Assembly (NCBI GenBank): GCA_903928515.1
Contig: CAIYRG010000040.1
Coordinates: 1-46,162, forward strand
Source of the DNA: an uncultured Alphaproteobacteria bacterium
GTDB lineage: Bacteria; Pseudomonadota; Alphaproteobacteria; Micropepsales; Micropepsaceae
Direction: 5' to 3'
DNA length: 46,162 nt
Part shown: positions 1 through 46,162 of the stretch, one piece after another
Layout: every line of letters starts with the position of its first letter
How positions within the stretch are numbered: the stretch's first letter is position 1
Notes under the pieces: generated by a model
Seen by the model: the letters and a program-made list of their open reading frames with translations, nothing else
Database searches by the model: none
What the model was told of the DNA's origin: nothing
Made by a program: the position numbers and the translations under genes

Positions 1-777
1 GTAGGCAGCTTGGCCGCCGCCGCCGCACTACTTCCTCTTCTGCAATCGAATTACGCACTCGCCGCCACGATCTCGGAAACCGATGCCCGAATCACGACGC
101 AGCGCCTCACCTATCCTGGCGCGTCAGGCCCGGTGAAGGCGTATCTCGCGGAGCCGAAAGCTCCGGGCAAGCGTGGCGGCGTGGTGGTAATCCATCAGAA
201 TCGCGGCCTCAATCCGCACATCGAAGACATCGCGCGCCGCTTGGCGACGGAAGGTTACAATGCACTCGCGATCGATCTGCTCTCGCCGCAAGGCGGAACG
301 CCCAACGATGACGACAAAGCGATGGCCATGTTCAAGGACGTGAACATGGATCTGGCATTGAAGGATGCCGACGCGGCGTCCGCATTCCTGCGCGCGCGGC
401 CCGAAAGCAACGGCAAGATCGGCGCGATGGGTTTCTGCTGGGGCGGCGGCTTCGTGAACACGATGGCCATCACCGATCCCGACTTGAAAGCGGGCGCGGC
501 CTATTACGGCACGCCGCCCGATCTCAACGACGTGTCGAAGATCAAAGCCGAATTGCTGTTGAATTTTGCCGATGCGAAGCTCGATGCGCGCAACGGCCAA
601 CTCGCGCCGCCTTATGACGAAGCGCTGACGAAAGCCGGTATCAAGCATCAGATGTATTTCTACGAAGGCGCGAACCACGCCTTCAACGACGACACGCAGG
701 CACCGCGCTACAACGCCGATGCCGCGAAGCTGGCATGGTCGCGCAGCATGGATTTGTTCAAGCGGAACCTCTCGTAA
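1..777 (+). CDS. Exported dienelactone hydrolase family protein (5' truncated by window edge)
   Basis: This is an alpha/beta hydrolase of the dienelactone hydrolase family, whose members open lactone or ester rings in aromatic degradation. The nucleophile elbow reads GFCWGG with the Cys at about residue 143, counted from the first in-frame TTG at position 10. A candidate acid is Asp188 or Asp192, in LNFADAKLDAR. The catalytic His is 223, in EGANHAF, so the Cys/Asp/His triad looks complete. The frame is open to base 1, and the visible N-terminus is an alanine/leucine stretch ending in YALAA. That looks like the end of an export signal (Tat type is usual for this subgroup), so the true start probably lies outside the window. 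The next gene is convergent, with a hairpin between them. The substrate is unknown. Confidence 0.85.
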   Translation, partial: VGSLAAAAALLPLLQSNYALAATISETDARITTQRLTYPGASGPVKAYLAEPKAPGKRGGVVVIHQNRGLNPHIEDIARRLATEGYNALAIDLLSPQGGTPNDDDKAMAMFKDVNMDLALKDADAASAFLRARPESNGKIGAMGFCWGGGFVNTMAITDPDLKAGAAYYGTPPDLNDVSKIKAELLLNFADAKLDARNGQLAPPYDEALTKAGIKHQMYFYEGANHAFNDDTQAPRYNADAAKLAWSRSMDLFKRNLS

Positions 778-790
778 CGCACGGCTCTGC

Positions 791-822
791 GTTTCCTCCC
801 CTGCACTCGCGGGGGAGGAAAC
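791..822. repeat. Hairpin GTTTCCTCCCC/GGGGAGGAAAC, dispersed repeat, likely bidirectional terminator
   Basis: The 11-base arms at 791-801 and 812-822 are perfect reverse complements around a short loop. It lies between the converging hydrolase and MFS genes. A close relative occurs at 10819-10850 and a looser one at 28413-28450, so this is a dispersed intergenic element. There is no T tract on either side, so a terminator role is inferred from position only. Confidence 0.6.
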
Positions 823-833
823 CGATAGTGAGG

Positions 834-2063
834 TTACGCTAGGGATCGTTGTGTTCGCGCCAACACGATCAGCACCGCGATCATTGCCAGTATCAGGCCC
901 GGTATAGCGATGACGAGGACATCGCTGGCGCCGATGCCGGCCGCGAGCAGCAAACCCGCCGATAGCGGCCCTGCCACCGAACCACAGCGGCCGATGGCGA
1001 CAAGCCAGCCCATGCCGGTGCCGCGGATCAGCGGTTCGTAGTAATTCGGCGCTAGGCCATAGACGACAAGCTGCACGGCGGCGGTGAACATGCCCGCCCC
1101 CGTGACGCCGAGTGCTACCACAACGTCGCCCGTGCCGTAGGCCAGAAGCCCAAGCGAAATCATGACTGCGAGATACATCGCGATGATGGCCGCGCTCGCG
1201 CGTTTGGAATGATCCAGCAGATAACAGCTCAAGATCATTCCGCACATCGCGCCGAGATTGAACAGTATGAGGAAGGATGCGGCCGTGGCGCGGTCGTAGC
1301 CTTTGGCGATGAGCAGCGTCGGCAGCCAGCTCAACAATTCGTACAGCGCGAACAGTACGAAGAAGAACGACAACCACAGGCCAAGTGTTGGGATCAAACG
1401 CCCATCACCGAACAAGGCCTTGCCGATTGCTTGAGGCGCGACGCGCGCAACTTGCGCTTTGCGCTGCGCGAAGTCGCGCGATTCCGGCAAGCCCCACGCC
1501 AGCAGCGGCGCGATGAGAACCGGGCCTATACCGCCGATATAGAAGACGACGCGCCAGCCGTATTCGTCGATCAACAGCCAACCAATACCGGCAGCGACGG
1601 CACTTCCCACGGGCATGCCGCAATACATCAACCCCATCATTGTGCTGCGCAGGCGTGGCGGCACCGATTCCGATACCATGGCGACGAGATTGGGCATCGC
1701 GCCGCCCATGCCGACGCCTGTGAGAAAGCGCGCCAAGACGAGCGTTGCGAAACTCCAGGATTGCGCGGTGGCGATGGAGAAAAGCCCATACAATGTGACG
1801 CACAGCACGAGAACGAACTTGCGCCCGCGCCAGTCTGCCAAGCGTCCGCCAACCGCCGCACCGATAACAAGGCCGAATGTGCTGGCGCTCAAGACCCAAC
1901 CGAGCTGCGCCTTATCGAGCATGAACTCGCCCGCGATGCCTGGCGCGGCAATGCCCGCCGATTGCAGGTCAATGCCTTCCAGAAGCGCTGCGGCAAACCA
2001 CAGCGCGATGGTGAGCGCCGAGACATTGCGGGTTACGGACGCAGATATGGCGTTGTTCGACAA
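834..2063 (-). CDS. MFS transporter, aromatic acid:H+ symporter-like
   Basis: This 409-residue inner-membrane protein has the twelve hydrophobic segments of the major facilitator superfamily. The first membrane segment carries the Asp-containing ALLEGIDLQSAGIAAP motif typical of the aromatic acid/H+ symporter (AAHS) group. The loop 2-3 signature GGRLADWRGRKFVL follows, then RFLTGVGMGGAMPN in segment 4. Import of an aromatic or small organic acid is the family's usual role, but the substrate cannot be read from sequence. The start is TTG at 2063, preceded by GGGGGGAAG as ribosome site. A hydrolase of aromatic-degradation type converges on it, which weakly fits an aromatic catabolic role. A second AAHS-like transporter lies at 17380-18723. 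Confidence 0.85.
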   Translation of the reverse strand: MSNNAISASVTRNVSALTIALWFAAALLEGIDLQSAGIAAPGIAGEFMLDKAQLGWVLSASTFGLVIGAAVGGRLADWRGRKFVLVLCVTLYGLFSIATAQSWSFATLVLARFLTGVGMGGAMPNLVAMVSESVPPRLRSTMMGLMYCGMPVGSAVAAGIGWLLIDEYGWRVVFYIGGIGPVLIAPLLAWGLPESRDFAQRKAQVARVAPQAIGKALFGDGRLIPTLGLWLSFFFVLFALYELLSWLPTLLIAKGYDRATAASFLILFNLGAMCGMILSCYLLDHSKRASAAIIAMYLAVMISLGLLAYGTGDVVVALGVTGAGMFTAAVQLVVYGLAPNYYEPLIRGTGMGWLVAIGRCGSVAGPLSAGLLLAAGIGASDVLVIAIPGLILAMIAVLIVLARTQRSLA

Positions 2064-2199
2064 AGCTTCCCCCCGAAAGGCTTTCGCCCCAAAGCGTCAG
2101 GTCCTTATGGACTCTGTTGTTCGCCAACTCTGTTCGCATCGCCCCCAAGGCGCAAGCCGCCACAGCGAAGCACGCGCAAGCCGCACCCATTGCGGCCCG

Positions 2200-2628
2200 T
2201 TATTGCGGCGAGGAGATTTCCTTGGACTCCACGTCGGCATAACCGCCGGGCACAAACACGCCCACCGGATAGTATTTTCCGTTCGCCAGCGTGATGGCGG
2301 TGAACATGCCCTCGCCCAAACCGGCGCGCGCAGGGTTGTATTCCACCGTCACCTTGTCGCCGACTTTCATCATCGCCTTGCTCCAGCCGGATTTCTCGAG
2401 CCGCGAAGCGCCACCGCCTTCGAACTTCCAATCCTCGATCTTGCCGTTCGAGCGCACCACGGTGAGGTCAATCCACGAGTGCGGATTTTCCCAACCGAAG
2501 CCCTTGATCGTTCCCACCACATGGGTGCGTAGCGTGCGATCAAACGCGGCCTGCGAATGATGCGCGAAAGCCGGTGACAAAAGTGCCGACGCTGCAAGCA
2601 CTGCATTTATGAGGAGCAAGCGACGCAT
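2200..2628 (-). CDS. DUF6152 family small exported protein, copy 3 of 3
   Basis: This is a 142-residue protein of unknown function. Residues 1-22 form a signal peptide (MRRLLL, hydrophobic core, SPAFA). Cleavage after AFA would leave mature His-His-Ser at the N-terminus. Residues 46-52 read WENPHSW, with His50 exactly 27 residues after His23. The rest is predicted beta-rich, with a KVGDKVTVEYNPARAG segment. A longer frame reaches 2685, but ATG 2628 puts the signal peptide at the start and is preferred. It is the last of three tandem paralogues (3464-3051, 3043-2645, 2628-2200) with gaps of 7 and 16 bases, so they are probably one transcript. Family assignment is from recognition of the conserved HHS and NPHxWI pattern. 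Confidence 0.8.
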   Translation of the reverse strand: MRRLLLINAVLAASALLSPAFAHHSQAAFDRTLRTHVVGTIKGFGWENPHSWIDLTVVRSNGKIEDWKFEGGGASRLEKSGWSKAMMKVGDKVTVEYNPARAGLGEGMFTAITLANGKYYPVGVFVPGGYADVESKEISSPQ

Positions 2629-2644
2629 AAATCCCCAATCCAAT

Positions 2645-3043
2645 TCACCGTGATAAAAATCCCGGCGGCCCGAAATTCGAGACATAGGTTTTACCGTCCG
2701 GCGTCGTCACGCCATGGAACACACCGCCCGGCATGCCGTCGCGCCGCGGTCCATAATGCACGGTGACTTTGTCGCCTTCGTGCATGATCTCTTTGTTCCA
2801 GCCTGAGCGTTCTAAACGCCCGACGCCTGCACCTTCGAGATTCCACGCTTCCTGCGAGCCGTCGGGTTTGATCACGACCAGATGAATCCAGGCATGCGGA
2901 TTGGTCCACTCGAATTCTTTCACCGTGCCGCTGATGGCCAGATTCCCGGAGCGGTCGTACATCGCCATCGAATGATGCGCGAAGGCAGGCGAGGCGATGA
3001 AAGCCATGAAAGACACAATCCCAATGAGGCCGCGCTTCTGCAT
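2645..3043 (-). CDS. DUF6152 family small exported protein, copy 2 of 3
   Basis: This 132-residue paralogue of its two neighbours has unknown function. The signal peptide covers residues 1-22 and ends in SPAFA; the predicted mature start is HHSMAMYDR. The second conserved histidine is His50, in FEWTNPHAWIHL, again 27 residues after the first. The C-terminal half has HEGDKVTVHYGPRRDG and a GVFHGVTTPDGKTY segment shared with the other copies. ATG 3043 (MQKRGLIG) is chosen over an upstream in-frame codon at 3112 because it begins a textbook signal peptide and avoids a 62-base overlap with copy 1. It lies 7 bases downstream of copy 1. Confidence 0.82.
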   Translation of the reverse strand: MQKRGLIGIVSFMAFIASPAFAHHSMAMYDRSGNLAISGTVKEFEWTNPHAWIHLVVIKPDGSQEAWNLEGAGVGRLERSGWNKEIMHEGDKVTVHYGPRRDGMPGGVFHGVTTPDGKTYVSNFGPPGFLSR

Positions 3044-3050
3044 CGCAAGC

Positions 3051-3464
3051 CTATCGGAAAACCGCGTCGGGGCCGGCCTGATTGGCGAATGGCCCGACAT
3101 ATTTCTTGCCATCCGCCGTCACCACGATCTGAAACAGGCCGCCGACATGGCCATCGCTCCTGGGATTGTAGTGGATGGTGATCTTGTCGCCGGGGTGCAT
3201 CATCTCCTTGCTCCAACCCGTGCGCGACAGACCATAAACGCTGGTGCCTTCGAAATTCGCCTCTTCCATCGTGCCGTCCGGCTTGGGGATCACCACGTGA
3301 ATGAAGGAATGCGGGCTGGCCCAATCCCACGCCTTCACCGTTGCGATCACTTCCTTGTTCTGGCTGCGGTCGTACATCGCGAGCGAGTGATGGGCGGACG
3401 CGGGGGCCGCGGCGCATACAGCGGCTGCAAATCCGAAAAGCACGAACCGGATTGAGGGCGTCAT
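3051..3464 (-). CDS. DUF6152 family small exported protein, copy 1 of 3
   Basis: This 137-residue protein is the first gene of the tandem trio. The signal peptide covers residues 1-24 (MTPSIRF, hydrophobic core, APASA). The predicted mature start is HHSLAMYDR. The second conserved histidine is His52, in WDWASPHSFIHV, at the same 27-residue spacing seen in the other two. All three share LERSGW/LSRTGW, an MHxGDK or MKVGDK turn, and a terminal DGKxY strand. They are therefore ancient tandem duplicates that kept the same spacing while diverging elsewhere. Function is not known to me; the periplasm is the expected location. Confidence 0.82.
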   Translation of the reverse strand: MTPSIRFVLFGFAAAVCAAAPASAHHSLAMYDRSQNKEVIATVKAWDWASPHSFIHVVIPKPDGTMEEANFEGTSVYGLSRTGWSKEMMHPGDKITIHYNPRSDGHVGGLFQIVVTADGKKYVGPFANQAGPDAVFR

Positions 3465-3649
3465 GCGCGGACGCTATCGCGCCGCCCCAAAGCGGGCAAG
3501 GCGGCCAAGGCGAGCAAGCATAATCCGTATAAGGAGTTTGTTGCACATGCGTAAAGCACGGGCGTCCGCCGTTGGGTTCGAAACACAACCGTGCAACCCA
3601 TCTCCGCCTGGACCGTTACATGTCCGGAACCTTTGCGGAGTGAAGAACC

Positions 3650-3907
3650 ATGGCCAGTCAGCAAAAGCATGAGATTCGCGAGAAGATCGAGAATCCCGGC
3701 AAGAAGGCGAACCCTCAGAAGGTAGAAGGCCGCAAGCTGGACGACGCGCTGGACGATTCTTTCCCGGCCAGCGATCCGCCGTCACAGACCGATCCCACCA
3801 AGGGAACCGTCGTGGACAAACACGCTGTGCGGAAGATGGCGGCGCAAGCGCCCAACGCCGAGGCAGGCGAACACGCACCTGGAAAATCGGCGGACGCAAA
3901 ACACTGA
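3650..3907 (+). CDS. Small hydrophilic protein with DDSFPASDPPS motif
   Basis: This 85-residue, highly charged, proline-rich protein has no signal peptide or membrane segment. It begins at ATG 3650, preceded by GCGGAG. Residues about 28-44 read LDDALDDSFPASDPPSQ, a motif I recognise from many short uncharacterised alphaproteobacterial proteins. The rest is lysine/alanine-rich and probably disordered. It stands alone, divergent from the DUF6152 trio and upstream of the peroxiredoxin gene on the same strand. Function is unknown. Its base composition matches the neighbours. Confidence 0.7.
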   Translation: MASQQKHEIREKIENPGKKANPQKVEGRKLDDALDDSFPASDPPSQTDPTKGTVVDKHAVRKMAAQAPNAEAGEHAPGKSADAKH

Positions 3908-4036
3908 TCTTTATGACGTCTGGGAATAAGCGGCGCGCAGTCCTTGCAACAAAGGCCTGCGCGCCGATCTTTTTTTCTCCACGCGTCCGTGCCTTAATGC
4001 GCGCCGAATTTGGACATTTGGAACTAGGAGATATTC

Positions 4037-4690
4037 ATGCGTATCGGCGACATCGCGCCCGATTTCGAGGCGCAAACCTCGGAAGGCCCGATCAACTTCC
4101 ATCAATGGCTCGGCAATTCCTGGGGCGTGCTGTTCTCGCACCCGAAGGATTTCACGCCGGTCTGCACCACCGAACTCGGCTACATGGCAAAGATGAAGCC
4201 GGAGTTCGACAAGCGGAACACCAAGATCATCGGCCTGTCGGCAGACCCTGCGGAAAAACACTCCGGCTGGGCCAAGGACATTGAAGAGACGCAGGGCACC
4301 GCGCCGAATTATCCGATCATCGGCGATCCGGATCTCGCGATCTCGAAGCTCTACGACATGCTGCCGGCCGAAGCCTCGGGCGATCCGTCCAAGCGCACCG
4401 CCGCCGACAACCAGACCGTGCGCAATGTCTTCGTCATCGGCCCCGACAAGAAGATCAAATTGATCCTCGTCTATCCGATGACCACGGGCCGCAATTTCGA
4501 CGAAGTGCTGCGCGTGCTGGATTCGCTGCAATTGACGGCCAAGCACCGCGTGGCGACGCCGGTGAATTGGAAACAGGGCGACGATGTGATCATCGCCGGT
4601 TCGGTGACGAACGACGAAGCCAAGACGATCTATCCGAATGGATGGAAAGAACCGAAGCCCTATATCCGCATCGTTCCGCAGCCGAAATAA
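4037..4690 (+). CDS. 1-Cys peroxiredoxin (Prx6/AhpC-TSA family)
   Basis: This 217-residue cytosolic thiol peroxidase reduces hydrogen peroxide and organic hydroperoxides. The peroxidatic Cys43 lies in DFTPVCTTELG, the signature of the Prx6 subgroup, with Thr40 in the expected place. The long C-terminal arm (PVNWKQGDDVIIAGSV to PYIRIVPQPK) is typical of Prx6 rather than classical AhpC. No second conserved Cys is apparent, consistent with a 1-Cys mechanism. ATG 4037 follows CTAGGAGATATTC, a good ribosome site. A strong intrinsic terminator lies 26 bases after the stop, so it is probably monocistronic. Confidence 0.93.
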   Translation: MRIGDIAPDFEAQTSEGPINFHQWLGNSWGVLFSHPKDFTPVCTTELGYMAKMKPEFDKRNTKIIGLSADPAEKHSGWAKDIEETQGTAPNYPIIGDPDLAISKLYDMLPAEASGDPSKRTAADNQTVRNVFVIGPDKKIKLILVYPMTTGRNFDEVLRVLDSLQLTAKHRVATPVNWKQGDDVIIAGSVTNDEAKTIYPNGWKEPKPYIRIVPQPK

Positions 4691-4715
4691 GCAGCCGAAA
4701 GAACGAAACAACGAA

Positions 4716-4751
4716 CGCCCGCGTGGCTCTCACGCGGGCGTTTTCATTTTT
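4716..4751 (+). terminator. Rho-independent terminator after peroxiredoxin gene
   Basis: A perfect 10-bp stem, CGCCCGCGTG (4716-4725) with CACGCGGGCG (4731-4740), encloses a 5-base loop and is followed by TTTTCATTTTT. It ends the peroxiredoxin transcript and touches the stop codon of the converging MFS gene. Confidence 0.92.
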
Positions 4752-5997
4752 ATCTGTTCGTCTCGATATCCGAGAATCGGTCGATCTTGCGCAGCGACGG
4801 GAACGTCAGCAGCCAGATTCCGGCAATGACGAGCGTGCCGACGCCGCCCAACACCGCAGCCGGCACCGCGCCGAAATGTCCCGCCGACTCGCCGGCGCGG
4901 TATTCGCCCAACTGGTTCGACGTCCCGGTGAACAGCATATGCACGGCGGAGACGCGGCCTCGCATGTGATCGGGGGTTGCGATCTGCACCAGCGAATTGC
5001 GGATCACGACACTCACCTGGTCGGAGGCGCCGAGCACAATCAACGCGATCAGCGAAACCCAGAACACCTGCGACAGGCCGAACACGATGGTCGCGATGCC
5101 GAACCCGCCCACCGCGATGTACATCCGCACGCCCAAATGCCGATGCAACGGCCATCGCGCGAGGCCCACCGCGATCACCGCCGCGCCGATAGCCGGCGCG
5201 CTGCGCAGCGCGCCCATTCCCGCCGAGCCGATATGCAGGATGTCGTGCGCGTAGATCGGCAACAGCGCCGTAGTGCCGCCAAACAGCACGGCGAACAAAT
5301 CCAGCGTGATCGCACCCACCAACATTGGCTTGGACAACACATAGCGAATGCCTTCGGTGACACGACGGAAGGCCGAGATCTGGCTTTCCTGCCGCCGCGT
5401 CTGCGCACGGATGCGCACGCGGATCAGCCCCGCCGCGGCGACACAAAGCAGCGCCAGCACCACCGAATAGGTCAACGGCGCGCCGAAGATGTAGAGCAAG
5501 CCGCCGACGGCAGGACCTGAGATGTTCGCCGTCTGTCCCACCGACGAGGCCCAGGCGATCGCTTTGGGCAGCGTTTCGGACGGCACGAGGAATGCCACGA
5601 AGGACTGCACCGCCGGTCCCTGCAAGCCGCTGGCGCAGCCATAGAGCGCGGCAGCCACAAAGAACGGCCAAACGGCGTGCACGCCCATGAGGGTCAGCGC
5701 CAGCAACAATCCGGTCGCCAATCCGGCAATCGCGCAGGTGGCGATCAGCATCAGCCGCCGGTCGACCCGGTCGGCGAGATCGCCTGCCGGCAGAACCAGG
5801 ACGACCATGGGCAGGAACTGCGCCAGGCCGACATAACCGAGGTCGAACGCGTTATGCGTCAGATCGTAAACCTGCCAGCCGACCGCCACGACCTGGATTT
5901 GGGTCGCCAGGCTGCTGCAAAAGCGGGCGCTCAGATAGAGAAGGAGGTCCCGCGAGGTGGGACTGGACGGGCTCAGGACGGGGGAAGGGGCGCTCAA
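4750..5997 (-). CDS. MFS exporter, EntS-like (MFS_3)
   Basis: This 415-residue inner-membrane protein has about twelve membrane segments. The N-terminus (SARFCSSLATQIQVVAVGWQVYDLT) and the GDLADRVDRRLMLI loop 2-3 motif are typical of the MFS_3/EntS group, which includes siderophore and drug exporters. The start is a TTG at 5997 without a strong ribosome site; no better codon precedes the first membrane segment. It is divergent from the RND efflux operon and could share a regulatory region with it, but no regulator gene is adjacent. The substrate is unknown. Confidence 0.82.
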   Translation of the reverse strand: MSAPSPVLSPSSPTSRDLLLYLSARFCSSLATQIQVVAVGWQVYDLTHNAFDLGYVGLAQFLPMVVLVLPAGDLADRVDRRLMLIATCAIAGLATGLLLALTLMGVHAVWPFFVAAALYGCASGLQGPAVQSFVAFLVPSETLPKAIAWASSVGQTANISGPAVGGLLYIFGAPLTYSVVLALLCVAAAGLIRVRIRAQTRRQESQISAFRRVTEGIRYVLSKPMLVGAITLDLFAVLFGGTTALLPIYAHDILHIGSAGMGALRSAPAIGAAVIAVGLARWPLHRHLGVRMYIAVGGFGIATIVFGLSQVFWVSLIALIVLGASDQVSVVIRNSLVQIATPDHMRGRVSAVHMLFTGTSNQLGEYRAGESAGHFGAVPAAVLGGVGTLVIAGIWLLTFPSLRKIDRFSDIETNR

Positions 5998-6319
5998 AGA
6001 CGGGCTCGGAAGGAAATTATTGTGGCATTACAGGCAATTTGAGGCCGTATGTCGCATGTTTCTAACCAAAAGGGCACTAGCCCCGGCGGTCAAATTTTTG
6101 AATAAGAACAAACAAGTAGTTGGTTAGAGCGCGATGGGGGCATGGCGCGATAACAAAAAGTTCAGGTGCGTCGGTGTATTTGCGGTCCCTAAAGCCTTAG
6201 GAGACCGACAAAGTTTTGCGACACAATGTTGGTTATTGGTCGCTATATAAGGCCATGTTACGTACCCCAACATCACGCGTCGGTCCCCCCGCGGCGCGCC
6301 AATAGCGACCGCATCTGAT
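5998..6319. other. Intergenic region between divergent MFS and RND genes
   Basis: These 322 bases hold no credible gene. The stretch around 6050-6260 is noticeably richer in A/T than its surroundings. It must hold the promoters of both divergent transcripts. I do not see a convincing palindromic operator or a clear -35/-10 pair, so no site is named. Confidence 0.5.
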
Positions 6320-7690
6320 ATGAACAAAATGGAACACGACCGGATTTCGTCGCCTCCCTACGCGCGCATACGCCGGCGTATTCGCTTCTCCTCGCCCCGC
6401 GTTTGGCTTGTGGTTCTGCTCGTCATCGCGGCAGGCGGCTACATGCTTTATGCCAACCCCTTCGGCAGCGGTGCTGCCGGCGGCGGTGCCGGTGGCCGTG
6501 GCGGGCGTGGGCAATTGCCGCCTCCGCCGGTCCATGTGGCGACAGCCGAGACCAAGGACGTTCCGGTCGTTATCCGCACCATCGGTACGGTGCTGGCCAA
6601 CGCCACGGTCCAGCTCAAATCCCAGATCGACGGCCAGATTTTCTCCGCGCCCTTCTCCGAAGGCCAGATGGTGAAAGCCGGCGATCTTCTGTTCAAGATC
6701 GACCCCGCGCCTTACGCCGCCGCCCTGCGCCAAGCGCAGGCGACGCTCGCCAAGGACGAAGCCCAGGCGACGGCTGCCAAGAGCGACGCCGAACGCAACG
6801 CCAGCATGGTGGCGCGCGGCATCGTCTCCGCCCAACAGAACGAAGCCTCCACCGCCACCGCTGCAGCCACCGCCGCCTCGGCGATGGCTGACCGCGCCAA
6901 TGTGGAAAAGGCCCAGCTTGAACTCGGCTACACGGAAATCCGCTCGCCCATCACCGGCAAGACCGGCCCGATCCTGGTGCATCCGGGCAACCTCGTGAAA
7001 GCCAACGACACGACCTATCTCGTGAGCATCACGCAGGTTCAGCCGCTCAAGATCTCCTTCTCGCTGCCGCAATCGGATGTGCCGATCCTGCAGGACCGCA
7101 TGAAGCAGGACGAATTGCAGGCCAGCCTGACGCTGCGCACCGATGCAGCACTCGCCGCCGTGCCGGTAAACAATGACGATATCAACGTGAAGGTCGACGT
7201 CCTCGGCAATGCGATCGATGCCCGCACCGGCACCATCGAATTGCGCGCGAACTACGACAATCCCGATCTGCGCCTCGTGCCGGGCGAACTCGTCGATGTG
7301 CGCGTGCGCCTCAACACACTGCGCAATACCGTGACCGTGCCGCCGGAGGCCGTGAATGTCGGCCCCAACGGCAATTTCGTCTACGTGGTCGGCGACGACA
7401 AAAAGGCCGAGATGCGCGCCGTGAAGGTGGCCTATCAGGACGACTTCCTGGCGGCGATCAGCGACGGCTTGAAGGCCGGCGAACGCGTCGTTACCGAAGG
7501 ACAATTGCGCGTGATCGCCGGTGCGCCGGTGCAGATCACGGGCGAACCCGGTCAAGGTGGACAAGGCGAAGGCGGCTTCCAGCGCGGCGGCGGCCAAGGC
7601 CACGGCCAGGGTGGCGGCCAACGTGGCAACGGCCAAGGCGCCAAAGATGCGCAGGGCAACGCGCAAGGTTCCGCGCCGACGAAGCCATGA
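6320..7690 (+). CDS. RND efflux membrane fusion protein (HlyD/MdtA-like)
   Basis: This 456-residue periplasmic adaptor links an inner-membrane RND pump to an outer-membrane channel. One membrane anchor lies at about residues 28-46 (VWLVVLLVIAAGGYMLY), followed by a Gly-rich linker. The lipoyl/barrel-sandwich half (QLKSQIDGQIFSAPFSEGQMV), an Ala-rich alpha-hairpin at about 130-200, and a beta-barrel with ELVDVRVRLNTLRNTVTVPPEAV follow. The C-terminal 45 residues are an unusual low-complexity Gly/Gln tail. ATG 6320 is used; ATG 6329 is an alternative and neither has a good ribosome site. The stop overlaps the next gene as ATGA, so the two are translationally coupled. No TolC-type gene is in the window. 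Confidence 0.92.
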   Translation: MNKMEHDRISSPPYARIRRRIRFSSPRVWLVVLLVIAAGGYMLYANPFGSGAAGGGAGGRGGRGQLPPPPVHVATAETKDVPVVIRTIGTVLANATVQLKSQIDGQIFSAPFSEGQMVKAGDLLFKIDPAPYAAALRQAQATLAKDEAQATAAKSDAERNASMVARGIVSAQQNEASTATAAATAASAMADRANVEKAQLELGYTEIRSPITGKTGPILVHPGNLVKANDTTYLVSITQVQPLKISFSLPQSDVPILQDRMKQDELQASLTLRTDAALAAVPVNNDDINVKVDVLGNAIDARTGTIELRANYDNPDLRLVPGELVDVRVRLNTLRNTVTVPPEAVNVGPNGNFVYVVGDDKKAEMRAVKVAYQDDFLAAISDGLKAGERVVTEGQLRVIAGAPVQITGEPGQGGQGEGGFQRGGGQGHGQGGGQRGNGQGAKDAQGNAQGSAPTKP

Positions 7691-10600
7691 ACCTCTCTGA
7701 GCCGTTCATCCGCCGCCCGGTGATGACAACGCTGGTGATGGCGGCGTTTCTGCTCACCGGTTCTCTCGGGTATTCGACGCTTCCGGTCAGCGAACTTCCC
7801 GCCATCGACTATCCGACGATCCAGATCCAGGCGATGTTGCCGGGCGCGGACGCCGATACGATGGCGTCCTCGGTGGCCACGCCGCTCGAGAACAAATTCT
7901 CCGGCATCGCATCCATCGACTCCATGTCGTCGCAGAGCCAAGCCGGTTACACGCGCATCACGCTGCAATTCAAGCTCGACCGCAACATCGATGCGGCCGC
8001 ACAGGACGTGCAATCGGCGCTCTCGTCCGCCGTGCGCCTGTTGCCGAAGGACATGACGACGCCGCCGTCGATCAACAAGGTCAATCCGGCGGACCAGCCC
8101 TTCATGTTCCTGGTGTTCTCGTCGAACACCATGCCGATCAGCCAAGTCGACGAATACATGGAGACGTTCGTCGGCCGCCAGATCTCAACGATTGACGGCG
8201 TGGCGCAAGTCCAGGTTTGGGGTGCGCAGAAGCCCGCGATCCGCGTGCAGATGGACCCCGACGCGCTCGCCGCGCGCGGCATCGGCGTGGACGAGCTTTC
8301 CAACGCCATCCAGGCCGCCAACGTGAATCAGGCGACCGGCACGCTGGATGGCCGCACCCGTGCGGCCATGATCCAGGCGCAAGGCCAGCTGTTCGATTCC
8401 AAAAGCTTCGGCCAACAGATCATTGCCTACCGCAACGGCGCACCGGTGCGCCTGAACGAAGTCGCGACCGTCATCGACTCCGTCGAGGTCAACAAGAACC
8501 TCAGCTTCTACAACGGCATCCCCGCTTTGATGCTCGCGGTGCAGCGCCAGCCGGGCGCCAACACGGTGGCTGTGGCGGATACGATCTTCAAATTGCTGCC
8601 TGCGCTGCAGAAGCAGTTGCCGCAGGGCATCAGCGTGCATATCGGCTACGACCAGAGCGCCTCCATCCGCGCCGGTGTGAAAGACGTGCAGCTCACCCTG
8701 CTCGTTTCGGCCCTGATGGTCATCGCGGTGATCTTCATCTTCCTGCGCACGCCCTCGGCCACGCTCATCCCCACCGCCACGCTGCCCATCAGCGTGATCG
8801 GCACGTTCGGCGTGATGGGGTTCCTGGGTTACTCGATCGACAATCTGTCGTTGATGGCGCTGACGCTGGCCGTCACCTTCATCGTCGACGACGCCATCGT
8901 GATGCTCGAGAACATCATGCGGCATGTCGAAATGGGCGAAGACCCTTACGCCGCCGCGCTGGCCGGCTCAAAGGAAGTGTCCTTCACCATCCTGTCCATG
9001 ACGCTGTCGCTGGCCTCGGTGTTCATCCCGTTCCTGTTCATGGCGGGCATTCTCGGACGTCTGCTGCACGAATTCGCGGTGGTCATCGTGGTGGCGATCC
9101 TGATTTCCGGCCTCGTGTCGGTGACGCTCACGCCCATGATGTGCTCGCGCCTCATCAAATCGCGCGAAGAAGAAAGCCACGTCCAACACAACAGGTTCTA
9201 TCGCGCGAGCGAGGCCACGTTCGACGCCATACAGCGCGGCTACGACGCGAGCCTTGCCTGGTCGATGCACCACAAGCGCTTCATTCTCGGCACGTTCTTC
9301 GCCAGTCTCATCGCGACGGTGCTGGCCTATATGTGGACGCCACAGGATTTCATTCCCGCGACCGATAACGATTCCATCATCGGTTTCACGCAAGGCTCGA
9401 CCGGCATCTCCTTCGCCGAAATGCTGCGGCTGCAGAATCAAGCCGCCGCGATCGTGCAGAAAAATCCAAACATCGAAGCCGTCATGTCGAATGCCGGTTC
9501 GAACCAGTCGAACGTCTACAACAACGGCCAATTCCGCATCCGGCTGAAGCCGCGCAATCAGCGCAAGGACGGCGTGGACGCCGTCATGCAGCAATTGCGC
9601 GGTCCGCTGGCTCGCCTGCCCGGCATCAAGACGTTTCTGCAAAATCCGCCCTCAATCAAAATCGGCGGCATGCAAAGCCGTGCGTCCTACCAATACACGC
9701 TGCAAGGCATCGACCCTGCCCTGCTTCAGGCGACCGCTTTGCGCATGCAGGACGCCCTCGCCACCACACGCGGCTTCATCGACGTGACAAGCGATTACGA
9801 CCCTTCCACGCCGTCGGTGACCGTGGGCATCAACCGCGACCGCGCGGCGGCGTTGGGCGTTTCGGAAACCGAAGTGGAAGGCGCGCTCGGCGATGCCTTT
9901 GGCGGACAGCAGATTTCCACCATCTTCACCCCGGCCGATCAGTTCAAAGTGATCCTGGAAGTGCTGCCCAAATATCAGGGCAGCGACGACTCGCTTTCAC
10001 ACCTTTATCTGTCGAGCACGAGCGGCACACTTGTGCCCCTGTCAGCCGTCACCGAAATCGGCCACGGCAGCACGGTGGTCTCGCAAAACCATTTGAGCCA
10101 GATTCCGGCGATCACGCTGTCGTTCAACCTCACGCCGGGCACGCCGCTGTCGCAGGCTGTGACATCGATCCAGGACGTGGAAAGCAAGATCGATCTCCCG
10201 GATTCGATTCAAGGCAGCTTCCAGGGCACGGCGCAGGCGTTCCAAAGCTCCGTGAAGGGCATGGGCCTGCTGATCATCGCCGCCATTCTGGCCGTCTATA
10301 TCGTGCTCGGCATTCTGTATGAGAGCTTCATCCACCCCCTGACGATTTTGTCGGGCCTTCCGGCGGCGGCCGTGGGCGCGCTCATCACGCTGGCGGTCTT
10401 CCAAGTGCCGCTGAGCCTCTATGCCTTCGTCGGCATGATTATGCTCATCGGTCTGGTGAAGAAGAACGCGATCATGATGATCGACTTCGCCCTCGCCCGG
10501 CAACGCGTGGACGGCCACTCGGCCGAAGACGCCATCCAGGAAGCCGCGCGCGTGCGCTTCCGTCCCATTCTGATGACGACGATGGCAGCCTTGTTCGGCA

Positions 10601-10791
10601 CGCTTCCCATCGCGCTCGGCATCGGCGCCGGTGGCGAAAGCCGCCAGCCGCTGGGCCTCGCGGTTGTGGGCGGGTTGCTGCTGTCACAGACGCTGACGCT
10701 CTACATCACGCCGGTGCTCTACTACTACCTCGACGGCTTGGCTGCGCGCCGTAGCCGCAAGCACCGCGCCATTCCGGTCAGCGCGGAATAA
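7687..10791 (+). CDS. RND efflux pump, inner-membrane transporter (MdtB/AcrB-like)
   Basis: This 1034-residue proton-driven efflux pump of the HAE1 family is full length. It starts with NLSEPFIRRPVMTTLVM, the cytoplasmic lead-in and first membrane segment. The two essential aspartates of segment 4 are present in TFIVDDAIVMLEN, and the segment 10 lysine in GLVKKNAIMMIDFA. Two large periplasmic loops with porter subdomains lie at about 30-330 and 560-860. The gene overlaps the adaptor gene by 4 bases. Multidrug export is the usual role of the family; the particular substrate is unknown. Confidence 0.95.
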   Translation: MNLSEPFIRRPVMTTLVMAAFLLTGSLGYSTLPVSELPAIDYPTIQIQAMLPGADADTMASSVATPLENKFSGIASIDSMSSQSQAGYTRITLQFKLDRNIDAAAQDVQSALSSAVRLLPKDMTTPPSINKVNPADQPFMFLVFSSNTMPISQVDEYMETFVGRQISTIDGVAQVQVWGAQKPAIRVQMDPDALAARGIGVDELSNAIQAANVNQATGTLDGRTRAAMIQAQGQLFDSKSFGQQIIAYRNGAPVRLNEVATVIDSVEVNKNLSFYNGIPALMLAVQRQPGANTVAVADTIFKLLPALQKQLPQGISVHIGYDQSASIRAGVKDVQLTLLVSALMVIAVIFIFLRTPSATLIPTATLPISVIGTFGVMGFLGYSIDNLSLMALTLAVTFIVDDAIVMLENIMRHVEMGEDPYAAALAGSKEVSFTILSMTLSLASVFIPFLFMAGILGRLLHEFAVVIVVAILISGLVSVTLTPMMCSRLIKSREEESHVQHNRFYRASEATFDAIQRGYDASLAWSMHHKRFILGTFFASLIATVLAYMWTPQDFIPATDNDSIIGFTQGSTGISFAEMLRLQNQAAAIVQKNPNIEAVMSNAGSNQSNVYNNGQFRIRLKPRNQRKDGVDAVMQQLRGPLARLPGIKTFLQNPPSIKIGGMQSRASYQYTLQGIDPALLQATALRMQDALATTRGFIDVTSDYDPSTPSVTVGINRDRAAALGVSETEVEGALGDAFGGQQISTIFTPADQFKVILEVLPKYQGSDDSLSHLYLSSTSGTLVPLSAVTEIGHGSTVVSQNHLSQIPAITLSFNLTPGTPLSQAVTSIQDVESKIDLPDSIQGSFQGTAQAFQSSVKGMGLLIIAAILAVYIVLGILYESFIHPLTILSGLPAAAVGALITLAVFQVPLSLYAFVGMIMLIGLVKKNAIMMIDFALARQRVDGHSAEDAIQEAARVRFRPILMTTMAALFGTLPIALGIGAGGESRQPLGLAVVGGLLLSQTLTLYITPVLYYYLDGLAARRSRKHRAIPVSAE

Positions 10792-10818
10792 TCTGCTGAC
10801 ATAAGTCTCGCTCTCTCC

Positions 10819-10850
10819 TTTCCTCCTCTGCACTTGCGGGGGAGGAAACC
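10819..10850. repeat. Hairpin repeat, relative of 791-822
   Basis: TTTCCTCC and GGAGGAAA arms flank a TCTGCACTTGCGGG centre. This matches the 791-822 element at most positions (TGCACTCGCGGGGGAGGAAACC there). It lies 28 bases after the RND pump stop, between convergent genes, the same setting as the first copy. Confidence 0.6.
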
Positions 10851-10897
10851 GGCAGCGGGCAAGAGGAGAATGTCAGTAATGACGTGGGATGGCGTCC

Positions 10898-11209
10898 TCA
10901 GGCTGGTTCGACCCAACTTCCGCTGCGGACCACGTTCATCAAATGCCCGACCGTGAAGCTCCCAAACTTTCGGTCTCTTAATCCCGATACCTTAGAGATG
11001 CGTGGCAGCGCTTCCGTCTCATTGGGAAAATATGTTCCAAACTCAAAGCCCGCAAACGAAGTCGAATATCGTTTGTGAACTTCATCGAGCAGTTCGCCCG
11101 CGTCATCTCCGTAGAGATGAAGGTCGTGGTAAAGCTCTGATGTCGTAAATACCTGCTGACCAGTAAAGCGTCCCACGAGCGCCAGCACATCTTTCTCGAG
11201 ATCGATCAT
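10898..11209 (-). CDS. DUF1493 family protein downstream of feoB
   Basis: This 103-residue soluble protein is best matched by the DUF1493 family, small proteins of unknown function known mainly from enterobacteria. The supporting pattern is SELYHDLHLYGDDAGELLDEV followed by a YFPNE segment, which resembles an acyl-carrier-like helical fold with an acidic loop. No serine attachment motif of a true acyl carrier protein (DSL) is seen. ATG 11209 lies 18 bases after the feoB stop on the same strand, so co-transcription with feoAB is likely. A direct role in iron uptake is not established. The family call is from motif memory and moderately sure. Confidence 0.6.
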   Translation of the reverse strand: MIDLEKDVLALVGRFTGQQVFTTSELYHDLHLYGDDAGELLDEVHKRYSTSFAGFEFGTYFPNETEALPRISKVSGLRDRKFGSFTVGHLMNVVRSGSWVEPA

Positions 11210-11227
11210 GGGAAGTGCGGTTTCGCG

Positions 11228-13147
11228 TCAGCCCCAGCCCAATGCCACTGCGATGTGGAACGTCGCGAACGCGGCTGCGTAGGCCAGCGCCAGCATGTAG
11301 AAGAACGTGATGAGCATAGGGCTCCAGCCGCCCGTCTCGCGTTTGATGACAGCGAGCGTGGAGGCGCATTGCGGCGCGAACACATACCAAGCGAGCAGCG
11401 CGAGTGCTGTGGCCAGACTCCATTGCGAGGCCAGGATGTGGCCCAATTGCTCCTCCGAGCCTTTGCCCTGCACCGCATAGACAGTACCGAGCGAAGCGAC
11501 GGCAACTTCGCGTGCCGCCATGCCGGGGATCAGCGCCACGGCGATCTGCCAGTTGAAGCCAACATGCGCGAGCAACGGCGCGATGGCGTGGCCGATGATC
11601 GAGGCCAGGCTGTAATCGATGGCGGGGTCGGTTGCCCCCACAGGCGGGCGCGGGAACGACGCCAGAAACCAGATCATCACCACCATCGAGAAAATGGTGG
11701 TGCCGGCGCGTTTCAGGAACGCCTTTGCGCGCGTTGCCAACCCGATGAGCACGCTTTTGGTTTGCGGGATTTTGTAATCGGGCAATTCGAGCAGGAACGG
11801 CTCGGCTGGATAATTGCGCCAGAAAATGCGCCGCGCGATGAACGATACGGCCAGCGCGCTGACGATGCCTGCTGCGTACAGCCCAAACATCACAAGGCCC
11901 TGCAGGCCGATCCATCCCCACACGGGACGTGCCGGAATAAAGGCCGAGATGATGAGCGTGTAGACCGGAATGCGCGCCGAGCACGTCATCAACGGCGCCA
12001 CCATAATAGTGGTGAGGCGGTCGCGGCGGGAATCGATCACGCGCGCCGACATGATGCCGGGAATGGCGCAGGCAAAGCTGGAGAGAAGCGGGATGAAGGC
12101 GCGGCCATGCAGGCCCGCACCGCCCATGATGCGATCCATCAGAAACGCGGCGCGCGCCATGTAGCCGAAATCTTCGAGCAGCAGGATGAAGAGGAACAGC
12201 ACGAGGATTTGCGGCAGGAAGACGATGACGGTGCCGACGCCCGAGATCACGCCGTCTTGCAGGAAGCTTTTGAACAGCCCGTCGGCGATATGCGCACCGA
12301 CGAATGCGCCCAGCGCGTCGAAGCTTGAGGAGATCAACTCCATCACCGGCTGCGCCCAGGCGAACACCGCCTGGAACATCACGAACAGCAATGCCAACAG
12401 GATGACGAGACCCCAGACCGGATGCAGCAGCACGGAATCGAGCTTCGCGGTGAATTTGTCTTTGTGCAGCGTGGAGCCGACGGCTTGCGCCATGATGCGG
12501 TCCACCTCGCGATGGGCGGAGCGCAATTCCGAGGCGCTCGGTGCCTCCCAGGAGCCACGGCTTGCCAGCGCATCGCTGTGGATCGCATCGATGCGTTTGA
12601 GAAGCGCATCGACACCGCCGCGCCGCACGGCGACGGAGGTTTCCACCGGCATGCCCAATTCGGCGGACAATTTGGGAATGTCGAACACGATACCGCGCTT
12701 GCGGGCGATGTCGATCATGTTGAGCACGAGCAGCATCGGGCGGCCGACCTGCTTCAACTCCAGCACAAGACGCAGTGCCAGACGCGGGTTGGAAGCATCC
12801 GCCACGCAAATGAGAACATCGGGCAGCGCCTCGCCCGGAAAGCGGCCCAACACGACGTCGCGCGTGACCTCTTCATCGGGGCTGCGCGCACGCAAAGAGT
12901 AGGTGCCGGGCAGATCGACGAGATGGATGGAGCGGCCTTCGGGCGTGACGAACGCACCGGTTTTGCGCTCCACGGTGACGCCGGGATAGTTCGCCACTTT
13001 CTGGCGGCTGCCGGTGAGCGCGTTGAACAAAGCCGTCTTGCCGCAATTGGGCGTGCCGACCAGCGCGAAGTGCCACGCGCCGGTATTCGCGGACGGGCTG
13101 GGAAGCGCCTCCGAGCCGGGGTCCAGTACAACAGCGGCGTCGGTCAT
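11228..13147 (-). CDS. feoB: Ferrous iron transporter FeoB
   Basis: This 639-residue inner-membrane Fe(II) permease has an N-terminal GTPase domain. G1 is GTPNCGKT (residues 31-38), G3 is DLPG (78-81) and G4 is NMID (143-146). Two Gate domains follow, with segments such as GLHGRAFIPLLSSFACAIPG and the second gate PGMAAREVAVASLGTVY. It is shorter than the about 770-residue E. coli protein. ATG 13147 is chosen because it overlaps the feoA stop as ATGA; the frame is open further upstream, but that would run through feoA. No feoC is seen. A DUF1493 gene follows 18 bases later. Confidence 0.95.
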   Translation of the reverse strand: MTDAAVVLDPGSEALPSPSANTGAWHFALVGTPNCGKTALFNALTGSRQKVANYPGVTVERKTGAFVTPEGRSIHLVDLPGTYSLRARSPDEEVTRDVVLGRFPGEALPDVLICVADASNPRLALRLVLELKQVGRPMLLVLNMIDIARKRGIVFDIPKLSAELGMPVETSVAVRRGGVDALLKRIDAIHSDALASRGSWEAPSASELRSAHREVDRIMAQAVGSTLHKDKFTAKLDSVLLHPVWGLVILLALLFVMFQAVFAWAQPVMELISSSFDALGAFVGAHIADGLFKSFLQDGVISGVGTVIVFLPQILVLFLFILLLEDFGYMARAAFLMDRIMGGAGLHGRAFIPLLSSFACAIPGIMSARVIDSRRDRLTTIMVAPLMTCSARIPVYTLIISAFIPARPVWGWIGLQGLVMFGLYAAGIVSALAVSFIARRIFWRNYPAEPFLLELPDYKIPQTKSVLIGLATRAKAFLKRAGTTIFSMVVMIWFLASFPRPPVGATDPAIDYSLASIIGHAIAPLLAHVGFNWQIAVALIPGMAAREVAVASLGTVYAVQGKGSEEQLGHILASQWSLATALALLAWYVFAPQCASTLAVIKRETGGWSPMLITFFYMLALAYAAAFATFHIAVALGWG

Positions 13148-13461
13148 TGGTCCTCGTCGATCGGGTCCACGGCGATAGCCATGGCTTCGCGCCGGCGCAG
13201 AGCGATCGTCGTGTCGTTGACGCGCACCGCAATGGGATCGCGCTTCACCGCGCCCTCGTGGAGGATTTCCACACGCGCGCCTTCGACAAAGCCCATTTCG
13301 ATCAAGCGCTTTTCCAATTCTTCGCCCGACAGCTGCCCGGCCGCATCCATCACCTGCACAGCCGTGATACGGCCGCGAAAGCCGCATCTCGCTTCTCCGA
13401 GGCGGGAGGCAAAACGCTCAGGCTCCCAAGCGACCATGGCCCTGCGGGCTCCAATTTTCAC
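13144..13461 (-). CDS. feoA: FeoA, SH3-like accessory protein of ferrous iron uptake
   Basis: This small cytosolic protein is needed for FeoB activity in characterised systems. The SH3-like core is visible as LEKRLIEMGFVEGARVEILHEG followed by DPIAVRVNDTTIALRRREAMAI. At 105 residues from the GTG at 13461 it has a longer N-terminal extension than usual. ATG 13437 (MVAWEPERF) is an alternative giving 97 residues. It overlaps feoB by 4 bases. A near-perfect palindrome immediately upstream (13479-13495) suggests control by iron through Fur or a relative. Confidence 0.92.
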   Translation of the reverse strand: MKIGARRAMVAWEPERFASRLGEARCGFRGRITAVQVMDAAGQLSGEELEKRLIEMGFVEGARVEILHEGAVKRDPIAVRVNDTTIALRRREAMAIAVDPIDEDQ

Positions 13462-13478
13462 AGCGAAATAGATGAAAT

Positions 13479-13495
13479 TTGCGATTGAATTGCAA
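13479..13495 (-). promoter_or_regulatory. Putative Fur-type operator upstream of feoAB
   Basis: The 17-base sequence TTGCGATTGAATTGCAA is an inverted repeat with 8-base arms matching at 7 positions around a central G. Its TTGC-GCAA form resembles alphaproteobacterial Fur-family boxes. It lies 17 bases before the feoA start, where a bound repressor would block transcription. Assignment to Fur rather than Irr or Mur is inference. Confidence 0.55.
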
Positions 13496-13531
13496 GTGCA
13501 AACTTGGCCGCTACACCGGCGCGGCGAATGG

Positions 13532-14011
13532 CTATTCGGTTACGTCGACGGGCACGCCAGGGTCGCTTTTCGACACGCGGATGGCCAGCGCCGTCTTCAC
13601 GCTGGCGACGTTCTTGGCCGCCGTCAGACGCTCGGTGACGAAGGATTGGAATTCCGAAAGGTCATGCGCCACGCAGCGCAGGACGAAATCGACTTCGCCC
13701 GAGAGCATGTAGCACTCACGCACCAGCGGCCAGGCGCGCACCTGTTCCTCAAAGGCTTTGAGATCGGCTTCCGCCTGGCTGGCGAGGCCGACAAAGGCAA
13801 AGGCCGTCAGCTCATAGCCAAGCGCCCTGGCGTTCAAATCGGCGTGATAGCCTTTGATGAGGCCGGATTCCTCCAGCGCCCGGATGCGGCGGAGGCACGG
13901 CGGCGCTGTGATGCCGGCCCGGCTGGCCAGCTCCACATTCGTCATCCGGCCATCGGCCTGAAGCTCCGAGAGAATGCGCAAATCGACGGAATCGAGCCGG
14001 TGCCGCGCCAT
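13532..14011 (-). CDS. Lrp/AsnC family transcriptional regulator
   Basis: This 159-residue regulator has an N-terminal winged helix-turn-helix: LDSVDLRILSELQADGRMTN, then ELASRAGITAPPCLRRIRAL, which is the recognition helix. A C-terminal RAM (ACT-like) domain follows from about residue 65, with VRECYMLSGEVDFVLRCVA. Such proteins form octamers and sense amino acids. It is divergent from trxB across a 159-base gap, an arrangement common in alphaproteobacteria. Regulation of itself and possibly of trxB is inferred from position. The ligand is unknown. Confidence 0.92.
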   Translation of the reverse strand: MARHRLDSVDLRILSELQADGRMTNVELASRAGITAPPCLRRIRALEESGLIKGYHADLNARALGYELTAFAFVGLASQAEADLKAFEEQVRAWPLVRECYMLSGEVDFVLRCVAHDLSEFQSFVTERLTAAKNVASVKTALAIRVSKSDPGVPVDVTE

Positions 14012-14170
14012 GTTTCCTGCGTCCCCAAATTTGTCTTTTTGTTGGGCCAGGATATATCGGCGGATAACGGCGCGCGCAATAAAATTTCCTCAGCGTGATC
14101 GATTATAACCCGCCTTGACCTTCACGCGCCCACCGCCGATATCAGCCGCCCAGCCAAGATGGAGACGAAT

Positions 14171-15115
14171 ATGGCCGACACGCAGCATGCCAAAGTGATC
14201 ATTCTGGGCAGCGGCGCGGCCGGATGCACCGCCGCCATCTACGCCTCGCGCGCGATGCTGGAGCCGATGCTGATCGCCGGCCTGCAGCCGGGCGGACAGC
14301 TCACCATCACCACCGAAGTCGAGAACTACCCCGGCTTCAAGGACGCCATCCAAGGCCCGTGGCTGATGGACCAGATGCAGGCTCAGGCCGAGCATCTCGG
14401 CACCAAGATGGTCAACGACATCATCGTGACGGCCGATCTGGCGCGCCGCCCGTTCACGCTGATCGGCGACAGCGGCACGCGCTACACCTGCGACACGCTG
14501 ATTGTCGCCACCGGCGCCTCGGCGAAGTGGCTGGGCATCCCGAGCGAGAGCGCGTTCCAAGGCTTCGGCGTATCGGCCTGCGCCACCTGCGACGGCTTCT
14601 TCTACAAGAACAAGAAGGTGGTCGTGGTCGGCGGCGGCAACACCGCCGTCGAAGAGGCGCTGTTCCTCACCAATTTCGCCAGCGAAGTGACACTGGTGCA
14701 CCGCCGCGACTCCTTGCGCGCCGACAAGACCAACCAGACGCGCTTCGAGAACCACCCCAAAACCAAGATGGTGTGGAATTCCGTGATCGACGAAGTTGTC
14801 GGCGGCGAGAACCCCAAAGGGGTGACCGGCGTGAAGGTGCGCAACGTGAAGACGGGTCATGTCGAGCTGCACGCCACCGACGGATTGTTTGTCGCCATCG
14901 GCCACGAGCCGGCGAGCACGGTGTTCCGCGGACAGTTGGAGATGGACAATGAGGGTTACATCCTCACGGCGCCGGATTCGACGAAGACATCCGTACAGGG
15001 TGTGTTTGCGGCGGGCGATGTGAAGGACAAGATCTTCCGCCAAGCCGTGACGGCGGCGGGCATGGGCTGCATGGCCGCACTGGAAGCCGAACGGTTTTTG
15101 GCCGCGGGGCATTGA
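14171..15115 (+). CDS. trxB: Thioredoxin reductase
   Basis: This 314-residue FAD/NADPH flavoenzyme reduces thioredoxin in the cytosol. The FAD motif GSGAAGCTAAIYASRA is near the N-terminus. The redox-active CATC is in VSACATCDGFF, the NADPH motif is VVGGGNTAVEEA, and the C-terminal FAD motif is VFAAGDVKDKIFRQAVTAAG. An upstream in-frame ATG at 14159 exists, but ATG 14171 is preceded by GGAGACGAAT at correct spacing and gives the conserved MADTQHAKVIILG start. The last 40 bases are duplicated just downstream (see the repeat at 15076-15201). Confidence 0.95.
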   Translation: MADTQHAKVIILGSGAAGCTAAIYASRAMLEPMLIAGLQPGGQLTITTEVENYPGFKDAIQGPWLMDQMQAQAEHLGTKMVNDIIVTADLARRPFTLIGDSGTRYTCDTLIVATGASAKWLGIPSESAFQGFGVSACATCDGFFYKNKKVVVVGGGNTAVEEALFLTNFASEVTLVHRRDSLRADKTNQTRFENHPKTKMVWNSVIDEVVGGENPKGVTGVKVRNVKTGHVELHATDGLFVAIGHEPASTVFRGQLEMDNEGYILTAPDSTKTSVQGVFAAGDVKDKIFRQAVTAAGMGCMAALEAERFLAAGH

Positions 15116-15201
15116 CCGCTAGCGCAGCGTTTCTAATTCGCTTCGCTCATAAGAAACGCTAGCGCACTGGAAGCCGAACGGTTTTGGCCGCGGGGCATTA
15201 A
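15076..15201 (+). repeat. Direct repeat of trxB 3' end flanking a hairpin
   Basis: Bases 15076-15115, the trxB terminus including its stop, recur at 15163-15201. The copy has one T fewer in the T run and TAA instead of TGA. The 47 bases between them hold the AGCGTTTCT hairpin. This is either a tandem duplication of about 87 bases or an insertion that duplicated a long target. Confidence 0.85.
15118..15165. repeat. GCTAGCG-bounded hairpin element, copy A
   Basis: The arms AGCGTTTCT (15127-15135) and AGAAACGCT pair around AATTCGCTTCGCTCATA, and the whole is bounded by GCTAGCGC on both sides. A near-identical copy, with an extra AAGCGC and one change in the loop, is at 15429-15481. Confidence 0.8.
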
Positions 15202-15230
15202 GCCCCGAACAGTCGCCCCATCCACCGATT

Positions 15231-15341
15231 GTCATTCCCGCGAAGGCGGGAATCCAGGATTGGTGTTTACGACAAGACGGCTTTCACCGGCCCAGCCATG
15301 TCCGCTTTTAAGCCTGGATGCCCGCCTGCGCGGGCATGACA
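15231..15341. repeat. Paired-palindrome dispersed repeat (GTCATTCCCGCGAAGGCGGG type)
   Basis: It starts GTCATTCCCGCGAAGGCGGG, continues AATCCAGGA, and ends with the complementary CCTGGATGCCCGCC...GCGGGCATGACA. The two ends can therefore pair with each other as well as forming local hairpins. The same architecture recurs at 37831-37925 with a different centre. I know this type as a common alphaproteobacterial intergenic repeat. Confidence 0.8.
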
Positions 15342-15360
15342 GTGGGAAATAACGCGTACC

Positions 15361-15431
15361 CGCCCACCTTCGCTGCGACGCAGCTTCGGCGGGCGCAGCA
15401 TCTCTAAGGCGCTCACGCGCCAAGAGATGCT
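15361..15431. repeat. Two further hairpins in trxB-msrP spacer
   Basis: CGCCCACCTTCGCTGC pairs imperfectly with GCAGCTTCGGCGGGCG at 15361-15395. Next, AGCATCTCT (15397-15405) pairs exactly with AGAGATGCT (15423-15431) around AAGGCGCTCACGCGCCA. The second has the same design as the AGCGTTTCT element that follows it and shares the GCTAGCG edge. The 360-base spacer is essentially all repeat. Confidence 0.7.
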
Positions 15432-15481
15432 AGCGCAAGCGCAGCGTTTCTAATTCGCTGCGCTCATAAGAAACGCTAGCG
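15429..15481. repeat. GCTAGCG-bounded hairpin element, copy B, supplies msrP stop codon
   Basis: This is the second copy of the element at 15118-15165, again bounded by GCTAGCG and with AGCGTTTCT/AGAAACGCT arms. Its right edge enters msrP. The last sense codon and the TAG stop of msrP (complement of 15476-15481) are inside the element. Confidence 0.8.
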
Positions 15482-16468
15482 GAAATAAATCGGGTTCTTC
15501 AAATCCGGATACAGGCTCGCGACTTGCGCGCCATAGCCGTTGAAGATCGTCGTCGGGATCGTGTTGCCAGTGCCAATGACTTCTTCCTGCGCCTGGCTCC
15601 AGCGCGGATGCGGCACCGCCGGATTCACATTCGCCCAGAAGCCGTATTCGTCCGCCGCCAACGCTTCCCAGAACGTCTTGGGCTGCTTGTCGGTGAAGCT
15701 GAACTTCACAATGCCTTTGGTGGATTTGAATCCGTATTTCCACGGCGTCGCCAAACGTAACGGCGCGCCGTTTTGTTTGGGCAGCGGATGGCCGTACATG
15801 CCGGTCACCATGAAGGCGAGTTCGTTTGTCGCCTCGGCCATCGTCAGGCCTTCGGTGTAAGGCCACGGCCAGAACGGCTGATGCTGGCCCACCGCATTGG
15901 TGCGATCCAGGAACGTCGTCATCGTCACGAATTTCGCGCCCGATGTCGGCTTGGCATAATCGACCAGCGCCTTCATCGGAAAGCCGGACCATGGCACCGC
16001 CATAGACCAGCGCTCGACACAGCGATGGCGATAGAGGCGCTCCTCCAGCGGCATCGCTTTGATCAGCGTGTCGATATCGGCTTGGAAGGGCTTCTCGACC
16101 ATGCCGTCGAACGACACGACCCACGGACGGATCGGGAATTTCTGCGCGTTCTTGACCGGATCGCCCTTATCCGTTCCGAACTCGTAATAGTTGTTGAAGG
16201 TGGTCGAGGCCTTCTCGTCGGTGATGGGCTGGCTGATCGTGTAAGCGGCATTGCGCTTGAACGGATACAGCGCCGCGGAAGGATCACCACCCGGAATGGG
16301 TGCGGGTGCAGTCGCAGCGTTGGAATCGTTTTGGCCGCACGACGCCACCAAAGCGGCGCCAATGGCTGCCAAGCCGCCCGTCTTCAGCGCACTGCGGCGA
16401 TGAAACAGAGCTTCCGGCGTGGCTTGTGATTCCGGAATGGCCCAAGCGGGCCGCCGACGGATAAACAT
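15476..16468 (-). CDS. msrP: Methionine sulfoxide reductase catalytic subunit MsrP (YedY)
   Basis: This 330-residue periplasmic molybdopterin enzyme repairs oxidised methionines in exported proteins. The twin-arginine motif is FHRRSALK (Arg24-25). The Mo-ligand Cys150 is in YRHRCVERWSMAVPW, and the GAPLRLATPWKYGFKSTKGI segment is typical of the family. Before the expected cleavage point the sequence reads ALVASCGQ, which resembles a lipobox with Cys44, so it could be a Tat-exported lipoprotein. ATG 16468 follows AGGAGGT and is preferred over an upstream in-frame codon at 16510. The haem membrane partner msrQ is not adjacent. The stop codon lies inside a hairpin repeat. Confidence 0.93.
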   Translation of the reverse strand: MFIRRRPAWAIPESQATPEALFHRRSALKTGGLAAIGAALVASCGQNDSNAATAPAPIPGGDPSAALYPFKRNAAYTISQPITDEKASTTFNNYYEFGTDKGDPVKNAQKFPIRPWVVSFDGMVEKPFQADIDTLIKAMPLEERLYRHRCVERWSMAVPWSGFPMKALVDYAKPTSGAKFVTMTTFLDRTNAVGQHQPFWPWPYTEGLTMAEATNELAFMVTGMYGHPLPKQNGAPLRLATPWKYGFKSTKGIVKFSFTDKQPKTFWEALAADEYGFWANVNPAVPHPRWSQAQEEVIGTGNTIPTTIFNGYGAQVASLYPDLKNPIYFR

Positions 16469-16588
16469 ATGGACCTCCTGCCATGTCGTTGGATGGCGTG
16501 TTTGCAGCAAAGCTACGCTTCTTTGCCGAAGGGGCCAATATATGTTCCGCCGGCTATCACGCTCGTCAGCCGATGGGCATGAAATCGC

Positions 16589-17173
16589 TTAGTGCGTGCG
16601 TTTTTCCGCCTTGTCCGACTTCAGATTCTCCACTTGGGGAAGCGTTTCGGAATTGGGCGTTTCCAAATGGCTGCGCAACATCCACGCCGCCATGTCGCTC
16701 GCTTCCATGCGCTCGACCATGCGGTCCATCGTGGCTTGGTCGTCACCGGCTTCTGCGGCCTTAAACGCGGTGCGCACCGAACGCGACAACGCTTCGTGGC
16801 CTGCGAGCAAGCCGCGGATCATCGCCGTGGCATCGGGAATCGAAGTCGAAGCGTCTTCCGGAATGGTGGAGAGTTTCGCCAGAATCGTATGCGTGCCCGG
16901 CGTGAAGTGGCCCAGTGCGCGAATGCGCTCGGCGATCATGTCCACCGCTTCGTGCAGTTCGATATATTGCTTCTCAAACAGAAGATGCAGCGACGAGAAC
17001 ATCGGCCCCGTCACGTTCCAATGATAGAAATGCGTCTTGAGATACATCAGATGCGTATCGGCGAGCACGCGCGACAGATTTTCGGAAATCGTTTCGCGGT
17101 GCTTCGCATCGATTCCGATATGGATGAGGGTGGCTTCAGCGCGCTTATCGTTAGGCCGATTATCGTTAGACAT
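16589..17173 (-). CDS. dps: Dps family DNA-binding ferritin-like protein
   Basis: This 194-residue protein of the Dps group stores iron and protects DNA during starvation and oxidative stress. The four-helix core begins DTHLMYLKTHFYHWNVTGPMF. Ferroxidase-type residues follow in FEKQYIELHEAVDMIAERI, giving the His, Asp/Glu pattern of Dps. The N-terminus is charged (SNDNRPNDKRAEA) and could contact DNA. ATG 17173 has GGAGGG at good spacing; an in-frame TTG at 17188 overlaps that ribosome site and is rejected. A possible general-stress promoter lies upstream. The C-terminal tail is Lys/Glu-rich. Confidence 0.9.
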   Translation of the reverse strand: MSNDNRPNDKRAEATLIHIGIDAKHRETISENLSRVLADTHLMYLKTHFYHWNVTGPMFSSLHLLFEKQYIELHEAVDMIAERIRALGHFTPGTHTILAKLSTIPEDASTSIPDATAMIRGLLAGHEALSRSVRTAFKAAEAGDDQATMDRMVERMEASDMAAWMLRSHLETPNSETLPQVENLKSDKAEKRTH

Positions 17174-17209
17174 GGAAAATCCCTCCAAGGGTGAATGGCT
17201 CGGTCAGGA

Positions 17210-17234
17210 AATGCGTGCCGCGCGGCTTGGTTCC
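17210..17234 (-). promoter_or_regulatory. Possible EcfG-type (general stress) promoter of dps
   Basis: On the minus strand GGAAC is followed after 16 bases by CATT, 36 bases before the dps start. The alphaproteobacterial general stress sigma factor consensus is GGAAC-N16/17-CGTT, so one base of the -10 differs. Dps is a typical member of that regulon. Weak evidence. Confidence 0.35.
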
Positions 17235-17379
17235 ACGTCTCATTAGAGCAGTTATAAATTTATCGCTTGACACCACATCCCGGCGCGGCGCGGGGTTCCC
17301 GCACTTGTTGGAAACGCGCTAGAAGCGTTGAGGGCTCCGCACATGACGGAGCCGCGATAACAATACGCCGGGGGATAGT

Positions 17380-18723
17380 TTGAGCGCGCCAGGATCTACG
17401 CAAGGCTCCACGCTAAATGTCAGCGAGTTGATCGACGCCCGCAAATTGAGCGGGCTGCAAATTCTCACCCTCGTGCTCTGCGCGCTCGTCACCTTCATCG
17501 ACGGCATGGATACGCAATCCATAGGCATCGTCGCGCGCCCCCTGATGGATCATCTGGGCCTGACCATGGCGTGGTTTCCCTGGGTGGCGGCGGATGCGCT
17601 CGTCGGCGCCGGTGTCGGTGCGCTCACCTTCGGACAGCTCGGCGACCGTTTCGGCCGCAAGCAAATCCTGGTGTTCGCCACGCTGATCTTCGGGGCCTTC
17701 ACCATCGGCACGGCGCTCGCACCCAATTTTGCTGTGCTCATAACATTCCGCTTTCTCGCAGGCGTCGGCTTGGGCGGCGCGATGCCGAACGTCGTATCGC
17801 TGAACAACGAATACGCGCCACGCCGCATCCGCGCCTTCATGGTGCTGCTGCAATGGTCGTCGTTTCCCTTCGGCGGCACCATCGGCGGCTTGGCCGCACG
17901 CTATCTGTTGCAGCATTACGATTGGTCGTCGGTGTTCTATTTCGGCGGCAGCGTGGCGTTTTTCGTGGCGTTGCTTCTGGCGGCACTTTTGCCTGAATCC
18001 CTGAAATATCTGATCGCCACGAACGCCGATCCGGCGCGCATCGCCGGTATCGTAAATCGGTTGGCACCGGGCGAGGCAAACGCCTCAACGCATTTCGTAC
18101 TCACCGAAGAAACCAAAATCGCAGCCAATCTCTGGGCATTGTTCTCGGATGGCCGCGCCACCACGACGCTCTCGCTCTGGATCATCTTCGCAACCGCCTT
18201 CGCGATTCTTCTGTTCACGCCGCTTTATGCGGGTCCGCTGCTCGGCGGTCCGAACGGATACGCTGCGACGGACATTGCGCTGATCGTCACCGCAAACAAT
18301 TTCGGCAGCATGATCGGTGGGGTATTCGCCGGCTGGCTGATGGATCGGATGAATCCCTATCTCGTGCTGCTGCCCGCCTTCCTGCTGGGCACGGTGCTGA
18401 CGATCATGATCGGCCATGGCCCCGATTTCGATTTCAGCACCTTCATCGCCATCGTCGCATGCTCTGGCTTTTTCATCGGCGTGGGCGGCAACGGCGCTGT
18501 GGCGTTGGGCACGATGCTCTATCCCACCGCCGTGCGCGCCACCGGCATGGGCTGGGCCGTGACCATGGCGCGCTTCGGGCAAGTGGCGAGTTCGCTGCTC
18601 ACAGGCGTGATGATCGCCGCGATGTGGAAGGCCACGGCTATCTACACCGTCACTGGCGGCGTGGCGTTGATCGCGGCGGCGGCCGTGCTGGTGCTGTGGA
18701 AGAAGAAGCCCGCGCGGTACTGA
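17380..18723 (+). CDS. MFS transporter, aromatic acid:H+ symporter-like (second copy)
   Basis: This 447-residue inner-membrane transporter of the AAHS group has VTFIDGMDTQSIGIVARP in segment 1, GQLGDRFGRKQILV in loop 2-3, and RFLAGVGLGGAMPNVVSL in segment 4. It shares the overall pattern of the 834-2063 transporter, including the GLGGAMPN/GMGGAMPN segment, but is clearly divergent. The start is TTG 17380, preceded by CCGGGGGAT. It stands alone before the arsenic operon. The cargo is probably a small carboxylic or aromatic acid, by family only. Confidence 0.85.
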   Translation: MSAPGSTQGSTLNVSELIDARKLSGLQILTLVLCALVTFIDGMDTQSIGIVARPLMDHLGLTMAWFPWVAADALVGAGVGALTFGQLGDRFGRKQILVFATLIFGAFTIGTALAPNFAVLITFRFLAGVGLGGAMPNVVSLNNEYAPRRIRAFMVLLQWSSFPFGGTIGGLAARYLLQHYDWSSVFYFGGSVAFFVALLLAALLPESLKYLIATNADPARIAGIVNRLAPGEANASTHFVLTEETKIAANLWALFSDGRATTTLSLWIIFATAFAILLFTPLYAGPLLGGPNGYAATDIALIVTANNFGSMIGGVFAGWLMDRMNPYLVLLPAFLLGTVLTIMIGHGPDFDFSTFIAIVACSGFFIGVGGNGAVALGTMLYPTAVRATGMGWAVTMARFGQVASSLLTGVMIAAMWKATAIYTVTGGVALIAAAAVLVLWKKKPARY

Positions 18724-18795
18724 GAAAAATTCTCCCAAGTTACGGGTGATTTTACGACGAGGAATTCGTCTGTAATCCTGCTTGCCAATAATTCG

Positions 18796-18819
18796 ATAAT
18801 TCGATAAATATCGAATTAT
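18796..18819 (+). promoter_or_regulatory. ArsR operator overlapping arsR start codon
   Basis: ATAATTCGATA (18796-18806) and TATCGAATTAT (18809-18819) are perfect 11-base inverted arms separated by AA. A third half-site ATAATTCG begins at 18788. The right arm includes the first two bases of the arsR ATG. The region is far richer in A/T than its surroundings. Autorepression by ArsR, released by arsenite, is the expected use. Confidence 0.8.
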
Positions 18820-19180
18820 GAAAGCAGCGAATGCCGTTGCAGCTTTGTCCGCATTGGCCCAGGAAAGCCGTTTGGCGGTGTACCGGGCGCTGGTGCAAGC
18901 TGGGCCGGACGGTTTGCAGCCGAGCGATCTAACCGCAAAGCTCGATGTCGCACCGGCTACGCTTTCGTTTCATCTCGCGCAGTTGCGCCATGCCGGGCTT
19001 ATTACGGTCACGCGCCACGGGCGTGCGCTGGTGTACGCCGCGAATTTCACCGCGATGAATTCCCTGCTCGGTTATTTGACCGAAAATTGCTGCGGCGGCG
19101 ATTTGGCGGCGTGCGGCGCACCGCAATGCGCCCCCACCAAACCTGAAAAGCGCCTACGCGCGGGAGGCCGCATCACATGA
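18818..19180 (+). CDS. arsR: ArsR family arsenic-responsive repressor
   Basis: This 120-residue winged helix-turn-helix repressor has LAQESRLAVYRALVQAGPDG, SDLTAKLDVAPATLSFHLAQL (recognition helix) and a beta-wing VTRHGRALVYAANF. Candidate As(III) ligands are in the C-terminal NCCGGDLAACGAPQC segment, rather than the helix-3 CVC site of classical ArsR. This matches the C-terminal-site type of arsenic sensor. It starts at ATG 18818 with no Shine-Dalgarno; the operator occupies that place. It overlaps arsC by 4 bases. Confidence 0.9.
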   Translation: MKAANAVAALSALAQESRLAVYRALVQAGPDGLQPSDLTAKLDVAPATLSFHLAQLRHAGLITVTRHGRALVYAANFTAMNSLLGYLTENCCGGDLAACGAPQCAPTKPEKRLRAGGRIT

Positions 19181-19677
19181 GCGAAGCCATCTTCAACGTG
19201 CTGTTTCTCTGCACCGGCAATTCGGCACGCTCGATTCTGGGCGAAGCCATCCTGAACCAAGAAGGCAAAGGCCGTTTCCGCGCCTATTCAGCGGGAAGCT
19301 TTCCCAAAGGTGCCGTGAACCCGCATGCGCTGGCGGTGTTGCAAAGCGCCGGACTACCCATCGAAGGATTGCGTTCGAAAAGCTGGGATGAGTTTTCGGG
19401 CGCTGCCCCCCCCCAAATGGATTTCGTGTTCACCGTTTGCGACAACGCCGCGAACGAAGTGTGCCCGATCTGGCCCGGACATACCATGACGGCCCATTGG
19501 GGAATGCCCGATCCGGCCGATGTGGAGGGAGGCGATGACGCGAAAGATCGTGCGTTCAAAGAGACCTTTCGATTGCTTACGAACCGCATTCGCCTATTTG
19601 CCGCGCTGCCCATAGAAAAACTCGACCGGATGAAGATCAAAACGCATCTGGACGACATCGGGCAAAGCAAAAGCTGA
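19177..19677 (+). CDS. arsC: Arsenate reductase, low-molecular-weight phosphatase type
   Basis: This 166-residue cytosolic enzyme reduces arsenate to arsenite. The phosphatase loop FLCTGNSARSILGEA gives the CX5R site with Cys12. The DP loop is WGMPDPADVEG. A further Cys in FTVCDNAANEVCP suits the disulfide relay of thioredoxin- or glutaredoxin-coupled members. A nine-C homopolymer at 19406-19414 encodes part of AAPPQM and is in frame. The gene starts within the arsR stop and its own stop overlaps the next start by one base (TGATG), so all three genes are coupled. Confidence 0.93.
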   Translation: MSEAIFNVLFLCTGNSARSILGEAILNQEGKGRFRAYSAGSFPKGAVNPHALAVLQSAGLPIEGLRSKSWDEFSGAAPPQMDFVFTVCDNAANEVCPIWPGHTMTAHWGMPDPADVEGGDDAKDRAFKETFRLLTNRIRLFAALPIEKLDRMKIKTHLDDIGQSKS

Positions 19678-20360
19678 TGCCGCCCGTATCGCTGCCCAAA
19701 GCGCTTGCGGCGGAGGCCTTGGGGTCGGCGTTTCTGCTCGCCACTGTGGTCGGCTCCGGCATCATGGCCGCGAACCTCGCGGACGGTAACAACGCGTTGG
19801 CACTTCTGTGCAACACGCTGCCGACAGGTGCGATCCTTATTGTTCTCATTTTTATATTGGGACCGATCTCCGGCGCACATTTCAATCCGGCCGTATCGCT
19901 CGCGTTCGCAATCCGGCGCGAGATGCCTTGGTCGAAACTCGCGCCTTACATCGCCGCGCAAATGCTGGGGGCAATCCTTGGCGTGCTGGCCGCGCATGCC
20001 ATGTTCGAATTGCCGCTCTGGCAATTCTCAACGCATGTTCGAAGCGGAACTGGGCAATGGCTTGCCGAAGCCGTAGCGACGTTCGGGCTGATGCTCACGA
20101 TTTTCGGCTGCGTTGCGTGCAACCCGGCCTCCGTATCGTATGCGGTCGGGCTTTACATCGTCGCGGCGTATTGGTTCACAGCCTCGACGTCCTTCGCAAA
20201 TCCCGCCGTCACCATCGCGCGGTCTTTGTCCGACACGTTCGCAGGCATCGCGCCGGGCGGCGTTCCACGCTTCATCCTGGCGCAGCTTGTGGGAATGTTG
20301 GCGGGGGTGGCGATTGCCGCGTGGCTTTGGCCCGCCCGCGCCAGTTCTGCCACCACTTAG
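19677..20360 (+). CDS. aqpS: Aquaglyceroporin, probable arsenite channel AqpS
   Basis: This 227-residue MIP-family channel has six predicted membrane segments and two NPA half-helices, HFNPAVS (70-72) and FANPAVT (about residue 180). In the second NPA the usual following Arg of the selectivity filter is Val. This is the change known for the Sinorhizobium arsenite channel AqpS, and it widens the pore for As(OH)3. Its place after arsR-arsC supports downhill release of the arsenite made by ArsC. No ArsB or Acr3 pump gene is in the window. Confidence 0.9.
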   Translation: MPPVSLPKALAAEALGSAFLLATVVGSGIMAANLADGNNALALLCNTLPTGAILIVLIFILGPISGAHFNPAVSLAFAIRREMPWSKLAPYIAAQMLGAILGVLAAHAMFELPLWQFSTHVRSGTGQWLAEAVATFGLMLTIFGCVACNPASVSYAVGLYIVAAYWFTASTSFANPAVTIARSLSDTFAGIAPGGVPRFILAQLVGMLAGVAIAAWLWPARASSATT

Positions 20361-20364
20361 TTCC

Positions 20365-21279
20365 TCAACGCTTTGATGGCCCCATCGCGCCAAGTTTCGC
20401 GGCGAGATAATCGGCAAGCACTTCGAGCCGCTTCGGCTTCAAGCCCATCGGCGGCGTCACCCAATACACCGCACCCGAAGGCAGCGACCAATCGGGCAGC
20501 AGCGATTCCAGCTTTCCGGCCTTAAGCGCATCGCCAACAATAAAATCGGGAAGCACGCCAATGCCGATACCGGCGATCAAGCTCGGCAGCATCGCCTCGC
20601 CATTGTTGACGCGTAGGGGCCCTTCCCAACGCACAGTTACCGCACTCACGGATTTTTTCGTGAACCGCCAGGCGTTCTGCGTGCGCTGATGCGCGTAACT
20701 TAAGCCCACATGTTCGCTGAGGTCTTTGGGATGCTTCGGTCTACCATGCGCTTTCAAATACGAAGGCGAGGCCACGAGATGCACCCGCATATCGCAGAGG
20801 CGGCGCGCGACCAGGCTGGAATCTTCCAACGCCGCGATGCGGATCGCGGCATCGAAGCCATCGCCGACAATATCGACCAACGCATCGCTCAAATGCAGAT
20901 CGATGGATATTTCCGGGTTGGCCTTAAAGAACGCGGGCAATAGAGGCGCGACATAGAGCACGCCGAACGACATCGGCACGGCGAGCCGGATCAGCCCGCG
21001 CGGCGAAGCTGCTTGCGACAGGACTTCGCTTTCAGCGCTTTCGGCTTCTGCAAGAATAGCAACCGCATGCACCGCCAGTTTGCGGCCCGCTTCGGTGATG
21101 GCGAGCTTGCGCGAGGTGCGATGAAACAGCCGCGCACCCAGCCGCGTCTCCAACCGCGAGACAGCCTTAGAGACGGTGGCTTTGGAAATCTTCAGCTCGA
21201 CGGCAGCGCGCGCGAAGGACCGCGCCTCCACCACCTTGGCGAAGATCGCCATGCCTTCGAAATCGGGAAGTGCCGCCAT
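20365..21279 (-). CDS. LysR family transcriptional regulator
   Basis: This 304-residue regulator has an N-terminal helix-turn-helix (SFARAAVELKISKATVSKAV, then RLETRLGARLFHRTSRKL) and an effector domain from about residue 92. The subgroup resembles the AaeR/DmlR-like regulators often found beside oxidoreductases. ATG 21279 is used; ATG at codon 10 is possible. It is divergent from pirin and wrbA with 111 bases between, which contain an inverted repeat. Control of that pair is the likely role. The effector, perhaps a quinone or electrophile, is inferred from the targets only. Confidence 0.9.
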   Translation of the reverse strand: MAALPDFEGMAIFAKVVEARSFARAAVELKISKATVSKAVSRLETRLGARLFHRTSRKLAITEAGRKLAVHAVAILAEAESAESEVLSQAASPRGLIRLAVPMSFGVLYVAPLLPAFFKANPEISIDLHLSDALVDIVGDGFDAAIRIAALEDSSLVARRLCDMRVHLVASPSYLKAHGRPKHPKDLSEHVGLSYAHQRTQNAWRFTKKSVSAVTVRWEGPLRVNNGEAMLPSLIAGIGIGVLPDFIVGDALKAGKLESLLPDWSLPSGAVYWVTPPMGLKPKRLEVLADYLAAKLGAMGPSKR

Positions 21280-21291
21280 GGCTCACTTTTG

Positions 21292-21306
21292 GAAACAATG
21301 TGTTTC
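21292..21306. promoter_or_regulatory. Inverted repeat, likely LysR operator
   Basis: GAAACA and TGTTTC arms are separated by ATG, and a further GTTTC half-site follows at 21311. They sit just upstream of the LysR start and about 85-100 bases before the pirin start. LysR regulators usually bind such partly symmetrical sites in the divergent spacer. Confidence 0.45.
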
Positions 21307-21390
21307 GATAGTTTCTATTTCTAATACATGCCGCGTGGCATAGCTATAGCGCCAACAACGCGGCCCTAAAGGCAGCAAGGAGACACGGAC

Positions 21391-22089
21391 ATGATCGAGA
21401 AAAGACCCTATCGGGCGCTTGCAGGAGCCGATCACGATTGGCTGAAGACCAAGCACCATTTCTCATTCGCCGGGTATTACGACCCCAGCCGGATGAATTG
21501 GGGCGCACTGCGCGTGTGGAACGACGATGAGATCCAGCCGGAAACCGGCTTCCCGCTGCATCCGCACGAGAACATGGAAATCATCACCTATGTCCGCGAA
21601 GGCGCGATCACGCACCAGGACAATATGGGCAATTCGGGCCGCACCGTTGCGGGCGATGTTCAAGTGATGAGCGCAGGCACCGGCATTCGCCACGCCGAAT
21701 ACAATCTGGAATCCGACACGACCAAGATCTTCCAGATCTGGATCATGCCTGATGCAACCGGCGGCGAACCGAGCTGGGGCACGCGGCCCTTTCCGAAGGC
21801 GGATCGTTCCAGCCAATTCGTGACGCTGGCGAGCGGTATCGCCAACGACAATGACGCGCTGCCCATCCGGGCCAATGCGCGCGTGGTCGGCGCGAACTTG
21901 AAGGCAGGCGAAAGCGCGGAATATGCGCTGGGCAAAAAGCGTCACGCCTACCTGGTGCCAGCAACGGGTGCTGTGAGCGTGAACGGCGTGCGCATCGATG
22001 CGCGCGATGGTGCGGCGATCAAGGATGAAGAGATCCTGACCATCACCGCGCTTGAAGATTCGGAAATCGTTTTGGTGGATGCGGCGTAA
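21391..22089 (+). CDS. Pirin family protein (YhaK-like bicupin)
   Basis: This 232-residue protein has the pirin N-terminal cupin with [15 protein letters not shown], the metal-binding His/Glu set, and a later [10 protein letters not shown] motif. The C-terminal cupin has no clear metal ligands, as in E. coli YhaK. Characterised relatives act as quercetin 2,3-dioxygenases or redox-sensitive proteins. ATG 21391 follows AAGGAGACACGGAC. It is co-directional with wrbA 28 bases later, so both probably answer to quinone or electrophile stress. Confidence 0.92.
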
Positions 22090-22117
22090 GCCGCGTTCCG
22101 CACTTGAGGAGCATGTT

Positions 22118-22717
22118 ATGGCAAAAGTTCTGGTTCTTTATTATTCGGCCTATGGCCACATCGAAAAAATGGCCGAGGCCGTTGCCGAAGGTGCGCGCGA
22201 AGCCGGTGCGACCGTGGATATCAAACGCGTGCCGGAATTGGTGCCGGAAGCGGTCGCCAAAGCCTCGCATTATAAGCTGGATCAGAAAGCCCCCATCGCC
22301 CAGGCTTCCGATTTGGCGAATTACGACGCCGTGATCGTCGGCACCGGTACGCGCTTCGGCCGCATGGCCTCGCAGATGGCGAATTTCTGGGACCAGGCCG
22401 GTGGCTTGTGGGCGAAGGGCGCGTTGCACGGCAAAGTGGGCGGCGCGTTCACGTCGAGCGCCACGCAGCATGGCGGCAACGAGACGACGTTGTTCTCCAT
22501 CATCACCAATCTGCTGCATTTCGGCATGGTGATCGTGGGCCTCGATTACGGCCACGCCGGGCAGATGACGCTCGATGAAATCACCGGCGGCTCGCCCTAT
22601 GGCGCAACGACGATTGCGGGCGGCGACGGCTCGCGCCAACCGAGCGACAACGAATTGCAAGGTGCGCGCTATCAGGGCCGCAAGATTGCGGAAACCGCCA
22701 TCAAGCTGCACGGGTAA
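22118..22717 (+). CDS. wrbA: NAD(P)H:quinone oxidoreductase WrbA
   Basis: This 199-residue flavodoxin-like, tetrameric enzyme performs two-electron reduction of quinones. The FMN-binding segment is [19 protein letters not shown]. The family signatures [19 protein letters not shown] and [13 protein letters not shown] are present, and [20 protein letters not shown] completes the active site. ATG 22118 with GAGGA upstream gives the conserved start [10 protein letters not shown]. It forms an operon with pirin under the probable control of the divergent LysR gene. Confidence 0.95.
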
Positions 22718-22775
22718 GACAATCGCGTGAGGCCTATTTGGTGTAGGCTTGCCCCGCACCCAATAGGCCCTCGCC

Positions 22776-23714
22776 ATGCGTGACGATCATCTTTGGCCTG
22801 ACATGTCCTATGCCGCGTGGGGCGACACGGCGCAGACGCTGCATCTGTGGACGCAGATCGTCGGCAAGACGCGGCTGAAACTCACGCCGTGGGTGAACCA
22901 CAGCTGGCACGTGACGCTGTATGTGAACGAGCGCGGCCTCACCACGTCGCCCATTCCATACGGCGACAAGAGTTTCGAGGTGGAATTCGATTTTCTGGGC
23001 CACGCCTTGCGCATCCGTTGCAGCGATGGCCAAGAAACCGGCTTTGCACTCATCCCCCAAACCGTGGCCGATTTTCACGCGCAGTTCTTCGAACGGCTCG
23101 CGGCGATCGGCGTGCGTGTCACCATCAACGATGTGGCGAACGAACTGCCCGGCCCTGCACTTCACCTGTCGCAGGATCGCACGCACAGCGCCTACGATCC
23201 CGCCGCCGCCAATCGCTTCTGGCGCGCGCTGGTGCAGACCGACCGCGTGTTCAAACAGTTCCGCAGCGGCTTCTTGGGGAAGGTGAGCCCGGTGCATTTC
23301 TTCTGGGGCAGCTTCGATCTGGCGGTGACGCGGTTCTCAGGGCGTAAAGCGCCGCTGCATCCCGGCGGCGTTCCCCATCTGCCCGACGCGGTCGCGCGGG
23401 AAGCCTATTCGCATGAAGTGAGCAGTGCCGGGTTCTGGCCGGGCAACGCGGAGTATCCGCATGCCGTGTTCTATTCCTATGCGTACCCGGAGCCGGAAGG
23501 CTTTCGCGCGCGCATTTTTGCAAACGCGCCGTTCGATACGAATTTCGGAGAGTTCTTGCTGCCCTATGAAACCATACGCGACGCGGCCGAGCCCGACGCA
23601 GCACTGCTCGATTTCCTGGCGCGCAGCTATGATGCAGCAGCCGATTTAGGGCATTGGGACCGCGCAGCATTGGAATGCGCGATGGGCGAGCCTGGGATTG
23701 TCAGGCCGGTCTGA
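22776..23714 (+). CDS. DUF5996 family protein
   Basis: This 312-residue soluble protein has unknown function. It is recognisable from WPDMSYAAWGDTAQTLHLWTQ near the start and NHSWHVTLYVNERGLTTSPI a little further on, a pattern conserved in DUF5996. Other notable segments are VHFFWGSFDLAVTRFSGRKAP and PGNAEYPHAVFYSYAYPEP, rich in aromatic residues and His. There is no signal peptide or membrane segment. An inverted repeat (GGCCTATT/AATAGGCC, 22731-22769) separates it from wrbA. No function can be proposed from context. Confidence 0.8.
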   Translation: MRDDHLWPDMSYAAWGDTAQTLHLWTQIVGKTRLKLTPWVNHSWHVTLYVNERGLTTSPIPYGDKSFEVEFDFLGHALRIRCSDGQETGFALIPQTVADFHAQFFERLAAIGVRVTINDVANELPGPALHLSQDRTHSAYDPAAANRFWRALVQTDRVFKQFRSGFLGKVSPVHFFWGSFDLAVTRFSGRKAPLHPGGVPHLPDAVAREAYSHEVSSAGFWPGNAEYPHAVFYSYAYPEPEGFRARIFANAPFDTNFGEFLLPYETIRDAAEPDAALLDFLARSYDAAADLGHWDRAALECAMGEPGIVRPV

Positions 23715-23723
23715 GCGGTCCGC

Positions 23724-24104
23724 TCACTTCGCCATGTTGTCTTTTTCCAGCTTGCTGAACGTCGTGGCGATGAAGGTTTCATCGTCTTGGGCGCGGCGCT
23801 CATGCGAGAGGAAATCGTAATAGCCGCAGCGGCCGCCCGGATACGACCGGCAGATCGCGGGGCGCGCTTCATAGACCGTGCAGCGGCGCGCATCGGTGTC
23901 GAAGAACTGGCAGATGCCGCCGAAGATCTTGTCCTTCTTCCGGCGCATTGCGTATTTGGCTTCCCAGTTCGAAGTCGTGAACTTCTTCTGGGCTTTCTCG
24001 AAAGTCAGGCCGAAATGTTTGGCCAACCTTTCGACATCACGCTTGGTCAGCTGAATCAGCGGATACGAACAACAGTAACCAGGGCACTTCGCACAATTGT
24101 ACAT
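23724..24104 (-). CDS. YkgJ-type cysteine-cluster protein
   Basis: This 126-residue protein begins MYNCAKCPGYCCSYPLIQLT and later has CQFFDTDARRCTVYEARPAICRSYPGGRCGYY. The CxxCxxxCC and C...C...C set is that of the YkgJ/UPF0153 family (zinc- or iron-chelating cysteine-rich proteins, function uncertain). ATG 24104 is preferred because family members start just before the first Cys pair; an in-frame TTG at 24161 would add 19 residues. It converges with the DUF5996 gene 9 bases away. Confidence 0.85.
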   Translation of the reverse strand: MYNCAKCPGYCCSYPLIQLTKRDVERLAKHFGLTFEKAQKKFTTSNWEAKYAMRRKKDKIFGGICQFFDTDARRCTVYEARPAICRSYPGGRCGYYDFLSHERRAQDDETFIATTFSKLEKDNMAK

Positions 24105-24186
24105 GGAATCGCACGCTTTCTGCTTGCGCTCCACGCATAACACGGATTGCCCGAGGCGCAAGTGTCAGTCTGTGCATAAGAAGGCC

Positions 24187-24219
24187 CGTATCCATGCGCC
24201 TTTCCGGCGCATGGATACG
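24187..24219 (-). terminator. Perfect 14-bp hairpin after the EF-G-like gene
   Basis: CGTATCCATGCGCC (24187-24200) and GGCGCATGGATACG (24206-24219) pair perfectly around TTTCC. It lies 16 bases beyond the stop of the minus-strand EF-G-like gene. No long T run follows (GGGCCTTCTT), so termination is likely but not certain. Confidence 0.6.
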
Positions 24220-24235
24220 ATTCGCTTCACAAAGC

Positions 24236-26302
24236 CTAAGCCGCCACTCGCGCGTGGCTGACCACCGCATCGGCCAGCTTGCCGGTGAGTTCGGCCAGAT
24301 GGTCGAACGCCGTCTCATAGGTGCCCACGCCTTGCGTCAGCGAACGCAGCTCGATGATCAGATCGTGAAGCTCCGATTGGGGCATCTGTGCTTCCACACT
24401 GTCCCAGCCGCGCCATCCCTGCCGGGTGTCGAAGCCCAGGATTTGTCCTCGCCGCCCGGAGATCAGGGCGTTGACCTTGGAGGTCGCCTCCGAGGGCACG
24501 TGAATCCGCACGTGCATGATCGGCTCCAGCAGCACCGGCGCGCAATTGGGCAGGCCCTCGGTCATGGCGAGGCGCGCCGCCGTCTGGAAGGCGGCATCCG
24601 AGGAATCCACCGAGTGGTAGGAGCCATCGGTGAGCGCCACGGAAAGATCGACCAGCGGAAAGCCCAGCGGCCCGTGCTGCAGATAATCCACCACGCCCTT
24701 TTCGACGGACGGGATGAAATTGCGCGGCACTACACCGCCACTGATCTGGTCCTCGAAGGCGAAACCCGCCCCGCGCGGGCGCGGCTTGATATCGAGCACC
24801 ACGTCGCCAAATTGGCCGTGTCCTCCCGTCTGGCGCTTGTGCCGCCCGCGCTGCGTCGTGGCTTTGCGGATGGTCTCGCGGTAAGGCACCAACGGCTTCT
24901 GCGTGTTCAGTTTGAGCGCATATTTGGAGGCGAGCCTTTCGACCGCCACCCGCAGGTGAATCTCGCCCTGCCCGCGCAGCACCATCTGATGCAGCGCGCC
25001 ATCTTGCTCGAACTGCAACGAAGGATCTTCCTCGTGCAGCTTGGCGATGGCCGCGGTGAGCTTCACCTCGTCCTTGCGATCGGCAGCCTGAACCGCCATG
25101 GCATAGACCGGCGTGAGCGCATCGGCCTTGCTCAACCGCTTGGTTCCGGCTTTCGCCGTGGTCAGGGTTTCACCCGTGGCGATGCCTTCCAGACGGCCCA
25201 ACGCCACCGTGTCGCCGGCCTTGGCTTCGGTCAGCTTGGTCTGGTTTTCGCCTTTCAGCGCGAAGATGCCGCCAACACGCACATCGTTGCCATCGGAGCG
25301 ATGCAGCACCGCGCCGTCTTTCACGGTGCCGGAGAGAATACGCGCCAGCGAAACCTTGCCGCCGCGTTCGGTGTGGAACGTATTGAGCACCTGCACCACC
25401 GCCTCATTGTTTGGCGGTGCGACGAGGCCTAGGCGTTTGGCGGTGTGGGCGATCTCCGGCGTTTCATGGCGCAGCGCCTTCAACAGTCGCCGCACGCCGT
25501 TGTCGCCGGAAGCCGAGCCGATGAACACCGGCACGATGTTGCCATCTTCCAGATCGTGCTGCAGATCGTCCAGCACCTCGTCGCGTGGCGGCGCTACGTC
25601 GGAAAGCAATTCCTCCATCAATTGCTCGTGATAATCGGCGAGCTTTTCCAACATCGAGAAGCGCGCTTCGCTTTCGCGCGTCTTCACTTCATCGGCCATT
25701 TCGATGGCTTCCGACGCCGCATGCGGCCGATACATGAAGGCGCGCTCCAGCGCGAGGTCGACGAAGCCCGTGACGCCGCCATCCTTCCAGATCGGGATTT
25801 GGCGCAGCAGCAAAGGCTTCTCGGAAACCGCCTGAAGAATTTGCAGCGTGTCGCGGATCGAGCCGGTCGCCTTGTCGACCTTGTTCACGAACAGCATGTG
25901 CGGAATGCCCATATCCGCGAGGCGTTTCAGATAGGGCTGTAGCATCGCGGCCTTGTCGGCATCGGGTTCACAAACCACAATGGCCGCATCGAGGCCCGGC
26001 AGAACATTCAACGCATCTTGAAGAAATTCGATGGAGCCCGGACAATCGATGAAGGTGAAGCTCTCTCCGAGATAATCGAGCGTGGCGACATTGGCTTCCA
26101 CGCTCATCTGCCGGGCGCGTGCTTCCGGGGAAAAATCGCCCAGTGTGTTCTTCGCCGCCATGTCGCCTTTGCGCGAGATGGCGTTCGTCACCCATGCGAG
26201 GCTTTCAAGCAATGCGGTTTTGCCCGCGCCATGCGGACCTACGAGGGCCACTGCGCGTGGCCCACTTTTCTCCTTGGGTAGAGTGCCGATCTTTTTTGAC
26301 AT
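24236..26302 (-). CDS. Elongation factor G-like protein (EF-G paralogue)
   Basis: This 688-residue protein has the whole EF-G layout: G domain (1-270), domain II, and domains III-V with GGHGQFGDVVLDIKP and PILLEP-like segments. The GTPase motifs are altered. G1 is GPHGAGKT (22-29). Switch II reads DCPGS (86-90) instead of DTPGH, so the catalytic histidine is a serine. The switch I RGITI motif is replaced by RQMSVE. G4 NKVD (140-143) is normal. ATG 26302 follows GGAGGCGCTT. It is not beside str operon genes (rpsL, rpsG, tuf), so it is a secondary copy; its role in translation is not known. Confidence 0.88.
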   Translation of the reverse strand: MSKKIGTLPKEKSGPRAVALVGPHGAGKTALLESLAWVTNAISRKGDMAAKNTLGDFSPEARARQMSVEANVATLDYLGESFTFIDCPGSIEFLQDALNVLPGLDAAIVVCEPDADKAAMLQPYLKRLADMGIPHMLFVNKVDKATGSIRDTLQILQAVSEKPLLLRQIPIWKDGGVTGFVDLALERAFMYRPHAASEAIEMADEVKTRESEARFSMLEKLADYHEQLMEELLSDVAPPRDEVLDDLQHDLEDGNIVPVFIGSASGDNGVRRLLKALRHETPEIAHTAKRLGLVAPPNNEAVVQVLNTFHTERGGKVSLARILSGTVKDGAVLHRSDGNDVRVGGIFALKGENQTKLTEAKAGDTVALGRLEGIATGETLTTAKAGTKRLSKADALTPVYAMAVQAADRKDEVKLTAAIAKLHEEDPSLQFEQDGALHQMVLRGQGEIHLRVAVERLASKYALKLNTQKPLVPYRETIRKATTQRGRHKRQTGGHGQFGDVVLDIKPRPRGAGFAFEDQISGGVVPRNFIPSVEKGVVDYLQHGPLGFPLVDLSVALTDGSYHSVDSSDAAFQTAARLAMTEGLPNCAPVLLEPIMHVRIHVPSEATSKVNALISGRRGQILGFDTRQGWRGWDSVEAQMPQSELHDLIIELRSLTQGVGTYETAFDHLAELTGKLADAVVSHARVAA

Positions 26303-26458
26303 AAGCGCCTCCTTGCGAACCCCTCGTTGATGAGGAGCGCCGGCAGCGCCGTATCTTCGGCCGCCTTAGCGCCCTTCAGATGAGCGGTATCGTCGCGCCG
26401 CCTATGGCGCGATAGCAAGAGAGAAGAACGCTTGACGGGCGAGATTCAGGAAATGCAA

Positions 26459-26486
26459 AGGCCCGCGCGTTTGCACGTGCGGGCCT
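26459..26486 (-). terminator. Terminator after aspartate aminotransferase gene
   Basis: The arms AGGCCCGCGCGT (26459-26470) and ACGTGCGGGCCT (26475-26486) pair at 11 of 12 positions around TTGC. On the minus strand they are followed by TTTGCATTTCC. It lies 27 bases after the gene's stop. Confidence 0.85.
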
Positions 26487-26512
26487 CGCGATCTGTCCCG
26501 TTATCGGTCGGT

Positions 26513-27784
<1,272 letters not shown>

Positions 27785-27915
27785 CTAGCAACCGTGCCCC
27801 CGCCACGCAAGCGTGACGCCCAAAGACATTGCGGAAAACTGGGCATTTCCGCGCCATTTCCATTACGCTCCGGCCACTTTAGAAAATCGCAAGGAGTGCT
27901 GCGGAAAATACCCCC

Positions 27916-28383
27916 ATGCTGGCTTTCGTTTTTCCTCGCCGTTTCGCCTTGGTGGCGCCCATCTGGGCTTTGGCCGCGTCCCTGACTTTGGCAGGCTGCG
28001 CCGACCCCAAACCGCCTGCGGGGCGCTGGCAGGGTGCCTATAGCGGCGACGACATCATGATTGCGGTGCGGCTGGAGATCGGCACCGATGCCACCATCCG
28101 CGTCTCGGCGCCGGATGCCATTTCCGATCATTTCGCGGACATGTCGGAAGACGAGCGCAATGCGATCCGGGCACGGCTTGAGACCGGATTGGAGAAGGCC
28201 TGGCCGTCTACCGGTCCTGTTGCGTTCTCGTTCGACGGCAAGATATTCCGCAAGCCCGGCGGCGTAGCGCCGCAAATGGAATGGGACGACAAAGCGCACA
28301 CGATGACCGTGATCGTCTATCCCGGCTCGCATCCCACCGTGCGCGTGAAACTCACGCCGGTCGATCAGTTCGGCGAGAACTAA
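27916..28383 (+). CDS. Hypothetical lipoprotein
   Basis: This 155-residue protein has unknown function. A lipoprotein signal spans residues 1-28, with lipobox LTLAGC, so it should be lipid-anchored facing the periplasm. The mature part is mostly beta, with GRWQGAYSGDDIMIAVRLEIG and a C-terminal strand pair HTMTVIVYPGSHPTVRVKL. ATG 27916 lacks a close ribosome site; AAGGAG is 21 bases away. It is divergent from aatA and convergent with the DUF486 gene. Confidence 0.7.
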   Translation: MLAFVFPRRFALVAPIWALAASLTLAGCADPKPPAGRWQGAYSGDDIMIAVRLEIGTDATIRVSAPDAISDHFADMSEDERNAIRARLETGLEKAWPSTGPVAFSFDGKIFRKPGGVAPQMEWDDKAHTMTVIVYPGSHPTVRVKLTPVDQFGEN

Positions 28384-28412
28384 AACTCATTCTTCAGCGT
28401 GCGACCTTCCTT

Positions 28413-28450
28413 CTTTCTTCCTCCCCCGTTTACGGGGGCGGTGAAGAAAG
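28413..28450. repeat. Hairpin between converging genes, overlaps DUF486 stop
   Basis: CTTTCTTC (28413-28420) pairs with GAAGAAAG (28443-28450), and inner CCCCCG pairs with CGGGGG around TTTA. It separates the lipoprotein and DUF486 genes and encodes the last codons (SSPPP-stop) of the latter. It resembles the 791-822 repeat loosely and may act as a bidirectional terminator. Confidence 0.55.
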
Positions 28451-28789
28451 GTCACTCATGAAACGCGAATACCCCGCCAGCACGAGGCAGGCGAAGGCGG
28501 CGGCATGGTTCCAGCGCAACGCCTCGCCCAGATAGAAAACCGAGAACAACGCGAAGACGATCAACGTGATGATCTCCTGCATCGTCTTGAGCTGCGCCGC
28601 CGAATAGATCTGGTGGCAAAAATGGTTGGCTGGCACCGCGAAGCAATATTCGACGAAGGCAATCAGCCAGCTCAACAGCACGACCAGCCATAGCGGCGCG
28701 TGGGGGAACTTGAACTGGCCGTACCAGGCGAAAGTCATGAACACATTGGAAATACAGAGCAAAACGATGGGCATGAGTGCCGTCGGCAT
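28430..28789 (-). CDS. DUF486 (DMT superfamily) small membrane protein
   Basis: This 119-residue inner-membrane protein has four predicted membrane segments: LMPIVLLCISNVFMTFAWYG, LWLVVLLSWLIAFVEYCFAV, IITLIVFALFSVFYLGE and AAAFACLVLAGYS. ALLSW/FVEYCFAVPANH and YSAAQLKTMQEIITL are typical of DUF486, a family distantly related to small multidrug-type transporters. Function is unknown. The C-terminal SSPPP is encoded by a hairpin repeat and may be recently altered. Confidence 0.88.
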   Translation of the reverse strand: MPTALMPIVLLCISNVFMTFAWYGQFKFPHAPLWLVVLLSWLIAFVEYCFAVPANHFCHQIYSAAQLKTMQEIITLIVFALFSVFYLGEALRWNHAAAFACLVLAGYSRFMSDLSSPPP

Positions 28790-28972
28790 AGGAAATTCCC
28801 CTTTGTGCGCGAAGCAGCACCCTAGCAGCCGAGCCCCAGAGGAATAAGCGCCGCGCGCCCCGCGTCTCTGTATTGGTCTGACTTTGGAAATCCTGTAATG
28901 TTCCGGTCAACAGGGTGAGCCGAAGAGCCGCCACAGCTTTCCAATGAAGCTCGACCTTCAGGGAGGTCTTTC

Positions 28973-29599
28973 ATGCGTTATGCCGTTCTCGTTGCCGGCC
29001 TGTGCCTGGCCGCGTTGCTCGTGCCCGCGCATGAAGCGCGCGCCTCCGTGACGTTCATCGGTCCGGGCTCGTCCTACGATTGCTACATGGCTGCCGAATA
29101 CGGGCAGTTCAAACCGGGCGAAACGCCGCTCGATATCTGCAACACGGCCATGGACGAACCCATCGCCGGACGCGAACTCGCCGGCACGCTCGTCAATCGC
29201 GGCATCATCTATGTGCGCATGGGCAACGCCGAAATGTCGATGCGGGATTGCGAAGCCGCGCTCAAGATCATGCCGACGATGGGCGAAGCGCATGCCAATC
29301 TCGGCGTCGCGCTGCTACGGCTCGGTCGCTTGCAAGAAGCGATGACCGCGCTGAACAAGGGCATCGAATACGGCGTGAACAAACCCTATGCGGCCTATTA
29401 CGACCGCGGCTTGGTGCGCGAGGATATTGGCGATGTGAAGGGCGCCTATGTCGATTACATGAAGGCCGTGGAGCTGAAGCCGGATTTCGAACTGGCGCAG
29501 GAACAGGTCAAGCGCTTCTCGATCATGGCGCAAGCCGGCCCGCAGATTGTCTCGAAGAACACAGCACCGGTGAAGAAGACGCCACCGGCGTCGCCTTAG
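28973..29599 (+). CDS. Exported TPR-repeat protein
   Basis: This 208-residue protein has a signal peptide (residues 1-24, LVPAHEARA). About three tetratricopeptide repeats follow: GTLVNRGIIYVRMGNAEMSM, MGEAHANLGVALLRLGRLQEA and YAAYYDRGLVREDIGDVKGA. They act as protein-protein interaction scaffolds, so a periplasmic adaptor role is likely. Two cysteines near the mature start (YDCYM, LDICN) may form a disulfide. ATG 28973 has AGGGAGGT upstream. The partner is unknown. Confidence 0.85.
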   Translation: MRYAVLVAGLCLAALLVPAHEARASVTFIGPGSSYDCYMAAEYGQFKPGETPLDICNTAMDEPIAGRELAGTLVNRGIIYVRMGNAEMSMRDCEAALKIMPTMGEAHANLGVALLRLGRLQEAMTALNKGIEYGVNKPYAAYYDRGLVREDIGDVKGAYVDYMKAVELKPDFELAQEQVKRFSIMAQAGPQIVSKNTAPVKKTPPASP

Positions 29600-29636
29600 A
29601 CATTTTCCGAGGCCTCGAAAGGTTTCCCTCGAAATC

Positions 29637-29753
29637 CCCTCCCCCTTGTGGGGAGGGTTAGGGTAGGGGTTCTACTCGCCTGCACGGCTAGCGCTATGCG
29701 CTGCCCCCCACCCGAACTTGCTTCGCAAGTTCGACCTCCCCGCAAGGGGGAGG
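29637..29753. repeat. Cluster of G/C-run hairpins after TPR gene
   Basis: Three short palindromes lie in a row: CCCCTCCCCCTTGTGGGGAGGG (29637-29658), CGAACTTGC-TTC-GCAAGTTCG (29713-29733) and CCTCCCCGCAAGGGGGAGG (29735-29753). This combination is a familiar alphaproteobacterial intergenic repeat. It occupies the space between convergent genes. Confidence 0.7.
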
Positions 29754-29807
29754 TTAATACCGAGCTTTAAACTCACAGCTTTCCGCCTTCGCTACAGCTT
29801 CGGCGGA

Positions 29808-31085
29808 CTAACGTCGCACGAAGATCGCGCGGAAATCGTTGACGTTGGTGCGCGTCGGACCCGTGACGATCAGATCGTTCAAGCCCCCGAAGAAATTGTA
29901 CGCATCGTTGTTGGCGAGATAATCCCCCGCCTTCAAACCCGCCGCTGCCGCGCGCGCCAGCGTGTCGGGCCCTGTGATGGCGCCCGCATTATCTTCGGTG
30001 CCGTCGATGCCGTCGGTATCGCACGCCAGCGCCCAGGTTTCGGGCTGCGCGCCCAGCGCGATGGTGAGCGCCAGCAAAAACTCCGCATCGCGTCCGCCGC
30101 GCCCGTTGCCCTGCACTGTCACCGTCGTCTCGCCGCCCGAGATCAGCACGCACGGTGTAGGCAAAGGCTGGCCGTGCAACGCAATCTGACGCGCCATACC
30201 GGCGTGCATCTTTGCGATCTCGCGAGACTCGCCCTCAATCGCGTTGCCGAGCACGAGGGGCGTCACGCCCGCCTTGCGCGCCGCATCGGCCGCCGCATCG
30301 AGCGCGGTTTGCGCCGTGGCGATCACGACGTTCTCGACATGCGCGAAAGCCGGATCGCCGGGCTTGGGCGTTTCCGATGCCGGATTGTTGAGCCAGCGCG
30401 TGACCGATGGCGGCACCACAACGCCATATTTGGCAAGCACTGCCATGGCGTCTTGCCGTGTTGTGGCATCGGGAATGGTCGGACCGGAGGCAACCGTGCC
30501 GGGATCATCGCCCGGCACATCGGAAATGATCAGCGTCTTGATGCGCGCAGGTGCTGCGGCCAGCGCCAAACGTCCGCCCTTGATGGCGGAGAGATGCTTG
30601 CGCACGCAGTTGATTTCGCCGATGGCCGCACCGCCCAACAACAACGCCTTCGTCACGGCCTGCTTGGCGGAGAGCGGCACTTCCGGCGGTGGTGCCGTGA
30701 GCAGCGCCGAACCGCCGCCCGAGATGAGACAGAGAACGAGATCGTCTTCGGTGAGGCCTTTCACCAATTCGATGATGCGGCCCGCCGCGGCATAGCCGTT
30801 GGCATCAGGCATCGGATGACCGGCTTCGACCACTTCGATGCGCTTGCAATTGCCGCCATGCGCATAACGCGTAACGACCAAACCCGACAGCGGCTTGTCT
30901 TCGGGCCAATGCGCCTCAACAACTTCCGCCATCGAGGCCGCGGCCTTGCCTGCACCGACAACAATCGTGCGGCCCTTGGGCGGCGCGGGCAAATGCGGCG
31001 GCACGCAAAGCTCGGGTCGCGCCGCGTCAAGTGCGGCATCAAACAACGAACGCAGGAAGGCGCGCGGATCGGAAATTTCGGTCAT
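29808..31085 (-). CDS. Glycerate 2-kinase (GckA/TtuD, MOFRL family)
   Basis: This 425-residue cytosolic kinase phosphorylates D-glycerate to 2-phosphoglycerate. It shows VVGAGKAAASMAEVVEAHW, the LCLISGGGSALLTAPP glycine-rich loop, and the C-terminal MOFRL domain with SGGETTVTVQGNGRGGRDAEF and CDTDGIDGTEDNAGA. Some members are annotated as hydroxypyruvate reductase (TtuD), but the fold is that of type II glycerate kinases. ATG 31085 overlaps the preceding gene's stop by one base (TAATG), so the two are coupled; an in-frame upstream codon at 31196 would overlap it by 111 bases. Confidence 0.92.
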   Translation of the reverse strand: MTEISDPRAFLRSLFDAALDAARPELCVPPHLPAPPKGRTIVVGAGKAAASMAEVVEAHWPEDKPLSGLVVTRYAHGGNCKRIEVVEAGHPMPDANGYAAAGRIIELVKGLTEDDLVLCLISGGGSALLTAPPPEVPLSAKQAVTKALLLGGAAIGEINCVRKHLSAIKGGRLALAAAPARIKTLIISDVPGDDPGTVASGPTIPDATTRQDAMAVLAKYGVVVPPSVTRWLNNPASETPKPGDPAFAHVENVVIATAQTALDAAADAARKAGVTPLVLGNAIEGESREIAKMHAGMARQIALHGQPLPTPCVLISGGETTVTVQGNGRGGRDAEFLLALTIALGAQPETWALACDTDGIDGTEDNAGAITGPDTLARAAAAGLKAGDYLANNDAYNFFGGLNDLIVTGPTRTNVNDFRAIFVRR

Positions 31086-31972
31086 TAGCCTTTGGCCACT
31101 TCGTGGTTGGCGAGACGTTCCAGCACTTTCACCAACGCCGAATGATCGAGCAGGGAATCGCCGTGCGCCGCTGCGGAATTGAACAACTCCTGGCAATTCG
31201 CGGTGTTGGGCAGTGCCACCTTCAACGCCTTGGCGTTCTGCAGAACGAGATTCAAATCCTTCTGGTGCAACTCGATCCGGAAACCCGGATTGAACGTGCG
31301 CTTAATCATGCGCTCGCCGTGCAATTCCAAAATGCGCGACGCGCCGGCACCGCCCATCAAGGCTTCGCGCACCTTCGCAGGATCGGCACCCGCCTTCGCC
31401 GCGAACACCAAGGCTTCGGCGACGGCTTCGATGTTCAACGCGACGACAATCTGGTTGGCCGATTTGCAAATCTGGCCGGCACCGTTCTCGCCGATGCGCA
31501 CGATGGTTTTGCCCATCAACTGGAAATACGGCTTCACCGTCTCAAAGCTGGCTTCCGGCCCACCGGCCATGAACACCAGCGTCGCATTCTTCGCGCCCGT
31601 CTCACCGCCGGAAATCGGCGCATCGAGGAAGGTGCAGCCTTTCTCTTCGATCTTCTTGGCGAAGCCCTGGGTGGCCTGTGCCGAGATGGTGCTGCAATCG
31701 ACCACGATCTTGCCGGGCGCCAATCCTTCGGCGACACCGTCCTTGCCGAACAATACGAGATCGACATCGGGTGTGTCGGGCACGCAGAGGAAGATCACAT
31801 CGGCCTTCTGCGCGACGTCCTTCGCAGTGGCGCAGGATTTGCCCCCCGCCGCGAGAAGTTCTTCAGGCACCGAGCGGCGCGACTTCAGGAACAGCGTATG
31901 GCCGCCCTTGATGAGATGGCCCGCCATCGGCTTGCCCATGATGCCCAAACCGATGAAGCCCAAATTGGCCAT
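31085..31972 (-). CDS. garR: 2-hydroxy-3-oxopropionate (tartronate semialdehyde) reductase
   Basis: This 295-residue NAD(P)-dependent beta-hydroxyacid dehydrogenase has the dinucleotide motif GFIGLGIMGKPMAGHLIKGG, substrate-site DAPISGGETGA, and catalytic Lys in GAGQICKSANQIVVALN. With the downstream glycerate kinase it forms the path tartronate semialdehyde to glycerate to 2-phosphoglycerate, used on glyoxylate, glucarate or allantoin. Neither glyoxylate carboligase nor an aldolase is in the window, so the source of semialdehyde is unknown. ATG 31972 (MANLGFIG) follows AAGGAA. A longer frame to 32080 lacks support. Confidence 0.92.
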   Translation of the reverse strand: MANLGFIGLGIMGKPMAGHLIKGGHTLFLKSRRSVPEELLAAGGKSCATAKDVAQKADVIFLCVPDTPDVDLVLFGKDGVAEGLAPGKIVVDCSTISAQATQGFAKKIEEKGCTFLDAPISGGETGAKNATLVFMAGGPEASFETVKPYFQLMGKTIVRIGENGAGQICKSANQIVVALNIEAVAEALVFAAKAGADPAKVREALMGGAGASRILELHGERMIKRTFNPGFRIELHQKDLNLVLQNAKALKVALPNTANCQELFNSAAAHGDSLLDHSALVKVLERLANHEVAKG

Positions 31973-32145
31973 GACGAGTTCCTTCTCAAAATCGGGCGCA
32001 CGATAGCGCGCGGGCCCTGCCATGCAACGAAAAACCGCGCGGCTTTTGCGCAAGCATTTGGCGGATTTGAGCAATTTCAAACGCGCGCGGAATTACGCCA
32101 AGTTGCGTCCCAAAAGTGGACATCATCCGCAGCCCTCCGTAAGGT

Positions 32146-37755
<5,610 letters not shown>

Positions 37756-37775
37756 GCGCGGACCCTGGCGAAAAG

Positions 37776-37813
37776 AAAAAGGCCTTTCGGTGAAACCTGA
37801 AGGGCCTTTTTTA
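37776..37813 (+). terminator. Terminator after autotransporter gene
   Basis: AAAAAGGCC (37776-37784) pairs with GGCCTTTTT (37803-37811), with inner pairing GGT/ACC, and the stem runs into a TTTTTT tract. It starts 21 bases after the stop codon. Confidence 0.85.
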
Positions 37814-37830
37814 TCTAACCAGAATGACCT

Positions 37831-37925
37831 GTCATGCCCGCGAAGGCGGGCACCCAGGACCAATTCTCAATGTCCCGGATGGCGTTGAAAGCTAATCCTG
37901 GGTCCCCGCCTTCGCGGGGATGACA
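37831..37925. repeat. Paired-palindrome dispersed repeat, second copy
   Basis: It starts GTCATGCCCGCGAAGGCGGG, continues CACCCAGGA, and ends CCTGGGTCCCCGCC...GCGGGGATGACA. It has the same ends as 15231-15341 but an unrelated 40-base centre. It lies between the terminators of two convergent genes. Confidence 0.8.
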
Positions 37926-37960
37926 GCGGCTTGGTTGTGAGGTTGAGAAAGTGGAAACAA

Positions 37961-37989
37961 AAAAGGGGCTCCGAACGGGAGCCCCTTTT
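37961..37989 (-). terminator. Terminator after LeuA-like gene
   Basis: AAAAGGGGCTCC (37961-37972) and GGAGCCCCTTTT (37978-37989) pair perfectly around GAACG. On the minus strand TTTTTTGTTTCC follows. It ends the transcript of the gene at 38011-39243. Confidence 0.92.
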
Positions 37990-38010
37990 CTTATGCGCGG
38001 GAGAGAAAAT

Positions 38011-39243
38011 TTACTGCGCGGCGGTCTTCAGCGCGCCCGAAGTTTCCACCATCTTGCGGAATTCATCGGTGGTAACGAGGCCCTTCTTCTGAATACCGAG
38101 CGCCTTTACCTGATTGAGCAATTCTTTCACCGTGCCGTCATCGGCGTTGGTGATGCCCATCTGTTCGAGATGATAGGTGATCGAGGCGTTGCCGCTCTTC
38201 TTGCCGAGAACCACATCGCCCTTGCGGCCGGTGAGGAACGGATGCGTGCCGAACATCGCCAGCGGTTCTTTCACCACCAGATCGACACCGATGCCGGATT
38301 CGCGGGTGAAGTTTTTTGATCCCAGGATCGGCTTATTGGCCGCAATCGGCGTGTTGGAAATGCGGCTGACCAATTCGCCAAGCTCGGGAATCTTGTCGAG
38401 CTTGTATTGCTTGTCGTAGCCGTAGAGCACGTGCAGCGCGACCATCAATTCTTCCAGCGCCGCGTTGCCGGTGCGCTCGCCCATGCCGTTGGCGCAAGAG
38501 TGAATGCAGGTGGCGCCCGCTTCCACGCCCGCGAGTTCGGTGGCGACGGCCATGCCGAAATCGTTGTGGGTGTGCACTTCAACGGGGAGGTTGGTGAGCT
38601 TCTTCACCAGCTTGACCATGTATTTGATGGCATTGGGCGTGGCGCAGCCCATCGTGTCGACAACGCCGACCGAATCCGGCGGCGCTTCTTCCATCAAGCG
38701 TGACAGCAAATTGGTGAGATCTTCTTCACGGGCGCGCGTCGTGTCGTAGGGGAAGTAGACGGTGTAGAGGCCCTGCTTCTTGGCGTATTTGACGGCTTCC
38801 ACGCTCTTGCGCAGCACATCTTCCCACGTCCACTTGAACTGCCATTGCAGCTTGGGGAAGCCGATCGGCACTTCGATGATCACGCCATGCGCGCCGCATT
38901 CCAGCGCCTTGTCCATGTCGGCGTTCATCGCGCGGGCGAAGGTGAAGATCTTCGATTTCAGGCCCAGCTTCGAGATGCGCTTGATGGCTTCAAAATCGGG
39001 CTCGGACACGGCCGGCATACCGGCTTCGATGCGCTCGACGCCGACTTCCGCCAGCTTCTCGGCGATGGCGATCTTGTCTTCGACCGAGAACACGATGCCT
39101 GGGGTCTGCTCGCCGTCGCGCAACGTCGCGTCGTGAATCTCGACCTTCTCGGGGAGATTCATCTGGGCGGTGACTTCGGGCACCACGTTATAGGGGCTGA
39201 CCCACCAGTCGTTTCCTTGGTGGTAGTTGTAGTTCTTGTTCAT
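38011..39243 (-). CDS. DRE-TIM acyltransferase, homocitrate/2-isopropylmalate synthase type
   Basis: This 410-residue TIM-barrel enzyme should condense an acyl-CoA with a 2-oxo acid. The signature is IHDATLRDGEQTPGIVFSVE (about 36-55), with metal-binding His pair VHTHNDFGMA and NGMGERTGNAALEE. It lacks the about 120-residue C-terminal LeuA regulatory domain, so feedback control by leucine is not expected. The N-terminus MNKNYNYHQGNDWWVSPYNV is an unusual extension. Homocitrate, citramalate or isopropylmalate synthase remain possible; DGEQTPGIVF rather than DGEQSPG points away from classical LeuA. ATG 39243 follows AAGGAGCTGGCGCC. Confidence 0.82.
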   Translation of the reverse strand: MNKNYNYHQGNDWWVSPYNVVPEVTAQMNLPEKVEIHDATLRDGEQTPGIVFSVEDKIAIAEKLAEVGVERIEAGMPAVSEPDFEAIKRISKLGLKSKIFTFARAMNADMDKALECGAHGVIIEVPIGFPKLQWQFKWTWEDVLRKSVEAVKYAKKQGLYTVYFPYDTTRAREEDLTNLLSRLMEEAPPDSVGVVDTMGCATPNAIKYMVKLVKKLTNLPVEVHTHNDFGMAVATELAGVEAGATCIHSCANGMGERTGNAALEELMVALHVLYGYDKQYKLDKIPELGELVSRISNTPIAANKPILGSKNFTRESGIGVDLVVKEPLAMFGTHPFLTGRKGDVVLGKKSGNASITYHLEQMGITNADDGTVKELLNQVKALGIQKKGLVTTDEFRKMVETSGALKTAAQ

Positions 39244-39359
39244 GGCGCCAGCTCCTTGGGGCTTTTTTCGGCGCGGATTGTAAACCGCAGCCCAAGCCCA
39301 AGAAAGTCCCAGCTAGAACGAAATCAAGTTTCGATGTCATTCCAGCGTCTTAAATTGAC

Positions 39360-39403
39360 GCGCAATCTAACGCCGAACCGGCATCCACTTCGGCGGATTG
39401 CGC
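39360..39403 (-). terminator. Hairpin downstream of the DUF3775 gene
   Basis: GCGCAATC and CGCCGAA (39360-39377, with a TAA bulge) pair with TTCGGCG and GATTGCGC (39389-39403). It begins 2 bases after the minus-strand stop at 39406. The T tract is weak on that strand and better on the other (TTTTA). Confidence 0.55.
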
Positions 39404-39405
39404 TT

Positions 39406-39810
39406 TTACAGCCGGTCTAGGTTAAAGTCGTCGCAGTCCTCGCCGAAAGCCGCCAAACTCTCCTCCAGATAATCGCCCAGAAGCGGCAAAGTGAGCAGGT
39501 ATTCCGCCACCCGCGTGCTGTGTTCCTGCGCTGCCGTGCTGATCGCCTCGTCCCAGTCACCCTTGTCGTAAGTGCCCCGGCCGATCCAGGCGAGCGCCAC
39601 CAGACGCGCCTGTTCGTCCTGGTTCAGGCCCCGGATAAAGGCCACCAACTCGGTTTGAACGGCGTCTTCACCGGTATCTTCCAGAACGTCCGCCATACCG
39701 TCATCGGCCGCGTTCGAGCCGGAATCCGGGTCGGAATCGCCTTCCTTGACGTCGAATTGCCGCGCCTTGGCGATCACAAAACAGACCTTATCCTTATTAA
39801 TTCCGCGCAT
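39406..39810 (-). CDS. DUF3775 family protein
   Basis: This 134-residue acidic, soluble protein has unknown function. MRGINKDKVCFVIAKARQFD, GSNAADDGMADVLEDTGEDA and GLNQDEQARLVALAWIGRGT are the conserved pattern of DUF3775, found in alphaproteobacteria. It is rich in Asp/Glu with a helical C-terminus. ATG 39810 has GAGGTG upstream; a GTG at 39816 is in frame but forms part of that ribosome site. It is divergent from the formate dehydrogenase operon. Confidence 0.85.
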   Translation of the reverse strand: MRGINKDKVCFVIAKARQFDVKEGDSDPDSGSNAADDGMADVLEDTGEDAVQTELVAFIRGLNQDEQARLVALAWIGRGTYDKGDWDEAISTAAQEHSTRVAEYLLTLPLLGDYLEESLAAFGEDCDDFNLDRL

Positions 39811-39955
39811 TTTCACCTCGCATATCCTATTCCGTAGGCAACGCTCAGGCGTAGTTGGGGTTGCGCCGGGATAGGGGCGGGTTTAAATCCCCAGGCCAGG
39901 GTCGCGAACGGCACAGGGATCGCCAATCGTCCCGATTTTACAGGATCTTACCGAC

Positions 39956-40441
39956 GTGAAGCACGCTGCCCCGCGCTACCAGCCGTGGAGCGCCGACGAG
40001 GCGTCCGCGATTGTCTCGACCGAATCTGCACGCGAGGGCGCTCTGCTGCCCGTGCTGCACAAATTGCAGGAGACATTCGGTCACGTGCCGGACGCGGCGG
40101 TGCCGGTGATCGCGCAAGTGATGAATCTGTCGCGCGCCGAAGTGCACGGCGTCGTCACATTTTATCACGACTTCAAGCACGCCCCGCAGGGCAAGCATGT
40201 GCTCAAGATTTGCCGCGCCGAGGCTTGCCAATCGCGCGGCGGCGAAGATATCGCGGCACGCGCGTCAAAGCTGCTCGGCATCGCCTTTGGCGAAACCACC
40301 ACCGACAAGCGCGTGACGCTGGAAGCCATCTACTGCCTGGGTCTTTGCGCTTGCGGCCCCAGCGCCATGTTGAACGGCGCGCCGGTGGCGCGCGTGACAG
40401 ATGCGAAATTGGATTCGCTGATCGCGGAGACCAATTCATGA
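39956..40441 (+). CDS. fdsG: NAD-dependent formate dehydrogenase gamma subunit
   Basis: This 161-residue NuoE-like subunit carries one [2Fe-2S] cluster. The ligands are in ICRAEACQSRGG and IYCLGLCACGPSAML. It passes electrons between the alpha subunit and the FMN subunit of the soluble, NAD-linked molybdenum formate dehydrogenase. The start is GTG 39956 with AGGA upstream. The stop overlaps fdsB as ATGA. The order fdsG-fdsB-fdsA-fdsD matches the Rhodobacter and Cupriavidus operons except that fdsC is absent. Confidence 0.93.
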   Translation: MKHAAPRYQPWSADEASAIVSTESAREGALLPVLHKLQETFGHVPDAAVPVIAQVMNLSRAEVHGVVTFYHDFKHAPQGKHVLKICRAEACQSRGGEDIAARASKLLGIAFGETTTDKRVTLEAIYCLGLCACGPSAMLNGAPVARVTDAKLDSLIAETNS

Positions 40442-41994
40442 GCACCAAGATTTACGTTCCCTGCGATGCCGTGTCGGTTGCCTGTGGTGCCGACGATGTG
40501 GCCGACGCTATTGCCGCCGAAGCCAAGAAGCGCAGCCAAGATGTCACGATCATCCGCAACGGTTCGCGCGGACTTGTCCCCATCGAGCCGCTGGTCGAAA
40601 TCGAAACGCTGCAGGGCCGCATCGGTTACGGCCCCATTGAGCTTTCCGACGTCCCTTCGGTGTGCGACGCGATGTTCGGCGACGGACAGCATGCCAAGCG
40701 CATCGGAAAACCGGAGGAGCTTCCCTTCTTCGCCAAACAGACGCGCCTCACTTTCGCGCGCTGCGGCATCACCGATCCGCAGTCGCTCGCCGATTACAAA
40801 GCGCATGACGGCTACAAAGGCCTCACCAAAGCGCTGACGCTGACACCGGCCGAAATCGTCGAAACCGTAACAAAATCTGGCCTTCGTGGACGCGGTGGCG
40901 CAGGCTTCCCCACCGGCATCAAATGGAAAACGGTGCTGGACGCGAAAGCAGATCGCAAATTCATCGTCTGCAATGCCGATGAAGGCGATAGCGGCACATT
41001 TGCCGACCGCATGATCATGGAAGGCGATCCCTTCCTTCTGATCGAAGGCATGACGATTGCCGGCATCGCGGTGGGCGCGACGCATGGTTACATCTACATT
41101 CGCTCGGAATATCCGCATGCGGTGCGCGCGATGGAACGCGCCATCGCGACTGCGCGCTCGGCCGGTTATCTCGGGCAATCGGTTTGCGGCTCGAAGCACG
41201 CCTTCGATCTCGATGTGCGCATGGGCGCGGGCGCTTATGTCTGCGGCGAAGAAACCTCGCTGCTGGAAAGCCTGGAAGGCAAGCGCGGCCAAGTGCGCGC
41301 CAAGCCGCCTTTGCCTGCGCATGTCGGATTGTTCGGCAAGCCGACCGTGATCAACAACGTGCTGTCGCTCACCTCTGTGCCGGTGATCCTGGACAAAGGC
41401 GCAGACTTCTATCGCGATTACGGCATGGGCCGTTCGCGCGGCACGATGCCGATCCAACTCGCGGGCAACATCAAAAACGGCGGTCTGTATGAGACCGCCT
41501 TTGGCATAACCCTGGGTGAGCTGGTGGATGGCATCGGCGGCGGCACCGAGAGCGGGCGCCCGGTGCGCGCGGTTCAGGTCGGCGGACCCTTGGGCGCCTA
41601 TTTCCCCCGCGCCCTGTTCGACACGCCGTTCGATTACGAGGCCTTCGCCGCGAAAGATGGGCTGATCGGCCATGGCGGCATCGTGGTGTTCGACGACACC
41701 GTGGACATGGCCAAGCAGGCTCGCTTTGCCATGGAGTTCTGCGCCATCGAATCGTGCGGAAAATGCACCCCTTGCCGCATCGGTTCCGTGCGCGGGCAAG
41801 AGGTGATGGACAAGATTATGGCTGGAACCGATCGGGAACAGAACCTCGCCCTGATCACGGATTTGTGCCAGACTATGAAACTGGGTTCCCTTTGCGCTTT
41901 GGGGGGCTTCACCCCATATCCCGTTATGAGCGCCCTAACCCATTTCCCGGAAGATTTCGGGCCGAAGACAATGCGGAAGGAAGCGGCCGAATAG
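40438..41994 (+). CDS. fdsB: NAD-dependent formate dehydrogenase beta subunit (FMN, NAD site)
   Basis: This 518-residue fusion-type NuoF-like subunit has an N-terminal thioredoxin-like [2Fe-2S]-type domain (about 1-120). The NADH/FMN domain follows, with GLRGRGGAGFPTGIKW, CNADEGDSGTFADR and GAGAYVCGEETSLLESLEG. The [4Fe-4S] ligands are in ESCGKCTPCRIGS plus a later Cys in GSLCALGG. It reduces NAD+ with electrons from formate. ATG 40438 overlaps the fdsG stop. A frame open further upstream is only the fdsG shadow. Confidence 0.95.
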   Translation: MSTKIYVPCDAVSVACGADDVADAIAAEAKKRSQDVTIIRNGSRGLVPIEPLVEIETLQGRIGYGPIELSDVPSVCDAMFGDGQHAKRIGKPEELPFFAKQTRLTFARCGITDPQSLADYKAHDGYKGLTKALTLTPAEIVETVTKSGLRGRGGAGFPTGIKWKTVLDAKADRKFIVCNADEGDSGTFADRMIMEGDPFLLIEGMTIAGIAVGATHGYIYIRSEYPHAVRAMERAIATARSAGYLGQSVCGSKHAFDLDVRMGAGAYVCGEETSLLESLEGKRGQVRAKPPLPAHVGLFGKPTVINNVLSLTSVPVILDKGADFYRDYGMGRSRGTMPIQLAGNIKNGGLYETAFGITLGELVDGIGGGTESGRPVRAVQVGGPLGAYFPRALFDTPFDYEAFAAKDGLIGHGGIVVFDDTVDMAKQARFAMEFCAIESCGKCTPCRIGSVRGQEVMDKIMAGTDREQNLALITDLCQTMKLGSLCALGGFTPYPVMSALTHFPEDFGPKTMRKEAAE

Positions 41995-42018
41995 AGCCGC
42001 CATCAAGGTCAAAAGAAC

Positions 42019-44859
42019 ATGCCTCTGGTTGAAGAAATCGATTACGGCACACCCGCTTCCTCATCGGAGAAGCAGGTCACGCTCACCATCGATGGCGTGA
42101 AGATCTCGGTGCCCGAAGGCACCTCCATCATGCGCGCCGCGCAGATGATGGGCACTGCCATTCCGAAATTGTGCGCCACCGACAATGTGGCGTCGTTCGG
42201 CTCTTGCCGCATGTGCCTGGTGGAGATCGAAGGCCGCAACGGCACGCCCGCCTCGTGCACCACGCTGGTGGCCGAAGGCATCAACGTCCACACGCAGACT
42301 CCGCGGATCGCGCAAATCCGCAAAGGCGTGATGGAGCTTTACATCTCCGACCATCCGCTCGATTGCCTCACCTGTGCGGCGAACGGCAATTGCGAATTGC
42401 AGGACACAGCGGGCCAAGTCGGCCTGCGCGATGTGCGCTACGGCTATGCCGGCGACAATCATCTGTCCGATAAGAAAGACACGTCCAACCCGTATTTCAC
42501 TTACGATCCCGCCAAATGTATCGTCTGCTCGCGCTGCGTGCGCGCCTGCGACGAAGTGCAGGGAACGTTGGCGCTGACCATCTCGGGCCGCGGCTTTGAA
42601 AGCCGCGTCTCGCCTTCGCAATCCGAACCCTTCCTCGAATCCGAATGCGTCTCGTGCGGCGCCTGCGTGCAGGCCTGCCCCACCGCAACGCTGATGGAAA
42701 AGAAGGTGATTGAAATCGGCCAGCCGGAACATTCGGTTGTCACCACCTGCGCCTATTGCGGCGTCGGTTGCACGTTCAAGGCGGAAATGCGCGGCGAAGA
42801 ACTTGTGCGCATGGTGCCTTTCAAGGACGGCAAAGCAAACCACGGCCATTCTTGCGTGAAGGGCCGTTTCGCGTGGGGCTATGCCACGCATCGCGACCGC
42901 ATCTTGAACCCGATGATCCGCGCTTCGATCCAAGACCCCTGGAAAGAAGTAAGCTGGGAAGAAGCGATTGCGCACACCGCATCGGAATTCAACCGCATCC
43001 AGGCGAAATACGGCAAGCTCTCGGTTGGCGGCATCACCTCGTCGCGCTGCACCAACGAAGAAACCTTTCTGGTGCAGAAGCTGATCCGCGCCGCGTTCGG
43101 CAACAACAACGTCGACACCTGCGCGCGCGTTTGCCATTCGCCCACCGGCTACGGCTTGGGCACAACGCTCGGCACCTCGGCCGGCACGCAGGATTTCGAC
43201 TCGGTCTCCGAGGCTGACGTCATTGTCGTCATCGGCGCCAACCCGACCGATGCCCATCCGGTTTTCGGCTCGCGCATGAAGCAGCGCCTGCGTGACGGCG
43301 CGAAGCTGATCGTGATCGACCCGCGCCGCACCGATCTGGTACGTTCGCCGCATATCGAAGCACAGTATCATTTGCAGCTTCGCCCCGGCACCAACGTGGC
43401 CGTGCTGACCGCGATGGCGCATGTGATCGTCACCGAAGGACTGGTGGACGAAGCCTATGTCCGCGAGCGCTGCGAGCTGGATGCCTTCCAGGATTGGGCG
43501 GAATTCGTTTCGCTCCCCGTGAACAGCCCGGAAGAAAGCGAAAAATTCACCGGCGTTCCGGCAGCCAAATTGCGCGCCGCGGCACGGCTTTATGCAACGG
43601 GCGGCAACGGCGCGTTCTATTACGGCTTGGGCGTAACCGAACACAGCCAAGGCTCCACCTCGGTGATGGCCATCGCCAACCTCGCCATGGCCACAGGCAA
43701 TATCGGCCGCAACGGCGTGGGCGTGAACCCGCTGCGCGGCCAGAACAACGTGCAAGGCGCGTGCGATATGGGTTCGTTCCCGCACGAGCTTTCCGGCTAC
43801 CGGCATGTGTCGGACGACGCCACGCGGCAGATGTTCGAGACGTTCTGGAATATCGGCCTCGACAAGGAACCCGGCCTGCGCATTCCCAACATGCTCGATG
43901 CCGCCGTCGATGGCGTGTTCAAGGGCCTCTACGTGCAGGGCGAAGACATTCTGCAATCGGACCCCGACACCAAGCACGTGTCCGCTGGCCTCGCCGCGAT
44001 GGAATGTGTCGTGGTGCAGGATCTGTTCCTGAACGAGACCGCGAATTACGCGCATGTGTTCTTCCCCGGCTCCACATTCCTCGAGAAGAACGGCACCTTC
44101 ACCAATGCCGAGCGCCGCATCCAATTGGTGCGCAAGGTGATGACGCCGAAGAACGGGTATGAAGATTGGGAAATCACCCAGATGCTGTCGAACGCGCTGG
44201 GCTATCCGATGCACTACAACCATCCGTCCGAGATCATGGATGAGATCGCGGCGCTGACGCCTACCTTTGCGGGCGTTTCGTTCAAGCGCCTGGAAACCGA
44301 ATCCTTGCAATGGCCGGTCAACGAGAAGGCGCCGCACGGCACGCCGATCATGCACATTGGCGGCTTCGTGCGCGGCAAAGGCAAATTCGTCGTGACCGAA
44401 TATGTGCCGACCGACGAGAAGGTCGGCCCGCGCTTCCCGCTGCTGCTCACAACGGGGCGCATTCTGTCGCAATACAATGTCGGCGCGCAGACGCGCCGCA
44501 CGGCCAATTCGATGTGGCACGACGAGGACATTCTGGAAATCCACGCCCATGACGCCGAAGAACGCGGCATTCGCGATGGCGACTGGGTGAAGGTGCAAAG
44601 CCGCGCCGGCGCGACCGCTTTGAAGGCGCGCGTGAGCGACCGCGTGGCGCCGGGCGTCGTCTACACGACGTTCCATCATCCCGACACGCAGGCCAATGTT
44701 GTGACGACCGAATATTCGGATTGGGCCACCAACTGCCCGGAATACAAGGTCACGGCGGTGCAAGTGGCCGTGTCCAATGGGCCTACCGATTGGCAGCGCG
44801 AATACAACAACCAAGCCGAACACAGCCGCCGCATCGCGGCCGTCGAACCGGCCGAGTAA
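42019..44859 (+). CDS. fdsA: NAD-dependent formate dehydrogenase alpha subunit (Mo catalytic)
   Basis: This 946-residue subunit oxidises formate at a bis-MGD molybdenum centre. Iron-sulfur sites in order are [2Fe-2S] Cys52/63/66/80, a His112-Cys116/119/125 [4Fe-4S] site, two ferredoxin-type [4Fe-4S] sites (167-177 and 210-220), and Cys244/247/251/279 next to the Mo domain. The Mo ligand is Cys372 in DTCARVCHSPTGYG, so this is a Cys enzyme and not selenocysteine. The C-terminal MGD-binding domain ends near 920. ATG 42019 follows fdsB by 24 bases. Related enzymes also run in reverse and reduce CO2. Confidence 0.96.
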   Translation: MPLVEEIDYGTPASSSEKQVTLTIDGVKISVPEGTSIMRAAQMMGTAIPKLCATDNVASFGSCRMCLVEIEGRNGTPASCTTLVAEGINVHTQTPRIAQIRKGVMELYISDHPLDCLTCAANGNCELQDTAGQVGLRDVRYGYAGDNHLSDKKDTSNPYFTYDPAKCIVCSRCVRACDEVQGTLALTISGRGFESRVSPSQSEPFLESECVSCGACVQACPTATLMEKKVIEIGQPEHSVVTTCAYCGVGCTFKAEMRGEELVRMVPFKDGKANHGHSCVKGRFAWGYATHRDRILNPMIRASIQDPWKEVSWEEAIAHTASEFNRIQAKYGKLSVGGITSSRCTNEETFLVQKLIRAAFGNNNVDTCARVCHSPTGYGLGTTLGTSAGTQDFDSVSEADVIVVIGANPTDAHPVFGSRMKQRLRDGAKLIVIDPRRTDLVRSPHIEAQYHLQLRPGTNVAVLTAMAHVIVTEGLVDEAYVRERCELDAFQDWAEFVSLPVNSPEESEKFTGVPAAKLRAAARLYATGGNGAFYYGLGVTEHSQGSTSVMAIANLAMATGNIGRNGVGVNPLRGQNNVQGACDMGSFPHELSGYRHVSDDATRQMFETFWNIGLDKEPGLRIPNMLDAAVDGVFKGLYVQGEDILQSDPDTKHVSAGLAAMECVVVQDLFLNETANYAHVFFPGSTFLEKNGTFTNAERRIQLVRKVMTPKNGYEDWEITQMLSNALGYPMHYNHPSEIMDEIAALTPTFAGVSFKRLETESLQWPVNEKAPHGTPIMHIGGFVRGKGKFVVTEYVPTDEKVGPRFPLLLTTGRILSQYNVGAQTRRTANSMWHDEDILEIHAHDAEERGIRDGDWVKVQSRAGATALKARVSDRVAPGVVYTTFHHPDTQANVVTTEYSDWATNCPEYKVTAVQVAVSNGPTDWQREYNNQAEHSRRIAAVEPAE

Positions 44860-44867
44860 CCGCAAGT

Positions 44868-45122
44868 ATGTCCGAAGACGAAACGCATCACGCGAAGAGC
44901 ACGCTCGACCGCTTGGTCTATTCGGCCAATCAGATCAGCAATTTCTTCCGTTCCCAGAAACACGATCAGGCCGTCGCCGGCGTGGAAACCCACATCGCAA
45001 AATTTTGGGACCCGCGCATGCGCAAGATGATCTTCGCGCATCTGAAAGCCAGCGGCGAAGGCCTCACCCCGCTCGCACGTGAAGCGCTTGAGAGCCTCGC
45101 CAAAAAGCAGAACGCGGCCTAA
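44868..45122 (+). CDS. fdsD: Formate dehydrogenase delta subunit
   Basis: This 84-residue small subunit is recognised by LVYSANQISNFFRSQKHDQA and HIAKFWDPRMRKMIF, the conserved FdsD pattern. In the studied Rhodobacter enzyme FdsD helps assembly and stability of the complex. ATG 44868 lies 8 bases after the fdsA stop. It is the last gene of the operon; the next gene is convergent 3 bases away. No FdhD/FdsC sulfurtransferase gene is found between fdsA and fdsD. Confidence 0.92.
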   Translation: MSEDETHHAKSTLDRLVYSANQISNFFRSQKHDQAVAGVETHIAKFWDPRMRKMIFAHLKASGEGLTPLAREALESLAKKQNAA

Positions 45123-45125
45123 GCC

Positions 45126-46162
45126 TTAATTTGCCGCCGCTTTCGTGTTTCCGATATTGGCGGCAAGGAACGCGTCCAGTTCGCGCAACACCGTCATGCG
45201 ACTGTCGGCCGTTTCCATGTAGTGATCGTCGCCGACGACTTTCACAAATTTGACGGATTTCCCCGCCTTCTGCAAAGCGGCCTGCATCTCCAGCGAATGC
45301 TCGATGGGCACTGTCGAATCTTTGTCGGCATGAATGAGCAGAATAGGCACCCGCACTTTATCGGCCTGAAATGCCGGCGACACGGCTTTGAGCCCCGCTT
45401 CATCCGCGTAGCGCTTGCCGAAACGCAGATCCCACTCCGGCTGCAACGCCGCCAAATACTGCTCGGGCCAGTTGGGATTTCTATCGTCGATCAACTTTGG
45501 CAGATCGCTAACGCCAGCCACGCTCGCCGCACACGCATAAAGGTCGGGCGTCAAAGCCGCGCCCGCAAGCGCGGCATAACCGCCGTAACTCACGCCAACG
45601 ATACAAACACGCTTGGGATTGGCGATGCCGTCCTTGATCGCTTGGTTGACGCCGTCCGTGATGTCGTCCTGCATCTTGCGACCCCATTGTTGAAAGCCCG
45701 CAGCCTCGAACGCGTAGCCATAGCCGTACGATCCGCGAAAATTCGGCTGCAGAACCGCGTAACCTTTGCTCCCCAGAAATTGCACCATCCAATCGAACGC
45801 AAGTGAATCGCGCTCTTCTGGCCCGCCATGCGGGAGAACTACCAACGGCAAATTCTTGGCCTCTTTCCCTGCCGGAATCGTGAGGTAGGCCGAAAGCTGT
45901 AGGCCGTCACGGGCAGCATACGGATAGGGCTTCATGTCGCTCAACACTTCGGGCTTATCGAGCGCCGGGTACGAAGACCCGATATCGTCAAAATGGTGCG
46001 TCACCGCGTCGTACATATGCAGCGTCGCGGGGTGCTTCGGCCCACTCAGGATGATCAACGATTTGCTGCGATCCGTTGTGGCGGAAATGATTTCCACCGA
46101 GAGATCGGGGAATTTCTGCAGCAAAGCTTTCTCGAGACCTTCCAATTTCGGCTCAAAATACA
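45126..46162 (-). CDS. S9 family (prolyl oligopeptidase-like) peptidase, 5' truncated by window edge
   Basis: This is the C-terminal 345 residues or so of a serine peptidase of family S9, alpha/beta hydrolase fold. The nucleophile Ser is in CIVGVSYGGYAALAG, the Asp in LLIHADKDSTVPIEH and the His in VVGDDHYMET. VVLPHGGPEERDSLAFDW supplies the oxyanion region. The frame continues open to base 46162 (YFEPK before LEGLEKAL), so the beta-propeller part and any signal peptide lie outside. It converges with fdsD. Cleavage of short peptides, often in the periplasm, is the usual role. Confidence 0.92.
   Translation of the reverse strand, partial: YFEPKLEGLEKALLQKFPDLSVEIISATTDRSKSLIILSGPKHPATLHMYDAVTHHFDDIGSSYPALDKPEVLSDMKPYPYAARDGLQLSAYLTIPAGKEAKNLPLVVLPHGGPEERDSLAFDWMVQFLGSKGYAVLQPNFRGSYGYGYAFEAAGFQQWGRKMQDDITDGVNQAIKDGIANPKRVCIVGVSYGGYAALAGAALTPDLYACAASVAGVSDLPKLIDDRNPNWPEQYLAALQPEWDLRFGKRYADEAGLKAVSPAFQADKVRVPILLIHADKDSTVPIEHSLEMQAALQKAGKSVKFVKVVGDDHYMETADSRMTVLRELDAFLAANIGNTKAAAN

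Follow-up and report, generated by a model that had tools for sequence, protein, structure and literature searches.

DUF6152 proteins with an invariant His-His amino terminus: a candidate OB-fold metalloprotein family with two partner systems

The window analysed here is a stretch of 46,162 nucleotides (contig CAIYRG010000040.1, assembly GCA_903928515.1) from an uncultured alphaproteobacterium of the family Micropepsaceae. It carries three tandem genes on the minus strand, which in the order of their transcription encode DUF6152 protein C (3051..3464), protein B (2645..3043) and protein A (2200..2631). The starts of genes A and B were trimmed from 2685 to 2631 and from 3112 to 3043, respectively, and the spacers between the genes measure 7 bp (C/B) and 13 bp (B/A). 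An earlier note on this DNA had assigned all three products to DUF6152, and all three match PF19649 far above its gathering cut-off of 27 bits (C, E 2.1e-26, 92 bits; B, E 1.9e-33, 115 bits; A, E 2.1e-29, 102 bits). Mature A and mature C share 45% and 52% identity with mature B. An MFS transporter gene (834..2063, minus strand; MFS_1, E 3.2e-45) lies 136 bp downstream of gene A and may possibly share one transcript with it. Elsewhere in the window (6320-10791), a gene for a membrane-fusion-like protein is followed by one for a 1034-aa RND-type transporter, adjacent genes which by eye were judged to be of efflux type.

As read from the sequence, protein C has a 24-aa signal peptide ending in APASA, and proteins B and A each have a 22-aa signal peptide ending in SPAFA. 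The mature chains would all begin with HHS directly after these endings, as the earlier note had read them, and they contain SPHSFI in C, NPHAWI in B and NPHSWI in A. The codons of mature His1 and His2 lie on the minus strand at 3387..3392 in protein C, immediately following the predicted cleavage site, and at 2972..2977 in protein B and 2560..2565 in protein A, placed there by sequence and family conservation. The Pro-His histidine is mature residue 28 in A, B and C, 26 residues past His2. The 27-residue distance to the first histidine reported before is therefore exact in the window copies, but family-wide the distance to the Pro-His motif varies by a few residues. A Pfam scan of A, B and C gave no match up to E 1 to the CopC profile (PF04234) or to an LPMO domain (AA families).

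DUF6152 relatives were gathered by profile search of genomes and by similarity search, and conservation was scored on those 295 distinct sequences that align to the PF19649 model from its first columns on. His1 and His2 are present in 295 of 295 sequences, and His28 and P27 each in 294, which amounts to a single loss among the 885 histidine positions checked. The invariance suggested before for the first and the Pro-His histidine is thus borne out across the family without any loss of His1, and His2, a point underplayed at the time, is as invariant as His1. G59 and G68, like P27, are about as conserved as the histidines. Four DUF6152 matches start later in the model. One contig-edge fragment accounts for two of them and a mis-paired ORF for the third, and the fourth, a divergent member, still reads AHH, so the selection step concealed no losses of histidine. 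The HH/His28 pattern is far beyond chance.

The residues in front of His1 suit export. At position -1 the 295 sequences have Ala (256), Ser (24), Pro (8), Gly (6) or Cys (1), so that 97% carry a residue suiting signal peptidase I under the -3/-1 rule; position -3 is Ala in 229 (78%), and position -2 is free. A hydrophobic stretch lies upstream of the cleavage site in 290 of 292. To judge from sequence, this pattern is the one expected of a signal peptidase I cut immediately ahead of His1, in agreement with the cleavage site on which the earlier note had staked its proposal. A crude signal-peptide rule placed His after the predicted site in 31 of 40 DUF6152 proteins; of 195 further proteins at the same loci that are predicted to be exported, only 4 have His at +1. 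The eight sequences with Pro at -1 form one clade with near-identical motifs (loci L117, L104, L127, L124, L109, L152, L148 and L131) in which cleavage before His1, and hence a free His1 amine, appears unlikely. Since this clade keeps HH, the histidines may matter even where the His1 amine is not free; the clade offers a natural test of the importance of that amine.

AlphaFold2 modelling of mature B with 79 relatives gave a pLDDT of 90.7 and a pTM of 0.83. The solved structures nearest to the model are the OB-folds of PriB and SSB (Z about 8-9 over about 80 residues), and a CcmE chain is among its Foldseek matches. The mature DUF6152 chain is accordingly predicted to be an OB-fold, unlike the beta-sandwich of LPMOs and CopC, as far as the listed matches go. 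A sequence search of the PDB with protein B and the family profile yielded no credible homologue; matches to lactonase/lyase and adhesin entries were dropped, as no stretch of them passes on its own. In a mean-field coevolution analysis the top pairs are beta hairpins (20-34, 23-32, 34-44, 37-43, 76-87 and 78-84), from which we conclude that the method works on this family. Residue 86 couples with residues 4, 7 and 29, the last of which adjoins His28, and these pairs persist under three weightings, although the signals are weak (98 columns with an effective sequence number of 68-236) and could in part reflect phylogeny. They are compatible with a placement of the N-terminus and His28 on one face and lend it weak support. 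The raw DCA pairs 1-28 and 2-28 were discarded: with next to no variation in these columns, their signal stems from gaps in the row of a fragment.

DUF6152 genes occur in two largely exclusive contexts, the HHG type with DUF6644 and the HHS/HHA type with a calycin-like barrel. Counted on the DUF6152 genes with enough flanking sequence, DUF6644 lies directly downstream of 45 of 56 HHG-type genes and of 6 of 163 genes of the HHS/HHA types. The DUF6152-DUF6644 pair is also found in annotated records of Paracoccus, Comamonas and Sinorhizobium. In Paracoccus denitrificans PD1222 it is encoded by PDEN_RS23965-23970, and in Sinorhizobium the partner is annotated as DUF2214 and is DUF6644 by Pfam. DUF6644 is a small membrane protein with invariant His, Lys, Trp and Gly and a near-invariant Arg, and it shows a weak match to DUF2214 (E 0.0015). 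A proven homology to CopD was considered and is given no support by profile comparison, where hhalign, run on small alignments, returned probabilities of 0.8% against CopD and 2.9% against short CopD-like (HemJ-type) proteins. By analogy, the HHG-DUF6644 unit looks like a hand-off of metal or electrons to a membrane protein.

The partner of the HHS/HHA type is an exported family for which neither Pfam nor NCBIfam holds a model. A gene of this family lies within 900 bp on the same strand for 90 of 163 HHS/HHA genes as compared to 4 of 56 HHG genes; 59 of 124 HHS copies are without any same-strand partner. The two domains are fused, the DUF6152 part first, in at least seven proteins, among them the one encoded at L138 5261-6379, and the pairing is also found on plasmids of Novosphingobium and Croceibacterium. 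The model of the partner (pLDDT 93.6) matches FABP/lipocalin-type structures (best Z 8.7, rmsd 3.6, 122 residues), a score at which only the general arrangement is safe, and a calycin-like fold is predicted on this basis; among solved structures there was no credible sequence match. TonB-dependent/carboxypeptidase-regulatory outer-membrane proteins recur beside DUF6152-barrel pairs in Acidobacteria and Croceibacterium (L138, 1743-5153; L210, 9702-12161). Neither DUF6644 nor a barrel gene adjoins the window triplet. The earlier suggestion that the copies serve different partners is plausible because two partner types exist in the family, but it finds no counterpart beside the triplet itself.

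Both families are amplified in the genus of the window. The window's genome contains 22 DUF6152 matches, and the genus members G002, G003, G004 and G006 contain 19-20 each; 11 of 12 other genomes of the same taxonomic family have none. The barrel family is present in 22-138 copies per genome across the genus, with 31 in the window's genome, and reaches 119 (G002), 138 (G003) and 103 (G005) copies in single genomes of 2.7-3.9 Mb (e.g. L198, L193); none was found in the six sister-genus genomes searched. Among the relatives searched, DUF6152 and the barrel are amplified only in the window's genus, and the sister genera are essentially devoid of them. In the window's genome the immediate neighbour is a barrel gene for 13 of 20 DUF6152 genes, where about 0.5 would be expected by chance, as estimated from 31 barrel copies in 3.1 Mb.

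A tree built on 106 sequences from the genus, its details uncertain because of the few alignment columns, unites the three window genes in one clade with an SH-aLRT value of 90, below the 95 mark. This clade adjoins single genes from each of G002, G003 and G005; a separate clade (95) groups 16 other DUF6152 copies of the window's genome. As judged from this tree, the window triplet arose by local duplication of a gene of which three congeners carry only one copy. The triplication noted before is real, but it makes up only a small part of the genus-wide amplification, and we rejected it as the main story in favour of a lineage-specific clade inside a larger expansion.

A metal site at the amino terminus would bring these features together. 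A chelate of the His1 amine and imidazole binds transition metals whatever the fold (PMC12537917), and with a second imidazole it constitutes the copper histidine brace (PMC10952591). The sequence prerequisites of such a brace, an exposed His1 and a second conserved histidine, are all found in DUF6152, as read from the alignment. We infer the following on metal binding and its geometry, on which metal is bound and on the biochemical function. Signal peptidase I would expose the His-His amino terminus of a small periplasmic OB-fold protein. The His1 amine and imidazole, the invariant His28 and possibly His2 would then bind a single transition-metal ion at the surface, most likely copper, so that a new scaffold would carry a site akin to the histidine brace. 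The HHG type would probably pass metal or electrons to DUF6644, as is thought for CopC-CopD or Ang-HupE. The HHS/HHA type, including the three window proteins, would act with exported calycin-like barrels, which probably bind hydrophobic ligands and are co-amplified with it in the genus. To this joint reading, an exported OB-fold protein with an N-terminal-His site most likely for copper and two partner systems, we give about an even chance. The interpretation of the earlier note, small periplasmic copper proteins, is partly supported.

Several known systems resemble this arrangement. CopC-CopD has a similar layout to the HHG type with DUF6644, an exported His1 protein and a membrane protein, but the window proteins lack a CopC match and are predicted to be OB-folds. 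LPMOs and pMMO use the His1 amine and side chain and a second histidine, as would DUF6152, and LPMOs are multi-copy in some fungi, which recalls the DUF6152 copy number; the predicted fold of DUF6152 differs, and it comes without a known substrate or activity. CusF and CcmE are periplasmic OB-fold carriers of metal or haem, exported like DUF6152, but the window proteins have no sequence match to them in the Pfam scan. CusF binds Cu(I)/Ag(I) via His, Met and Trp side chains and not via an N-terminal His. Also similar are the domains described in PMC12537917, namely the Ang-1/Ang-2 anglerases, an N-terminal-His family that binds copper, and DUF4198 and DUF6702. As is predicted for DUF6152, these are small exported domains in which removal of the signal peptide uncovers His1. 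The coupling of Ang domains to a membrane permease parallels that of the HHG type to DUF6644; however, Ang is fused to HupE/UreJ, whereas DUF6152 is encoded as a gene apart from DUF6644, and Ang-1 is an immunoglobulin-like beta-sandwich, as compared to the predicted OB-fold of DUF6152 with its His-His and invariant third histidine (PMC12537917).

The same site could serve another metal. That DUF6152 is a scavenger or delivery protein for Ni, Co or Zn with no copper brace is fairly unlikely in our estimate, though Ni is the preferred metal of DUF4198 and gives DUF6702 a large stabilising shift (PMC12537917), and the neighbourhoods of the DUF6152 genes hold no pointer to copper. No recurrent copper-homeostasis family is present among 114 proteins neighbouring the DUF6152 genes of the genus, and CopC had no match in genomes G004 and G006, despite their approximately 19 DUF6152 genes. 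Copper is favoured by the amine-imidazole chelate, as is usual under the Irving-Williams series (PMC10952591), and by the resemblance of two or three conserved imidazoles plus an amine to copper sites. Alternatively, there might be no metal site at all, with His-His and Asn-Pro-His serving structure or protein docking in an OB-fold protein that binds a ligand or partner. OB-folds are common binding modules, P27, G59 and G68 are conserved about as strongly as the histidines, and HH is retained in the Pro(-1) clade, whose His1 amine is not expected to be free; yet residues with a purely structural role would seldom be kept as completely as these three histidines, two of them at the cleavage point, and few other exported proteins have His at +1, which makes this explanation unlikely.

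About 20 copies per genome would be odd for a metal chaperone. Together with the lack of recurrent copper neighbours, the independence from CopC and the linkage to barrels, the paralogue number makes plain metal homeostasis less convincing for the HHS type; substrate-linked chemistry and the metal-loading of many partners both fit. The former could take the form of a copper-dependent oxygenase or peroxygenase module, in which the barrel presents hydrophobic compounds for oxidation by the His-brace OB domain, with one substrate per paralogue pair, a proposal that draws on fusion and adjacency to a lipophile-binding-type barrel, on the TonB-type outer-membrane proteins near some copies and on a parallel amplification recalling the large LPMO sets of fungi (22 AA9 LPMOs in Schizophyllum commune), but which is quite improbable given that the closest bacterial N-terminal-His proteins are only weak oxidases (PMC12537917), that many HHS copies stand without a same-strand partner and that the HHG type has a membrane partner instead. 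Equally doubtful is the broader idea that DUF6152, as a hitherto unrecognised OB-fold copper family with a His-brace-like site, radiated in the genus with up to more than 100 exported barrels for a modular periplasmic oxidation or handling of hydrophobic compounds, in which the barrel sets the substrate.

Returning to the N-terminal-His metal site, such a site on an OB-fold would, if true, extend the histidine-brace idea to a new scaffold. No mention of DUF6152 or DUF6644 was found in the literature searched, and DUF6152 (PF19649) was not found in the searched parts of PMC12537917; what is likely to be new is a family of OB-fold metalloproteins with an N-terminal His and two kinds of partner, as far as sequence and models indicate. 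The split between two partners and the link to a large unmodelled barrel family provide testable handles on several unexplained protein families, and both DUF6152 and DUF6644 occur in cultured bacteria, e.g. Paracoccus denitrificans and Sinorhizobium meliloti. No DUF6152 relative was found in viral contigs. Two of the loci (L101, L111) belong to a record titled Klebsiella pneumoniae isolate MoH-23oct19-118; their DUF6152 genes resemble those of uncultured Gammaproteobacteria, and the record is probably a mislabelled MAG.
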